From: an uncultured Acidimicrobiales bacterium
Lineage (GTDB): Bacteria > Actinomycetota > Acidimicrobiia > Acidimicrobiales > SZUA-35
DNA: 62,159 bases
Assembly: GCA_938009905.1 (NCBI GenBank)
Contig: CALLGK010000021.1
Span: forward strand, 1-62,159
Reading direction: 5' to 3'
A program made the translations under genes and the position numbers. This document shows positions 1-62,159 of this stretch, piece by piece. Positions within the stretch are counted from its first letter, which is position 1. The number at the start of each line of letters is the position of its first letter. Below the pieces are notes generated by a model. It saw only the letters and a list, made by a program, of their open reading frames with translations. It was not told the origin of the DNA and made no database searches.

Positions 1-1
1 C

Positions 2-745
2 GGCGGCAACTCGCACTATCCGCTCGACATTGAGCGATCGGACGTCCTTGCCGAGCGCGACATTCACTACGTCGACGTCGGCACAAGCGGCGGTGTCTTC
101 GGCCTCGAGCGGGGCTACTGCCTCATGATCGGCGGCGACGACGAGACGGTCGGTCGGCTCGATCCCATCTTCAAGGCACTGGCTCCCGGCGTTGAAGCCG
201 CCGGCCGCACGCCGGGTCGAGATGGCGATCTTGCTCAGTCAGAGCAGGGCTATCTGCACTGTGGCCCTGCTGGCGCTGGGCACTTCGTCAAGATGGTTCA
301 CAACGGCATCGAATACGCCATCATGCAGGCCTACGCCGAGGGCTTTGGGCTGCTCGACCGGGCAAACATCGGCGATCAGAGCCGTGAGATCGACGCTGAA
401 ACGGCCCCGCTCGGCGATCCTCGCCTGTTCCAATACGACATCGACGTGCCCGAGGTGGCCGAAGTGTGGCGCCGTGGCAGCGTGATCGGCTCGTGGTTGC
501 TCGATCTCACCGCGATCGCGATGAACCGAGATCCGCAGCTCGACGCGTTTGAGGGTCGGGTGTCTGACTCGGGCGAAGGACGATGGACCGTCCTGGCGGC
601 CGTCGAATCGGGCTCGCCGGTGCCAACGATCGCCGATGCGTTGTTCAGCCGCTTCTCCTCGCGTGACAACGCCACCTACGGCAACAAGGTGTTGTCAGCG
701 ATGCGATCAGAGTTCGGCGGTCACCACGAGAAGAAGGCCGACTGA
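2..745 (+). CDS. gnd: 6-phosphogluconate dehydrogenase (decarboxylating), 5' truncated by window edge
   Basis: Frame is open from base 2 (GGNSHYPLDIERSDVLAERDIHYVDVGTSGGVFGLERGYCLMIGG...), with 6PGDH motifs GTSGGVFG and GAGHFVKMVHNGIEY; followed by zwf. Confidence 0.93.
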   Translation, partial: GGNSHYPLDIERSDVLAERDIHYVDVGTSGGVFGLERGYCLMIGGDDETVGRLDPIFKALAPGVEAAGRTPGRDGDLAQSEQGYLHCGPAGAGHFVKMVHNGIEYAIMQAYAEGFGLLDRANIGDQSREIDAETAPLGDPRLFQYDIDVPEVAEVWRRGSVIGSWLLDLTAIAMNRDPQLDAFEGRVSDSGEGRWTVLAAVESGSPVPTIADALFSRFSSRDNATYGNKVLSAMRSEFGGHHEKKAD

Positions 746-2106
746 TGGGCACGCCCGTTCAAGCCGATGCGCTCGTGATGTTTGGGATCACGGGCGACCT
801 CGCCCGCAAGAAGCTCTTTAGCTCGCTCTACAAGCTTGAACTCGACGAGATGCTGCACTGCCCGGTCATCGGCGTCGCATCATCTGACTGGACAACAGAA
901 GAGCTCGTCGAGAACGCCAGAACAGCACTCGAAACCGCAGGGCTCGACATCGACGACGAGGTGTTCGGTCGGCTTGCGGCCCGGTTCGACTACGTGTCTG
1001 GCAACTACAAAGAGCCGGCCACGTTTGAGCGAGTCGCCGCCAAGGTTGGCGACGCCAAGATGCCGGTGTGTTACCTGGCGATCCCGCCATTCTTGTTCTC
1101 GACCGTGACCGACGGGCTTGGGGCCACGGGGCTTAACCGCGGTCGGGTCGTGCTCGAAAAGCCATTCGGACGAGACCTCGAGTCGAGTCGAGAGCTCGAC
1201 ACCGCGGTGCGGGCTCACTACCCAGAAGATCGTGTCTACCGGATCGATCACTTTCTGGGGAAGGAGCCGGTGCTCAACATCTTGGTGTTCCGGTTCGCCA
1301 ACTCGATCCTCGAGCCCCTCTGGAATCGGCGCCACATCGCGTCGGTCACCATCAACATGTACGAAGACTTCGGTCTCGAGGGGCGGGGCAAGTTCTACGA
1401 CGAGGTCGGTGCGCTGCGCGACGTGGTGCAAAACCACCTGTTGCAGATCCTGGCACTTTTGGCGATGGAACCACCGGTGTCTGACGATGCCGACTCGATG
1501 AGTGACGAGGTCGTCAAGGTGTTGCGGTCGATCAAGCCGATCGATCCGAGCACGGTCTATCGGGCTCAGTACAACGGGTATCGAGATGAAGAAGGCGTCG
1601 CAGACGACTCGGATGCCGAAACCTATGTCTCGCTCGAATGTGAAATCGACTCGTGGCGCTGGGCCGGTGTGCCGTGGCGGATCCGAGCCGGCAAGGCACT
1701 CGACCAGACCATGACCGAAGCGGTTGTCGAGTTCACCTGCCCACCTCGTCTCATGTTCAGCGATGCCGAGCACCGGCCCGAGCCGAATCGCTTGCGGTTC
1801 TTGCTGAAGCCAAACGACGTGATTGAGTTTGAGATGCAGGCGAAGAAGCCCGGCGAGAATCTCGTCAGTGAGCGGGTCGACCTGCAGGTTGACCATCACG
1901 GGATGGAGTTCGGACCGAGCCCGTATCACCGCCTGCTCGGTGACGCGATCGAGGGCGATCGTCGGCTGTTTGCACGTGGTGATCAAGTTGACGTTGCGTG
2001 GGAGATCGTGCAGCCGGTGCTCGACAGCCCCAACCCAGTTGCGATGTACGACTACGGAAGCCCTGCTCCCGACCTGCCTGCCGCTGATGGCACCGGTCGT
2101 CTCTGA
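745..2106 (+). CDS. zwf: glucose-6-phosphate 1-dehydrogenase
   Basis: FGITGDLARKKLFSSLYKL, RIDHFLGKEPVLNILVFRFAN; overlaps the gnd stop. Confidence 0.97.
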   Translation: MGTPVQADALVMFGITGDLARKKLFSSLYKLELDEMLHCPVIGVASSDWTTEELVENARTALETAGLDIDDEVFGRLAARFDYVSGNYKEPATFERVAAKVGDAKMPVCYLAIPPFLFSTVTDGLGATGLNRGRVVLEKPFGRDLESSRELDTAVRAHYPEDRVYRIDHFLGKEPVLNILVFRFANSILEPLWNRRHIASVTINMYEDFGLEGRGKFYDEVGALRDVVQNHLLQILALLAMEPPVSDDADSMSDEVVKVLRSIKPIDPSTVYRAQYNGYRDEEGVADDSDAETYVSLECEIDSWRWAGVPWRIRAGKALDQTMTEAVVEFTCPPRLMFSDAEHRPEPNRLRFLLKPNDVIEFEMQAKKPGENLVSERVDLQVDHHGMEFGPSPYHRLLGDAIEGDRRLFARGDQVDVAWEIVQPVLDSPNPVAMYDYGSPAPDLPAADGTGRL

Positions 2107-2993
2107 TGGCGCATCGCGTTGTCGCCATCGATCTTGGTGGCACCAACATTCGAGCTGCGCTTGTTGAGGCAGACGGCGACATTGTCAAGCGTGAGCGTCG
2201 ACCGACGCCACGCGGCGATGCCACCCCGATGGCCCTCGTCGAGATGGTCCGAGAGATGGCGGAGGACACAGACGTCGACAAGGCGGTCATCGGGCTGCCG
2301 GGAGTGATCGACCACGAGAAAGAAACGTTGGTGAGTGCACCGAATCTGGTGCAGGAGTGGGTGCCGCTACTGAGCGATGCGTGGCTCACCCGCCAGACCG
2401 GTCTTGCCGTGAGCCTCGCCAACGATGCTGACCTTGCCGCTGTTGGCGAAGCAACGTTTGGCGCCGGCAGCGATGCTCGAGACGTCGTCTACGTCACCAT
2501 CTCGACCGGCATTGGTGCCGGAATCGTCTTGGGTAACCGGCTCATGCGTGGCCGCTACTCGGGAGGCGAAATCGGCCACACCGTGGTCGACCGAGCGCTC
2601 ACGCTTGGCGGCGCAGACGGCACCGTGGAGGGGCTCGGTTCTGGAACCGCCATCGGCCGAGCCGCGACGGGCGCTGGTATTGACGCGCAGGGCGCTGAGC
2701 TCACCGAACTCGTGCGAAGCGGCGATCCTCAAACAGTTGCGGTGTTTCGTGAGGCGATCCAGAGCGCCGCGCTCGGCGTCGTCAACCTGTGCTGGTTGGT
2801 GTCTCCCCAAACCGTCGTGATCGGCGGAGGGGTCGGCATGAATGGCGACCTCGTGCTGCCGATCGTGCGGGAACTCGTTGAACGTGAGGGGCCGGCGATC
2901 GAACCGATCAAGGTTGTGAACGCTGCGCTCGGTGACGACGCAGGGTTGGTCGGCGCCGCTGCCTGGTGGGAGGCTGTTGGCCGAAGTGGCTGA
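2106..2993 (+). CDS. ROK-family glucokinase
   Basis: AIDLGGTNIRAALV N-terminus, ISTGIGAGIVLGNRLMRGRYSGGEIGH; located in a pentose-phosphate cluster. Confidence 0.9.
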   Translation: MAHRVVAIDLGGTNIRAALVEADGDIVKRERRPTPRGDATPMALVEMVREMAEDTDVDKAVIGLPGVIDHEKETLVSAPNLVQEWVPLLSDAWLTRQTGLAVSLANDADLAAVGEATFGAGSDARDVVYVTISTGIGAGIVLGNRLMRGRYSGGEIGHTVVDRALTLGGADGTVEGLGSGTAIGRAATGAGIDAQGAELTELVRSGDPQTVAVFREAIQSAALGVVNLCWLVSPQTVVIGGGVGMNGDLVLPIVRELVEREGPAIEPIKVVNAALGDDAGLVGAAAWWEAVGRSG

Positions 2994-3681
2994 CCAATCC
3001 CGTCCCCGAGCTGAATTTCTCGAGCCTCATCGGTGGGCCAGGCGCGCCGCCGACCTTCTGGCGATGGGCATCACCACCGCGGTGCAAAACCGAGGCACAT
3101 GCGTTGTGGCCCTCAGCGGTGGGTCGACACCAGCACCGGTCTTTCAGGAGCTGTCGAAGCGAGCGTTGCCATGGACCGATGTGGTGTTCACCCAAGTCGA
3201 CGAACGCTTGGCTCCTCTGGGAACATCGGAACGAAACCTGACGGCCCAGCTCGATGCACTGGGCGATCTGCCTTCGCGTTGGATCCCGTTGCCGGTCAGT
3301 GAGCCCATCGGCACGCCCGAGCCGGCCGACCTCACGACGTTCGTTGACGAACTCGAGAGCGTTTCGGGTCGGCCGTTTGCCATCGATGTCATGCATCTCG
3401 GCCTTGGTGATGACGGCCATACCGCCTCGCTCGTGCCCGGTGATCCCATCGTTGATGAGGTCACCGCCAGCGTCGGTGTCACGGCTGACTACCGCGGTAC
3501 CCGTCGGCTCACGATGACCCGCCCCGCCATCGACCGTGCCGGGTTAGTGGTGTGGCTCGTGGCTGGCGAGAACAAGGCTGGCCCTATCGCCCAGCTCCTC
3601 GCCGGCGATCCTGCGATTCCCGCCGGTCTCGTCCGACCCTACGAATCGGTCATCATCGCCGACACAGCCGCCCGCCCCTGA
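2986..3681 (+). CDS. pgl: 6-phosphogluconolactonase
   Basis: VVALSGGSTPAPVFQEL, VDERLAPLGTSERN, LGLGDDGHTASLVPG; in-frame GTG at 2986 overlaps the upstream stop (listed ORF begins at 2932). Confidence 0.92.
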   Translation: MADQSRPRAEFLEPHRWARRAADLLAMGITTAVQNRGTCVVALSGGSTPAPVFQELSKRALPWTDVVFTQVDERLAPLGTSERNLTAQLDALGDLPSRWIPLPVSEPIGTPEPADLTTFVDELESVSGRPFAIDVMHLGLGDDGHTASLVPGDPIVDEVTASVGVTADYRGTRRLTMTRPAIDRAGLVVWLVAGENKAGPIAQLLAGDPAIPAGLVRPYESVIIADTAARP

Positions 3682-3696
3682 CAGCCGCCCGCGCCG

Positions 3697-3926
3697 GAAG
3701 TTGCGTGCATGAGGCCGTCTGGGAATGGTTTGGTGCACGCAAGTTCGTGCGAGCCGTGAAGTTGCGTGCGTTAGGCCATCTGGGGACGGTTTGGTGCACG
3801 CAAGTTCGGACCTGTGAAGTTGCGTGCATGAGGCCGTCTGGGAATGGTTTGGTGCACGCAGGTTCGTGCGAGCCGTGAAGTTGCGTGCGTTGGGCAATGT
3901 GGGGACGGTTTGGTGCACGCATGTTC
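3697..3926. repeat. Four 50-bp hairpin-forming repeat units (3697-3746, 3758-3807, 3816-3865, 3877-3926) arranged A-B-A-B'
   Basis: Each unit is GAAGTTGCGTGC...(G/A)TGCACGC(A)NGTTC with imperfect inverted ends; units 1/3 and 2/4 are each exactly 119 bp apart. Confidence 0.95.
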
Positions 3927-3962
3927 GGGGGAGTGGTGAGGGAGCGTGTGCCGGGGCGAGGG

Positions 3963-4526
3963 TTATGGGCGGTTGCGGATGGCGGCGTGTCGGTCCCAGA
4001 ACGCTGCCGCTGCGTCGTAGGCCGCCGGGTCAAGGTCGAACCCTGAGCCTCCCTGGTCGCGGCCAAGGGCGTTGCGCATCTGGGTGATCGGTGGCATGGG
4101 TGGCTCCACCGGCTCGAGGGTGCCGATGATCGAGACGATGCCCCAGTCGCACTCTGGTACGTCTTGCTCGCCCTCGAAGTCTGCCGCTTCGGCAACGAGC
4201 TGTTCGTAGCTGTAGAGGATGACGTCAAGCCATGCTGCGTGCGGAGCGTTGATGCCTTCGAACCAGCGTTCAAGCACCGGACGTTCGCCTTCACGCCTCG
4301 CTACGTAGCCAGACCGAAGAGCAGCAGCATTGTCGTCGGTGATGCCCGCGAACGCCGCCCGTGTCGGGGTGTCGTTGGCGATGAACAGGTGCTTGCAGAA
4401 CGGCGCATAGCCATCGACGAGCGGACCACCGGCTGCGTTGCAGCGGGCGACTAGCTCGTCAGGGGAGAGGCCTTCAACGCGGGTGCTGGCATCGGGTTCC
4501 CAGTTGCGTAGAGCAAAGGTCGTCAT
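3963..4526 (-). CDS. DUF3228-like protein
   Basis: MTTFALRNWEPDA... NxxDTPTRAAFAGI...; internal ATG chosen over the 4607 start. Confidence 0.65.
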   Translation of the reverse strand: MTTFALRNWEPDASTRVEGLSPDELVARCNAAGGPLVDGYAPFCKHLFIANDTPTRAAFAGITDDNAAALRSGYVARREGERPVLERWFEGINAPHAAWLDVILYSYEQLVAEAADFEGEQDVPECDWGIVSIIGTLEPVEPPMPPITQMRNALGRDQGGSGFDLDPAAYDAAAAFWDRHAAIRNRP

Positions 4527-4618
4527 GGCAATGCGCATCAGCAGAACGTACCGGGCGGCTGTGAGCAGGCGAACGACTGGTTCGTGGGGCGAGCAAGCGC
4601 CATACACTCGTCATCACT

Positions 4619-6040
4619 GTGTCTGAGCCGAAGAAATACCGCATCACCACCCACGGGTGTCAGATGAACGAGCACGACTCCGAGCGCATCGCCGGGCTGC
4701 TCGAGGCCGATGGGTATGTCCCAACCGACTCAGACGACGATGCCGATGTGATCGTGCTGAACACCTGCTGCATTCGAGAGAACGCCGACAACAAGCTCTA
4801 CGGCGCCCTCGGCAATCTGAAGGCTCGCAAGACCGAGAACCCAGACGTGCAACTTGTCGTCGGTGGCTGCCTGGCTCAGAAGGATCGCGAGATGATCCAG
4901 CAGCGGGCCGGCCACGTCGACGTGGTCTTCGGCACCCACAATGTGCATCGCGCAACCGAACTCATGAAGCTGGCCAAAGAAGGCGGGCCGGTCACCGAGA
5001 TTTGGGAAGAGGCTGCGCTTGATGAAGCGGAGGCATTCCCGTCAGCCCTCCCCGCCAAGCGAGACACCGACTACGGGGCCTGGCTCACGATTCAAATCGG
5101 CTGCGACAACTCCTGCGCCTTCTGCATCGTGCCATCGGTGCGGGGCAAGGAAATCTCTCGGCCAGTCGACGACATCGTGGCCGAAGCGCAGGGCCTGGCC
5201 GACCAGGGCGTGGTCGAGATCACGCTGCTCGGCCAAAACGTCAACTCGTATGGACGCGACCTCGCCATTGCCGCTCGGGCCGCCGGTGATGCCGATGTGC
5301 GCCTTCGCCCGATGTTCGGCGACCTGCTTCGCCAGATCGGCGACATCGATGGCATCCGACGAGTTCGCTACACCAGCCCTCACCCCAAAGACATGACGCC
5401 AGACGTGTTTGCGGCCATGGCCGAAACACCGACGGTTGTGCCTCACCTGCACTTCCCATTGCAGTCTGGGTCCGACAACGTCTTGAAGGCGATGCACCGG
5501 GGTTACACCGGCGAGCGCTACCTCGAGAAGCTGGCGCAGGCTCGTGAGACGATCGATGACCTGGCGGTCACCACCGACATCATCGTTGGCTTCCCGGGCG
5601 AAACAGAAGACGACTTCGAACGCACGCTCGAAGTGGCGGCCGCCGCCGAGTTCGACAACGCGTACACCTTCGTGTTCTCGCCCCGGGGAGGAACCGAGGC
5701 AGCCGAGATGGTCGACCAGTTCTGCGACCCTGAACAAGTCAAAGATCGCTTCGCTCGCCTTCGCACCGTCATCGAACGTTCGGCGATTGCTAAGCATCGC
5801 GCTCGGGTCGGTCGGGTTGAGGAAGTCGTCGTTGAGGGCCCGTCGAAGAAGAACCCAGACGTGCTCACCGGCCGCACCCAACAAAACAAGCTGGTCCACT
5901 TTGCGAGCGAACCGCTGCGCATCGGCACGTTTGCCAACGTCAGAGTGACCGACTCGGCCATGCAGTACCTGTTGGGCGAATTGGTCGAGGTCACCGCCAA
6001 GCCAAGGCACAAGACAAAGATCCCGCTGCTCAACGGGTGA
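4619..6040 (+). CDS. miaB: tRNA-2-methylthio-N6-dimethylallyladenosine synthase
   Basis: THGCQMNEHDSERIAG, radical-SAM CX3CX2C (GCDNSCAFCIVP), C-terminal TRAM-like region. Confidence 0.97.
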   Translation: MSEPKKYRITTHGCQMNEHDSERIAGLLEADGYVPTDSDDDADVIVLNTCCIRENADNKLYGALGNLKARKTENPDVQLVVGGCLAQKDREMIQQRAGHVDVVFGTHNVHRATELMKLAKEGGPVTEIWEEAALDEAEAFPSALPAKRDTDYGAWLTIQIGCDNSCAFCIVPSVRGKEISRPVDDIVAEAQGLADQGVVEITLLGQNVNSYGRDLAIAARAAGDADVRLRPMFGDLLRQIGDIDGIRRVRYTSPHPKDMTPDVFAAMAETPTVVPHLHFPLQSGSDNVLKAMHRGYTGERYLEKLAQARETIDDLAVTTDIIVGFPGETEDDFERTLEVAAAAEFDNAYTFVFSPRGGTEAAEMVDQFCDPEQVKDRFARLRTVIERSAIAKHRARVGRVEEVVVEGPSKKNPDVLTGRTQQNKLVHFASEPLRIGTFANVRVTDSAMQYLLGELVEVTAKPRHKTKIPLLNG

Positions 6041-6046
6041 CATCGG

Positions 6047-6829
6047 ATGAGTGGGCGCACGATCACACGGGCCGCCCTCCCTGCCATCCTCGTGATCCTC
6101 ACCGGTTGCACAGCGGGTCAGGGCGAGCCTGAGCGAGCGGCTACAACGACCTCTGTTTCCAGTCGAACCGTTGAAGGCTCCGCAACCTCGACTCCCGTCG
6201 TTGAGTCATCGGCTCCGGCCGAAGAGCGGGTGGAGGCCATCGAAATCAGTTCGCCACCACAGATCGTCGCGAACTACCCGTATGCGGGAACCATCGACGT
6301 CGTCGACGAGTGCTTGGTGTTCCGAACGCTCGATGGCGTCAACACCTATGCCATTGGACTGTCCTCGTTGCACAACCGCCTCGTCGAGAACGGCGAGATC
6401 CTGATACCGCTTCACCGCGTCACGCCAGGTGCTCAGGTGAAGTTTCGTGTTGCCGGCCACGTGGTGCCGCCGAGCGAGATTGTGTCGGACCCGCCGACGG
6501 GTTGTCCCGATGCGGTGCTCGCCATCAGCCAGGTCGCATTGCATGAAGATCAACCACTCGTGCCGACGCAGTTCGCCCGCATTGAAAAATGTGCGCACGT
6601 CCTGACCGGTGATGGCGACGGATGTGTGCTGACGGTTGTCTACCGAGGGTCTCGCTGGCTCGCCGATGAGGCTGCAGAGGTGGAACAGACCGACCTTGTC
6701 ATGGGTGCTGATCGGGTTGACGGTGTGCCCGCGGGCTGGGCGATCTGGGAAACCGATCGATCCAATGCAGTGGTACTGCAATTCGAGTCAGACCCAGCGA
6801 CGCGAATCGTCCTCGAGCGTCAGCCCTGA
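6047..6829 (+). CDS. putative lipoprotein of unknown function
   Basis: N-terminal signal with lipobox ILTGCTAG. Confidence 0.6.
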   Translation: MSGRTITRAALPAILVILTGCTAGQGEPERAATTTSVSSRTVEGSATSTPVVESSAPAEERVEAIEISSPPQIVANYPYAGTIDVVDECLVFRTLDGVNTYAIGLSSLHNRLVENGEILIPLHRVTPGAQVKFRVAGHVVPPSEIVSDPPTGCPDAVLAISQVALHEDQPLVPTQFARIEKCAHVLTGDGDGCVLTVVYRGSRWLADEAAEVEQTDLVMGADRVDGVPAGWAIWETDRSNAVVLQFESDPATRIVLERQP

Positions 6830-6847
6830 CGTCGTAAGCTCGGTCGC

Positions 6848-7669
6848 ATGGCCGACGCCGATGCAGCAGCGACCGACACCTACACCCACGGACATCACGA
6901 GAGCGTGCTTCGCAGCCACTCGTGGCGTACGGCGGAGAACTCGGCCGGCTACGTGCTCGGCCACCTCAAGCCGGGCCTCAGCATTCTCGACGTCGGCTGC
7001 GGCCCAGGCACCATCACGATCGACCTGGCCAAGCTCGTCGCCCCTGGCGAGGTGATCGGCATCGACGTTGGTGCTGACGTCATCGAACAGGCAAGGGCCA
7101 ATCAAGCAGAAGACGGCCAAACCAACGTGTTGTTCACCACCGGGAGCGGCTACGAGTTGGGGTACGCCGACAACAGCTTCGATGTGGTGCACGCCCATCA
7201 GGTTCTGCAACACGTTTCTGATCCCGTGGCGATGCTTCGTGAAATGGGCCGGGTGTGTCGGCCCGGTGGCATCGTCGCCGTTCGCGACGCCGACTATCTG
7301 GCCATGGCGTGGTGGCCAGCAGACCCCCGTCTCGATCGGTGGATGGAGATCTACCAGGCCGTGGCCAAGGGCAACGACGCAGAGCCAAACGCGGCTCGCC
7401 ATCTTGTCGACTGGGCCACCCAGGCGGGCTACACCGACATCACACCTTCAGCTGACACTTGGGTGTTCGCGACGCCAGAAGACCGACAGTGGTGGGGTGG
7501 GCTATGGGCCGAACGGGTTGTCTCGTCGTCGTTGGCCGAACAAGCCGTTGATCGCGGCGTTGCCTCTATGGAAGAGCTTCACCATGTGGGGGAGGGGTTC
7601 CGCGAGTGGGCCGTGCACCCCACAAGCTGGTTTGCCGTCGTGAATGGCGAACTGCTCATCCGTCCGTAG
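6848..7669 (+). CDS. class I SAM-dependent methyltransferase
   Basis: ILDVGCGPGTITIDLAKLV motif I, FDVVHAHQVLQHV. Confidence 0.9.
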   Translation: MADADAAATDTYTHGHHESVLRSHSWRTAENSAGYVLGHLKPGLSILDVGCGPGTITIDLAKLVAPGEVIGIDVGADVIEQARANQAEDGQTNVLFTTGSGYELGYADNSFDVVHAHQVLQHVSDPVAMLREMGRVCRPGGIVAVRDADYLAMAWWPADPRLDRWMEIYQAVAKGNDAEPNAARHLVDWATQAGYTDITPSADTWVFATPEDRQWWGGLWAERVVSSSLAEQAVDRGVASMEELHHVGEGFREWAVHPTSWFAVVNGELLIRP

Positions 7670-7709
7670 CCGCCTACTCACACGCCAACGGCCGATCTAG
7701 CCTTCAGCC

Positions 7710-8900
7710 GTGGAGGTTCGGCAAGAATCGGGGATTCAACACCGCTTGAGCCGGCGGTGGCTCGCGTGCATCGGCGCTGTGTTCGGCGCACTTGGCCTGT
7801 GGCTGGTTACGCAGGGGCCCGAGCCGACGGACGAAGCCGATTCTGAATCCGCCGCCGCTGAGGCTGCTGCCGAACCGTCAGATGCGCCGCGCCTGCGACC
7901 GGACATCGAGACCAATGCTGGCCCCACTCCACAGGTCAACATCTTGTGGCAACTCGGGTCGACCTCGCTGTACCCGACGCGTTCGGCCGACGACTCGACG
8001 ATCGGAATCGCAGACGGCCCCATCGATTCGTCCAACGTCGTGCTGGCCACGGGCAATCCGCTCACATTCCTCGACGTCTCAACCGGCGACACGGTGCCGA
8101 CGACCCTTCTTGCCTTCTGGCCGGTGATGCAGCACGACGACAAGCTCGTCGTCTACTCCACGAGAAACGGTCGTTTGGCGACCGTCGAGCTGGGAGAACC
8201 CTTCGGCTTCGTCACCCCGCTCAACAACGACGGCGCATTCTTGTTTCGGGCCGAACCGGGCCGGGAGCCAGGCACGGTCGTTGCCCTCTCCATCGACGAC
8301 AACGACGTGATGACCGCCCACACATTCGACATTGCGACGGGTGCGGAGCTGTCGCAGGAAGTTTCCGATTCGACGTTTCCGCTGGAAGATCGAATCGCGC
8401 TCGGGGGCGAGTTCCAAACTCCACGAACGGGTGGCGTCTTCCGATTCGAGGGCTCGGCGTCTATGAGGGTTGGCGACGGAGCCCTCGTGGCGCAGGGGGA
8501 TGGGTTCTTGCTCGTCGAGAGGTGCGACGACGCCCTGGTCTGCGATCTGTTCTGGCATGACTCAACAACGTTCGACGTGCTCGATCTGCCCATTCCTGAT
8601 GGAATCTCCGACGGCCGGGTCATCGGTGACGGCCAGTATCTGGTGTTCCGCTCCGACGACTCGTCGCGTGAGTCGCTCTTTGATCTGGAACGAGGCGGTG
8701 TGCTCGTGGAAGACGTCGACTATCAGAGCGTGTCGCTTGGGCCAGACGGGCGGCTCGCAACGTTCTCCGTTGGAGGATCACCTTTCATCATCGAACTCGA
8801 CACCCTTGTGCGCCACGACGTCGATGGCATCAACCTGCCAGAAGACGAGTGGCTCGTGCGCTTTCACCGCCCGTTGCTGATCGACATGCCCAATCGCTGA
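7710..8900 (+). CDS. single-TM anchored extracellular protein, tandem paralog 1
   Basis: GTG start; VRQESGIQHRL..RRW N-terminus, TM, shared block GGVFRFEG..GDGALVAQGDGFLLVERCDDALVCDLFW. Confidence 0.75.
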   Translation: MEVRQESGIQHRLSRRWLACIGAVFGALGLWLVTQGPEPTDEADSESAAAEAAAEPSDAPRLRPDIETNAGPTPQVNILWQLGSTSLYPTRSADDSTIGIADGPIDSSNVVLATGNPLTFLDVSTGDTVPTTLLAFWPVMQHDDKLVVYSTRNGRLATVELGEPFGFVTPLNNDGAFLFRAEPGREPGTVVALSIDDNDVMTAHTFDIATGAELSQEVSDSTFPLEDRIALGGEFQTPRTGGVFRFEGSASMRVGDGALVAQGDGFLLVERCDDALVCDLFWHDSTTFDVLDLPIPDGISDGRVIGDGQYLVFRSDDSSRESLFDLERGGVLVEDVDYQSVSLGPDGRLATFSVGGSPFIIELDTLVRHDVDGINLPEDEWLVRFHRPLLIDMPNR

Positions 8901-8962
8901 CGATCACCGGCTCGACTTGGCCTTGCGATCGCCAAGATGAGGTTCGATCTAGCCTCGATGGC

Positions 8963-10111
8963 GTGGACGTGCGGCAAGAGACTGGAATTCGTCACCGTCT
9001 GAACTGGCGCTGGCTTGTGCTGGCGGCGGTTGCCATTGGCGGCCTCGTTGCGTGGTCGATCGCAAGCTCGCAGCGGTCGTCGCCAGACAACGCCGTGCCG
9101 CCAACCACTGCCACGGAGACTACGACGAGCTCGAGTGCACCAACGTCAATCACGACGCCAACCTCATCGACCGTGGCAGAAGCATCGACGACGCAACCCG
9201 CCCCCTCCGAGTTGCGGCTTCGCGGTGGCCTGTTCGACGCAACAAACGTGTGGCTCGCATCTGGCGACCCGTTGACGTTCCTCGATATCGGCACGGGCGC
9301 CGTCGTCGCGACCGAGCTAAAGGGGTGGATCCCACTCATGCAGGTGGGCGACAGGCTGGCACTGTTTCATGCGCTTGACGGGTCGATGGGCACGATCGAC
9401 CTGAGCGCCGACCCGATCGCGGAGAGCCTCGTGGTGCTGCGACCGCCCGGTGTTTCGCTCTTTCGCCCCGAGCCAGTCCTGCGAGACGGCACCGTCGTGG
9501 TGCTGGGCAGTCGCCAACCAGACGACATCATCGAATTCACCTTCGACGTGGCAACCAGCTCGTTGATCAACGAAGAAGCCTCTGATCTCGGCATTCCATG
9601 GTTCGATCGGGTCGAGATCACCGGTGAGTTCCAGACGCCGGTTGCCGGCGGCGTCTACCAACTCGTTGACGGTTCATATCGTCAGGTCGGCCCGGGCGCT
9701 GTTGTCGCCCAAGGCGAGGGCCTACTGCTCGTACAGGAGTGCGACACGGAGTTGCGGTGCGAACTTGAGTGGCGAGACGCTGCAACACAACGTGTGCGGT
9801 CCCTGCCGATTCCCGAACCGATCTCTGATGGTCGAGTGCTACTCGGAGGAGACCTGCTGGCGTACCGGTCAACCGATCTGTGGAGCGAGTCGCTGTGGGA
9901 TCTGAGCAACGACTCGCTGCTGGTGGCGTCCGCTGACTACCTCACCATCACGGTGGAAGCCGACCAGCGCTTCGTTGCCTACGCAGACGATGGGATGCCC
10001 TATGTGTTTGATCGAGTCACGGGCGTCCGAAGTGGAGTCGAAGGAGGTGAGCCTCGGCTTCCCGACAGGTTCAACCGTCGACCACTTCTTGTGTCGATGC
10101 CCGACAGATAG
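8963..10111 (+). CDS. single-TM anchored extracellular protein, tandem paralog 2
   Basis: Start moved to GTG 8963 (VDVRQETGIRHRLNWRW aligns with paralog 1); GGVYQLVDG..GAVVAQGEGLLLVQECDTELRCELEW. Confidence 0.75.
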   Translation: MDVRQETGIRHRLNWRWLVLAAVAIGGLVAWSIASSQRSSPDNAVPPTTATETTTSSSAPTSITTPTSSTVAEASTTQPAPSELRLRGGLFDATNVWLASGDPLTFLDIGTGAVVATELKGWIPLMQVGDRLALFHALDGSMGTIDLSADPIAESLVVLRPPGVSLFRPEPVLRDGTVVVLGSRQPDDIIEFTFDVATSSLINEEASDLGIPWFDRVEITGEFQTPVAGGVYQLVDGSYRQVGPGAVVAQGEGLLLVQECDTELRCELEWRDAATQRVRSLPIPEPISDGRVLLGGDLLAYRSTDLWSESLWDLSNDSLLVASADYLTITVEADQRFVAYADDGMPYVFDRVTGVRSGVEGGEPRLPDRFNRRPLLVSMPDR

Positions 10112-10143
10112 CGGCCAGACAGGTGCCCTAGGCTTGGGGAGCG

Positions 10144-11448
10144 ATGGCAACGTGTTCAACATGCGATGAGCCGCTGGATCTCGAACAGCGCTTCTGCTCG
10201 GCGTGTGGAGCCGGGGTGCAACAGATCGAGTTGATGGACGCAAGCGCGGCCCCAACCGTGTCGAAGCAAACCGTGAGCCGGGGCGGCGGACTCGACTCGA
10301 AGTGGTATCCGGCAATCGGGTTGGTGCTCGCAGCAATCGTTGGTTGGTCAATCTTGTCGTCTGGCGCCTCAGACGAGTTGGCCGATGACGGTGAAACCGA
10401 ACTGGCCGACCCCACCACAAGCGAGGCCGAGACAACAACGACCGAAGCGCCCACAACCAATGCTGATGATGATTCCACGACAGAACGCCCGACCAGAACC
10501 GAGGAGGTCGGCGACTCGTCAACAGACGACGAGGAAGATCCGCCCGCAGTGTTCATTACAAACGGGCCGATCGGCGACACCGGGCTCACGCTTGTCACCT
10601 CAAACCCCATTCGCTTTCTCGATCTCGACACCGGCGAAGTTGTCGAGACGGGGCTCCGAAATCTCAACCCCGTTGCCGTTGTGGGAGACCGGCTGATCGT
10701 CAACTCCGAAAGCTCGGGGAACAACTTGAAGGCGCTCGATCTCAACGACCTTGAAGCTCCGGCCGAGGACTTCGACTCGCCGAACGGCTACCTCTTCAGC
10801 TTCACCGTGGGCGATGACCCAAGCACCATCGTGGCCATCGGCGACAACTACAGCAGCGGCCCCGAGTTGAGTCGCTACGTCTTTGATGCCGAAACAGGAG
10901 CGATCATCGACGAGAGCACGGTCGAGATCAACATTGGCTTCTTCGGAGGCTGGATCACCGACGGTGATTTCACGACACCTCGCTCCGGTGGGGTCTACCG
11001 CTCCGTTGGATCTGGGTTTGAGCTCGTCGGACCTGGTCGAGTGGTCGCCCAAGGGGCAGGCCTTGTGTTGATCGAGGAATGCGATGAGTCGCTTGATTGC
11101 GATTTCTCGTGGCGCGATGCGGATACCTATGACGAGGTCGCGTTGCCGACACCACCAGACGTCGAAGATGGACTCGTGCTGGCTGCTGGCCGCCTGCTGG
11201 CATTCCGATCGAGCTCCAGCTGGCAGGCGTCGCTCTTCGATCTTGAGACCGGCGAAGTGATCGAGACCGAACTTGAACAATCAGAGAATCTTGGAATCGC
11301 CGTCAGCCCCGACAACCGCCTCGTTGCCTTTGTGGGCCACGGAAACACGCAAATACTCGACCTCGAGACCGGCAAGCAGCACCTGGTGCAATTCGAAGCG
11401 GGTAGCGGGTTCTACGGATCGTCCTTGTTGCTGATTCCTTCCCGTTGA
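10144..11448 (+). CDS. zinc-ribbon plus TM plus extracellular domain protein, tandem paralog 3
   Basis: N-terminal CSTCDEPLDLEQRFCSACG zinc ribbon, TM, GGVYRSVG..GRVVAQGAGLVLIEECDESLDCDFSW. Confidence 0.75.
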   Translation: MATCSTCDEPLDLEQRFCSACGAGVQQIELMDASAAPTVSKQTVSRGGGLDSKWYPAIGLVLAAIVGWSILSSGASDELADDGETELADPTTSEAETTTTEAPTTNADDDSTTERPTRTEEVGDSSTDDEEDPPAVFITNGPIGDTGLTLVTSNPIRFLDLDTGEVVETGLRNLNPVAVVGDRLIVNSESSGNNLKALDLNDLEAPAEDFDSPNGYLFSFTVGDDPSTIVAIGDNYSSGPELSRYVFDAETGAIIDESTVEINIGFFGGWITDGDFTTPRSGGVYRSVGSGFELVGPGRVVAQGAGLVLIEECDESLDCDFSWRDADTYDEVALPTPPDVEDGLVLAAGRLLAFRSSSSWQASLFDLETGEVIETELEQSENLGIAVSPDNRLVAFVGHGNTQILDLETGKQHLVQFEAGSGFYGSSLLLIPSR

Positions 11449-12665
11449 CCGACTCGTCAGCGACGTCGAGCACGCAAACGGTCTCACGAGGGTCTCGGCC
11501 AGGGTGGCTGCTTCTTGTCGCAGGCCTTGTTGTTGCCGTTCTGGCGTGGTCAGCAACGCGCAGCGGCGACAGCGATTCTGCTGACAGCGGCGAAGAAGTG
11601 CCACGCCAGGCAACGACGCAACCGGAGTCGGCCGAAGAGCTCGAAGCCGAACTGGTCATCGAAGAACAAACGGCCACCCTCGAGAGCGACGCAGCCCAGG
11701 CCGACAGTGTCTCGTCCGACGCTGCCCAGCCCGACCAAGCTGTTGAACCTTTCGATGCCACGGCTCGAGTCGAATTGGTAGACGGCCCCGTCGTTGGGAG
11801 TGGTCTCACGCTGGTGTTCGGCAGCCCCTTACGTTTCGTCGACCTCGAGACTGGCGAAGCGATCGAGACGTCGCTCACCAACCGACTACCGGTTGCTCGC
11901 GTTGATGACGTGGTGATTCTTGCCAATCTCAACTCGGGTGGGTTGGAATCGATCGATCTCGACGACCTGGGTGCCCCACCGGTTGGCATTGGCGTTGGCG
12001 AGGTCGGGCCCCGAGCGGTCGCTCCCGGCAACGCGTCGGGGACAATCGTGGTTGTCGGATATGGCATTCAGGGAGAGATCGGCGAGCGTCGCTACACCTT
12101 CGATACTGCAACTGGCGAGGTACTTGAAAGCGTTGCCGTCGACGCAGCGGCGGGATTCGGAAACCAGTTTGGGTTGGCTGAGTTCTTTTCTCCTCGCACC
12201 GGTGGGGTGTATCTCACCGATGTTGATGGGCTGTCGTCGCGGGTGGCCCCAGGCCGACTCGTTGCTCAGGGTTCAGGCCTTCTTCTTGTTGACGTCTGCG
12301 ACGAGCTGCTTGTTTGCGAGACCACGTGGTTCAACGCCGAGACGCTCGCTCCTGTCGACCGTTTCGTTCCGGACGACATTCTCTCCGGTCAGGTTCTGGC
12401 CAACGGCCGATTGCTCGCCTACGAGCCCAAAGGAGTCTCCCGGCTCGATTTGATGGATCTTGAGACGGGTGAGCTGCTGTTGGTCGATTTCGGCAACCCG
12501 GGCACCGCAATCAACGGTGTCTCGGTGAGTCCTGATGACCGCTACCTGGCGTACAGCGGCCGAGGCGGTGCCATCGTGGTTGATCTCGACTCAGGAAACG
12601 AGTTTGAGATCAGGATTGCCGGTACGGGTGGCCCCGGCGCCTTGCTGATGTCGACGGCCAGCTGA
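11445..12665 (+). CDS. single-TM anchored extracellular protein, tandem paralog 4
   Basis: TTG start overlapping the previous TGA; GGVYLTDVDG..GRLVAQGSGLLLVDVCDELLVCETTW. Confidence 0.72.
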   Translation: MTDSSATSSTQTVSRGSRPGWLLLVAGLVVAVLAWSATRSGDSDSADSGEEVPRQATTQPESAEELEAELVIEEQTATLESDAAQADSVSSDAAQPDQAVEPFDATARVELVDGPVVGSGLTLVFGSPLRFVDLETGEAIETSLTNRLPVARVDDVVILANLNSGGLESIDLDDLGAPPVGIGVGEVGPRAVAPGNASGTIVVVGYGIQGEIGERRYTFDTATGEVLESVAVDAAAGFGNQFGLAEFFSPRTGGVYLTDVDGLSSRVAPGRLVAQGSGLLLVDVCDELLVCETTWFNAETLAPVDRFVPDDILSGQVLANGRLLAYEPKGVSRLDLMDLETGELLLVDFGNPGTAINGVSVSPDDRYLAYSGRGGAIVVDLDSGNEFEIRIAGTGGPGALLMSTAS

Positions 12666-12990
12666 ACAGCGCTCGAGCAACTGAACAGCGCGCCAGCGCT
12701 AGGTGCGATGGATCATCTGGTCGCGACCTGTGAGCCCGTTTCCGCGACGTCGAGTGGCCTGACAGCCGCGGCGCCGAGGCGACGCGACGCCTAGCGGCCT
12801 TGCTGTTCCGTAGGGAAAAGTCGGGTTGCGAGCCACAAGGTGTGTCATGACAGCGACATGGTGCTTGCTCTAAGTAGATGCACCTATAAACATCCTCAAG
12901 ACTGAGGAAGTCCATGTCGATAGATGCATCGACAAGCATTAGATCCGGGTCTGGACTCTCGAACGTGAGTTCAGGAGGGAACAACAGTGA

Positions 12991-15900
12991 ATGATGAGGA
13001 CAAGCGCGATGACTCTTAGTCCGAATGGCGAACGAGGTCGGACACGACCACTACTCCGGGGTCTCGCGGCCTTGTGCCTGCTGGTTCCGTTACTCGGAGC
13101 CGATCCCGCGTCGGCGGCTGACGGGGATGCCGCCATCACTGGATCATTCTTCGTGGATCTCGATCGAGACGGAACGATCGACGAGGGCGAGTCGATGTCG
13201 GACAGCGACTCGCTCTTCCCACCGAGCGGTATCAGCGTTACGGCGTATGACGCCCGCGGAAACAGCGCTCCAGGCACCGTGACGCCGGGGTCGCCCCCAA
13301 CGTATTCGATCGACGTGACCGGTCTGGTCGCAAGCAACTTCCGGGTTGAATTCGACGTTGTTGACGCCGGGTTTGCGCCGACCGTGGTTGGCGCCGACTC
13401 AGCGTCGGCCGTGCAATTTGTCGCCGCAGGCGCGGTGGCCAACTTTGGTGTCGTCCCGCCATCGAACTGTCGTGACGGCGAAGGTGCACTCTTTCTCACG
13501 TGCTACACGGTCGCTGATCTTGTCGACACGGTCGTGACGCTGGACTACGAAGTCGACCCGGCTTCGAAAACAGCCAACGCAGCGGGCGCCGACACCGGTG
13601 CTGTTTGGGGGCTGGCCTACGACGAGTGGACGGACACGATCTGGACCTCCGCCACGTTGCGGCGCACCTTTGCGATGGGGCCAGCGGGTCTGTCCGGGCT
13701 CTATGCCCAAACCACCGCGGACGGTGCTTGGCAAGCCTTCGATCTCGGCCCCGACTTCACAGGCGGCTTTGACGTCGCATCTGCCAACGAAGAGACGATT
13801 GCGGCGAACGTCGCTCGGGTCGGCATTGGTGACATCGATCTTTCTCCGGATGGGCGGCGGCTCTTTGCTTCGAACCTGGCGAACAACTCCGTCTACGTGT
13901 ACGACGTGTCAAGCGGCTCGCCCGTGCTCGAGACGACCATCGCCATTCCCAACCCCGGGTGTGCCGATGGCGACTCGCATCAGATCTGGGCCCTCAGTGC
14001 GACCGGCAACACCACGGCGCTCGTTGGTGCTGTGTGTACGGCGGAAGCAACACAAGATGGCGCAAACCTGACCGCATCTGTCATCGAGATCGACACGACC
14101 GGCACGGTCACGAATGTGCCCGGTCTCACCACATTCCCGCTCGACTACGAGCGCGGCTGTTCAACCGATACTCCTGATTGTTCGAACGTCTCGCATCCAT
14201 GGACCAACTCTTCTGCGTACCTCTGGGACAACCACGCCAACCCGACGTGGGGCGGAGCGTGGAACGATGTTCGCCAGCCCGTGCTCACGGACATCGAGGT
14301 AGCCGACAACGGCGAGCTCGTGCTCGGGTTCCTCGACCGCACATCGTTCCAGCACACGGCGCAGACCACGTGGGATGACTCCTCAACGCCTGACGTGAAT
14401 GAGGCTGCCCTTGGCTGGCTTCACATGGGAAGTGGCGGCGAACTGCTTCACGTCGCCAACACCGGAACCGAAGCGTCTCCCGTCTACGTCCTAGACCCGG
14501 CCATCACCGTTGGCGGCGGGGCCGAGCATTTCAACGACCAGTCAGTCTGGAACGCCCACCAGGAGATCGCATCGGGATCGGTCTGGCACCACCCGAGAAC
14601 AAACGATGTGGTTGCGACGGTGATGGACCCGATCGAACTCAACAGTCTCGGTCTTCGAATCAGCGACGTCGCCAGTGGCGAAACGGTGACGGGATACGAG
14701 CTGGGTGGCGGAAACGCCCAGTACAAAGCGGGCGGCCTCGGTGATGTCGAGGGCTGCTTCATTCCGATCGAAATCGGCAATCGCGTCTGGCTCGACTTGG
14801 ATGGAGATGGTCTGCAAGGCCCCGGTGAGACACCGCTCGCTGGTGTCACCATCACGGTGGAGGGCCCCGGTCTGCCTGAGGGCGGCGTGTCCGTCGTCAC
14901 CGACGAAAACGGCAATTGGACGATTGACTCCACCGACGGGCTGACACACAACGGGTCCTACACGGTGACCGTTGATCCATCTACCAACACCACGCCGCTC
15001 CCCGGTCAGTTCACCAATGCGGACCTAACCCCAACGACCACCGAGGCCGCCGCCACAGCGACCGCTGGTTCGAACATGCTGCCCGACGGCACCTTCGTCG
15101 CCGACACCGGGAACCCCGGCCAGAACGATCACAGCTTCGACGCTGGCTTCGTGCTCCCGCACGACCTGGCCCTCGAAACGACGCTGACCTCGTTCGACAT
15201 CGACACTCGCACTGCCGTCTTTGCAGTCGAGGTCATGAACCAGGGCACGCAGGTCGAGGACTTCACGGTCGCCAACTATCTCGACACCCCGACCGCCGAC
15301 GTCTGGGCCGACTTCTCCACCGCGGCAAACCCTGATGGTCTGACAGCTGAGGTCGATCTCGACCATGACGGCACCACCGACCCGGAAACCGCGCTGGTCT
15401 ACTCGTGGGATGCAGCGTCTGCGCAACAGCCCACAATTGAATTCGACGGCATTCTGCCAACCGGTCAATCGGTCACTGTCCCCGTGACGCTCACGTGGAA
15501 CAGCCCGGTTCCCGTTGGTGGCGACATCGACCTTTGGGCCGAGATTTCGTCGTTCGACTCCGACGGTGATCCGGCCACGGCCGCGCCGGTTGACGCCGAC
15601 TCGACGCCCGACGCCGAACAGGCCAATGACAATCAACCGGACGCTGCTGGCGACCCCACCGATGGTGAGACAGGCGAGGATGCCCTCAACGACGGAGGCG
15701 ACGAAGACGATCACGACGTCGCTGGAGTCAGCTGGTGGGATCTCACCCTGATCAACGAGCGTTCGCCGGAACAATCCTTCATCGTTGACTACTCCGCTGC
15801 GCCGCCGACCATCGCCTTCGACATCACGGTTGGCAATCAGGGCTCAGAGCCAGCAGCAGACATCGTCGTCACCGACTACGTGCCGGCTGGTACCACCTAT

Positions 15901-18900
15901 TCGGAGCGCAGCGCGCCGGACATGCCAACGGTCACCGAACTCGGCGCCTCGTTGGACGTCACTGACAACGGCGACGGCACCTTCGCCCTTTCCGCCCTTG
16001 ACGTGGGTGACTCAGCGACGTTCAGCATCGTGGTTGACGTCGTCGACACTTCGTACGACGAGTTTGTCAATGGGGCAGAGATCTCGGCGTTCACCGACGC
16101 CAACGGGAACGTTCAGGTCGATATCGACTCCACGCCAGACGCAATCAATGACGACGCTGTAGGGGCCGACTCGGTCAACGTCGACGATCCCCGCAACTCT
16201 CACAACGATCTGAACTTTGACCCGGATGGCGACGGCAACGTCAACGAGGCGACGCCAGGTGATGAGGATGATCACGACGTCGAGTTGGTTGTCGCTCCCT
16301 ACGACCTTGCACTGCGCAATGTGGTCGATACGGAAGCCACAGACTTCCCGCTCGCCCCCGGCGATCAGGTGACATTCAGTCTCGAGGTCACGAACCAGGG
16401 CAGGAGCGTCGCAGAGATTGATCTCACCGACACGATCGACCTTGCGGTCTGGGAACCCTTCGAGGCCGAATACAACCCAGAGGGTGTGACAGCAGGCGAC
16501 CAAGCGTTGCCGTTCACGTGGGTCTCAGACCCGGCCGCCCCGGTGGTGACGATTGTCGGAACTCTGCCGCCAGGAGAAACGATCGCGGTGCCAATCACGT
16601 TGACCATTCCGGCGACGTACTCCGACACAGCTGGTCCGCTCGAGAACGTTGCTGAAATCTCGCGATTCGACAACGACAACGATCCGTTGAACGACGACCC
16701 AACCGACATCGATTCGACTCCAGACCAAATTCCCGATGACCCGACGACTGACGATGAGATCAACGAGAACCCCACCTCGGGCGACACGAGTGGCGACGGG
16801 ATTGTTGATGAAGACGATCACGACATCGCGCTGGTTTCCGTGCTCGACGTCGCGCTTCGCAAGACGTTGGCTCGTTCAACTGCGACGCCAGTCCAACCAA
16901 GCCAAGATGTCACGTTCGATGTCTTGGTCATCAACCAGGGAAGTGTCGACGCCACCGACATCGACGTAACAAACTACGTGGATCTCGACATGTGGCTTCC
17001 GTTCGACGTGGCCAGCAACCCGGAGGCGAAGACCACAGGCGACGTGGCGCTTGACTACATCTGGAGGACGAACGAAACCGATGGTTTCGTACGGCTGAAC
17101 GGCACGATTGCACCCGGTGAATCAGTTGTGGTGCCGGTGACGTTGACCATCGCCCCCGATGCCGATTTGACCGAGCTGGCGAGCATCGCCGAAATCAGCG
17201 GTGTGACTGCCACCGTCGATGATGACGGTGATCCCGACACCGAGCCGACGGAGCTGTTCAACGCGGATGGATCTCCAGTTACCGACATTGATTCAACGCC
17301 AGACGCCATCAACGACGAGTTCGATCCGACCGACGAGGAAAACGACGCCCTCGTGGATGATGAAGTGGCCAATGCCTTTGGTGATGAGGACGACCACGAC
17401 ATTGCTGTGGTGCCACCATCGACGTGGAGCCTCGGCAACCAGGTCTGGCTTGACGCAGACAACGACGGCACCCCCGACGTAGGAGAAACACCGATCGCCG
17501 GAGTGGCACTGGAGCTGTACGCCGATGCCGACAACAACGGCGAGCCTGACCTCGATGAAACTGGTGTTCCCAACGTTCTGGCGACGGCGGAGACCGGCGC
17601 CGACGGTGCGTACCTCTTCAGCGAGCTCCCGGCTGGCACGTACATCGTGGGGATCCCCGAGGAGAACTTCCTCGACGCTGGTCCTCTCGAGGCGACGACG
17701 CCGTCGACCCCGGTCGAAGCCAACCCCGACACCGACATCGACGATGACTCCAACGGTGTGCTCGACGGAGACGGCGCAGTCGTGTCTGGGCCGGTTGTGC
17801 TCGGTGACGGCGAACCGATGGCAGAGCCTGGGATTGACAACGATCTCGAGACCGCAGATGGCAACGAGAACCTGACCGTCGACTTCGGATTCTGGATGCC
17901 TGAACCCGATCTTGCTCTTCGAGTCATTCTTGACCCGACCACGGACCTGCCGGTGACGCCAGAGACATCCGTGACGTTCTTGATCGACGTCATGAACCAG
18001 GGCAACGTAGATGTCGCCGATCTGACCGTTGCGAACTACATCGACCCAGCAGCATGGGCGGCGTTCGACGAAGCGCTGAATCCTGAGGGGTCCACGACGG
18101 GCGACGCATCGCTGCCGTTCACGGTTTCCCCCTCAAAGACCGCTGGAGCGACTGCAACGTTTGACGGTGTACTCGAGCCCGGCCAAACGATGACCGTGCC
18201 GATTACTCTTGTCGTTGCCAGCGAGGCATCGCTCGATCAACTGGCCGCCCTCGCAGAGATCTCAGCGTTCACGCCGGTGATTGACGATGACGCCGATGAC
18301 GTCACCCCGCCAGTGGCAGTCGTGATGCCTGACGGCGCAACGCCTGGCGATGTCGACTCCACGCCAGACGACATCAACGATGACCCTCTCGTGGACAACG
18401 TGATCGACAACACAGATGGTGATGAAGACGACCATGACATCGCAGAGGTCGCACCGCCCACGTACAACCTGGGCAATCAGGTGTGGCTCGATGCCGACAA
18501 CGATGGTGTGCTCGAAGCTGATGAAGAGCTTGTTCCTGACGTCGTCATGCATCTCTTCACTGACGTTGATGGCGACGGGCTCCCCGACGATCTCAACGCA
18601 GATGGCGTGATCGACACCGCAGATGCGGTGCAGGTCACGACCACCGGAGCAGATGGTGCGTACCTCTTCGAGGGCCTCGCGTCCGGCGACTACGTGGTGG
18701 GTGCGAGCCCGGACAACTTCGTTGCTGGTGGGCCACTTGCCGGCGCGATTTCTTCAGATCCCACTTCGGACGACCCAGATGGGTTTGGCGACGCTGACGT
18801 AGACAGCGACGATGACGGCGTTGCCTGCGGTTGTCCTGATGGATACGTCTTGTCGGCGCCTGTGACCCTTCTCGACATCGAGCCGGTGGATGAGGTCGGG

Positions 18901-19530
18901 CACAACAACAACGATCCGAACCACCCCGATGCTCTTTCGAATCTGACCGTCGACATGGGTTTCTGGGTGCCAAACTTCGACCTGTCACTTGTTGCAGAGC
19001 GAGCTACAGGCACACCAGACACCGTGACCGTTGGGGATCAGGTGACGTTCAAGGTCACCGTTTCCAACGAGGGGGACGTGACGGCCGGTGACATCGAACT
19101 CGTAGCGTTCTTGCCACCGTCGGTGTCGCTGGTTGACGGCGACTGGGCCGTAGCTGGCGAGGGAACGTTCTCTGCCTCGATGCCTGGCACGCTCGAGCCG
19201 GGGGAAACAATGACCGTTGAGTTGAATGGCAGGGTCAACTCGGGTGGGGCTGTTGGATTCGACGCAGACGTGGCTGGTGCCGTTGCTCTCAATCCTTCCG
19301 GCCTGCCATATCTGATGGCAGATGGCTCCCCGCTGGCTGATGTGGATGGTGCGTTCAACGTTGGCGCCGGCGACACGTTCTCGAGCGCTCAGGTCACTGC
19401 AGTTCCGCCTCCGTTGGCGTTCACCGGACAAAATTCCGGTGTGTTCGTGCGCACCGCGGCGCTGCTCATGCTCGTCGGTGGAGCGATGGTTCTTGGAGTT
19501 CGACGGCGCACGTCAGTCGCGGTTCGCTGA
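12991..19530 (+). CDS. giant secreted surface protein (SdrD-B-like and DUF11-like repeats, Asp-rich segments, C-terminal sortase signal)
   Basis: Signal peptide; repeated modules (DLALR..VTFLIDVMNQGNVDVADLTVANYID..GDEDDHDIA); C-terminus LAFTGQNSGVFVRTAALLMLVGGAMVLGVRRR at 19414 onward. Confidence 0.9.
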   Translation: MMRTSAMTLSPNGERGRTRPLLRGLAALCLLVPLLGADPASAADGDAAITGSFFVDLDRDGTIDEGESMSDSDSLFPPSGISVTAYDARGNSAPGTVTPGSPPTYSIDVTGLVASNFRVEFDVVDAGFAPTVVGADSASAVQFVAAGAVANFGVVPPSNCRDGEGALFLTCYTVADLVDTVVTLDYEVDPASKTANAAGADTGAVWGLAYDEWTDTIWTSATLRRTFAMGPAGLSGLYAQTTADGAWQAFDLGPDFTGGFDVASANEETIAANVARVGIGDIDLSPDGRRLFASNLANNSVYVYDVSSGSPVLETTIAIPNPGCADGDSHQIWALSATGNTTALVGAVCTAEATQDGANLTASVIEIDTTGTVTNVPGLTTFPLDYERGCSTDTPDCSNVSHPWTNSSAYLWDNHANPTWGGAWNDVRQPVLTDIEVADNGELVLGFLDRTSFQHTAQTTWDDSSTPDVNEAALGWLHMGSGGELLHVANTGTEASPVYVLDPAITVGGGAEHFNDQSVWNAHQEIASGSVWHHPRTNDVVATVMDPIELNSLGLRISDVASGETVTGYELGGGNAQYKAGGLGDVEGCFIPIEIGNRVWLDLDGDGLQGPGETPLAGVTITVEGPGLPEGGVSVVTDENGNWTIDSTDGLTHNGSYTVTVDPSTNTTPLPGQFTNADLTPTTTEAAATATAGSNMLPDGTFVADTGNPGQNDHSFDAGFVLPHDLALETTLTSFDIDTRTAVFAVEVMNQGTQVEDFTVANYLDTPTADVWADFSTAANPDGLTAEVDLDHDGTTDPETALVYSWDAASAQQPTIEFDGILPTGQSVTVPVTLTWNSPVPVGGDIDLWAEISSFDSDGDPATAAPVDADSTPDAEQANDNQPDAAGDPTDGETGEDALNDGGDEDDHDVAGVSWWDLTLINERSPEQSFIVDYSAAPPTIAFDITVGNQGSEPAADIVVTDYVPAGTTYSERSAPDMPTVTELGASLDVTDNGDGTFALSALDVGDSATFSIVVDVVDTSYDEFVNGAEISAFTDANGNVQVDIDSTPDAINDDAVGADSVNVDDPRNSHNDLNFDPDGDGNVNEATPGDEDDHDVELVVAPYDLALRNVVDTEATDFPLAPGDQVTFSLEVTNQGRSVAEIDLTDTIDLAVWEPFEAEYNPEGVTAGDQALPFTWVSDPAAPVVTIVGTLPPGETIAVPITLTIPATYSDTAGPLENVAEISRFDNDNDPLNDDPTDIDSTPDQIPDDPTTDDEINENPTSGDTSGDGIVDEDDHDIALVSVLDVALRKTLARSTATPVQPSQDVTFDVLVINQGSVDATDIDVTNYVDLDMWLPFDVASNPEAKTTGDVALDYIWRTNETDGFVRLNGTIAPGESVVVPVTLTIAPDADLTELASIAEISGVTATVDDDGDPDTEPTELFNADGSPVTDIDSTPDAINDEFDPTDEENDALVDDEVANAFGDEDDHDIAVVPPSTWSLGNQVWLDADNDGTPDVGETPIAGVALELYADADNNGEPDLDETGVPNVLATAETGADGAYLFSELPAGTYIVGIPEENFLDAGPLEATTPSTPVEANPDTDIDDDSNGVLDGDGAVVSGPVVLGDGEPMAEPGIDNDLETADGNENLTVDFGFWMPEPDLALRVILDPTTDLPVTPETSVTFLIDVMNQGNVDVADLTVANYIDPAAWAAFDEALNPEGSTTGDASLPFTVSPSKTAGATATFDGVLEPGQTMTVPITLVVASEASLDQLAALAEISAFTPVIDDDADDVTPPVAVVMPDGATPGDVDSTPDDINDDPLVDNVIDNTDGDEDDHDIAEVAPPTYNLGNQVWLDADNDGVLEADEELVPDVVMHLFTDVDGDGLPDDLNADGVIDTADAVQVTTTGADGAYLFEGLASGDYVVGASPDNFVAGGPLAGAISSDPTSDDPDGFGDADVDSDDDGVACGCPDGYVLSAPVTLLDIEPVDEVGHNNNDPNHPDALSNLTVDMGFWVPNFDLSLVAERATGTPDTVTVGDQVTFKVTVSNEGDVTAGDIELVAFLPPSVSLVDGDWAVAGEGTFSASMPGTLEPGETMTVELNGRVNSGGAVGFDADVAGAVALNPSGLPYLMADGSPLADVDGAFNVGAGDTFSSAQVTAVPPPLAFTGQNSGVFVRTAALLMLVGGAMVLGVRRRTSVAVR

Positions 19531-19593
19531 TGTCGACCGGTGACCGCAAGCCGATCGAACGGCCTCGATCGAAAGGGACGCAATCGAAGAGAC

Positions 19594-20028
19594 TCAGCTG
19601 AGGCCGTGCATCTGGATGAAGCCATTGATGGCGACGGCACCCAGATCGTTGAGGTTGCGGTACCCGAGCGACTCGTAGAAGGCGAGCTGCCGGGGCTCGT
19701 CGTCTGTCAGCAGAACCTTCTGATGCACGTGGTCGTACGTCGAAAGGCAGCGTTGCACGAGGATGGCCCCAACTCCCTTGCGCTGGTGACTCGGCCTGAC
19801 GAGTACGTCTTGGAGATACATGATCGAGACGTCATCGCTCAGCACCCGAGCGAGCCCAACCAGTTGTCCTTCGGCGTCGCGGGCCGTGACCACGTATGTC
19901 GAGCGGTCGACGGCTCGAGCCAATCCATCAGGATCGGCGGCGTACCGCATCCAGCCCACTGACTCATAGAGATCGACGAGTTCTTTGATAGGGACGACTT
20001 CTTCGTCGGAAAAGTCCAGCTGTTCCAC
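19594..20028 (-). CDS. GNAT family N-acetyltransferase
   Basis: LQDVLVRPSHQRKGVGAILVQRCL (acetyl-CoA site), RQLAFYESLGY. Confidence 0.88.
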   Translation of the reverse strand: MEQLDFSDEEVVPIKELVDLYESVGWMRYAADPDGLARAVDRSTYVVTARDAEGQLVGLARVLSDDVSIMYLQDVLVRPSHQRKGVGAILVQRCLSTYDHVHQKVLLTDDEPRQLAFYESLGYRNLNDLGAVAINGFIQMHGLS

Positions 20029-20085
20029 ACCTCAACCCTAGAAGGTGGGTTCGGCGAGCGAGCGGTCCGGCTTGTGAACTATCGA

Positions 20086-20961
20086 TCAGTTCGATGATGG
20101 GAGGAGCCGTTCGATCAGAAGGTCGACGAGCGGGTTGGGAAGTGCGCCGTCGCGGGTAGCGGCAACCAGTTGGCGAGTAGCGATCGGTTTGCGGCGAATC
20201 GGTTCGAGACCGTCCGGACCTCGCTCGGCCTGGCCTGTTGGCAGGATCGTCCACCCCAGCCCGAGCCGAACCATTTCCTTCAGAACTTCGGGCTGGTGGG
20301 ACTCGGCCGAAACGTCAACGGTGGCTCCGGCATCGCGCAGCACCCGTTCGGCGAGCGCGCGTGTGTGAGAGCCAGACGGAAACAGCACCCACGGGCCCCA
20401 CGTGGCCGGGTTGGTCGTCGTTGCGCCCGCCGGGGCATAGATGGCGAGGTCTTCCGTGATGAGCTCGTGCGTGTGGACGCCAATGGGCTCAACCAACGGT
20501 CGGACAACGACCACCACGTCGAGCTGCGCGGCCAGCAGTTGTTCGAGTAATCCACCCGATGGGCCGACGGTGAGATGGAAGTCGACGTCTGGGTGCTCAG
20601 TGCGAAAGTCGCTGAGCTGCGACGAGAAGTGATCGATCGCCGCGGCGTCGATCATGCCGATGCGGATCTCGCCACCGGCACCCGTCTCGCGTCGATCGAG
20701 CCACTGGCCGAGATCGCTCGTTTGCGCGATGACGGAACGGGCGTAATCGAGCACCGGCATGGCCTGAGGAGCAACGACGCGCCGTCGTCCTTGACGTTCG
20801 AACAGCTTCTGGCCGAGGCGTCGCTCGAGCTCGGCCAGCCCTTGCGAAAGCGCCGAGGGTGTCACGCCCCGGGACGCTGCCGCGTCGGCCCACGTGTCTG
20901 CCGTGGCGACCGCAACGAGGTAGTCGAGCTGCTGAACGGTCACTTGGGGGAGCTGGCGCAC
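20086..20961 (-). CDS. LysR-family transcriptional regulator
   Basis: N-terminal wHTH VTVQQLDYLVAVATADTWADAAASRGVTPSALSQGLAELERRLGQKLFER; GTG start at 20961 rather than the 21186 extension. Confidence 0.88.
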   Translation of the reverse strand: MRQLPQVTVQQLDYLVAVATADTWADAAASRGVTPSALSQGLAELERRLGQKLFERQGRRRVVAPQAMPVLDYARSVIAQTSDLGQWLDRRETGAGGEIRIGMIDAAAIDHFSSQLSDFRTEHPDVDFHLTVGPSGGLLEQLLAAQLDVVVVVRPLVEPIGVHTHELITEDLAIYAPAGATTTNPATWGPWVLFPSGSHTRALAERVLRDAGATVDVSAESHQPEVLKEMVRLGLGWTILPTGQAERGPDGLEPIRRKPIATRQLVAATRDGALPNPLVDLLIERLLPSSN

Positions 20962-20964
20962 AAT

Positions 20965-21014
20965 AGATAAGTATTGCTTAACTACATGAGAACCGGACGC
21001 GTACTTGCTTATCT
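20965..21014. promoter_or_regulatory. candidate operator between divergent LysR gene and inositol-phosphate synthase gene
   Basis: Inverted repeat AGATAAG (20965-20971) / CTTATCT (21008-21014) and direct TTGCTTA at 20974 and 21005. Confidence 0.5.
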
Positions 21015-21021
21015 TTGAGTC

Positions 21022-22338
21022 ATGAGCTCTTCTGCACCTGACGCACTCGACATCAAGCCCGCCTCCGGCAAGCTGGGCGTGTTGACCCCCGGGATGGGAG
21101 CCGTGGCGTCCACGTTCATCGCTGGTGTCTTGCAAGCACGAGCAGAAGGAACACCGCCGCTGGGGTCGGTCAGCCAGATGGCCCACATCCGCCTCGGCAA
21201 GAAGGAAGACAACCGCGCCCCGCTCATCAAGGACTTCGCGCCGCTTGCGACCCTCGACGACATCGTGTTTGGAGGCTGGGACCCCATCTCGGCCAACGCG
21301 CTCGAAGCAGCCCGTACGTGCGGCGTGCTCGAAGAGAAGGACCTTGCCCCGATCTCCTCAGAGATGGAAGGCATCGTGGCGATGGAGGCGGTGTTCGACC
21401 AGAAGTGGGTGAGCCGTCTTGAGGGAACCCGCGTCAAGAAGATCGACAACAAGTGGGACCAGGCCATGGCGCTCATGGCCGACATCGAGAACTTCCGCAC
21501 CGAAAACGGCTGCGACCGCCTCGTGATGGTGTGGTGCGGATCAACTGAGGCCTTCCAAGAGCCGTCCGCTGTGCACGAGACCGTTGCTGCATTCGAACAA
21601 GGTCTCAAAGACAACGACGACAACATCTCGCCGAGCCAGATCTACGTGTATGCGGCGTTGCAGTCTGACGTGCCGTTCGCCAACGGTGCGCCGAACCTGT
21701 CGACCGACCTTCCCTGCATGATCGAACTGTCTGAGACTCGCGGCGTGCCGATTGCCGGCAAGGACTTCAAGACGGGCCAGACCCTCATGAAGACCCTGAT
21801 CGCTCCTGGCCTCAAGGCCCGCATGCTTGGGCTCCGTGGTTGGTACTCAACCAACATCCTCGGCAATCGCGACGGTGAGGTGCTTGACGCCCCCGAGAAC
21901 TTCAAGACCAAGGAAGAATCCAAGCTCGGCGTGCTGCACACGATCCTGCAGCCAGATACCTATCCAGACCTCTACGGCAACGTCGACCACGTCGTGCGGA
22001 TCAACTACTACCCGCCTCGTGGTGACAACAAAGAGGGTTGGGATGCCATCGATATCTTCGGCTGGATGGGGTACCCCATGCAGATCAAGATCGACTTCCT
22101 GTGTCGTGACTCGATCCTGGCTGCGCCGATCGTGCTCGACCTTGCGCTGTTCATGGACCTGGCCCACCGCGCCGGCCAGTCGGGCGTGCAGGAATGGCTG
22201 AGCTTCTATCTGAAGGCGCCACAGGCACGGGGCGAAGCAGATCCAGAGCAAGACCTCTTCATTCAGCAGACAAAGCTGAAAAACACGCTGCGTGAGTGGA
22301 TGGGCGAGTCACCGGTCACCCACAGCGAGGCGGGCTGA
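21022..22338 (+). CDS. ino1: myo-inositol-1-phosphate synthase
   Basis: LGVLTPGMGAVASTFIAGVL Rossmann motif, GGWDPIS, KTGQTLMKTLIAPGLKARMLGLRGWYSTNILGNRDG. Confidence 0.93.
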   Translation: MSSSAPDALDIKPASGKLGVLTPGMGAVASTFIAGVLQARAEGTPPLGSVSQMAHIRLGKKEDNRAPLIKDFAPLATLDDIVFGGWDPISANALEAARTCGVLEEKDLAPISSEMEGIVAMEAVFDQKWVSRLEGTRVKKIDNKWDQAMALMADIENFRTENGCDRLVMVWCGSTEAFQEPSAVHETVAAFEQGLKDNDDNISPSQIYVYAALQSDVPFANGAPNLSTDLPCMIELSETRGVPIAGKDFKTGQTLMKTLIAPGLKARMLGLRGWYSTNILGNRDGEVLDAPENFKTKEESKLGVLHTILQPDTYPDLYGNVDHVVRINYYPPRGDNKEGWDAIDIFGWMGYPMQIKIDFLCRDSILAAPIVLDLALFMDLAHRAGQSGVQEWLSFYLKAPQARGEADPEQDLFIQQTKLKNTLREWMGESPVTHSEAG

Positions 22339-22364
22339 CCCGAAGGGTCTGCCCGGCGAGCGAG

Positions 22365-22403
22365 CGCCAATGCGGAGCATTGGTGAGCAGCCCGGAGGGC
22401 TGC
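22365..22403. repeat. two adjacent GGA-triloop hairpins
   Basis: CGCCAATGC-GGA-GCATTGGTG (22365-22385) and GCAGCCC-GGA-GGGCTGC (22387-22403). Confidence 0.85.
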
Positions 22404-22555
22404 CCGAGGCCGGATAGCGCCGGCTAGGTCGTCTCACCCAACGACGTTACCGGGGGACGGTTTCCCAGGTCAGACCCGCGACTCAACGTCGACCTTCGGC
22501 GTCTGACCACTACAAGCGTGACAACTCGCGCTTGAAACAAGGGGAAAGGTTCACC

Positions 22556-23290
22556 ATGAATCCCAAAGCACTTGGTGCCGAATTCATCGGCACGTTCTGG
22601 CTCGTTCTCGGAGGGTGCGGCGCTGCCGTACTCGCTGCAGACTTTGGAACCGGCGGCAACGGCACAAGCCTCGGCCTCGGGTTCCTTGGCGTCAGCTTGG
22701 CGTTCGGTCTCACCGTCGTCACCGGCGCATATGCACTCGGCCCGATCTCGGGCGGACACTTCAACCCGGCCGTCACACTCGGCCTCGTGGCTGGCGGACG
22801 CTTCGAAGCGGCCAAGGCCGTTGGTTACATCGTCGCCCAGGTGCTCGGCGGTCTCGCTGCAGCGGCTGTGCTCTACGCCATTGCTTCCGGCAAGGCCGGT
22901 TGGGAAATCGGCGAAGGCGCCGGTGCCTTTGCGTCCAACGGCTACGGCGACTTCTCACCCGGTGGCTACTCGCTTGCTTCTGCCTTCCTGACCGAGGTCG
23001 TCATGACCGCCATGTTCCTCATCATCATCCTTGGGGCAACCGCCAAGAAGGCATCGCCCGCCATGGGTGGCCTGGCCATTGGCTTGGGTCTCGTTCTGAT
23101 CCACCTCATCTCGATTCCGGTGACGAACACCTCGGTCAACCCTGCTCGATCAACAAGCCAGGCGATCTTCGCCGGTACAGATCAGATCGGTCAGCTGTGG
23201 CTGTTCTGGGTGGCTCCGATCGTCGGTGGCATCATCGGTGCGCTCATCTACCGCGGTGTGCTGGGCGACAACGAAGACGTCGTCGTCTGA
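22556..23290 (+). CDS. aqpZ: aquaporin (MIP family, AqpZ-like)
   Basis: [25 protein letters not shown], both NPA motifs ([15 protein letters not shown]); RBS GGGGAAAGG upstream. Confidence 0.95.
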
Positions 23291-23372
23291 GCTGTCGTTT
23301 GACACTCCATTGCAAATTGCTCGGCCGGTCAGCCCTCTGAGTCGCCCCCTCTGACCGAAGCCGAGATCGTGT

Positions 23373-24167
23373 TTGGTGCATCCATGGGTTTGTGACTACC
23401 GTCACAAGCTCATGGATGTTCCCGTTTTCTCGGAGGTTGACAAGGCCACCAGCCCCCGTACATGGCTTCTCGTTCCAAGCTTTTTGCTTGGGCCAGAGAC
23501 CTGGCGTGATGTGGGCAAGGTGCTTGAGATGCTCAAGCAATCCTGCGTGATACCGCATCCTTCCCCTACGACGCCTCGCCACGATGATCACATCGCTCCA
23601 TGGCTTGTCGAAGTCCTCGATGCGGTGCCAGAACCAGACCCTGATCGTCCGATCGTTGCGGTGGGGCATTCGGCCAGCTGTCCTCGGATGCCACTCGTGG
23701 TCGACGCACTGCTCGAGGTCGGCCATCAAGTTGAAACCATGATTTTGGTGAACGGGCGATTCCCTGAAGACCAAGTGGTGCCAACCGATCGCGACTTCCC
23801 GCTGCGTGACACCCTCGATCAGCTCGTTCGCCCAGACGACTATCTGCCACCTTGGCATCGCTGGTGGGGCCCAATGGTCGAAGACATGCTGCCAGACGAC
23901 GAGGCCCGCAGCCGGGTGCTGTGCGAGGCCCGTCCTGTGCCGCGAGCAATCTTTGAGCAACCCATTCCGGCCCCGAAACTGCCGTCCGAGGTCGGCGTCG
24001 GGTTTCTCGCGATGGGCGAGATGTATCAGCCGTCCTACGACGAAGCTCGCAGCCAAGGTTGGGCGATCGCTCAGATCGACGGCGAGCACTTGCACATGGT
24101 CGTCGACCCTGTGTTGGTCGCCGGCACCCTGATGTCGCTCGTCAGTCAGGCCAGACGAAAAACCTGA
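23373..24167 (+). CDS. alpha/beta-hydrolase-like protein (exact start uncertain)
   Basis: WLLVPSFLLGPETW..., GHSA nucleophile-elbow-like, C-terminal GEHLHMVVDP. Confidence 0.6.
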   Translation: MVHPWVCDYRHKLMDVPVFSEVDKATSPRTWLLVPSFLLGPETWRDVGKVLEMLKQSCVIPHPSPTTPRHDDHIAPWLVEVLDAVPEPDPDRPIVAVGHSASCPRMPLVVDALLEVGHQVETMILVNGRFPEDQVVPTDRDFPLRDTLDQLVRPDDYLPPWHRWWGPMVEDMLPDDEARSRVLCEARPVPRAIFEQPIPAPKLPSEVGVGFLAMGEMYQPSYDEARSQGWAIAQIDGEHLHMVVDPVLVAGTLMSLVSQARRKT

Positions 24168-24206
24168 GCCGTCCAAACGCTGCCGCTCCTTCCCTACGCT
24201 GACCCC

Positions 24207-24986
24207 GTGGCAGCAGAACGATTCCCCGATGCAGTGCGCGACGCACTCGCTGCCGACGTTGCGTCTGGCGACGAACTAACCGTTCAACAACTCGACAACG
24301 GCCGGGGTCAGCAGTGGATGCTCGACACCCACTGCATTTCGCTGGCGTCTGCCGATGACGAACGACTCGACGGACGAGCGTCTCGCTTGCGATGGCTCGA
24401 CGGTCGGTTTGCTGCTCCACGGCTGTTGCTCGACCACACAGACGAGCAGGGCCGCTGGCTCGTCACCTCGCGTCTCGCCGGTGAACCCGCTGACCGGTTT
24501 GAAGCGCTCGGCGACATCCAAGGTTTGGTTGAGCTGCTCGGTCGATCGCTGCGGGCCCTCCATGATCTCGATACAGACGGCTTCCCGTTTGCAGCCGGCT
24601 GGGAGGCGGTTCGCGCCGACGTGGAACGTCGACGCGACCGAGGCGACATCGACCCAACGACGCTGCCTGAGCCCTACTGCCGCTACGACGCCGATCGGCT
24701 CGTTGAGCTCTGGAGCGAAGGTCGGCCAACCGCATCGGAAGACCTCGTGGTCTGCCACGGTGCGCCCACGATGACGAACTTCATCGTCGATGGGCCGAAC
24801 CTGTCTGGGCTTGCCAACGTCGACGATCTCAGGCTTGCTGATCGGCATCTCGATTTGGCGGTGATTCATCGCAGTCTGCACGAGACGCTTGGTGGTGAGT
24901 CACCGTTGATCTTCTTTGACGCCTACGGGCTCGACCCTGGCCTGGTACAGCTCGATCATTACGTGCTCGCCGACATGTTGCGATGA
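24207..24986 (+). CDS. aminoglycoside phosphotransferase-fold protein, catalytic residues substituted
   Basis: VCHGAPTMTNFIVDGPNLSGLANVDDLRLADRHLDLAVIHRSL aligns to the APH loop HGDxxxxN...GFIDxGRxGxADRxxDLA. Confidence 0.8.
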   Translation: MAAERFPDAVRDALAADVASGDELTVQQLDNGRGQQWMLDTHCISLASADDERLDGRASRLRWLDGRFAAPRLLLDHTDEQGRWLVTSRLAGEPADRFEALGDIQGLVELLGRSLRALHDLDTDGFPFAAGWEAVRADVERRRDRGDIDPTTLPEPYCRYDADRLVELWSEGRPTASEDLVVCHGAPTMTNFIVDGPNLSGLANVDDLRLADRHLDLAVIHRSLHETLGGESPLIFFDAYGLDPGLVQLDHYVLADMLR

Positions 24987-25927
24987 CGGCACAACACTTC
25001 GAAACACCGCTCGTCGTGATCGGGCCAACGGCGTCCGGCAAGTCGGCGCTCGCGCTTGCTGTCGCTCAGCAAACCAACGCCGAGATCGTTTCGGCCGATG
25101 CGATGGCGGTCTACCGGGGCATGGACATCGGTACGGCCAAGCCGTCAATCGAAGAACGCCGCTTGGTGCCTCATCACCTCGTCGACGTCGCTGAGCCAGC
25201 TGACGACTTCACGGTCTCGCTGTTCAAAGAGCTGGTCGATGAAGCCTTGGCTGACATCGCTGCTCGAGGTCGGCCCGCGGTTCTTGTTGGCGGCACGGGC
25301 CTCTACGTGCGCGCCATCATCGATGACTTGACCTTGCCAGGGCAGTTTCCCGAGGCCGCGGCCGAGATCGAGAAAGAACCAGACACCCACGCTCTGTGGC
25401 GACGACTTGAAGGACTCGACCCCGCGGCCGCAACGAAGATGGAGCCCACGAATCGTCGTCGCATCGTCCGTGCCCTGGAAGTGTGTGTTGGGTCTGGCAA
25501 GCCGTTCTCGTCGTTCGGGCCGGGCCTCGAGGCCTACCCAACGGTGCCGTTCGTGCAGGTAGGTATCGAGATCGACCGCACGGTGATGGACGAGCGCATC
25601 AATGCTCGGTACGACGCGCAGATGGTGGCTGGTTTTCTCGACGAGGTTCGGCAGGTGAACGCCCATCCGGTCGGGCGCACGGCGTCGCAGGCGTTGGGAT
25701 ACCGGGAGCTGATGGCCCACCTGGCCGGTGAGGTCGACCTGGCAACCGCGCTCGATGAGGCGAAAACCAGAACCCGCCGATTCGCCCGCCGGCAACAGCG
25801 CTGGTTTCGGCGTGACCCTCGCATCACCTGGTTTCCAAACGATGCGGACGATCTGGTCGAGCAGGTCGTTGATCATTGGAAAAACGGGGGGACTGTGGCT
25901 CAAGAGGTGCGAGACTCGTCATCTTGA
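24983..25927 (+). CDS. miaA: tRNA dimethylallyltransferase
   Basis: VIGPTASGKSALALAVA P-loop, SADAMAVYRGMDIGTAKP, YREL; 4-bp overlap with upstream gene. Confidence 0.97.
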   Translation: MTAQHFETPLVVIGPTASGKSALALAVAQQTNAEIVSADAMAVYRGMDIGTAKPSIEERRLVPHHLVDVAEPADDFTVSLFKELVDEALADIAARGRPAVLVGGTGLYVRAIIDDLTLPGQFPEAAAEIEKEPDTHALWRRLEGLDPAAATKMEPTNRRRIVRALEVCVGSGKPFSSFGPGLEAYPTVPFVQVGIEIDRTVMDERINARYDAQMVAGFLDEVRQVNAHPVGRTASQALGYRELMAHLAGEVDLATALDEAKTRTRRFARRQQRWFRRDPRITWFPNDADDLVEQVVDHWKNGGTVAQEVRDSSS

Positions 25928-26730
25928 TCTCTCTCACCAAGCACCACGGGCTGGGCAACGACTTTCTGATTGCGATCGACCCGCCACGTCCGCTGACGGC
26001 CGACGACGCCATCGCCTGGTGCGATCGTCGTCGTGGCATGGGCGCCGACGGCCTCATCGAAGTCACATCGAACAACGACAACGATGACGCCGCACAGTTG
26101 TGGTCCATGACGTTGTTCAACGCCGACGGATCGAAGGCGGAAATCTCCGGCAACGGCATCCGCTGTGTCGGTCAGGCCATTGCTGATTCGCTCGGGGTCG
26201 CTGGCGAACACAGCGCGTTGATTCGAACCGACGCGGGGCTCCGCACGGTCCACGTGCGGGCGAGCGACGGAGGAACCACTCGCCAAGTGCGGGTCGACAT
26301 GGGCTCGGCCGGCGAAGGCCCAGCGCACTCTGACGCCTGGGCCACGCTCGGTGTGTGGGTCGACAATCAAGCCGGTCTCGATCTCGGCAACCCACACCTC
26401 GTTGCGCTTGTCGACGATCCGATGGCCATCGACATGGGCCGAATCGGGCCGGTGGTTGAAGCCGACTATCCCGACGGCCTCAATGTTCACGTGGTTCGGG
26501 TCGACAATCCGAGCACCGTGACGATGAACATTTGGGAACGAGGAGTCGGACTGACCGAGGCCTGTGGATCGGGTGCATGCGCAGCCGCTGCCGCCACGCA
26601 CAGCTGGGGCCTGACCGAATCGATTGTGAAGGTCAACATGCCTGGCGGCTCTGCCGAAGTCGAGGTTGGCGACACGATCTTTCTCACCGGCCCGGCGACG
26701 CTCGTCGGCGAGGTGGTCATTCGTGGGTGA
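25924..26730 (+). CDS. dapF: diaminopimelate epimerase
   Basis: KHHGLGNDFL, DGSKAEISGNGIRC, ERGVGLTEACGSGACA; probable TTG start overlapping the miaA stop. Confidence 0.95.
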   Translation: MISLTKHHGLGNDFLIAIDPPRPLTADDAIAWCDRRRGMGADGLIEVTSNNDNDDAAQLWSMTLFNADGSKAEISGNGIRCVGQAIADSLGVAGEHSALIRTDAGLRTVHVRASDGGTTRQVRVDMGSAGEGPAHSDAWATLGVWVDNQAGLDLGNPHLVALVDDPMAIDMGRIGPVVEADYPDGLNVHVVRVDNPSTVTMNIWERGVGLTEACGSGACAAAAATHSWGLTESIVKVNMPGGSAEVEVGDTIFLTGPATLVGEVVIRG

Positions 26731-28150
26731 ACGGCTCGACCTGTGGACCGACCCAGAGGAACTCGACCCCGAAAACGGCAAGAGCGCCGCAGCGACGGAA
26801 GAAGAAGACTCCCACCGCGGTGCGTTTGGCGAGTTCGGTGGCCGCGACGCCTTTGATGGCGAGGCCGGCTTTCTTGACCGGAGCTTCCGGGAACGCATCG
26901 TTCTTGTTGGCATGACACGCGACGGCAACACCGAAGCAGCCACCCAAGCCTCGCTTGACGAACTCGAACTGCTCGTAGACACCGCCGGTGCCGACTCGCT
27001 CATTCGCATCACCCAAAGGCGTGATCGCCCCGACCCGGCCACATTTGTTGGCAAGGGCAAGGTCGATGAGATTCTGCGAGCGGCGAAAGCCATCGACGCC
27101 GACACCGTGGTGTTCGACGACGAACTCACCCCGGCCCAGCAGTTCAACCTCGAGCGGTTGCTCGGGCGCACCGCACTCGACCGCACCGCCGTCATTCTCG
27201 ACATCTTCGCTCAGCACGCCACCTCAACCGAGGGTAAGACTCAGGTCGAGCTGGCTCAGCTTCGCTACAACCTGCCCCGTCTGCGCGGCAAGAAGAACTT
27301 CAGCCAGCAGGGCGGTGGTATCGGTACTCGAGGCCCTGGTGAAACCCAGCTCGAAGTTGACCGACGCCGTCTCGTCCGCCGGATGCACAAGCTCGAGCAC
27401 GAGCTCAAAGGCATCTCGGCTCGGCGTTCAAACCAACGCAAGGCCCGTCACCGGTCGCCGTACAAGACCGTGTCGATCGTGGGCTACACAAACGCCGGCA
27501 AGTCGACGCTGCTTCGAGCGATGACCGGCGCCGAGGTGTTGGTCGAGGATCGCCTCTTCGCCACGCTCGACCCGACAACCCGCAAGTTCCAGCTTCCCGG
27601 CGGCGAGCAGATTCTGCTCACCGACACCGTCGGCTTCGTGAAGAAGTTGCCCCATCAGCTGGTTGAGGCGTTCAAGTCGACGCTCGAGGTTGCCGCCGCG
27701 GCCGATCTGTTGATCCACGTGGTCGATGGAGCTGGGCATGATCCGGATGCTCACGTGATGGCCGTTCGCGAGGTGCTTCGCGAGATCGGTGCAGACGAAG
27801 TTCCCGAGCTCATTGTGTTCAACAAGGCCGACCTGCCTGGGCCGGAAGGCGATCCCAATCCCGTGCCTCGGCTGGTAAAGCTCAATCCCGGTTCGGTTGG
27901 TGTGTCTGCTCATACCGGCGCAGGCATCGACGACTTGCAGCAGGCCATCACCGACGCCCTCCATGAGTTGTCGAGCCCCTACGAGCTCTTCGTGCCCTGG
28001 GCCCGAGGCGATGCGTTGGCCGCCGTACATCGCGAGGGCGACGTGACCGAGGAGCACCCGGGTGACGACGGAATGAAGCTCATTGCTCGTCTCGAGGATG
28101 CGTCGGCCAAACGCCTCTCTGAGTTCATCGTGGCCCGCATTCAGACCTGA
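26723..28150 (+). CDS. hflX: GTPase HflX
   Basis: Conserved N-domain, IGTRGPGETQLEVDRR, G1 GYTNAGKSTLL, G3 DTVGF; GTG start 26723 overlapping the dapF stop. Confidence 0.95.
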   Translation: MGERLDLWTDPEELDPENGKSAAATEEEDSHRGAFGEFGGRDAFDGEAGFLDRSFRERIVLVGMTRDGNTEAATQASLDELELLVDTAGADSLIRITQRRDRPDPATFVGKGKVDEILRAAKAIDADTVVFDDELTPAQQFNLERLLGRTALDRTAVILDIFAQHATSTEGKTQVELAQLRYNLPRLRGKKNFSQQGGGIGTRGPGETQLEVDRRRLVRRMHKLEHELKGISARRSNQRKARHRSPYKTVSIVGYTNAGKSTLLRAMTGAEVLVEDRLFATLDPTTRKFQLPGGEQILLTDTVGFVKKLPHQLVEAFKSTLEVAAAADLLIHVVDGAGHDPDAHVMAVREVLREIGADEVPELIVFNKADLPGPEGDPNPVPRLVKLNPGSVGVSAHTGAGIDDLQQAITDALHELSSPYELFVPWARGDALAAVHREGDVTEEHPGDDGMKLIARLEDASAKRLSEFIVARIQT

Positions 28151-28197
28151 TTCGCCGTTTGTTCTGACCGGGCACTTGTTCTGCCACACTGTCGGGC

Positions 28198-29373
28198 GTG
28201 TCAACTGAGCTTCCAGCCCCATACGTTCCGCCGCCCTACCCCTACGACCGGCTGATACCGATGCGCGAGCTGGCTGCGTCGCACGATGGCGGCGCCGTTG
28301 ATCTCTCGATCGGTTCGCCATCAGACCCGCCACCGGCTTCAATCATTCGGGCCCTGAGCGAATCGAACGCTGAGCGGGGCTATCCGCCATCGATCGGCAC
28401 CCCTGAGTTTCGTGAGGCGGCAGCTACCTGGCTCAACTCGGTGGCCGGAACGTCCATCGAAGCGGCAGATGTGGCTGCCACGGTTGGATCAAAAGAAGTT
28501 GTGGCTGGCATGCCTCACTGGTTGAAGCTGCGCCGCCCAGACCTCGACACAATTCTGTTTCCCGCCATCAGTTATCCCAGCTACGAGATGGGTGCCGACC
28601 TCGCCAACTGCCGGGCCGTACCCGTGCCGGTCGACGACCAGTGGCGAATCAACCTCGATGCCATCGACCCGGCGGACGCCGCCCGAGCACTCTGCTTGTG
28701 GGTGAACACGCCAGGCAATCCGGCCGGTGGTATTGACGACCTGGAAGCAGCTGCGGCGTGGGGTCGGGCCAACGGCGTTCCGGTGCTGTCAGACGAGTGC
28801 TACATCGAGTTCACGTGGCAAGGAAAGCCGCGCTCGATCCTCGAACACGGCAACGACGGGGTGCTTGCGGTCCATTCACTCTCGAAGCGTTCGAACCTTG
28901 CCGGAGCCCGAGCCGGGTTCTTCGCTGGCGACGCCGACCTCGTCTACTACCTGAGCGAGGTGCGAAAGCACAGCGGCATGATCCCGGCTGGTCCGGTGCA
29001 GTCAGCTTCCGTTGTGGCCTTCCAGGACCAGACGCATGTCGATGATCAGCGAGAGCTCTACCGGCGGCGGCTCACCCGCATGATCGACATTCTCGCCAAC
29101 ATCGGTGTGGAGGCTCCCATGCCAGGTGGTGGCTTCTATCTCTGGGCACCCGCGCCAGACGGTGATGCTTGGGCCCTCACCGAGCGCCTCGCCCGCGATG
29201 GCGGCGCCGTCGTGAGCCCCGGTGAGTTCTACGGAGTTCAAGGTGCAGGACATGTCCGCATCGCGGTGGTTCAGTCAGACGCCGCGCTTGATCTCGTGGC
29301 CGAACGTCTAGCTGCTACGCAGCGGAGCAGTGTCAGAGGGTTGCGTAGCGGAGCGGAGCAGCGGCTTGCTTGA
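28198..29373 (+). CDS. dapC: succinyldiaminopimelate transaminase (actinobacterial DapC type)
   Basis: PYPYDRLIPMRELAAS...VDLSIGSPSDPPP, PLP Lys motif SLSKRSNLAGARAGF. Confidence 0.88.
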   Translation: MSTELPAPYVPPPYPYDRLIPMRELAASHDGGAVDLSIGSPSDPPPASIIRALSESNAERGYPPSIGTPEFREAAATWLNSVAGTSIEAADVAATVGSKEVVAGMPHWLKLRRPDLDTILFPAISYPSYEMGADLANCRAVPVPVDDQWRINLDAIDPADAARALCLWVNTPGNPAGGIDDLEAAAAWGRANGVPVLSDECYIEFTWQGKPRSILEHGNDGVLAVHSLSKRSNLAGARAGFFAGDADLVYYLSEVRKHSGMIPAGPVQSASVVAFQDQTHVDDQRELYRRRLTRMIDILANIGVEAPMPGGGFYLWAPAPDGDAWALTERLARDGGAVVSPGEFYGVQGAGHVRIAVVQSDAALDLVAERLAATQRSSVRGLRSGAEQRLA

Positions 29374-29392
29374 GACCCGGATGGGCGAAGCC

Positions 29393-29411
29393 TGACCTGC
29401 GGAGCAGGTCA
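29393..29411. repeat. GGA-triloop hairpin
   Basis: TGACCTGC-GGA-GCAGGTCA, 8-bp perfect stem, between convergent genes. Confidence 0.85.
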
Positions 29412-29416
29412 CAGTG

Positions 29417-31213
29417 TTATGGCGTGAGCCTGATGATTGAGTCGCTTCCGGTGCTGGTGCTCACGTAGATCGATCCGTCGGCGGCTTGATGCACGGCACG
29501 AAGACGGCCGAACTCGCCGTCGAGAATGGTGCGCTGACCGAGATACAGATTCTCGTCGTTGAAGAACAGCAATCGAAGGGTTTGATTCTTCAGTGCAGCC
29601 ACGCCAAGCCCGCCATTGAGCGAGCCCCAAGCTGGGTCGTCAAACCACTCACCTCCGGACAGCGCCAACGTGAACCCGCCGGTTGACCACTCGGCTGCCT
29701 TGGCGTTGGGGAGCGACAGGTTGGTCATGGGAACCGACTCGTTGTAACCCGGCACGGGGTTCCATCCCGCGTTGGCCCCCGGCACCAGGCGGTTGACCTC
29801 GTCGTTCACGCGGGGTCCGTGTTCGACCGCCCACATCTCGCCGGTGGTGGGGCGAGGCGAGAGGCCCTGCACGTTGCGGTGCCCGTAGGAGTAGACGAGT
29901 TGCGCCGCCGGGTTCAGGTCGGACGCGAACGGATTGTCGAAGACCGGACCGCCGGTTGCCGGGTCGATCCGAAGCACCTTGCCGCCAAGCGAGGTGATGT
30001 TCTGGGGGAGCGAGCCAACCGCTGAGTCGCCGGTCCCGACGAACAGGTGACCAGCCGGGTCGAACTCGAGTTGGCAACCACCGTGTCGGCCAGATGCGAT
30101 CGGCAGGCCCCCAACCAGAGGGTCTTGTGCTCGCATGGCCGACGTGCGGTCGGCCGACAATGTCCATGCCAACACCTGAATCTCGCGAGGGCTGCTGTGT
30201 CCCTGGCAGGTATAGAACCGGCGGTTCTCGGCGAAGTTTGGATCAACGGCAAGCCCCATGAGGCCCGTCTCTGAGTTGACGAACAAATCGCTGAAGTCGG
30301 CCGTGATCGATGTGATTGTGCCGTCTGGCGCAATCAGCTCAAGGCCGCCGGGGCGCTCGGTGACAAGCAACGACCCGTCCGGCAGCGACTCGATGTCCCA
30401 CGGGATCACCAAGCCCGTTGCGACGACTTCGGTCCGGATCGTTGGCGGAGTCGGGAAACGACCCTGGTATTCGGGGAGGGCCATGACGGCGCCTGCAAAC
30501 TCTCGCAACGGCAGGCCACGGTCGACCTCGCCAATCCAGAATGCGAGCCCCTCGGGCTCGGGCAACCGTTTGAGAAGCCCGAGGAAGACGAGTGTGGTGA
30601 TCACCTCGCCGTTGGTGATGGCTCGGTGCTCGGGCGACTCAGAAACGGTTGCGATGAACTCACCAAGGGTGAGTCGTCCACTGTCGATCTCTTCAGTCCA
30701 AAACGCCAGACCTTCGGCATCGGGTGCTCGTCCGAGTGATCGTCCGTAGATCGCAGCCACGACCTCTTCCGTCGTCTGAGCTGCCGCGAGCTCGGCGAAC
30801 TCTGCTCCCTCGAGAAACTGATCGGCGATGGAGCTCAGCGGTTGGCCAGTTCGAAAGCGGCCGACCCAAAAGTCGAGCCCGCCTGGGTCGGGGCGACGAT
30901 CGAAGACGGAGCGATACAGACGAAAGATTGGTGCGATCGACCCGTCAAACTCAGGCGACGAGATCAGATCTTCGATGAGCACTTCTGGCGCTTGTCCTGC
31001 TCGCATGCGATCGGCCCAGAACTGAAGACCGGCTGCGTCTGGACCACGAGACAAGATGTCGCGATAGGCCTGGTCGACGAACGACTCTTCGGTGGGGAAC
31101 CGCCCTTCGTTCACGGTGCCAGCGGCTGCCGGGGGTGCCACAAGGTGAACCGGTGCGGTTACCGCAGCAAGTAAGGCGATGACGATGGCGAATCCGAGCG
31201 CGACTCGTTTCAT
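29417..31213 (-). CDS. secreted DUF4214-repeat protein fused to PQQ-dependent sugar (glucose/sorbosone) dehydrogenase-like domain
   Basis: Signal peptide MKRVALGFAIVIALLAAV; four DUF4214-like repeats (YRDILSRGPDAAGLQFWADRM, YRSVFDRRPDPGGLDFW...); GSDH motifs (IPWDIESLPDGSLLVTERPGGL, YSYGHRNVQGL, EHGPRVNDEVNRL). Confidence 0.85.
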   Translation of the reverse strand: MKRVALGFAIVIALLAAVTAPVHLVAPPAAAGTVNEGRFPTEESFVDQAYRDILSRGPDAAGLQFWADRMRAGQAPEVLIEDLISSPEFDGSIAPIFRLYRSVFDRRPDPGGLDFWVGRFRTGQPLSSIADQFLEGAEFAELAAAQTTEEVVAAIYGRSLGRAPDAEGLAFWTEEIDSGRLTLGEFIATVSESPEHRAITNGEVITTLVFLGLLKRLPEPEGLAFWIGEVDRGLPLREFAGAVMALPEYQGRFPTPPTIRTEVVATGLVIPWDIESLPDGSLLVTERPGGLELIAPDGTITSITADFSDLFVNSETGLMGLAVDPNFAENRRFYTCQGHSSPREIQVLAWTLSADRTSAMRAQDPLVGGLPIASGRHGGCQLEFDPAGHLFVGTGDSAVGSLPQNITSLGGKVLRIDPATGGPVFDNPFASDLNPAAQLVYSYGHRNVQGLSPRPTTGEMWAVEHGPRVNDEVNRLVPGANAGWNPVPGYNESVPMTNLSLPNAKAAEWSTGGFTLALSGGEWFDDPAWGSLNGGLGVAALKNQTLRLLFFNDENLYLGQRTILDGEFGRLRAVHQAADGSIYVSTSTGSDSIIRLTP

Positions 31214-31331
31214 GGGCCTCAAGGTAGCGACCACGAATTTGCTGATGGGGTCGACTGCCAAGAGTTCAGAAGTCGGACCATCGCTCGGTTGGGCTGGACG
31301 TCGTGATTGAGGCGACGGATAGGGTCGTGGC

Positions 31332-32438
31332 ATGACCGATCTGTTCGCGCTGACCGCTGAGTTGGTGGACCGGCCTTCTGTGTCGTTCGAAGAAGGCCCG
31401 TTCGTCGACTGGCTCGAGACCGAGCTGCGGGCGTGCAGCCACCTTGAGGTTGATCGCATCGGAGACAACCTGATTGCGCGCACCAATTTGGGACTCAGCC
31501 AGCGGCTGATTCTTGCTGGCCACACCGACACGGTGCCGGTGGCCACGAGCGATGACCTTCCCGGCGGGTCCAACGCCGCGGCTCGCATCGAGGGCGACAC
31601 CCTGTGGGGCGTCGGATCGTCCGACATGAAGGGCGGCCTTGCGGTGTTTCTCGACATCGCCCGAACGGTTCCCGACCCGGCGATGGACCTCACGTTTGTG
31701 TTCTACGCCCGGGAAGAGGTCGCGCAGGAGCACAACGGCCTCATCGAGATCGCGGCAACTCGCCCTGATCTGCTCGAAGCCGACTGTGCGATTCTCGGCG
31801 AACCAACTGACGGCGTGATCGAGGCCGGGTGTCAGGGCGCCATGCGGATCGAAGTGGAGCTGGCGGGAGCGCGGGCCCACACCGCCCGCCCCTGGATGGG
31901 ACGCAACGCCATTCACCGGCTTGGTGACCTTCTGGCCACCCTCGCCTCCTACGAGTCGCGCAAACCAACGATCGACGGCTGCACCTATGGCGAAACGGTT
32001 CAGGCGGTGCACGTAGAAGGGGGAGTGGCGGGCAACGTGGTGCCCGACCGGGCCATGGTGCGGATTCACCATCGCTACGCCCCAGACCGATCGGCTGCGG
32101 AAGCCGAGACCTTCCTTCGCGAACTGCTCGCCCCGCATCTTGACGATGGCGATTCCATCACGGTTGTCGACTCGAGTGCGGCGTGCCCGCCCTCGCTCCG
32201 TCACCCACTGCTCGAACAGCTACGAGACGGCGGGGGCGAGTTCGACCCAGTTGAGGTGCGAGCAAAGCTCGGCTGGACAGACGTCGCTCGGTTTGCCGAG
32301 CTGGGGGTTCCCGCCACCAACTTCGGATCTGGCGATCCAACCATCGCCCACACCGCCCACGAGCATCTGATGCGAGACTCCATCGAACGAACAGGTGCTG
32401 CCATCCGGTCGCTGGTCACCGGAAACCGGCAGGTTTAG
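31332..32438 (+). CDS. dapE: succinyl-diaminopimelate desuccinylase
   Basis: M20 motifs LAGHTDTVPV, WGVGSSDMKGGLAVFLDIA, ARAHTARPWMGRNAIH. Confidence 0.92.
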   Translation: MTDLFALTAELVDRPSVSFEEGPFVDWLETELRACSHLEVDRIGDNLIARTNLGLSQRLILAGHTDTVPVATSDDLPGGSNAAARIEGDTLWGVGSSDMKGGLAVFLDIARTVPDPAMDLTFVFYAREEVAQEHNGLIEIAATRPDLLEADCAILGEPTDGVIEAGCQGAMRIEVELAGARAHTARPWMGRNAIHRLGDLLATLASYESRKPTIDGCTYGETVQAVHVEGGVAGNVVPDRAMVRIHHRYAPDRSAAEAETFLRELLAPHLDDGDSITVVDSSAACPPSLRHPLLEQLRDGGGEFDPVEVRAKLGWTDVARFAELGVPATNFGSGDPTIAHTAHEHLMRDSIERTGAAIRSLVTGNRQV

Positions 32439-32556
32439 TCCGCCGGGTCTAGCGCCGATGTAAAGAACAGAGCTACAGTTCTCTGAAACAAATAGTACGA
32501 GCTTCAAACAATTCGGCGCCGCCGAGCGGACGCCGACCTTCGGGAAGGGGATCCCC

Positions 32557-33363
32557 GTGCGCAAGAACATTGAACCCTCGAGCCTGGCTCGAGACGATCG
32601 TTTCCAACGCCAGACCACTGAAGAACGTTTCAAAGATCTGCGCGACACCATGGAGGTCGGCAAGGTCGATCCCAAGGCTGAAGACGTGGCTGACCGTGCC
32701 CGTCGTCGCATGCACGGCATCTTTGTGGGCGAGATCCAGGCTCTCGAAGGTGCTGGACGTACGGCGTTCGACTTCGGCACAGACGAGGTGCCTTACGAGC
32801 TCAAGCTCGACATGGCCCGTCAGTGCTGGGACGAGGCTCGCCACTGCGAGATCTCGATCAAGCTGGCCGAGCACATGGGTGGCGAGCTCGGCGAATACGT
32901 CGAATCAACCACATTGTTCGAAGCCGCGTGCCACGACGATCCTGTGTTCCGCCTCGCCGGTGTGAACCGTGCGCTCGAAGGCCTCGCCATCGACGTGTTC
33001 ACCCAGATGCGTGACTTCGGTCAAGAGATGGGCGATCCGGTGCTCGAGTACTGCGAGGACTACATGCTCGCCGACGAGGTCACCCACGTGCGCATGGGCT
33101 CGAAGTGGCTGCGAGCAGTCACCGAAGACGATCCAGAGCGCCGCAAGGCCGCCATCGAGTTCCAGCGCGTTGTCGATGGACTGTTCAACTTCCGTGGTCA
33201 GCGTGGCGAAGAGCGCGACGCTCCGATTCGCCTTGCTCGTCAGTTCCGCAAGATGGCCGGGTTCACCGACGGCGAGGTCGACGAGATTCTCGAGACGTCG
33301 ATGAAGCAGCGGGCTGAGGTCGACGCCGAGCGTATGGCTCGCTCGATCATGTCCGAGGACTAG
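32557..33363 (+). CDS. ferritin-like (DUF455-type) protein
   Basis: E/H-rich helices: GEIQALEGAG, QCWDEARHCE, ADEVTHVRMG. Confidence 0.75.
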   Translation: MRKNIEPSSLARDDRFQRQTTEERFKDLRDTMEVGKVDPKAEDVADRARRRMHGIFVGEIQALEGAGRTAFDFGTDEVPYELKLDMARQCWDEARHCEISIKLAEHMGGELGEYVESTTLFEAACHDDPVFRLAGVNRALEGLAIDVFTQMRDFGQEMGDPVLEYCEDYMLADEVTHVRMGSKWLRAVTEDDPERRKAAIEFQRVVDGLFNFRGQRGEERDAPIRLARQFRKMAGFTDGEVDEILETSMKQRAEVDAERMARSIMSED

Positions 33364-33399
33364 CTCGAACCTCGGTTCGTAGAACCAACACAAGATCCC

Positions 33400-33445
33400 A
33401 AAACGAGTGAGGCCCCCACCACACGGCGGGGGCCCCACTCGTTTT
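33400..33445. terminator. bidirectional intrinsic terminator between ferritin-like gene and lexA
   Basis: AAAACGAGTGAGGCCCCC-ACCACACGGC-GGGGGCCCCACTCGTTTT. Confidence 0.93.
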
Positions 33446-33474
33446 CGTTCACGCTTGTCCGGCGTTGGTTTCGT

Positions 33475-34116
33475 CTACATGCGGCGCATAACGGTGACGA
33501 CTCGTCCGTAGATCTCGACCTCGTCTGGTGCGAAGCGCATCGGCTCAAGGCGCTCGTTGTGAGGCTCGAGCACGACCTGCTTGGCCTTGGCGTCCTTGCG
33601 ATAGGTCTTGACCGTCGCCTCTTCGCCCGGGATCCCGGCAACGACGATGTCGCCGTTACTTGCCGTCGACTGCATGCGAGCGACCACATAGTCGCCGTCG
33701 AGAATGCCAGCGTCGATCATCGAGTCGCCTCGGACGGTCAGCATGAACAAGTCGCCGTCGCCGGTGAGGTCGGCCGGAACAGGAAGCGTCTCTTCGATGT
33801 GTTCCTGAGCGAGCACGTCTGTACCGGCTGCGACGTTGCCGACGAGGGGTACGTGGCGGACCGGACGTCGTTCAATATCTGAAGCACCAGAGTTTGGATC
33901 CCATCGGACTTCGATAGCCCGCGGCTTCGTTGGGTCTCGATGGAGGTACCCCTCGCGCTGCAGCGTGGCTAGGTGGCTGTGCACCGTGGAAGGGGAGGTG
34001 AGGCCGACAGCCTCACCGATCTCGCGGACCGACGGCGGGAAGCCCCGGTTGCGCATTTGTTCCGTAATGAACTCGAGGATCGAACGCTGTCGATCGGTGA
34101 GCTGATGATCTCCCAT
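33475..34116 (-). CDS. lexA: LexA repressor
   Basis: LTDRQRSILEFITEQMRNRGFPPSVREIGEAVGLTSPSTVHSHL, GNVAAG cleavage region, VRGDSMIDAGILDGDYV; start at 34116. Confidence 0.97.
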   Translation of the reverse strand: MGDHQLTDRQRSILEFITEQMRNRGFPPSVREIGEAVGLTSPSTVHSHLATLQREGYLHRDPTKPRAIEVRWDPNSGASDIERRPVRHVPLVGNVAAGTDVLAQEHIEETLPVPADLTGDGDLFMLTVRGDSMIDAGILDGDYVVARMQSTASNGDIVVAGIPGEEATVKTYRKDAKAKQVVLEPHNERLEPMRFAPDEVEIYGRVVTVMRRM

Positions 34117-34129
34117 AGGAGCCTCCAGT

Positions 34130-34143
34130 CGAACAGGTGTTTG
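34130..34143. promoter_or_regulatory. LexA/SOS box
   Basis: CGAACAGGTGTTTG, matches CGAACRNRYGTTYG. Confidence 0.85.
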
Positions 34144-34247
34144 GGGAGTATGCCATGAACGGGGGTACAAGTGTTCGATATCGCAAGAAGTTCTGCTGGT
34201 CAGTTGCGTGCGTGGTCGGCTCCGTCCGCTGCCGATGCCGAGCCTGG

Positions 34248-34261
34248 CAAACATTTGTTCG
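34248..34261. promoter_or_regulatory. LexA/SOS box
   Basis: CAAACATTTGTTCG; reverse complement CGAACAAATGTTTG matches the consensus. Confidence 0.85.
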
Positions 34262-34277
34262 ATTGAGGGGTTGCAAT

Positions 34278-34291
34278 CGAACGCCCGTTCG
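34278..34291. promoter_or_regulatory. LexA/SOS box
   Basis: CGAACGCCCGTTCG, both half-sites perfect. Confidence 0.85.
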
Positions 34292-34313
34292 TGTTGACTG
34301 TCGAACAGAGCAG

Positions 34314-34327
34314 CGAACACGTGTTCG
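34314..34327. promoter_or_regulatory. LexA/SOS box
   Basis: CGAACACGTGTTCG, fully palindromic. Confidence 0.9.
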
Positions 34328-34516
34328 TTGCAACTTCCTCGGGCGGAACACGCTTGCGGGGTCTCACCACCCCCAAGCGTGCCGTGGAGCAGAGAACCGT
34401 CGAGTCGAACCTCGATGCACCGGCAGATTCGGTCCTGTGATTCCGCAGTCCTGATGTGTTGAGGCACCGAGGACCCGGGCAGAACCGTCCCTAGCGGGAC
34501 GAGCGGGTACGGCTCG

Positions 34517-34553
34517 GGGTGGGCACCGGACGCGGCGGATCCGGTGCCCACCC
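34517..34553. other. strong hairpin in leader between LexA boxes and the 34632 CDS (attenuator/terminator-like)
   Basis: GGGTGGGCACCGGA-CGCGGCGGA-TCCGGTGCCCACCC, 14-bp perfect stem. Confidence 0.8.
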
Positions 34554-34631
34554 AGTTGGTTTCTTCAGCACCCCGCACAGTTCACCCGCACCGACAGTTC
34601 ACTGTCACACCCCATCAGGAGAATGGAATCC

Positions 34632-35162
34632 ATGGTCGCTCTCATCAGCCCACAGCCCGGCATCATCAACCAGCCTCGATTCCGTCCTGCACCGCACCAA
34701 AACCAGTACGGCCCTGCTCAGCACGGACTGCATCGTCCCGCTCGATCGGGTGCTCGTCACTTGCACGCCGTGCCCGCGTTCGGTGAGCTGCCCGAGATTG
34801 CGCTCCCTGAGATCGCACTGCCTGAGATCGCACTGCCTGAGATCGCACTGCCTGAGATCGCCCTGCCTGATTTCGAGCTCGGTCGGCGCCTGGCCGCAGC
34901 GGTTCCCCCGTTGCGTCCAATGCTGCTGTGGCTCGACGACGTTGTTGACCTGCTTCGGTGGGGTGGCTCGGCCGCCGTTCGGTTCGCCATCCTCGCCATT
35001 GCGCTGTGTGTTGCGGTCGTGTCGGTCCGTCTCTCGCAGGGCGTGCCGCCCGCTGATGTCTCGACACCGTTCACGCCAACCGGCGTGCAAGTATCCCCAA
35101 CTTCCGGGGGATCAGCGGCGGCGAATGGCGACGTCGTGCTGAGTTTTTCGACCACGGGTTAG
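34632..35162 (+). CDS. single-TM protein with (LPEIA)n repeats, lexA-divergent; candidate SOS-induced division inhibitor
   Basis: AGGAG RBS 11 nt before ATG 34632 (alternative ATG 34623); PEIALPEIALPEIALPEIALPEIALPDF; TM AAVRFAILAIALCVAVVSV; lies between lexA and nrdR. Confidence 0.75.
   Translation: MVALISPQPGIINQPRFRPAPHQNQYGPAQHGLHRPARSGARHLHAVPAFGELPEIALPEIALPEIALPEIALPEIALPDFELGRRLAAAVPPLRPMLLWLDDVVDLLRWGGSAAVRFAILAIALCVAVVSVRLSQGVPPADVSTPFTPTGVQVSPTSGGSAAANGDVVLSFSTTG
34788..34877 (+). repeat. 15-bp tandem repeat (about 6 copies) within CDS
   Basis: ctgcctgagatcgca units encoding LPEIA; central copies identical. Confidence 0.95.
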
Positions 35163-35245
35163 CCCGTTTCGTTGCCATTCGGTGACATCTCATTGTCGTC
35201 GCGCTGAGAGCACCTCGAACGCGCGTCGGGCGGTACGGTGGGACA

Positions 35246-35695
35246 ATGCGTTGCGCAACGTGTGGAGGGTCTGAATCGAAGGTCATCGACTCGCGCTCCG
35301 CCGACGACGACACCACGATTCGGCGTCGCCGGCAATGCATGGCGTGTGACCATCGGTTCACCACCTTCGAGCGTCTCGAAGAGGTGCCTGTCTTTGTCGT
35401 GAAGCGCAACGGTGATCGAGAGCCCTTCGACAGGCGCAACATCGTGGCCGGGCTGCAAGCCTCCGCGGTCGGTCGCCCCTTTGAATCGGCTGATTTCGAT
35501 CGCATTGCGTGCGCCGTAGAAGACGAGGCCCGGCTCATCGGCAGTGAGGTGTCGTCCGAGTGGGTCGGAATTGCGGTGCTCGAACAGCTGAGAACGGTCG
35601 ACATCGTGGCTGCGTTGCGGTTTGCGAGTGTCTACAAAGGCTTCACTGAAGCCGCCGACTTCGAGCGAGAACTTCGGCTGATTAAGCGGGACTAG
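35246..35695 (+). CDS. nrdR: transcriptional repressor NrdR
   Basis: MRCATCGGSESKVIDSRSADDDTTIRRRRQCMACDHRFTTFE, ATP-cone. Confidence 0.97.
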   Translation: MRCATCGGSESKVIDSRSADDDTTIRRRRQCMACDHRFTTFERLEEVPVFVVKRNGDREPFDRRNIVAGLQASAVGRPFESADFDRIACAVEDEARLIGSEVSSEWVGIAVLEQLRTVDIVAALRFASVYKGFTEAADFERELRLIKRD

Positions 35696-35772
35696 AGCCT
35701 GTTGACGCCCCTTCGTCCAGGGCGTCCCGATTGGAACCTCATTGCCGGGGTCGCGATGCCGATTGATGCTGG

Positions 35773-37221
35773 ATGGGCGAACGCCAACTTCTCGCGCCAA
35801 CGCCGGCCCAACGATCGCGCCGCTCGCCTCTTCTGAGGCGACGTGGGCGCAGCGCGTTCGGTGTGTTGGCATTGCTGAGTGGTTTGCTGGTGCTGCCAGC
35901 CGACAGTGCGTTGTCCCAAGAGGGTCCAGATCAGGGGCAACAGGAGGAAGCTCCAGAGGGCGAAACCCCCGCTGAAGAGGAGCTGCCAGAAATCGAGCTC
36001 GATCTGCCTGATTCGGTTGACGACCTCGACGTTGGACCAGGTGGCCCTCCACCTCGAGTGTTGCCATCGGGTGATCTGTCCAACGTGCGCCTTGCTGATC
36101 TCATCCCGAACCCAGAGCTCATTCACCCCGATCTTCCTGGCGGGATCACTGTCAACCCGTCGTCGCTCGGTCCGCTGGCGTCTGACCTAAATCAAGCTCG
36201 CGCCGATTTGATTGATGCTCGTGACCGGCTGGCCGAATCTCGCACGAACTTCGACCTTGCCTCGCTGCGCGTTTCGGCGATCGACGCTGAGCTCGACATC
36301 GCCATTGAGGCGAGCCAGTCAACGTCTGTCGCAGAGATTGAGGCAACAGACGACTTGCGAGGATTCGCAGTGAGCGCATTCGTGGGATCAGAAGAGCTGG
36401 GTGAATTGGCCTTCGCAAACGACCTCGACTCGATGAGCCTGACGACGCTGGCCGAGGAAGCAGAGACCTTCCTGAGCACCACGATGCTCGACGCGGTCGA
36501 CGACGCGAGCAGCGCTGATTCGACGATGGCTGAGCTTCGGCTCGAACGGTTGTTGCAAGAGGCCGAGCGAAATGCAGCAGCCAACAACCGAGAAGTTGCC
36601 CTTGCCGACATCGCATCGGCAGAAGAGCGCATTGACACGCTTGGGCCAGAGCTCGAAGCAAGCATCTTGCAGCTCCAGGTTGAGGGCACTGACATGCCGC
36701 TCGTTGTGCTCGATGCGTATTACACCGCAGCAGACAACTTCCGCCGTGACCGACCCTCATGTCGGGTGAGTTGGCATCAACTCGCCGGCATTGGTCGAGT
36801 CGAGAGCGGACACGGGACCTTCGGAGGGAGCGTCGTTGGTCGAGATGGTCGAACCAGCGACGAAATCCTTGGCCCCGTGCTCGACGGTGACCCGTGGCTT
36901 GCGATCCCCGACACCGATGGTGGCAAGTACGACCTCGACACCGTCTGGGATCGAGCTGTCGGTCCGATGCAGTTCATCCCCGGCAGTTGGGCTCGTCACG
37001 GTCAGGATGGCAACGGCGACGGTGTGGTCGACCCGCACAACCTCTATGACGCCGCGATGGCGGCGGCCAGCCATCTGTGTGCCTCATCCGGCAATCTCGA
37101 TCAGCGAGCCAACTACCAACGGGCCCTTCTTGGCTACAACCGTTCGACGGCCTATGGCTTGCTGGTGATGGGATATGCGGACGAGTACCTGGAAGCGCTC
37201 GATCTCGCTCCTAACTACTGA
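35773..37221 (+). CDS. secreted lytic transglycosylase-like protein with N-terminal coiled coil
   Basis: C-terminal HQLAGIGRVESGHG..GPMQFIPGSWARHGQDGNGDGVVDPHNLYDAAMAAASHLC..LLGYN. Confidence 0.85.
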   Translation: MGERQLLAPTPAQRSRRSPLLRRRGRSAFGVLALLSGLLVLPADSALSQEGPDQGQQEEAPEGETPAEEELPEIELDLPDSVDDLDVGPGGPPPRVLPSGDLSNVRLADLIPNPELIHPDLPGGITVNPSSLGPLASDLNQARADLIDARDRLAESRTNFDLASLRVSAIDAELDIAIEASQSTSVAEIEATDDLRGFAVSAFVGSEELGELAFANDLDSMSLTTLAEEAETFLSTTMLDAVDDASSADSTMAELRLERLLQEAERNAAANNREVALADIASAEERIDTLGPELEASILQLQVEGTDMPLVVLDAYYTAADNFRRDRPSCRVSWHQLAGIGRVESGHGTFGGSVVGRDGRTSDEILGPVLDGDPWLAIPDTDGGKYDLDTVWDRAVGPMQFIPGSWARHGQDGNGDGVVDPHNLYDAAMAAASHLCASSGNLDQRANYQRALLGYNRSTAYGLLVMGYADEYLEALDLAPNY

Positions 37222-37235
37222 TCGACGGCTGGCAG

Positions 37236-37982
37236 CTACTGACGTCGGGTCCAGCGGCCAAACAGCATGTGGTCGTCGAGCCAGAGGCGTGACAACTCGA
37301 ATCGATCAACCGTGGCAGGTGTCGGCCCCACTGCAGGTCTGGCTGATTCGCCCGCGACAAGCGTGGGGGAGAGGGTCATGTTCCACTCGTCGATGAGGTC
37401 GTCGGCCACCAGCTGACCGTTGACACGGGGCCCGCCTTCAGCCAACACAATGGTGTGGCCTCGCTCGCCAAGAAGACGGATGGCCTCTCGCAGATCGACC
37501 CGTTCGTCTCCTGACTCGATGATGTCGACCTTGTCGGCGAGCTGGTTGCGCTTGGCGATTGGGGCATTCGCCGAGGTGAGCACGATGGGGCGATAGCCGG
37601 GCTCGTGAAGCAACGGGAGCGTTGGGTCGAGCTGCAAGCTCGACGACACGATGGCAATCGTCGCTCGTGCTGGCAGGCCACGATCGAGCCGCCGCCGCTG
37701 CGACTCCGGATTGGGATTGGCCGCCCGATACTCCTCGGCGTTCACCGTGGCCGCACCGACGAGGATCACCGACGGGACCTCGCGGAGCGCCCCGAACATC
37801 TGCTGATCGGCAGGCCCGCCGAGCGGCCCGGAGAGCCCTTCGACAGCCGTGCCTCCGTCAAGGCTCGAAACCATGTTGGTCATGACCCACGGACGGGCCG
37901 TGGTGCCAGGCCGATGTTCGTGGTGGATGTCGACGCGCGGGTGAACCGTGCGGTGCTCGTTGCCGGGAGTGAGGTCGATCAC
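37236..37982 (-). CDS. RibD C-terminal/dihydrofolate-reductase-like pyrimidine reductase family protein
   Basis: WVMTNMVSSLDGGTAVEGLSGPL, ILVGAATV, IVLAEGGPRVNGQLVADDLIDEWNMTLSP. Confidence 0.85.
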   Translation of the reverse strand: MIDLTPGNEHRTVHPRVDIHHEHRPGTTARPWVMTNMVSSLDGGTAVEGLSGPLGGPADQQMFGALREVPSVILVGAATVNAEEYRAANPNPESQRRRLDRGLPARATIAIVSSSLQLDPTLPLLHEPGYRPIVLTSANAPIAKRNQLADKVDIIESGDERVDLREAIRLLGERGHTIVLAEGGPRVNGQLVADDLIDEWNMTLSPTLVAGESARPAVGPTPATVDRFELSRLWLDDHMLFGRWTRRQ

Positions 37983-37997
37983 CCCGCCAGTATGGGC

Positions 37998-39245
37998 TTA
38001 ACCCTTTGGTGTTTCGTTCCAGGGCCCGCTGTCCATGCGGGGTTCCTTGGGAAGGCCGAGGACTCGCTCGCCGATGATGTTCTTCTGGACCTGGCTTGTG
38101 CCGGCGTAGATCGTGCCGGATCGGGCCATGAAGGCGCTGTGCTGAAGCGTGGCGGGAGTGTTGGGCACGCCAATGTCTGGTGCGCCCAGACCAGACGCGG
38201 TGGTGTCTCCGAACCCGATCATGGCGTCGGGGCCAATCACATTCATCAGCTCGTTGGTGACGTCGGAGTGGTAACTGCTCCAGAGCAGCTTGAACAAGGA
38301 AGACTCTGGCCCCGGTGGCTGATCGTTGAGGAACCGGGTGAGCGTTCGCATCCCGGCATAGCGCAGCAGCTCGACCCTGGTGTGGGCCTTGGCCAGCGTT
38401 TGGCGCACGAGAGGGTCATCGGTGAGCTCTCGCTTCACGCAGAGCTCTGTGAGTCGGTCGAGCTCCGCCCGGTAGCGGATGGGCGTGACGGTGGCGCCAA
38501 CGCCGCGCTCGAAGGCGAGGAGCTTGTTGGCCACGGCCCAGCCGTTGTTGACGTCGCCCACCACGTGATCTTTCGGGCAACGAGCATCTGAGAAGAACAC
38601 TTCGTTGAAGTGGTTGTCGCCTGCGATGTTCCTGATCGGCCGGAGTTCGACTCCTGGCTGGTCCATCGGCACAAGGAGGAACGTGATGCCCTGGTGCTTG
38701 GGGGAGTCGGGTGCGGTGCGAGCCAACACGAAGATCCAGTTTGCGTGCTGGCCTCCGGAGGTCCAGATCTTCTGGCCGTTGATGATCCACTCGTCGCCGT
38801 CGAGTTCGGCCCGGGTGCCGAGTCCGGCAAGGTCAGAGCCGGCACCGGGTTCGGAGTAGCCCTGACACCACACATGTTCGCCAGACAAGATCTTGGGGAT
38901 GAACGCTGCCTTCTGCTCGTCTGTGCCCATCGCGAGGATGGTGTTGCCGAGCATGCCGATGCTGAAGCCGTCGTTGCTGCCACCGGTTGGAGCTCCCCGT
39001 CGAGCGAACTCTTCGTGCAGGATCACGGTCTCGAGCGCCGTGAGACCCGCGCCGCCCACATCGGTTGGCCAGTTGAGCGCCAGCAGGTTGTTCTCCGACA
39101 AGATTGCTCGCCATCGAGTCTGGAACTCGTCGCGCTCGGCGCCCTCCATCGAGCCGATTCCGGCGAAGTCGTCAGGTAGGTGCTCGTTCAAGAACGTGCG
39201 GATGCGAGTCCGGAATTCAGAGGCCTCAGCTGGTCGAAGATCCAT
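37998..39245 (-). CDS. acyl-CoA dehydrogenase
   Basis: WCQGYSEPGAGSDLAGL, NGQKIWTSGGQHANWIFVLART, C-terminal GTSQVQKNIIGERVLGLP. Confidence 0.93.
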   Translation of the reverse strand: MDLRPAEASEFRTRIRTFLNEHLPDDFAGIGSMEGAERDEFQTRWRAILSENNLLALNWPTDVGGAGLTALETVILHEEFARRGAPTGGSNDGFSIGMLGNTILAMGTDEQKAAFIPKILSGEHVWCQGYSEPGAGSDLAGLGTRAELDGDEWIINGQKIWTSGGQHANWIFVLARTAPDSPKHQGITFLLVPMDQPGVELRPIRNIAGDNHFNEVFFSDARCPKDHVVGDVNNGWAVANKLLAFERGVGATVTPIRYRAELDRLTELCVKRELTDDPLVRQTLAKAHTRVELLRYAGMRTLTRFLNDQPPGPESSLFKLLWSSYHSDVTNELMNVIGPDAMIGFGDTTASGLGAPDIGVPNTPATLQHSAFMARSGTIYAGTSQVQKNIIGERVLGLPKEPRMDSGPWNETPKG

Positions 39246-39708
39246 GAGGTGGAAGTTAGTTGACCAAAAGCGGGAAGAACATTTCGGGTCAGATTCAGCT
39301 TGATCAGGTGGTCTGCGGCCGTCGTCCCCTGCTTGTGCACAGCATCTCTTCTAAATCCACAGCCCATCCTCTTTTGATCCACAAGGGGGTGTCTCTAGGT
39401 TGTCCTCAGCAGGTCAGCCCGGTCGGAGTCGGGGGCATGTTCGGGGCCAACGGCCCTTTAAGGATGTGAGCTGAGCGGCGGGGCGACCCGAGGTGACGCT
39501 TTCCCTCAACCCCTCGTTTCCGGCCGGCTGGCCCACCCCCGCAGCGCGTGGTCTCACGTGACGTTCAGTGCACGCCTTCGGGTGGTCGTTGGCGTATCCA
39601 AACGGGGTGTGCAGGCGCGAGAATTTGGTTGTTGCTGCATGTTGTGTAATTCGCGTCACGTGTTTTAGGGGCGGGGAGTGCACTTGTAGAGCCGATCTTG
39701 GAGAATCA

Positions 39709-39740
39709 TTGACATCGGCGTAATTACGATGGTGTAATAC
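39709..39740 (+). promoter_or_regulatory. putative nrdJ promoter
   Basis: TTGACA (39709-39714) and TGTAAT (39733-39738), 18-bp spacing, just upstream of NrdR-box-like sites. Confidence 0.45.
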
Positions 39741-39744
39741 CCGT

Positions 39745-39812
39745 CCACATCTTGTGCTCCGAACCCCATCCGGGGGACGGCGACACAACATCTTGTGGTC
39801 GCCCACATATTG
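39745..39812. promoter_or_regulatory. three NrdR-box-like sites upstream of nrdJ
   Basis: CCACATCTTG (39745-39754), CAACATCTTG (39786-39795), CCACATATTG (39803-39812), flanked by GTG/ACA-type half-sites; first two 41 bp apart. Confidence 0.75.
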
Positions 39813-40125
39813 TCAGCACGGCTCGCCAGTTCGACTGGATGCGGCGGTGGCGACGAATATCGGGTGATGCAGGGGGTTGCGTTGGTACGACATCACAGGG
39901 AAAAGCACCGCTATCTCGGATGAATTCCGGTGAATGCGGCGTTGTACCTAGTGGCACGTACAGGTTCTCGATGTGTGGGGCGTCAGACGGTTTCTCGAGC
40001 GGCACACAGCCCTGTTCTTCGTGAGCAGGCTGCGGTGGCGAGCGAGACGCAAGGGGGGTTCAGTGAACACACCACGTCTGACTCGCACGCCCCACGTTGC
40101 TCACAACGCAACGAGCTAGCAAGGC

Positions 40126-40161
40126 AACGCAATCAACTCGAATAACGCAATCAACTCGAAT
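40126..40161. repeat. perfect 18-bp tandem direct repeat in nrdJ leader
   Basis: AACGCAATCAACTCGAAT x2. Confidence 0.97.
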
Positions 40162-40266
40162 ACAGAAACCACCCGCTACAGAAATTTCTGACCGGCACAT
40201 CCTCTTGGAGAACGCCAAGCCACCGGCGGCGGCGCAACCGATCAGATCCCTCAACAGGAGAACTCA

Positions 40267-43119
40267 ATGGCTTTGGCCCCCGAGACGATCGACCTCACTT
40301 CCGGAACGCCCGGAATCGGTCTTCGTCGCACGTTCACGACACCCGGCACTCATCCGTTCGACACCGTGACGTGGGAAAAGCGCGACGCTCGCATCAGTAA
40401 CTGGAAGACCGGCGAAGTCGCCTTCGAACAACTCGGTGTCGAAGTGCCGAGTACCTGGTCAGTCAACGCCACCAACATTTTGGCGCAGAAGTACTTCCGA
40501 GGAACGCTCAACACTAACGAGCGCGAAACCTCGCTCAAGCAGGTCGTGAACCGCGTGGTCGACACCATCACCACCTGGGGCACCGAGGGTGGCTACTTCG
40601 TGTCAGACGAAGAAGCAGCGATCTTCTCCGATGAGCTCAAATACCTCATCATCCACCAGAAGGGTGCGTTCAACTCACCGGTGTGGTTCAACATCGGTGT
40701 GAAGGGCGTGCCTCAGCAGGCATCGGCCTGCTTCATCCTGTCGGTCGAAGACAAGATGGACGCCATCCTCAACTGGTACGTCGAAGAGGGCACCATCTTC
40801 AAGGGCGGATCCGGCGCCGGTATCAACCTCTCTCGCATCCGCTCGTCAGCCGAGCTGCTCAAGGGCGGCGGCACCGCTTCCGGTCCCGTCAGCTTCATGC
40901 GTGGCGCCGACTCCTCAGCGGGCACCATCAAGTCGGGCGGCAAGACCCGCCGGGCCGCCAAGATGGTCATGCTCGACATCGATCACCCCGACATCGAAGA
41001 GTTCATCTGGTGCAAGTCCGTCGAAGAGCGCAAGGCTCGTGTGCTTCGCGAAGCTGGCTTCGACATGGACCTCGACGGCGCAGACAGCCACTCGATCCAG
41101 TACCAGAACGCCAACAATTCGGTCCGTGTCACCGACGAGTTCATGACCGCCGTCGAAAACGACGACGACTGGGACCTCGTGGCTCGCACCACCGGCGAGG
41201 TTGTGCGCACCGTCAAGGCCCGCGACCTGATGCGTCAGTTCGCCCAGTCCACCTGGGAGTGCGCCGACCCCGGCATGCAGTACGACTCCACGATCAACCG
41301 CTGGCACACCTCGGCGAACACCGGCAAGATCAACGGCTCGAACCCCTGCTCGGAATACATGCACCTCGACAACTCGGCGTGCAACCTGGCGAGCCTCAAC
41401 CTGCTCACCTTCCTCAACGACGACGACACCTTCGACGTTGACGGCTTCATGTCCGGTGTCGAGGCCTTCTTCACCGCTCAAGAGATTCTCGTCGGCCGGG
41501 CCGACTACCCAACCGATCCCATCGGTGAGACCTCACGCAACTTCCGCCAGCTCGGTCTCGGCTACGCCAACATCGGCGCTCTGCTGATGAACCTCGGCCT
41601 TCCCTACGACTCAGACGAAGGTCGGGCCTATGCCGCCGCCATCACCTCGCTGATGACCGGCCACGCCTACTACACCTCGGCCAAGACCTCGGCCCGTATG
41701 GGTCCGCACGCTGGCTACGCCGAAAACGAAGAGCACATGCTCCGAGTGCTCCGTCAGCATCAAGAGGCAAACGCGTCGATCGACGAAGAGCTGGCTCCGA
41801 CCGATCTGCTCACCGCAGCTCAGGAATCGTGGGACCGCACCGTCGAGCTGGCACCGGTCGTGGGTGTTCGTAACGCGCAGGCCACCGTGCTGGCGCCAAC
41901 GGGCACCATCGGCCTGCTGATGGACTGTGACACCACGGGCATCGAGCCAGACCTTGGTCTGTGCAAGATGAAGAAGCTGGTGGGCGGCGGCACGATGATG
42001 ATCGTCAACCAGTCGGTGCCACGGGCTCTTCGTCGTCTCGGCTATGACGAGACCGCCGTCGAGGCCATCACCGCCTACATCGACGAGAACAAGACCATCC
42101 TCGGCGCCCCCGGTCTCCACCCAGACCACGTCGCCGTGTTTGCGTGCTCGATGGGCGACAACCCCATCCACTACCTCGGCCACGTCAAGATGATGGCGGC
42201 CGTCCAGCCGTTCATCTCGGGCGCCATCTCCAAGACCGTCAACATGCCAGAAGACGTCTCGGTCGAAGATGTGGAGCAGCTCCACATCGACGCCTGGAAG
42301 ATGGGCGTAAAGGCCATCGCCATCTACCGCGATAACTGCAAGGTGGCCCAGCCGCTCAGCATGGCCAAGAAGGACGACGACTCCGCAGACGACGATGCTG
42401 TTGATGCAACCGTCGCAGCAGCCGTCGCCCCGGTCACCGAGATTGTCGAGAAGGTTGTCTACAAGCCGGTCCGCGAGAAGCTTCCTCGTAACCGCCGTAG
42501 CCGCACCTTCGACTTCCGGGTTGCCGACTGCAAGGGCTTCGTCACCGTCGGCGAGTACGACGATGGCCGTCCTGGCGAGGTGTTCCTCCGGGTGTCAAAG
42601 CAGGGCTCGACCCTCGCCGGCATCATGGATGCGCTCGCCATCAGCATCAGCCACGGTCTGCAGTACGGCGTGCCGCTGCGCACCTACGTAGAGACCTTCA
42701 CCGGAATGCGCTTCGAGCCAGCCGGCATGACCGACGATCCCGACATCCGGATCTCCACCTCGATCATGGACTATCTCTTCCGCAAGCTTGCCGTGCTCTA
42801 TATGGAGCCAGCCGAGCGGTCGCAAATGGGCATCTTCACCACCGGTGAGCGCACCCAGCAGACGCTGCCTGGTGTCGACGAGACCGTCACCGTGCAGGGC
42901 CAAGAGATGGCGTCTGATCCTCCTTCGGTCGATTCGGCCGACGAGATCGTTGCCAAGATCGAAGCTGCTGAGGCTGCACCGGCTCAGGCCGCTGCTCCTG
43001 TCGAGCAGGCCATGACCGATCCAGACGCTCCGCTCTGTATGCAGTGCGGTGTCACGATGAATCGTTCTGGCAGCTGCCACGCCTGCCCAAGCTGTGGCAA
43101 CACGAGCGGCTGTAGCTAG
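40267..43119 (+). CDS. nrdJ: vitamin B12-dependent (class II) ribonucleotide reductase
   Basis: YFRGTLN, NPCSEYMHLDNSACNLASLNL, C-terminal CMQCGVTMNRSGSCHACPSCGNTSGCS. Confidence 0.95.
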   Translation: MALAPETIDLTSGTPGIGLRRTFTTPGTHPFDTVTWEKRDARISNWKTGEVAFEQLGVEVPSTWSVNATNILAQKYFRGTLNTNERETSLKQVVNRVVDTITTWGTEGGYFVSDEEAAIFSDELKYLIIHQKGAFNSPVWFNIGVKGVPQQASACFILSVEDKMDAILNWYVEEGTIFKGGSGAGINLSRIRSSAELLKGGGTASGPVSFMRGADSSAGTIKSGGKTRRAAKMVMLDIDHPDIEEFIWCKSVEERKARVLREAGFDMDLDGADSHSIQYQNANNSVRVTDEFMTAVENDDDWDLVARTTGEVVRTVKARDLMRQFAQSTWECADPGMQYDSTINRWHTSANTGKINGSNPCSEYMHLDNSACNLASLNLLTFLNDDDTFDVDGFMSGVEAFFTAQEILVGRADYPTDPIGETSRNFRQLGLGYANIGALLMNLGLPYDSDEGRAYAAAITSLMTGHAYYTSAKTSARMGPHAGYAENEEHMLRVLRQHQEANASIDEELAPTDLLTAAQESWDRTVELAPVVGVRNAQATVLAPTGTIGLLMDCDTTGIEPDLGLCKMKKLVGGGTMMIVNQSVPRALRRLGYDETAVEAITAYIDENKTILGAPGLHPDHVAVFACSMGDNPIHYLGHVKMMAAVQPFISGAISKTVNMPEDVSVEDVEQLHIDAWKMGVKAIAIYRDNCKVAQPLSMAKKDDDSADDDAVDATVAAAVAPVTEIVEKVVYKPVREKLPRNRRSRTFDFRVADCKGFVTVGEYDDGRPGEVFLRVSKQGSTLAGIMDALAISISHGLQYGVPLRTYVETFTGMRFEPAGMTDDPDIRISTSIMDYLFRKLAVLYMEPAERSQMGIFTTGERTQQTLPGVDETVTVQGQEMASDPPSVDSADEIVAKIEAAEAAPAQAAAPVEQAMTDPDAPLCMQCGVTMNRSGSCHACPSCGNTSGCS

Positions 43120-43147
43120 CTAACAAGACAGCACAGGTACGCAAGAG

Positions 43148-43184
43148 CCCCGGCACCAACAGGTGCCGGGGTTTCTGCTTTTTG
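43148..43184 (+). terminator. intrinsic terminator of nrdJ
   Basis: CCCCGGCACC-AACA-GGTGCCGGGG-TTTCTGCTTTTT. Confidence 0.95.
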
Positions 43185-43192
43185 CGTGCGGC

Positions 43193-43846
43193 TTACCAGC
43201 CGTTCCAGTGCACGAAGTCGTCCATGGGTTTGCGGGCTCCACGTTTGAAGTCGGTGCCGATGGTGTGGGCCACGGGGATGAGCGCCACTTGCTGGATGTC
43301 GGCAAACGGGATGCCAAGGATGTCCGCCACCTCTTCCTCAGCGGTGAGGTGCACCGTCGTCCAGCACGTGCCGAGGCCGCGGACGCGCCCAGCCAGCATG
43401 AAACTCCACGTCGCTTGAATCACCGAGCCCCATCGCAGCGCTTGCATGGTTGCCGGTGCACCATCAAGCCGGCCGCTGATGCAGGGCACAAGCACTGCCG
43501 GGATCTCGGGAAAGTTGTCGGCAAGGTGCCGGGCCGACTCCATCATGCGGAGCCACGCAGCCCGCGCCGTCGGGTCTGGCTCGTTGGCTGCAGCCGCATC
43601 GAGATAGTCGTCGGTCACTAGCCCGTTCCACACTCGCTTGTACACCTCGCCAACGCGGCCGCATTGCTCTCGGTCGGTCGACACCACGAAGTGCCAATCT
43701 TGTCGGAGCGATCCGGTTGGCGCTTGCAACGACAACTCCAGACACTGGTTGAGCAGCTCAGGATCGACCTCGCGCTCGAAGTCGAGTCGGCGGCGAACGG
43801 ATCTGGTTGTGGCGAGCATCTCGTCTGGCGTCATGTCGAGCAGCAT
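43193..43846 (-). CDS. nitroreductase family protein
   Basis: TTRSVRRRLDFEREVDPELLNQCLELSLQAPTGSLRQDWHFVV. Confidence 0.88.
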   Translation of the reverse strand: MLLDMTPDEMLATTRSVRRRLDFEREVDPELLNQCLELSLQAPTGSLRQDWHFVVSTDREQCGRVGEVYKRVWNGLVTDDYLDAAAANEPDPTARAAWLRMMESARHLADNFPEIPAVLVPCISGRLDGAPATMQALRWGSVIQATWSFMLAGRVRGLGTCWTTVHLTAEEEVADILGIPFADIQQVALIPVAHTIGTDFKRGARKPMDDFVHWNGW

Positions 43847-44142
43847 TCGCCGAGTCTGGCACGGAGCCGTGGTGGTGTGTCGACCGCCACAATCTGACGG
43901 CGGTCGTTCGATTTGTGGGTTAGGGATGTTCGTTTCCCGCGGGTAACTCTCAAGATTCTTTTGCGCACCGATCGGGCGACGATTCCCGGCAGTAGAGGGA
44001 TGTAAGCGTTTTCACGATCCCACAGGTCATGTTTCGATTCTCGGTCGACCGTTGTTCGGTTGAGGACAGCCCTTTGTGCCCCGCTAGCGTGATGGTTCAG
44101 CTCGTCGTGAGTCCCACGTCGAGACAAAGAAGGAAAAGCGCA

Positions 44143-44343
44143 ATGCCTACAGGTTCAGTCAAGTTCTTCAACAGTGAGAAGGGCTACGGCTTCATCTCCC
44201 AGCCCGAAGGTGATGACATCTTCGTGCACTACAGCAACATCGAGGGCAGCGGCTACCGCTCGCTTGATGAGGGAAACACCGTCGAGTTTGAGATCGCTCC
44301 CGGACGTAAGGGCCCAGAGGCCGTCAACGTCCGCGTCGTCTGA
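44143..44343 (+). CDS. cold-shock domain protein
   Basis: [32 protein letters not shown]. Confidence 0.96.
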
Positions 44344-44388
44344 TTAATTGCTCGGGCTTCACGGCCTGATCAACATTGACGTGACAAT

Positions 44389-44414
44389 GGGCTGAGCCGC
44401 GGCGGGCTCAGCCC
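44389..44414 (+). terminator. terminator hairpin after csp
   Basis: GGGCTGAGCC-GCGGC-GGGCTCAGCCC followed by a C/T-rich tract. Confidence 0.8.
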
Positions 44415-44557
44415 CCGTCTCGTTTCCTCACGAGGGAACGGTCGACGGTAACGAGGGCGCCGATCCCGGGCGTCCAAGCTCCGCCTCCAGGCCTACGCCT
44501 GACATGTGGCTGCGCCCCGCTGTGCCTCATCCGGCCGGGCAGCAGGTGCGAGAAGCG

Positions 44558-45784
44558 CTACTCGGCGAGTGAATCAGCCGAACGAGAATCAGTTGCTGGT
44601 GCAGGTCCGATGCCTGCGCCTTCGTCGTTTTGGGCCTCGACCAGAACAGCCTCGTCAACGAAGGCTTTGTCCTCGACCAGCGCAGGTTCTTCAGACGGCG
44701 TTGTCTCGTCATCAACTGCTGTCTCTTCAACGGCCACGGTGTCTTCAACAACCACGGTGTCGGCCAGGACGTCGTCAGCGACCGGGTCTGTCACGTCTGT
44801 GTCTGTCAGCTCTGTGTCTGTCAGTTCTGTGTCTGTCAGCTCTGTGTCTGCCAGCCCTGCGTCAGCGATCGACGCCTCTGACTCGAACACGTCGCTGAGG
44901 TCGACCGAGTCGCTCACGGCGCCGCTGCTCTGGGCGTCGTCGGCTCCTCCGGCTGATCCGGCGAAGCCCGAACTCGTGTCGGTGTCTGGCTCTTCGGTCG
45001 TTGTCCCCTCAACCTGCGTTGTTGGAGTGGAGGTCGTCTCGGCTTCGGTGGTGACCGCATCTGGATCAGAGGTCGCAACCACGGTTGTGCTCGTGGCGTC
45101 GGTGGTATCGACGTCGACGGTTGTGCTCTCAGATGTTGATGTTTCGCTGCCAGTGACTTCGGGTTGCGTGGTAGTTGGCCCGTCGCTGGATGGTGCCGCT
45201 ACTTCGCCTTCGATCGTCGTGGTGGCTTGTTCTTCGGTGGCCGTGGACTCGACAGGCTGTGATGAGGCAACGATCGTCGGTTCCACCGTGGTGACATCGG
45301 GCGTCGACGGTGTGGTTTCTTCGGAGTCTGGATCGTCGCCGGTGTCGCTCACGGTTGTGGCAGACGAGTCGGAACCGTCGACCGCCTCGCTGTCGGCAAC
45401 GGTTGTTTCCGAGGACGGAGTCGTCGTTGCTGGGGTGGTCGGTGCTTCGGCGTCGACCTGCGAGCTTGTGGCGCTGCCGGCTCGAGCGCCTTCTGACCCA
45501 GTCGCGCCCGTGTCTGCCTCTGTGGTGGGTGCTGATTGGCCAACCACAATCGTTGGGTTCGGGGCGTCGGACGGTGCCGGTGTCTGGGCGTCGTCACCGC
45601 TTGCGACTTCGTCGCCAGGCTGCACGGTGGTTGACGCCGCGAGCGGACTGAGATCGCCGTTCGCCCGAACCTCCATCGCCCGGTAGGCGAGCGGGCCAGC
45701 AACGAGGGCGGCCGAGACGGTCGAGAGTGCGAGCGCGAGAAGCAGTCTCGGCGACTTCACAAGATCGAAGAACGACGTCAACAT
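44558..45784 (-). CDS. membrane-anchored mucin-like Ser/Thr/Asp/Glu-rich low-complexity protein
   Basis: N-terminal TM SPRLLLALALSTVSAALVAGPLAY; remainder S/T/D/E/A-rich with TDTEL repeats. Confidence 0.7.
   Translation of the reverse strand: MLTSFFDLVKSPRLLLALALSTVSAALVAGPLAYRAMEVRANGDLSPLAASTTVQPGDEVASGDDAQTPAPSDAPNPTIVVGQSAPTTEADTGATGSEGARAGSATSSQVDAEAPTTPATTTPSSETTVADSEAVDGSDSSATTVSDTGDDPDSEETTPSTPDVTTVEPTIVASSQPVESTATEEQATTTIEGEVAAPSSDGPTTTQPEVTGSETSTSESTTVDVDTTDATSTTVVATSDPDAVTTEAETTSTPTTQVEGTTTEEPDTDTSSGFAGSAGGADDAQSSGAVSDSVDLSDVFESEASIADAGLADTELTDTELTDTELTDTDVTDPVADDVLADTVVVEDTVAVEETAVDDETTPSEEPALVEDKAFVDEAVLVEAQNDEGAGIGPAPATDSRSADSLAE
44796..44855 (-). repeat. four 15-bp tandem repeats inside CDS
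   Basis: tctgtgtctgtcagc x4 on + strand, encoding (TDTEL)n on -. Confidence 0.95.
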
Positions 45785-46077
45785 CTACCCCTGCCCACGA
45801 ACGAGAAACCCGTGCGCTCCCACAGCTGTTTCTAGTCAAAAACCGCTGCTATTGAGGGCAAACGGGTGGTTTCACCCACCGAGATTGGAGCGACGGCAGA
45901 ACGATCCGCACGCTGCGTGCTCAGGCGGTGACGGGCCGGGTTGAAACTGCCGGAATCAGTGAGATATCTCACTGTGGAATGAGGTAGTCGCATGCGCCAA
46001 CGTGATAGAACGTCAGCGTTTCCCCGGTCTGGGTCCGGCGCGGGCACTGGCCGGGGAAACGTCCCAATTCGTGGGCG

Positions 46078-47223
46078 TTACGGGCGCAGCAGCTTGCGGT
46101 ACACGTCGGCCGCCCGACCAAGCTCGGCGATGTCGACCCACTCGACCGCCTTGTGAGCCTGGTCGATTGAGCCGGGACCAAACAGCGTTTTCTCGGCTGG
46201 CATCTCGATGTAGGCGAGCGCATTCGATCCGTACGTTGCGGTTTCGGGCTGCGAATCAGCGAGCTGGCTGAGTTCGTTGATGAGCGCGCCTGCTGGGTCT
46301 TCATAGAACGCGGCGGACCCTCGGCCATAGGCCAGGTCGACCACAACGTCGACCGGCGCGGCCGCTGCCTCAACGATCTCTTTCAAGGCAACAAACAGCT
46401 CGGCCGGGTCTTCCCCAGGGGCCGTTCGACGACCGGCGTAGAGCGTGCAGCAATCAGGAATGATGTTGCGAGCGACACCACCCTTGATCTCGGTGATCGA
46501 CAAGGTGCCGGGCCCCACCGCAGTGGTGCCACCAAGATCTTGCAGACGCTGATGCTCAGCATCGAGCGCATCGATGATTCGCCCCGCAGCTGAAATGGCA
46601 TTGGCCCCAAGGTGCGGTTTCGATGAGTGGGCGGCAACACCGTTCACGGTGATCTCAAGGCCAAGCGCTCCCTTGTGGCCGTGCACGGCAGCACACAGTG
46701 TCGGCTCGGCGATGATGAGCTGGTCAATGCCGAGACCGGTTTCTCCCACCCAGCGCCGGAAGGCATTGGCACCGATCAAACCTCCGACTTCCTCGGAGAT
46801 GGTGCCGACCAGCCAGACGTTTGGCCCTGGCCCGTTGTCGGCCAACAGTTCTTCGAGCACTGCCATCACGACCGCAAAGGTGGCCTTGGTATCGACCGAG
46901 CCGCGCCCGTACACCCGGTCGTCTTCGATCCGCCCGTCGAACGGGTCATCGGTCATGTGTTCGACCGAGACGGTGTCGAGGTGGGCGTCGATCACGATGG
47001 TCTTGTCGTGTTGACCTTCGAAGTGGGCGTACACGTTGGGGCGACCCGGCAAGGCTTCGTCGAGCACGACCGAGGCTCCAAGCGCTTCTGTCCGGTCGGC
47101 CAAGAAGTGGGCCAGTTCGGTTTCGCCGTCATCCCCGGACATTGGCCCAGCCTGAAGCGGGTTCACGCTTGGGATGCGGACAAGTTCGCTGACTCGCTTG
47201 GCAATATCGAGTGTCGTGACCAT
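46078..47223 (-). CDS. M20-family metallopeptidase (ArgE/DapE/ACY1-like)
   Basis: DAHLDTVSVEHM, YGRGSVDTKATFAVVMAVLEELL, SEEVGGLIGA, AHSSKPHLGANAI. Confidence 0.9.
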   Translation of the reverse strand: MVTTLDIAKRVSELVRIPSVNPLQAGPMSGDDGETELAHFLADRTEALGASVVLDEALPGRPNVYAHFEGQHDKTIVIDAHLDTVSVEHMTDDPFDGRIEDDRVYGRGSVDTKATFAVVMAVLEELLADNGPGPNVWLVGTISEEVGGLIGANAFRRWVGETGLGIDQLIIAEPTLCAAVHGHKGALGLEITVNGVAAHSSKPHLGANAISAAGRIIDALDAEHQRLQDLGGTTAVGPGTLSITEIKGGVARNIIPDCCTLYAGRRTAPGEDPAELFVALKEIVEAAAAPVDVVVDLAYGRGSAAFYEDPAGALINELSQLADSQPETATYGSNALAYIEMPAEKTLFGPGSIDQAHKAVEWVDIAELGRAADVYRKLLRP

Positions 47224-47277
47224 CTGCTGACGTTAGATCGCAGGAGCAACGGGCGCCCGTTGACCTACGCTTCCTGC

Positions 47278-47850
47278 ATGACGAGCTCGGGTGATGTCGC
47301 ATCTAAAAAGGACGCTCTCCGAGCGCGAGCGAAGAGAAACAGAGCCGACCTGCAGATCGATCATCGTCGGATCCAAGTGGGACTTGCCCGGTTCCTTGCC
47401 ACGGCGCCAGCCGGTTGGATCGTCGGATTTTCGGCGCTGGCAGGCGAGCCGGATCTTGCACCGGTGTTGGCCGGAACGGTCGATGACGATCTCGGTCCCT
47501 TTGCACTCACGCGCACGCCCGAATCGGGCTTCGATCTCACGGTGCACCCTGCTGACTCCGAAAGCGAAACGCACCGATACGGGTTTCAGCAGCCGGTTGC
47601 CGACAGTGCGCGAGTCGCCGATGTCGAGATCTCGGTCGTGCTCGTGCCCGGCTTGGCGTTCGATCGCTCGGGCGGCCGGCTTGGTTTTGGGGCCGGCTAC
47701 TACGACCGCTTCCTGGGCCGACTCGATCGGTCGGTCTTGCGCATTGGAGTGTCCGACGGGTTTGTTGTCGACAACGTTCCAACCGATGAACACGACGTGC
47801 CTATGACGCACCTGGCGACAGAGATCGGCGTCGTAGCGCTGCCGCTCTGA
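47278..47850 (+). CDS. 5-formyltetrahydrofolate cyclo-ligase
   Basis: VPGLAFDRSGGRLGFGAGYYDRFL; ATG at 47278 (the 46627 extension is antisense to the M20 gene). Confidence 0.93.
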   Translation: MTSSGDVASKKDALRARAKRNRADLQIDHRRIQVGLARFLATAPAGWIVGFSALAGEPDLAPVLAGTVDDDLGPFALTRTPESGFDLTVHPADSESETHRYGFQQPVADSARVADVEISVVLVPGLAFDRSGGRLGFGAGYYDRFLGRLDRSVLRIGVSDGFVVDNVPTDEHDVPMTHLATEIGVVALPL

Positions 47851-47873
47851 CGTTCGCAGCGTCTGCCCCAGTG

Positions 47874-48602
47874 CTATTCGATCGGTAGCCGCTCCATGTT
47901 TGGGCCGTTCTCGTTGGTGTCTCCCCAGTAGTGCGGCAGGCGCAGGTAGCCGACGCGGGGGAGTGACTGTGCGGGTTCGAGGCCCTGGTGAATCTTGAGC
48001 CGCTGGATGGTTCGGATGTGCGTAAGCATCTCGTAGAACACCATCCAGAGCGAGGCTTCGAGTGTGTAGCGAAGATGCCCCGGACGGTCGGGATCTGGGC
48101 CGGCACCTCGAGGTAGCGTGGTGATGGCGTAGGCCCAGAAGGCGGTTCCTCGCACGCTGGTGACGTCAGCCCGCAGGGTCTCGATTGTTTGTTCGCTGAC
48201 CACTCGTTCGAGCCAACTGATGCCTACGTCGATCTTGGCGATCAGATCTGGGAGCTTCCAGTAGAGATTCTCGTCGAGCACGCGGTCCCAACGGGCGCCA
48301 CCCTTCTTCATCAGGTGGTCGTCCCAAACGATGGTGTCGGGAATCGTGCCGTCCGGCCAGAGCAGTGGGCCGCATCGTCTGCTGGTGAAGACAAGGGCGT
48401 CCCACCCGATGTGCGACACCTGTCGACGAATCGACCACCACATCCATTCCTTGTCTGGCGACAAGTCATCAAGGTCGAGTTGGGCATCGGTGAGGCCCGC
48501 AACTTCTGTCTCGATCCACGTGATCAAACGTCGATACGGCGGCATCACGCCAATCGATTCGCTCTCGGGCATTTCAACGATGTTGTGATCAACCAGAGCC
48601 AT
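47874..48602 (-). CDS. DinB-superfamily-like protein
   Basis: DinB-like helices: ITWIETEVAGLTDAQLDL..WSIRRQVSHIGW.. and EMLTHIRTIQRLK. Confidence 0.65.
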   Translation of the reverse strand: MALVDHNIVEMPESESIGVMPPYRRLITWIETEVAGLTDAQLDLDDLSPDKEWMWWSIRRQVSHIGWDALVFTSRRCGPLLWPDGTIPDTIVWDDHLMKKGGARWDRVLDENLYWKLPDLIAKIDVGISWLERVVSEQTIETLRADVTSVRGTAFWAYAITTLPRGAGPDPDRPGHLRYTLEASLWMVFYEMLTHIRTIQRLKIHQGLEPAQSLPRVGYLRLPHYWGDTNENGPNMERLPIE

Positions 48603-48781
48603 CTGACGTTGTTAGTCGCCGAGCGACGTAAGGGCTAGTTCGATGAGTCGGATGTCCGCTGCTAGGGCACAACGTCTGAACAGCGGACCCGTTGGTTGGC
48701 CCCCAAGGTGCGGGGGATGTTCGGTGGGTGATTGCCCACGGACAGTGGTTTGCGCGACAAGCGTTGCGTACTTTTGGGCAG

Positions 48782-49771
48782 ATGGTGAGCGAGCGCGTGG
48801 TGAGTCCAGAGATCCAACCGATCGTCGACTTGGTGAACGCGGCCGCCGTTGACGCGCCATCGATCTGGGATCAGTCGGTTGCTGATCGACGCGACGGCTA
48901 TCACGCCCTCGTCGCTGCTGTGCAGCCTGGGCCGGAAGTGGCCAAGGTGACGCACTACGCCATTGATGGACCGGACGGCACCGTGACGATGCGCTGCTAC
49001 CAGTCCACCATGGACCCACCACTCGGCATCATCGTGTTCTTTCACGGCGGCGGTTGGGTGATCGGCGACCTCGATACCCACGATCACGTTTGTCGCGAAC
49101 TCACCGTGAAATCAGATGCCCTCGTGATCTCCGTCGACTACCGGCTCGCACCTGAGACACCCTTTCCTGGGGCTGTCGTCGACTCGTGGGCTGCCCTTCA
49201 GTGGATCGCGCAGAATCGCGGCGGGTTGTCTGGCGACTTGCGGGCCCCGATTGCGGTTTGTGGCGACTCCGCGGGCGGGAACCTTGCCGCGGTGATGGCA
49301 TTGCTCGCTCGTGACACCGGGCTCGATCTTGCCGCCCAACTTCTGGTGTACCCCGCCGTCGATTCTCGAATGAACGGCTCGGGTTCGCTCGTCGAAAACG
49401 GTGAAGGCTACGTGCTGACCCGCGAGACCATGTTGTGGTTCCGCAACAACTACCTCGGTACCGGCGTGCGCAACGAGCTCATCGCCGATCAGCGGTTGCA
49501 CGATTGGCGAGCCAGCCCGTTGCTGGCTGAATCGCTTGCTGGTGTCGCACCGGCTCACATCATCACGGCCGAGTTTGATCCGTTGCGAGACGAGGGGACC
49601 GCCTACGCCAACGCGCTTCGAAGTGCGGGAGTTGACGTTGCCCACACCGATTATCCGGGCATGGTGCACATCTTCTTTCAGCTCAGCCCAATCGTGCCGA
49701 TGGCGACAACAGCCATCAACGAGATAGCAGCAGCTTCAAGAGAAGCGTTCATCGTCGACACACCCGGCTAG
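48782..49771 (+). CDS. alpha/beta hydrolase (HSL-type esterase)
   Basis: HGGGWVIGDLDTHDHVCREL, VDYRLAPETPFP, GDSAGGNLAAV. Confidence 0.92.
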   Translation: MVSERVVSPEIQPIVDLVNAAAVDAPSIWDQSVADRRDGYHALVAAVQPGPEVAKVTHYAIDGPDGTVTMRCYQSTMDPPLGIIVFFHGGGWVIGDLDTHDHVCRELTVKSDALVISVDYRLAPETPFPGAVVDSWAALQWIAQNRGGLSGDLRAPIAVCGDSAGGNLAAVMALLARDTGLDLAAQLLVYPAVDSRMNGSGSLVENGEGYVLTRETMLWFRNNYLGTGVRNELIADQRLHDWRASPLLAESLAGVAPAHIITAEFDPLRDEGTAYANALRSAGVDVAHTDYPGMVHIFFQLSPIVPMATTAINEIAAASREAFIVDTPG

Positions 49772-49844
49772 ATCCATACTGAATAGTGCGGTATGGGATG
49801 CCTGGCGTCCCTCAAATGCGACGACCCACTGCCGATGAATCGGT

Positions 49845-51107
49845 ATGGACCCCTCTGTCCTCAGTGCGACCGTTGCGCCCCTCGCGGGCCTCATCGACGA
49901 CGCGACAACCATGGTCGACGTCGGTTCCTTGCTTGACCGCGTCAGGCAAGAGCTCGACCGCTTCGAGCCGGTCGAACGCTCGATCGTCGTCCTCCTCGAG
50001 GGCGAAATTGCGCAGCAATGGACCCTGTCGAACGTAGCGAGGACAGTTGTTGCCGGGGAGTGGCTGATCCGGCCAGACGAGACCGTCGAGGGGCACTGTG
50101 CGCTTGAGGCTCTTGAATGTCGAATCCCGGCAGATCAGATTCGCCGACCGGCCTCCGACGGTGAGCCGTGGACACATGATCGACCGCTGGTGTCTGAGAT
50201 CGGCGACGAGTGCCACGAGTTGCTTGTCTTCCCGCTCTGCTCATCGAGAGGTGCGGTCGGGTCGTTCACGGTGCAGACCACCGCTCCACTGGCCGACTCA
50301 ATCGTTGCGGAGCTTCGCGCCATCGCCGCGATTGTCACGATGGTGCTCGAAAAGACAACAGCGTTGCGTGAGCTCGACGAACGTCAAGCGGCGCAGAGCC
50401 GGGTGAACACCGACCTCGCGGCAACGAACAGCGAACTGGAAACCGTGGCTCGGATGGCCTCGAGCGAACTGCATCAACCGCTTGGCCAGATTCGCAACTA
50501 CGCCAATCGCCTTGGCAACCTCGATGACGGTCTGACAGAGCGAGAGGCTGACTATCTCCAGCGGATCGTTGGTGCCAGCTCCCGCATGCAAACGCTCGTT
50601 GGCGACCTGCTCACGTTCTCGCGAGTCTCGACCGTCGACGACCCATCTGCAGCCGTCAGCTTGAACCAGGTCGTTGGCGAAGCGCTGATGGACCTCGAGT
50701 TGCTGATCTCTGACGCCGGTGGCGTCGTGACCGTTGACGAGTTGCCTGTTGTGGACGGAAACGCCACGCAGCTCCGCCAGCTCTTCCAGAACTTGATCGG
50801 TAACGCCATCAAGTATCGACGCAGTGACGTCGCCCCACGGGTCGCCGTCCGGTGCGTCGAGGCCGGTCCCGGTCTGGTCACGATTGAAGTCGAGGACAAT
50901 GGCATCGGCTTCGAGCAACGGTTTGTCGATCGCATCTTCAAGCCCTTCCAACGGCTGCACGGCCGCGGCGAGTTTGACGGCTCCGGCATCGGCCTTGCGG
51001 TCTGCCGTCGGATCGTTGAGCGCCACGGCGGCTCAATGGCGGCCCGATCAGTTCCCGGTGAAGGTTCGGTGTTCATCGTGACGTTCGAGACAGGGAGCAA
51101 CGCATGA
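49845..51107 (+). CDS. GAF-like/histidine-kinase protein with degenerate H-box
   Basis: HATPase N/G1/G2 boxes intact (NLIGNAIKY, DNGIGF, GSGIGLA); H-box region reads MASSELHQPLGQI. Confidence 0.85.
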   Translation: MDPSVLSATVAPLAGLIDDATTMVDVGSLLDRVRQELDRFEPVERSIVVLLEGEIAQQWTLSNVARTVVAGEWLIRPDETVEGHCALEALECRIPADQIRRPASDGEPWTHDRPLVSEIGDECHELLVFPLCSSRGAVGSFTVQTTAPLADSIVAELRAIAAIVTMVLEKTTALRELDERQAAQSRVNTDLAATNSELETVARMASSELHQPLGQIRNYANRLGNLDDGLTEREADYLQRIVGASSRMQTLVGDLLTFSRVSTVDDPSAAVSLNQVVGEALMDLELLISDAGGVVTVDELPVVDGNATQLRQLFQNLIGNAIKYRRSDVAPRVAVRCVEAGPGLVTIEVEDNGIGFEQRFVDRIFKPFQRLHGRGEFDGSGIGLAVCRRIVERHGGSMAARSVPGEGSVFIVTFETGSNA

Positions 51108-52378
51108 GCACGACCGAAAGCGACTTGGCTGCAAACGATCTGCGCGAGCTCAAAGACGTGACCGACATCGTCGAGATCGTCAACTCGCACACCGACGAGG
51201 ACGCACTCATTCACGCGGTGCTCGACAAGCTGCTCGACTATCAGATGGCTGCAACGGTCGTATTCCGGAGGCTCTCCGCCGATGGCGACTCGCTTGTGCC
51301 GGTGAGCTCTGTTGTTGGAGGGTCGAAGCTCGACGAGTTGCTGCAAACAACAGCGGTGCCCCTCGATTCCTTTGAAGGGCATGCCATCCGTGAGGATCAT
51401 GTGGTCTTGATTGACATCGAGACGTTTCCCCATATCAAACTCGACCGCACGTACCGGGAACTCGTGCTGCACTGCGCCGAGAATGGGTGCCGCGGGGCAC
51501 TCTTCTATCCGGTCCGATCGTCCGAGGCCCTTGGAACGTTGACGTTCTACGCCCTCGAAGACATCTCGCTCGACGAGCGCGGACTCGACATGTTCCACCG
51601 CGCCGCAAAACTCATGGCGTTCGGCATCGAGAAGTGCAGGCGAATCGCCTCGAAGCAGCACGTCGAGGAAGACCTGCGCTTGGCGAACGTGCGCCTCGAA
51701 AGCTCCAACAGAGATCTTCAGGACTTCGCCCATGTGGCATCGCACGATCTGCAGGAACCGCTGCGCAAGATCCGGACGTTCAGCGACCGCCTCAATGGTT
51801 CGGCCGCCGATCGGCTGTCGGACCAGAGCGCTGACGATCTCGACAAGATCCAGGCGGCTGCCGTTCGTATGCAGACGCTGATCGACGATCTGCTTGTGTA
51901 CTCACGAGTCGGCAACAGAATCGGAGACATGGTCGCGCTCGGACTGAACGCCGTCGTTGAAGAGGCGATGGTCGAGCGTCGAGCAGATCTCCGTCGACTG
52001 AATGGAACGTTTGAGGTTGAAGACCTTCCGGCGGCGATGGTTGATCAGCGCCAGATGGTGCAGTTCTTCTCGGCACTCATCTCGAACGCCGTGAAGTTCG
52101 CGTCTCCTGATCGGCCGCTCCATGTGCGCATCTCCGGCAAGCTCGAAGACGGTTGGGTCTCGATTGATGTCGAGGACAACGGCATCGGCTTTGAAGACAA
52201 GCACGCAGAACGGATCTTTGAGCCGTTTCGACGTCTGCACTCTCGGGCCGAGTACGAAGGCACCGGCATGGGTCTGGCCGTCGCGAAGCGCATCGCCACA
52301 CGCCACCACGGGGCCGTTCGTGCTCGTAGCGAGCTAGGGGTTGGTTCGACCTTCACGCTGTTGTTTCCAGCAACGTGA
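51104..52378 (+). CDS. GAF-like sensor histidine kinase
   Basis: VASHDLQEPLRKI canonical H-box; ALISNAVKF, DNGIGF, GTGMGLAV; 4-bp overlap with previous gene. Confidence 0.92.
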   Translation: MSTTESDLAANDLRELKDVTDIVEIVNSHTDEDALIHAVLDKLLDYQMAATVVFRRLSADGDSLVPVSSVVGGSKLDELLQTTAVPLDSFEGHAIREDHVVLIDIETFPHIKLDRTYRELVLHCAENGCRGALFYPVRSSEALGTLTFYALEDISLDERGLDMFHRAAKLMAFGIEKCRRIASKQHVEEDLRLANVRLESSNRDLQDFAHVASHDLQEPLRKIRTFSDRLNGSAADRLSDQSADDLDKIQAAAVRMQTLIDDLLVYSRVGNRIGDMVALGLNAVVEEAMVERRADLRRLNGTFEVEDLPAAMVDQRQMVQFFSALISNAVKFASPDRPLHVRISGKLEDGWVSIDVEDNGIGFEDKHAERIFEPFRRLHSRAEYEGTGMGLAVAKRIATRHHGAVRARSELGVGSTFTLLFPAT

Positions 52379-52391
52379 GCTTCTGGAGTTG

Positions 52392-52853
52392 CTAGCGCTG
52401 CTCGGCGGCGAGATCAACAAGCACGGCAGCCGCATGGCCCGCAGGGTCGTCAACTTCGTAGACCTTGGCCACGACCCCATCCGGGTTGATGAGAAAGCTG
52501 ACTCTCTTCGGGAAGTCTGAGAACGGGTCGTCGGCATCGCGCAGAACGCCATAGGCAGTGCCAACCGCTTTGTCTTCGTCGGAAAGCAAGGGGAACGGAA
52601 ACTCGACCGTTTCCTTGAATGCGGCGTTGTCGGCAGGGGAGTCAAACGACGCTCCGAGCACCTGACATCCGGCATCGATGAACTGCTGGGCCTGATCACG
52701 CAGGCCCTCTGCTTGCAGCGTTCAACCAGGCGTACTGGCTTTCGGATACCACCAGAACAGCACCCAGCTGCCTGCGTGGTCGCCGAGCGAGACGGTATTG
52801 CCCGCTTCATCGGAGAGCGAGAATGGTGCGGCCGGGCTGCCTTGTTCAATCAT
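52392..52853 (-). CDS. peroxiredoxin (BCP/AhpC-TSA type), predicted selenoprotein with UGA (Sec) at codon 44
   Basis: Reverse-strand translation MIEQGSPAAPFSLSDEAGNTVSLGDHAGSWVLFWWYPKASTPG-U-TLQAEGLRDQAQQFIDAGCQVLGASFDSPADNAAFKETVEFPFPLLSDEDKAVGTAYGVL...; UGA at 52722-52724 occupies the peroxidatic Cys position; the ORF list only shows the part after the UGA (52392-52661). Confidence 0.88.
52683..52718 (-). promoter_or_regulatory. putative bacterial SECIS element
   Basis: After UGA: ACG-CUGC-AAGCAGA-GGGCCUG-CGUGAU-CAGGCCC-A-GCAG; 7-bp perfect upper stem, 6-nt loop with G at position 2, loop begins 21 nt after the UGA. Confidence 0.75.
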
Positions 52854-52927
52854 CACGAACGAATCTAGCTCAGCGCCGCAACCGCTGGGTGTGCAAATGC
52901 GACGGTGATTCGAGGCATCATTTCACC

Positions 52928-53446
52928 GTGACGTTGTTCTTCGCCCTGCTGGCGTTCGGTGGCGCTGCGGTTGTCGTGCTGGCTCCCGTCGTGTCGTTTG
53001 CCATGCCAGGTTCGAGCACGGCCCGAGACATTCGGTCGTTCGGGTTAATCGGCGGGTTCGTTGCTGCGCTCGTGGCCACGCTCGGCAGCTTGTATCTCTC
53101 CGAAATCGTGGGCTACGCGCCGTGCCGCTTCTGCTGGTATCAGCGCTTCTTCATGTATCCGTCCGCCCTCGTGCTTGGCCTCTCGCTCTTGATGAAGAAG
53201 CCCAAGCTGGCGTGGCTCGCGGTGGCCATGTCGGTGATTGGGTTCTGCATCTCGGTCTACCACCGGCTCGAGCAGCAGTATCCAGACACGGTCGGCAGCT
53301 CATGTGCCGTCGATAATCCGTGTTGGGGCCGGTATGTCAACGAGTTCGGTTGGGTGACGATCCCAACAATGGCCGCGGTTGCGTTCGCTCTTGTGTTTAC
53401 TCTTGTGCCGTTGAGCCTTCGAGGCATGGCCGGCGAGAGCGAATAG
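52928..53446 (+). CDS. DsbB-like disulfide bond formation protein
   Basis: YAPCRFCWYQRFFMYPSALVLG and SSCAVDNPC with TM helices; GTG start 52928. Confidence 0.88.
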   Translation: MTLFFALLAFGGAAVVVLAPVVSFAMPGSSTARDIRSFGLIGGFVAALVATLGSLYLSEIVGYAPCRFCWYQRFFMYPSALVLGLSLLMKKPKLAWLAVAMSVIGFCISVYHRLEQQYPDTVGSSCAVDNPCWGRYVNEFGWVTIPTMAAVAFALVFTLVPLSLRGMAGESE

Positions 53447-53511
53447 GCGTTTCTCTTGGCTTTATGTCTCACTCTTGAAGCTCCCCCCTTCACGTCGAAA
53501 GAAGAAGTTGC

Positions 53512-54204
53512 ATGCCCCAGGCGCAGGTTCAAAAGATCAATGACGGCTCGGACTCCGGCGGCCGCTGGTTTCTGTTCGGCATCTTGGCGATTTTCGTCTT
53601 GGGTGCTGGTGCAATTGCCTTTGTTGCGACCAATCGCGAGTCGGCCACAAACATCACCAACATTCCGCGTGGTGGCGACGTTGAGGTCTCGGCCGACGTG
53701 TCGATCGATGGCACCCCGCTCCCGCCCATGCCGGGTAGCGGTGTGCTCGCCGACCCATCAACTGACCCAGCGGTGGGCACGATCGCACCGACTCTTGTCG
53801 GAACCGACTTCAACGGCGATCCGATCAGTATCGAGCCTGACGGTCGCCCGAAGGCCGTGTACTTCTTGGCCCACTGGTGCCCGGCCTGCCAGGCCGAGGT
53901 GCCATCTGTTGTCGAACTCATCGAGGCCGGAGCGGTACCGGCAGACATTGACTTGTACGGCGTGTCGACGTCGGCCGACGCGACTCGCGGCAACTACCCG
54001 CCCAACAACTGGCTTGCTCGAGAAGGCTGGACCCCGGCCATTATGCGGGATACCGCCGGCAGCGAGGCATTGCTCTCCTACGGCGCAGGCCCGTTCCCGT
54101 TCGTGGTCTACCTCGACGGTGAGAACCGCGTGCTTGCTCGTTCGTCCGGTGTGCTCGGGGAAGATCAGATCACGACGATCTGGGAAACCCTCGCCGCGGG
54201 CTGA
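53512..54204 (+). CDS. membrane-anchored thioredoxin-fold protein
   Basis: N-terminal TM; AVYFLAHWCPACQAEVPSVVELIE CxxC motif. Confidence 0.88.
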   Translation: MPQAQVQKINDGSDSGGRWFLFGILAIFVLGAGAIAFVATNRESATNITNIPRGGDVEVSADVSIDGTPLPPMPGSGVLADPSTDPAVGTIAPTLVGTDFNGDPISIEPDGRPKAVYFLAHWCPACQAEVPSVVELIEAGAVPADIDLYGVSTSADATRGNYPPNNWLAREGWTPAIMRDTAGSEALLSYGAGPFPFVVYLDGENRVLARSSGVLGEDQITTIWETLAAG

Positions 54205-54259
54205 CACGCCAGCTGCTCCGTAAGAACCGCGACAACAGCAGAGCCGGTAGATTCGCGTC

Positions 54260-54496
54260 ATGTCCGATCTCGACACCGATGTCATCGTTGAGGAGCGGGT
54301 TACCCCGGTAACAAACGACGGTGGTGACCACGAGCGGTTTGCTCACTACGTCAAGAAGTCGGCCATTCTTCCCAGCACGGTTGAGGGCACACCGCTTGAA
54401 GCCCTCTGCGGCAAGAAGTGGATTCCTACGCGCGACCCGTCGAAGTTTCCGGTTTGCCCCGAGTGCAAAGAGATCTACGAAGCGTTGATGACGTGA
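54260..54496 (+). CDS. DUF3039 family protein
   Basis: HYVKKSAILPSTVEGTPLEALCGKKWIPTRDPSKFPVCPECKEIYE. Confidence 0.88.
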   Translation: MSDLDTDVIVEERVTPVTNDGGDHERFAHYVKKSAILPSTVEGTPLEALCGKKWIPTRDPSKFPVCPECKEIYEALMT

Positions 54497-55434
54497 GCGC
54501 TCAAGACTCCACCGCCGACATCGTGGTGGTGGGGAGCTTGAACCTCGATGTCTCCGTTGTGGTCGATCACCTCCCGACAGCGGGCGAGACAGTCCTCGGT
54601 GGCGACGCCTTGTGGTCGCCGGGAGGCAAGGGCGCAAACCAGGCCGTTGGTGCTCGCAGACTGGGGCGAGACGTCAGCATGGTTGGCTGCGTTGGCGACG
54701 ACGACCCTGGCCGTCAGCTACTGGCGAACCTGGAGAGCGACGGCGTTGGTCATCAGCATGTCGCCGTGATTCCCGACGCCAGCACGGGGTTCGCGGCTAT
54801 CGCCGTCGGATCTGATGGTGACAATCAGATCGTGGTGAGTCCGGGAGCCAACGGCCGGGTCGACGCCGACCACATTGACGCGGCAGCCGACGAGATACGC
54901 AACGCCACAGTGGTGTTGGCCCAATTCGAGTTGCCGTTGCCGACGGTGCTGGCGGCGGCCCGGCTTGCATCCGGCACCTTTGTGTTGAACCCGGCCCCGG
55001 CTCCGACCGTCATCAACGGCGAAACTCGAGCGGAGCTCGATGGACTGTTGAGCCTGGTCAGTGTGGTGGTGCCCAACCAGGGTGAGCTTGCCGCGTTGCT
55101 CGGGGAGGATCGTGCTGCGTCACTCGACGAGGTTGCCGCACAGGCGGCCCGCCTTGCCGAACGTGGGCCTCGCGTGGTCGTCACGCTTGGCGAGCAGGGT
55201 GCCCTCGTCCTCGAAGATGGCGAGCCGTCACACGTGCCAGCCCTGCAGGTCGATGCGATCGACGCCACGGCGGCGGGCGATTCGTTTTGCGGTGCGCTTG
55301 GTGATCGGCTGTGCGATGGCGCCACGTTGACCGAGGCTGCCGAGTGGGCAGTGCAGGTCGCCGCCGTGACTGTCACCCGCCGGGGAGCGCAAGCATCGCT
55401 GCCAACGCGTGACGAGGTCAGTCAGGTTCGTTGA
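54493..55434 (+). CDS. rbsK: ribokinase (PfkB family)
   Basis: VVGSLNLDVSVVVDHLPTAGETVLG, GGKGANQAV, DATAAGDSFCGAL; GTG start 54493. Confidence 0.92.
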   Translation: MSAQDSTADIVVVGSLNLDVSVVVDHLPTAGETVLGGDALWSPGGKGANQAVGARRLGRDVSMVGCVGDDDPGRQLLANLESDGVGHQHVAVIPDASTGFAAIAVGSDGDNQIVVSPGANGRVDADHIDAAADEIRNATVVLAQFELPLPTVLAAARLASGTFVLNPAPAPTVINGETRAELDGLLSLVSVVVPNQGELAALLGEDRAASLDEVAAQAARLAERGPRVVVTLGEQGALVLEDGEPSHVPALQVDAIDATAAGDSFCGALGDRLCDGATLTEAAEWAVQVAAVTVTRRGAQASLPTRDEVSQVR

Positions 55435-56431
55435 ACCCGTTGGGGTTCTTTTCTTGCCAACGCCATGCGTCGCTGAGCATGAGTTCGAGACCGCGGTCAG
55501 CCCGCCATTCGAGTTCGGTCTGAGCTTTGGTTGGGTCGGCAAGTGATGTGGCGATGTCGCCCGGTCGGCGATCGGTGATCTCGTGGGGGATCTCTTGTCC
55601 GCTCACGTCTCGTGCCGTCTCGATGATGTCCAACACGGACGCTCCGTTGCCGGTGCCGAGGTTGTAGACGTCGCACCCTTTCGGAAGATGATCGAGTGCG
55701 GCCAGGTGGCCGAGCGCCAAGTCGACCACGTGGATGTAGTCGCGCACTCCCGTGCCGTCTGCAGTGTCGTAGTCGTCGCCGAAAACGCTCACCTTGTCGC
55801 GCCGTCCAACGGCGACTTGCATCACGTAGGGCACGAGGTTGTTAGGCGGTCCGTTTGGATCTTCGCCGATGTTGCCGCTCGGGTGCGCGCCAACCGGATT
55901 GAAGTAGCGCAGAAGGCTGATGCGCCAACGAGGATCGCTCGCCGCAACGTCGCGGCAGATGTCTTCGATCATGAGCTTGGTCTGGCCGTAGGGGTTCGTG
56001 GCCCCGGTGGGCGCAGTCTCTGGAATCGGAAGAATCTCGGGATCGCCGTAGACCGTGGCCGACGACGAGAAGACGAGGTCCCAGCAGTCGTGATCGGCCA
56101 TCGCCCCAAGCAGATTCATCGAGGAGACCAAGTTGTTCTGGTAGTAGCGCAGCGGCTCAGCTACCGATTCGCCAACGGCCTTCAGGCCGGCAAAGTGGAT
56201 GACCGACTCAATGGTGTGCGATTCGAAGACCGCATCGAGCGCAGAACGGTCAGTGATGTCGGCCTTGACGAAGGTGACATCTCGCCCTGTGAGCTCCCGC
56301 ACGCGATTGAGCGATTCTTCGCTCGAGTTCGAGAGGTCATCAACAACAACGACGTCTCGACCGCGCTCAAGAAGAGCGACGACGGTATGACTGCCGATGT
56401 AGCCGGCGCCGCCGGTGACGAGAATGGACAT
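55418..56431 (-). CDS. galE: UDP-glucose 4-epimerase
   Basis: MSILVTGGAGYIGSHTVVALLERG, SSSATVYG, NPYGQTKLMIE. Confidence 0.95.
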   Translation of the reverse strand: MSILVTGGAGYIGSHTVVALLERGRDVVVVDDLSNSSEESLNRVRELTGRDVTFVKADITDRSALDAVFESHTIESVIHFAGLKAVGESVAEPLRYYQNNLVSSMNLLGAMADHDCWDLVFSSSATVYGDPEILPIPETAPTGATNPYGQTKLMIEDICRDVAASDPRWRISLLRYFNPVGAHPSGNIGEDPNGPPNNLVPYVMQVAVGRRDKVSVFGDDYDTADGTGVRDYIHVVDLALGHLAALDHLPKGCDVYNLGTGNGASVLDIIETARDVSGQEIPHEITDRRPGDIATSLADPTKAQTELEWRADRGLELMLSDAWRWQEKNPNGFNEPD

Positions 56432-56550
56432 GGTGCTCCATCGGTCGATTTCGAGCTTGACCAAAGCAGGTTTGCTGAATTGCGGGGCTGATGTCGCCCA
56501 GAGAAGCGGAACTTTGAACCAGACGGCGACGTTGTACGTCAAACACTACT

Positions 56551-57306
56551 GTGACAGCGACTGAGGGATCGACGACGTTGAGCAATGAAAGCAACTCACT
56601 TCCGGCCGGCTGGTACTACGCGCAAGGCGATCCTGCGGGAACCCAGCGGTACTGGGATGGAGCACAGTGGATCGGCAGTCCCCAGGCTGCGCTGACCGCG
56701 CCCGGGGCGCCCGGTGCGTACGGCGCGTACGGCGCGCCTGGCGCGTACGGTGCCCCGGCCGGGCAGTACGCAGGCGGCCAGCAGTATGCGGGCGGTCATC
56801 AGTATGCGGGCGGTCATCAGTACGGCCCGGGTGCCAAGTTTGCGACCGGTCCCGGCGTGCCACCAGGTGTGTTGGTGCAACATGCGGCGCGGTATCGAAG
56901 CGACCGGGCCAACTACGCCCAGCGGGCTGTCGCCTGGATCATCGATGCACTCGTGTGGTGGGTTCCGTTCGTCGGGTTCGCGATGCTTAGCGGCGCCACT
57001 GGTAGTGACGGCTTTGCCCTCATCGCGTTGGTGGCCCTCTTCGCTGGAGTCGGCAACAGCCTGATTCTGCAGGGGCTGACGTCGAGATCTCTTGGCAAGC
57101 GCGTCATGGGCACCAAGATCGTGCGTCTCGAAAACAACGACGATCCCGGCATCGGCATGGTGCTGTTGAGGTTCCTCATCCCGTGGGCGTTCTCGATCTT
57201 CAGTTGCTACGTCTACTGGATCTTCGACTTCCTCTGGCCACTCTGGGATGAGGGCGATGAGCGCATTACTGACAAAATTCTGAAGGTCGCCGTCGTACGT
57301 GCCTAG
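56551..57306 (+). CDS. DUF2510-RDD family membrane protein, tandem paralog 1
   Basis: AGWYYAQGDPAGTQRYWDGAQWIG; GAYGAP/QYAGG repeats; RDD domain RAVAWIIDALVW..SLGKRVMGTKIVRL. Confidence 0.88.
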   Translation: MTATEGSTTLSNESNSLPAGWYYAQGDPAGTQRYWDGAQWIGSPQAALTAPGAPGAYGAYGAPGAYGAPAGQYAGGQQYAGGHQYAGGHQYGPGAKFATGPGVPPGVLVQHAARYRSDRANYAQRAVAWIIDALVWWVPFVGFAMLSGATGSDGFALIALVALFAGVGNSLILQGLTSRSLGKRVMGTKIVRLENNDDPGIGMVLLRFLIPWAFSIFSCYVYWIFDFLWPLWDEGDERITDKILKVAVVRA

Positions 57307-57447
57307 GAGTCATCTCGGTTCTCGCGGCTCGGGCGATCCGGTGCAAATCCCGCACAGCGAGCGCGAGCCGACTACATTCGCCCACGAACGGGGGTGCTCC
57401 GACTCAGTGTCGGGCCGGAACTCCGTCTTTCTTCAGGAGGAGCAATA

Positions 57448-58005
57448 ATGTCAGACACGCCATCACAGGCCCCAGGCTGGTACTACGCACAGGGCGATCC
57501 GCCCGGCACCCAGCGCTACTGGGACGGCTCGAGCTGGCAGGGTGGACCTCAGCCAGTTGCGGGTGCTGGTGGAGCCGCAGGTGGGGCTGGAGCCATGAAG
57601 GCCGAGAACGGTGACCGTTTCGTTGCGTTCCTCATCGACGTTGGCATCATCATCGCCGCGTACATCGTGATGCTGATTCTGATCGCCATCGCGTCAGCCA
57701 TTAGCGACACGCTCGGAGGCATCTTGAGCCTCATCGCTGGCCTCGCGTATCTCGGCTACTACATCTACAACTACATCTATCTGCAGGGCACGACGGGTCA
57801 GACCATCGGCAAGAAGATGCGCAACATCAAGCTCGTCGACAAGACCACGGGTCAGCCCCTCGGCATGCTCATGGTGTTTGTGCGCGGTCTCGTCAGCGCC
57901 ATCTTCGCCATTCCGTGTTACCTGGACCACTGGTGGATCCTGGTTGATGAGAACAATCAGCGTCTTTCCGACAACGTTCTCGGAAACCACGTCATTCCAG
58001 CCTGA
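57448..58005 (+). CDS. DUF2510-RDD family membrane protein, tandem paralog 2
   Basis: PGWYYAQGDPPGTQRYWDGSSWQGGPQPV; RDD; AGGAGG RBS. Confidence 0.9.
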   Translation: MSDTPSQAPGWYYAQGDPPGTQRYWDGSSWQGGPQPVAGAGGAAGGAGAMKAENGDRFVAFLIDVGIIIAAYIVMLILIAIASAISDTLGGILSLIAGLAYLGYYIYNYIYLQGTTGQTIGKKMRNIKLVDKTTGQPLGMLMVFVRGLVSAIFAIPCYLDHWWILVDENNQRLSDNVLGNHVIPA

Positions 58006-58025
58006 TCTACTGAGCTAGCGACTCG

Positions 58026-58049
58026 CCGGCGGGGCACGAGCCCCGCCGG
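58026..58049 (+). terminator. terminator-like hairpin
   Basis: CCGGCGGGGC-ACGA-GCCCCGCCGG, no clear T-tract. Confidence 0.65.
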
Positions 58050-58087
58050 TCGTGTCGAGATCGTTGTATTCCCACGAGGTATCTGTC

Positions 58088-58660
58088 ATGACAGACATTC
58101 CGTCATCCCAGCCCCCTGGCTGGTACTACGCCCAGGGCGACCCCGTCGGAACACAGCGCTACTGGGATGGGTCGACCTGGCAAGGTGGTCCGCAACCTGT
58201 TGGCGGTGGCTACGGAGCCACGAGCCAGCTCGCAGACGCGGGCAGTCGCATCGGCGCCTGGTTTGTTGACCTGCTTGTCTTGATCATTCCCATCTTCATC
58301 ATTTCGTTTGCGGTGGCTGGCGGTGAGCAGCAGAGCGTGTTCGGTGCTTCGGCGCGACAAATCGTGGCTGGGCTCCTCACCACCGCTGTGTGGTTCGGCT
58401 ACCACGTTTTGATGAACAGCAACGGCGGGCAAACGCTTGGTCGCAGGGCGGTAAGCATCAAGATCGTCAACATGGACGGATCTGAGGCGGGAACCGATTC
58501 GCTCGTAAAGCGATTCGGTGTCGGACTTCTCAACATCATTCCGTTCGTCAACCTGGTGCTCTGGATCGTTGGGTTGGCCTCACTCGTCTTGATCTTCATC
58601 GACGACGACAATCAGGCGCTCTGGGACAAAGTGGCGAACACCAAGACCATCAAGGCGTGA
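58088..58660 (+). CDS. DUF2510-RDD family membrane protein, tandem paralog 3
   Basis: PGWYYAQGDPVGTQRYWDGSTWQGGPQPVGG; RDD. Confidence 0.9.
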   Translation: MTDIPSSQPPGWYYAQGDPVGTQRYWDGSTWQGGPQPVGGGYGATSQLADAGSRIGAWFVDLLVLIIPIFIISFAVAGGEQQSVFGASARQIVAGLLTTAVWFGYHVLMNSNGGQTLGRRAVSIKIVNMDGSEAGTDSLVKRFGVGLLNIIPFVNLVLWIVGLASLVLIFIDDDNQALWDKVANTKTIKA

Positions 58661-58682
58661 CGGCGGAGACAGCGAGCAGTCG

Positions 58683-58865
58683 ATGACACGACAAGACGGC
58701 AAAAAGGCTGGCAGAGTCACAGCGCCCCAAGATGAAGAGGCGCTGGAGCGCGAACTGCCGTCGTTTCGACGACGCAAGCCCATCACGTTTTGGGTCGTGA
58801 TCATCGCCGTGCTGGCCATGGTGCTCAGCGTTGTTGCCGTGCCACTCGCCATCTTGTTGTCGTAA
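58683..58865 (+). CDS. small single-TM protein
   Basis: 60 aa with C-terminal hydrophobic helix ITFWVVIIAVLAMVLSVVAVPLAILLS. Confidence 0.5.
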   Translation: MTRQDGKKAGRVTAPQDEEALERELPSFRRRKPITFWVVIIAVLAMVLSVVAVPLAILLS

Positions 58866-58992
58866 AAGTCTCAGGCACTGGTTGGGAATCCGGTACCGCG
58901 TGCGCCATCCTGGGTAGTCCGGCCTTGTGGGCCGGTTTCAGTTCCCCGGTACAGGCCACTTTTCGGCGCTGTGTCGGCCCAGAAGGAGTTCG

Positions 58993-59472
58993 ATGTCGTT
59001 CAAAGCCGGTGATCGCGTGGTCTACCCCCACCATGGGGCAGCCATCATCGAGAAGACTGAGATGGTCGAACTCAATGGTGAGAAGAAGAAGTACTTCGTC
59101 CTGAAGACTGCTCACGATGAGCTCACGGTGCGAGTACCCGTCGACAAGGTCGACGAAGTGGGCATGCGTCCGCCGATCTCGCTTGAAGACGTCGAAGACC
59201 TCTTCGTGCTGCTCGCCAAGAAAGACGTGCGTGAGCCGGCCAACTGGAGCCGTCGCTTCAAGAACCACCAAGAGAAGCTCAAGTCCGGCGACGTCTATCA
59301 GGTTGCCGAAGTGGTGCGAAACCTTGCCTTGCGTGAGGCCGCCAAGGGCCTGTCTGCTGGCGAGAAGAACATGTACTCCAAGGCTCGCAAGGTGCTCGTG
59401 TCTGAGCTTTCCTTTGCCCTCGACGTGTCCGAGGACGACGCCATGGACAAGGTCGAAGAGCAGCTCGTCTAG
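58993..59472 (+). CDS. carD: CarD-family transcriptional regulator
   Basis: MSFKAGDRVVYPHHGAAIIEKTE, DVYQVAEVVRNLALREAAKGLSAGEKNMYSKARKVLVSELS. Confidence 0.95.
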   Translation: MSFKAGDRVVYPHHGAAIIEKTEMVELNGEKKKYFVLKTAHDELTVRVPVDKVDEVGMRPPISLEDVEDLFVLLAKKDVREPANWSRRFKNHQEKLKSGDVYQVAEVVRNLALREAAKGLSAGEKNMYSKARKVLVSELSFALDVSEDDAMDKVEEQLV

Positions 59473-59483
59473 GCGCTGGCCGC

Positions 59484-60311
59484 TTAGGCCAGACCAAGCA
59501 GCTCAAACATGGCATGCGGCGGGTCGTTGTCGCCGCGTGCGAGGCGTGCCGCTCGCTCAACGTTGACGGCGTCGAAGTGTCGATCCGTCCACGTGTCCCA
59601 CGGGCCGGGCGGCAGCGCGCCCACATCGCCATCAACCTCGACGCACGCTCGTAGGTAGTCGCGCAACGAGGCAAGGTCGCCGGCGCCACCGGGTGGCCCG
59701 TGGCCGGGCACAAACGTGTTGCCGAGCTCGGCGATCTGATCGAGGCTGTCGGCCCATGCGGCGGGGTCGCCGTCGAACGCAAGTGGAGTCGTGCCGAAGG
59801 CACCGAGCGCACCGGTGTAGACAACGCCAGCCTGAGGCACCTGCACGACGAGGTTCATGGGTGACTCACCCGGCAGCGGAACGGCGACGGCGGCCGGTGT
59901 GATCCAGACGTTTTCCGCGATTGTGTGCGTAATCGGACGAGTCTCGAACTCCTCGTGATACGCCTCAGCAAACTCGGGAAGCAGACGGCCGATGGCATCG
60001 AGGTTGAGTGGTGCGTCCAGCTGTCCACTCGTGGCTTCCGAGCCGTAGAACGCGGCTTTCCAGAAGGCCCAGCTTCCACCCGCGAACGGGATGCGGCTTG
60101 ACGTCAGAACCACTCGCTTGATCGGCAACTCGAGCTCGGCCGTCAGCTCGAGGATTTCTCGTCGAGCTCGGTGGGCCACCTCTGGCGTTGGTCCAGCATC
60201 GATCATGGTCAGCCCATCACCGTCGATGACGAGTCCAAGGTTGGAGTGACCAAACCCCTGCTCGGCGCTCGCAAACGCAAACACGCCCTGTCCAAGCTCG
60301 ACCTGATGCAT
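59484..60311 (-). CDS. metallo-beta-lactamase-fold protein with lost metal ligands
   Basis: NLGLVIDGDGLTMIDAGPTPEVA; HxHxDH region reads LTSSRIPFAGGSW; GESPMNLVVQVPQAGVVYTGALG; FVPGHGPPGG. Confidence 0.75.
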   Translation of the reverse strand: MHQVELGQGVFAFASAEQGFGHSNLGLVIDGDGLTMIDAGPTPEVAHRARREILELTAELELPIKRVVLTSSRIPFAGGSWAFWKAAFYGSEATSGQLDAPLNLDAIGRLLPEFAEAYHEEFETRPITHTIAENVWITPAAVAVPLPGESPMNLVVQVPQAGVVYTGALGAFGTTPLAFDGDPAAWADSLDQIAELGNTFVPGHGPPGGAGDLASLRDYLRACVEVDGDVGALPPGPWDTWTDRHFDAVNVERAARLARGDNDPPHAMFELLGLA

Positions 60312-60341
60312 CCCCCAAACCTACCGCCCAACCCTTCCCCC

Positions 60342-60389
60342 GATTGGTGTGTTGAGGTGACCAGTTACGGCCGTCTCAGCACACCAATC
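60342..60389. repeat. 48-bp palindromic repeat, copy 1
   Basis: GATTGGTGTGTTGAG-gtgaccagttacggccgt-CTCAGCACACCAATC. Confidence 0.95.
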
Positions 60390-60428
60390 CAGTGAGGGCG
60401 TGGGAATGTCACTAGGCGTGGACATGAT

Positions 60429-61358
60429 GTGGGTATGCGAGTAGACGACGCCATGAGCGCCGTACTCGAGCTCGCGGCCTCTCAGTACGGGACGTTCAAC
60501 AGACGACAGGCCGCCGATCGCACATTCTCTGCCCGCCGACTCCGTCGGGCCGAACTCAACGGGCATCTTCTTCGTCCGTTGCCGGATGTGTTTGTGTTAC
60601 CCGGTTCGCCAGACTCCTGGCGACAGCGGTTGATGATCCAGACCTTGCAGGGAGGCGCTGTTGCGAGCCATCGAGCTGCAGCCGCGCTCCACGGGTTCGA
60701 CGGGTTCCGTCCGGGGACAGTCGAGGTATGCGTGCCCCGAAACCTGGAGTCAAACGACCGCAACGCCATCGTGCATGGGTGGCGTCGCTCCGACGAGGCC
60801 GACGTGGTCGTGATCGACGGGATTAGGGCGACCTCCGTCGAGAGGACGCTCGCTCAGCTCGGTGCGGTTGTGGAACGCCGCAAGGTTGAACAAGCCCTCG
60901 ACGGCGCCCTGCGCGACGGGTTGTCTCCCGTCGCGCTCGAGCAAACACTCGAACGGCTTTGGCGACCAGGTCGCACCGGCGTGGGCACCCTGCGTAGGCT
61001 GATCGATGACCCGCGGCGAACGGGGATGCTTCCCGACTCGTGGTTTGAGCGGCTCGTGCAGCATGTGGCGAACGCTGCTGGTCTGCCGCCTGTGGTGTTG
61101 CAACACGAAGTGCGTGTGGCGTCGGGGCGCCGTCGTCTCGACTTGGCGTATCCCGATGTCAAGCTCGGCATCGAAGCGCACTCTCGCCGGTTTCACTTTG
61201 GCCCCACGCGCACAGAGGCCGACAACATTCGCGACCTCGAGCTAGCGGCAATCGGCTGGGAGGTGGTGTACGTAACCTGGGGTATGGCGCACGAGCCAGT
61301 CGAACTCGTCCGTCATCTTCAGGCGATCTACCGCGCCAGATCCCGATTGGTGTCCTGA
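60429..61358 (+). CDS. AbiEi-antitoxin-like N-terminus plus DUF559/Vsr-like C-terminal domain protein
   Basis: GTFNRRQAADRTFSARRLRRAELNGHLLRPLPDVFVLPG; C-terminal RRRLDLAYPDVKLGIEAHSRRFHFGPTRTEADNIRDLELAAIGWEVVYVTW. Confidence 0.8.
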   Translation: MGMRVDDAMSAVLELAASQYGTFNRRQAADRTFSARRLRRAELNGHLLRPLPDVFVLPGSPDSWRQRLMIQTLQGGAVASHRAAAALHGFDGFRPGTVEVCVPRNLESNDRNAIVHGWRRSDEADVVVIDGIRATSVERTLAQLGAVVERRKVEQALDGALRDGLSPVALEQTLERLWRPGRTGVGTLRRLIDDPRRTGMLPDSWFERLVQHVANAAGLPPVVLQHEVRVASGRRRLDLAYPDVKLGIEAHSRRFHFGPTRTEADNIRDLELAAIGWEVVYVTWGMAHEPVELVRHLQAIYRARSRLVS

Positions 61359-61392
61359 GGTGACCACTTACGACCGTCTCAGCACACCATTG
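61345..61392. repeat. 48-bp palindromic repeat, copy 2 (contains the stop codon of the 60429 CDS)
   Basis: GATTGGTGTCCTGAGGTGACCACTTACGACCGTCTCAGCACACCATTG. Confidence 0.95.
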
Positions 61393-61406
61393 CGGTGGGG
61401 TGGGGT

Positions 61407-61454
61407 GATTGGTGTGTTGAGGTGACCAGTTGCGACCGTCTCAGCACACCAATC
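61407..61454. repeat. 48-bp palindromic repeat, copy 3
   Basis: GATTGGTGTGTTGAGGTGACCAGTTGCGACCGTCTCAGCACACCAATC. Confidence 0.97.
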
Positions 61455-61474
61455 CGGTTGAGGAGGGGAGTGAG

Positions 61475-62159
61475 TTAGGGGCGGGTGATGCCCATGGGGG
61501 TGGCGGGGGGCGTGAAGGTCGGGAAGATGTTGCCGATGCCGACACGGTTCGACAGGATCTCGGTGATTGGCTGACGGAAGTCGGTCAGCACCGTGAGGTC
61601 ACCTTCGTCGGGATCATCTTCGATGACGTCTGGGAAGTCGTTGCCGAAGACGCCGCCTTGGATGCCGCCACCCATGGCCATGATCGAGGTTGCTCGACCG
61701 TGGTCGGTACCGCCTGATCCGTTCTCGTTGATGGTGCGACCGAATTCGGTGACCACGAGAATCGTCGTCTCGTTGATCGTGCCGTCTGACGCAAGGTCGT
61801 CGGTGAAGGAGCGAAGTGCGCCAGCAAGCTCTGAGGCCCGTCGCATGAACCGACCTTCAGGGTCACCCGGTGCACCGAGGTCGTCGTGATGGTCCCAGCC
61901 GCCATATTCAATGGCTGCGGCATACAGGCCGAGGCCCGAGCGCAACATGATGGCAACCTGCGCCAGGTCACGAGACAGCTTGTTGTTCGCATACGAGCCA
62001 GGAGCGTCGCCCGGCATGGCTTCGAGCGTGTCGACAACCGACAGCAAGTCGGCACCTGTTGAGGTGACGGCGCCGTTCGGGCTTGAGTACATCGAGGCGA
62101 GTACGCCACGGGCTCGACCGCGGTTGCGGAACCCGTCGATGCCGAAGTTGCGAAGGTCT
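61475..62159 (-). CDS. DUF1501 family protein, N-terminus beyond window
   Basis: YAAAIEYGGWDHHDDLG, ILVVTEFGRTINENGSGGTDHGRATSIMAMGGGIQGG; frame open to the window edge (DLRNFGIDGFRNRGRARGVLAS-M). Confidence 0.88.
   Translation of the reverse strand, partial: DLRNFGIDGFRNRGRARGVLASMYSSPNGAVTSTGADLLSVVDTLEAMPGDAPGSYANNKLSRDLAQVAIMLRSGLGLYAAAIEYGGWDHHDDLGAPGDPEGRFMRRASELAGALRSFTDDLASDGTINETTILVVTEFGRTINENGSGGTDHGRATSIMAMGGGIQGGVFGNDFPDVIEDDPDEGDLTVLTDFRQPITEILSNRVGIGNIFPTFTPPATPMGITRP

Follow-up and report, generated by a model that had tools for sequence, protein, structure and literature searches.

Gene organization at the locus

The window, that is, the whole stretch of 62,159 nucleotides that was analysed, is contig 21 of a source genome that consists of 343 contigs and is 85% complete. 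A predicted selenocysteine (Sec)-containing peroxiredoxin (Prx) is encoded on its minus strand, and two redox genes lie on the divergent side:

52392..52853, minus strand: predicted Sec-peroxiredoxin gene, 153 aa + TAG, BCP/PrxQ-like, Sec at residue 44
52722..52724, minus strand: UGA codon predicted to be read as selenocysteine, at the peroxidatic position (WWYPKASTPG-U-T)
52688..52707, minus strand: predicted bacterial SECIS hairpin within the coding sequence, GGGCCTG-cgtgat-CAGGCCC, stem beginning 14 nt past the UGA
52823..53446, plus strand: DsbB-family membrane disulfide oxidoreductase (PF02600, E 2e-12), divergent from Prx
53512..54204, plus strand: membrane-anchored thioredoxin-like (Redoxin) protein with WCPAC (PF08534, E 3e-6), second gene on the divergent side

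The minus-strand frame opens with ATG at 52853-52851, passes through TGA at 52724-52722 and closes with TAG at 52394-52392, with no other stop between; translation reproduced to the base the single in-frame TGA from ATG 52853 to TAG 52392 that the first-pass annotation had described. The read-through product has 153 residues (MIEQGSPAAPFSLSDEAGNTVSLGDHAGSWVLFWWYPKASTPG-U-TLQAEGLRDQ...) and carries the active-site motif PxxxTxxC/U as P37-K-A-S-T41-P-G-U44. When the product was aligned to Xanthomonas PrxQ/BCP, the TGA stood opposite the peroxidatic Cys of YPKxxTPGC, exactly at the catalytic Cys where it had been placed. Mechanical ORF calling, as had also been noted, either splits the gene (52392-52661) or chooses another frame (52334-52849); the latter ORF was dropped, the Prx frame fully accounting for the region. 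Further read-through candidates from a scan of the window were set aside, as they look like alternative frames in which a Cys-like context is absent. No clear Shine-Dalgarno sequence was found ahead of the ATG at 52853, and Rfam at gathering scores gave no match in the whole window. The protein is predicted to be cytosolic, because a signal peptide is absent.

The true start of the DsbB-family gene probably lies near 52925, since most homologues begin aligning there. This gene adjoins Prx in all five same-genus genomes, and the thioredoxin-like gene is located upstream of Prx within the genus as well as at L030, L031, and L036, which belong to other genera of the same family. The head-to-head arrangement of Prx with both genes in the genus suggests, at most, that Prx and its redox neighbours share a redox duty. 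Two histidine kinases that resemble each other and lie in tandem (HisKA + HATPase; window 49845-52378, plus strand) are convergent with the Sec-Prx gene and adjoin it in two same-genus relatives as well.

Family assignment and comparison with known peroxiredoxins

The read-through product matches the AhpC-TSA domain over its full length (PF00578, E 1.9e-32, 112 bits) and likewise the NCBIfam model of BCP thiol peroxidase (NF006960, E 7.8e-32), in line with the initial assignment to the BCP type. The score against the latter, 110.3 bits, lies below the cut-off of 140, and on these profile matches the protein is BCP-like and is not filed as a BCP equivalog. The PrxU model (NF040737, 233 positions) gave 51.8 bits, below its cut-off of 270. 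The AlphaFold model (pLDDT 96) shows the thioredoxin fold of peroxiredoxins, with Bcp, PrxQ, and AhpE, a 1-Cys Prx, among its structural matches.

The protein shares its fold, the YPKxxTPG motif and its length with the thioredoxin-dependent thiol peroxidases BCP/PrxQ, while differing from them in that Sec would replace the peroxidatic Cys and that 41 of the 42 Sec forms collected here have no resolving Cys at +5. With PrxU, known from Eubacterium acidaminophilum and in homologues, it has in common the AhpC-TSA domain and Sec in T-P-G-U (TxxU); unlike PrxU, it is a 153-aa BCP/PrxQ-like form of Acidimicrobiales hosts, in which a second Cys is often absent. AhpE of Mycobacterium tuberculosis is a fold match (TM about 0.87 to the model), but its catalytic residue is Cys and its identity to the present protein is 28% in the structural alignment. 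AhpE is a 1-Cys enzyme, and an external thiol, for example mycothiol, resolves its catalytic residue (cf. the PDB 5id2 title); a single catalytic chalcogen and outside-thiol resolution might be features that the present protein shares with it.

The Sec-peroxiredoxin is an enzyme type already known, first shown in Eubacterium acidaminophilum (cited in PMC13188914). A 2016 survey counted 91 Sec-peroxiredoxins in 78 organisms (PMC5029168), and a 2026 review gives their motif as TxxU (PMC13188914). As the first-pass annotation stated, Sec takes the place of the peroxidatic Cys in known members.

Conservation of the UGA codon in Acidimicrobiales

The hosts of the homologues are Acidimicrobiales, the named records being uncultured Acidimicrobiales, Acidimicrobiaceae, Candidatus Microthrix-labelled, and MedAcidi-G1 assemblies. 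In 19 of 41 genomes (the source genome and 40 relatives) there is a close homologue with one TGA, and every homologue extracted from these 19 has the TGA at the identical catalytic codon. The 42 Sec forms extracted, window gene included, each have a single TGA at that codon. One match (G016 C392, L057) was left out of the set, because it is an ordinary BCP with Cys and the TGA listed for it is only the terminal stop. Sampling of 248 genomes from the order gave 41 with the TGA form, counted at E below 1e-30; SelA was found in 38 of these 41 as compared to 110 of the remaining 207 (Fisher p = 5e-7, a value that is indicative only, since related genomes are not independent). The three TGA-form genomes without a SelA match (G086, G215, G258) all have tRNA-Sec, and assembly gaps are therefore the likely cause of the missing SelA.

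Cys-containing homologues, whose comparison had been proposed at the first pass, have TGC at the same codon in relatives free of the machinery. G160 and G252 have TGC (Cys) there, with SelA, SelB, and tRNA-Sec matches absent, and G018, which has no SelA, combines TGC at the codon with a Cys at +5; G147 has the TGC form despite its Sec machinery. At L039 (G010:C39:13936-14394), a Ser codon stands at the catalytic position and the active-site motif is degraded; its genome contains SelA, SelB, and SelD, with no tRNA-Sec match. L039 would be a peroxiredoxin that has decayed or been repurposed, and it may represent a stage in losing the Sec trait.

Selenocysteine machinery of the source genome

The source genome had been expected to carry selA/selB/selC/selD, and SelA, SelB, SelD, and tRNA-Sec are all present. 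SelA is encoded at C186:4750-5901 (profile match in its own genome, 412 bits, above cut-off) and is directly followed on the same contig by SelB (573 aa, above cut-off), the two genes overlapping. The tRNA-Sec is on C188 (70 bits) and was called by ARAGORN as tRNA-SeC with the anticodon tca (UCA). SelD, on C135, has its own single UGA at the catalytic position, in the motif HGAGUACK. The UGA-containing SelD (L053 1283-2311, minus strand, G000:C135; HGAG-U-ACK) was also observed in most family relatives, and SelD is uninterrupted in several other members of the order.

A conserved hairpin downstream of the UGA

A bacterial SECIS is a hairpin located shortly after the UGA, with a G close to the beginning of its apical loop, and the hairpin of the window gene has this form. 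It folds at -14.1 kcal/mol, and only 3% of synonymous-codon shuffles fold as stably. Nearly all Sec forms have a hairpin 14 nt past the UGA, with a stem of about 7 bp and the motif C-G-U in the loop. Within the window's family (17 sequences), stem cells are paired in 95% with four double changes, and pairing drops to 56% when the partner is shifted by one base. A second group has a 7-nt loop (GGGGCTC-cgtgatc-GAGCCTC) with 95% pairing, and a few members (L073, L074, L078) have a 5-nt loop; the stem register shifts between groups, while the position at which the stem begins and the loop CGT codon are constant. The mean hairpin energy is -11.3 kcal/mol over the 42 Sec forms versus -2.8 over five non-Sec forms.

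The Arg codon at +8, which lies in the loop, is CGT in 42/42 Sec forms, whereas elsewhere in these genes only 21 of 282 Arg codons (7%) are CGT. In the five non-Sec homologues, position +8 is CGC, CGA or a codon for another residue, and every one of them has lost the hairpin. In single genes the hairpin is only moderately unusual (synonymous-codon shuffles, mean z -1.9 over 26 genes; L033 without excess), because the residues GLRDQA already favour pairing. The SECIS argument rests on the whole set, and codon choice is its strongest sign. Read from these sequences, the hairpin is a bacterial SECIS.

A very probable selenoprotein peroxiredoxin

Taken at the level of sequence, the gene almost certainly encodes a genuine selenoprotein peroxiredoxin of the BCP/PrxQ type; from this we infer Sec insertion at the UGA and peroxidase activity. 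The functional Sec codon postulated at the outset appears well supported by the machinery, the fixed TGA codon in homologues, and the conserved SECIS-like hairpin. The splitting of the gene by mechanical ORF calling would also be expected of a decaying pseudogene in which a Cys codon (TGC or TGT) had mutated to TGA, but the same TGA codon, with no other disruption, is kept in homologues with identities as low as 41%, the part past the TGA is conserved and in frame, the Sec machinery is present, and the hairpin is Sec-specific. Random stops or disruptions among homologues, which the first-pass annotation had named as the mark of a true pseudogene, were not seen, the TGA lying at one fixed codon in otherwise intact genes, and we consider decay highly improbable.

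The fragmentation of the assembly into 343 contigs, at 85% completeness, might be thought to invite a sequencing or assembly error, with TGC or TGT misread as TGA. Such a misreading, also raised at the first pass, is contradicted by separately assembled genomes, four of the same genus and others from many further genera, that carry the same TGA, and its probability is practically negligible. It is also conceivable that the UGA is read as a residue other than Sec, by near-cognate read-through or a changed code; we saw nothing that favours this, although the inserted residue is not deducible from translation alone. The presence of tRNA-Sec, SelA, SelB, and SelD speaks against it, as do the position at the catalytic Cys, with TGC there in machinery-free relatives, and the use of TGA as the ordinary terminal stop in several homologues of the Prx gene, which leaves only a very slim chance for a non-Sec reading.

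Proposed catalytic mechanism and reductant

In the proposed mechanism, SelB would bring Sec-tRNA(UCA) to the UGA at codon 44, its delivery directed by the hairpin starting 14 nt downstream, and the ribosome would put selenocysteine where the peroxidatic cysteine would be. The Sec selenolate would attack H2O2 or an organic peroxide to give a selenenic acid, which would then be reduced by an outside thiol (1-Sec mechanism). Outside-thiol reduction seems most likely because the +5 resolving Cys is absent and many members have no other Cys. Position +5 is Cys in 1 of 42 Sec forms and Glu49 in the window protein, which differs in this from 2-Cys BCP/PrxQ with their resolving Cys at +5, and in 19/42 other Cys are absent from the matched part. 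A 1-Sec mechanism with an outside reductant is thus, as far as sequence can indicate, fairly probable.

The same selenoprotein could instead use two residues, with Sec44 resolved by Cys63 in an intra- or intermolecular selenenylsulfide. A Cys at U+19 (C63) is found in 21 of the 42 Sec forms, including every form taken from the window's own family apart from the paralogue L056. However, the other half have Ala, Gly or Ile at U+19 and are often Cys-free, and the +19 Cys persists in the non-Sec homologues L039, where the catalytic residue is lost, and L041. As C63 also begins the core strand E63-69 in the predicted model, a structural role of this residue is as likely as a resolving one, and we regard the two-residue mechanism as rather unlikely.

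For the 1-Sec mechanism, the reductant might be mycothiol/mycoredoxin or thioredoxin. The genome has genes for an MshC-like ligase (419.7 bits for MshC vs 334.8 for cysS, below the curated MshC cut-off of 485) and mycoredoxin-like glutaredoxins with scores below curated cut-offs; a mycothiol route for the window Sec-peroxiredoxin appears plausible.

Other candidate selenoproteins

Other genes of the source genome also contain in-frame TGA codons. L093 (G000:C337:1500-3200, minus strand, match at contig 2322-2546) is membrane-anchored and mycoredoxin/glutaredoxin-like, with the UxxC motif DFYWRPG-U-VFCQRL; a CPFC paralogue, L095 (FYWRPGCPFC), is present in the same genome. L093 is probably another selenoprotein, a Sec-mycoredoxin. 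A second Sec-peroxiredoxin, L054 (G000:C18:6607-7041, minus strand), is BCP-like (YIKAKTPG-U-TLESQHFRD) and only about 35% identical to the window Prx, with the CGT-GAT codons downstream of the UGA kept. L055 (G000:C263:4644-4949, minus strand), peroxiredoxin-like with the UxxC motif RHIH-U-LPC, is a candidate third Prx-like selenoprotein.

A lineage-wide 1-Sec Prx that lacks a resolving thiol and acts in a mycothiol relay, with the membrane-anchored UxxC mycoredoxin-like candidate selenoprotein on C337 as its glutaredoxin partner, is a speculative and doubtful proposal. If true, Acidimicrobiales would have in this relay a parallel to the AhpE/mycoredoxin system that is based on selenium.

Significance

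Among open-licence papers, we found no account of Sec or selenoproteins in Acidimicrobiia, Acidimicrobiales or Ilumatobacter, and a lineage-wide Sec-Prx family of Acidimicrobiales seems not to have been described in these papers. These results indicate that largely uncultured Actinobacteria make selenoproteins hidden from standard gene calling, one of which probably carries peroxide defence. Relatives are split between Sec forms where the machinery is present and Cys forms where it is absent, which offers a natural experiment on Sec retention in peroxiredoxins. The same split informs how a SECIS within the coding region constrains codon choice, CGT being used in 42/42 Sec forms and in none of the non-Sec homologues examined.
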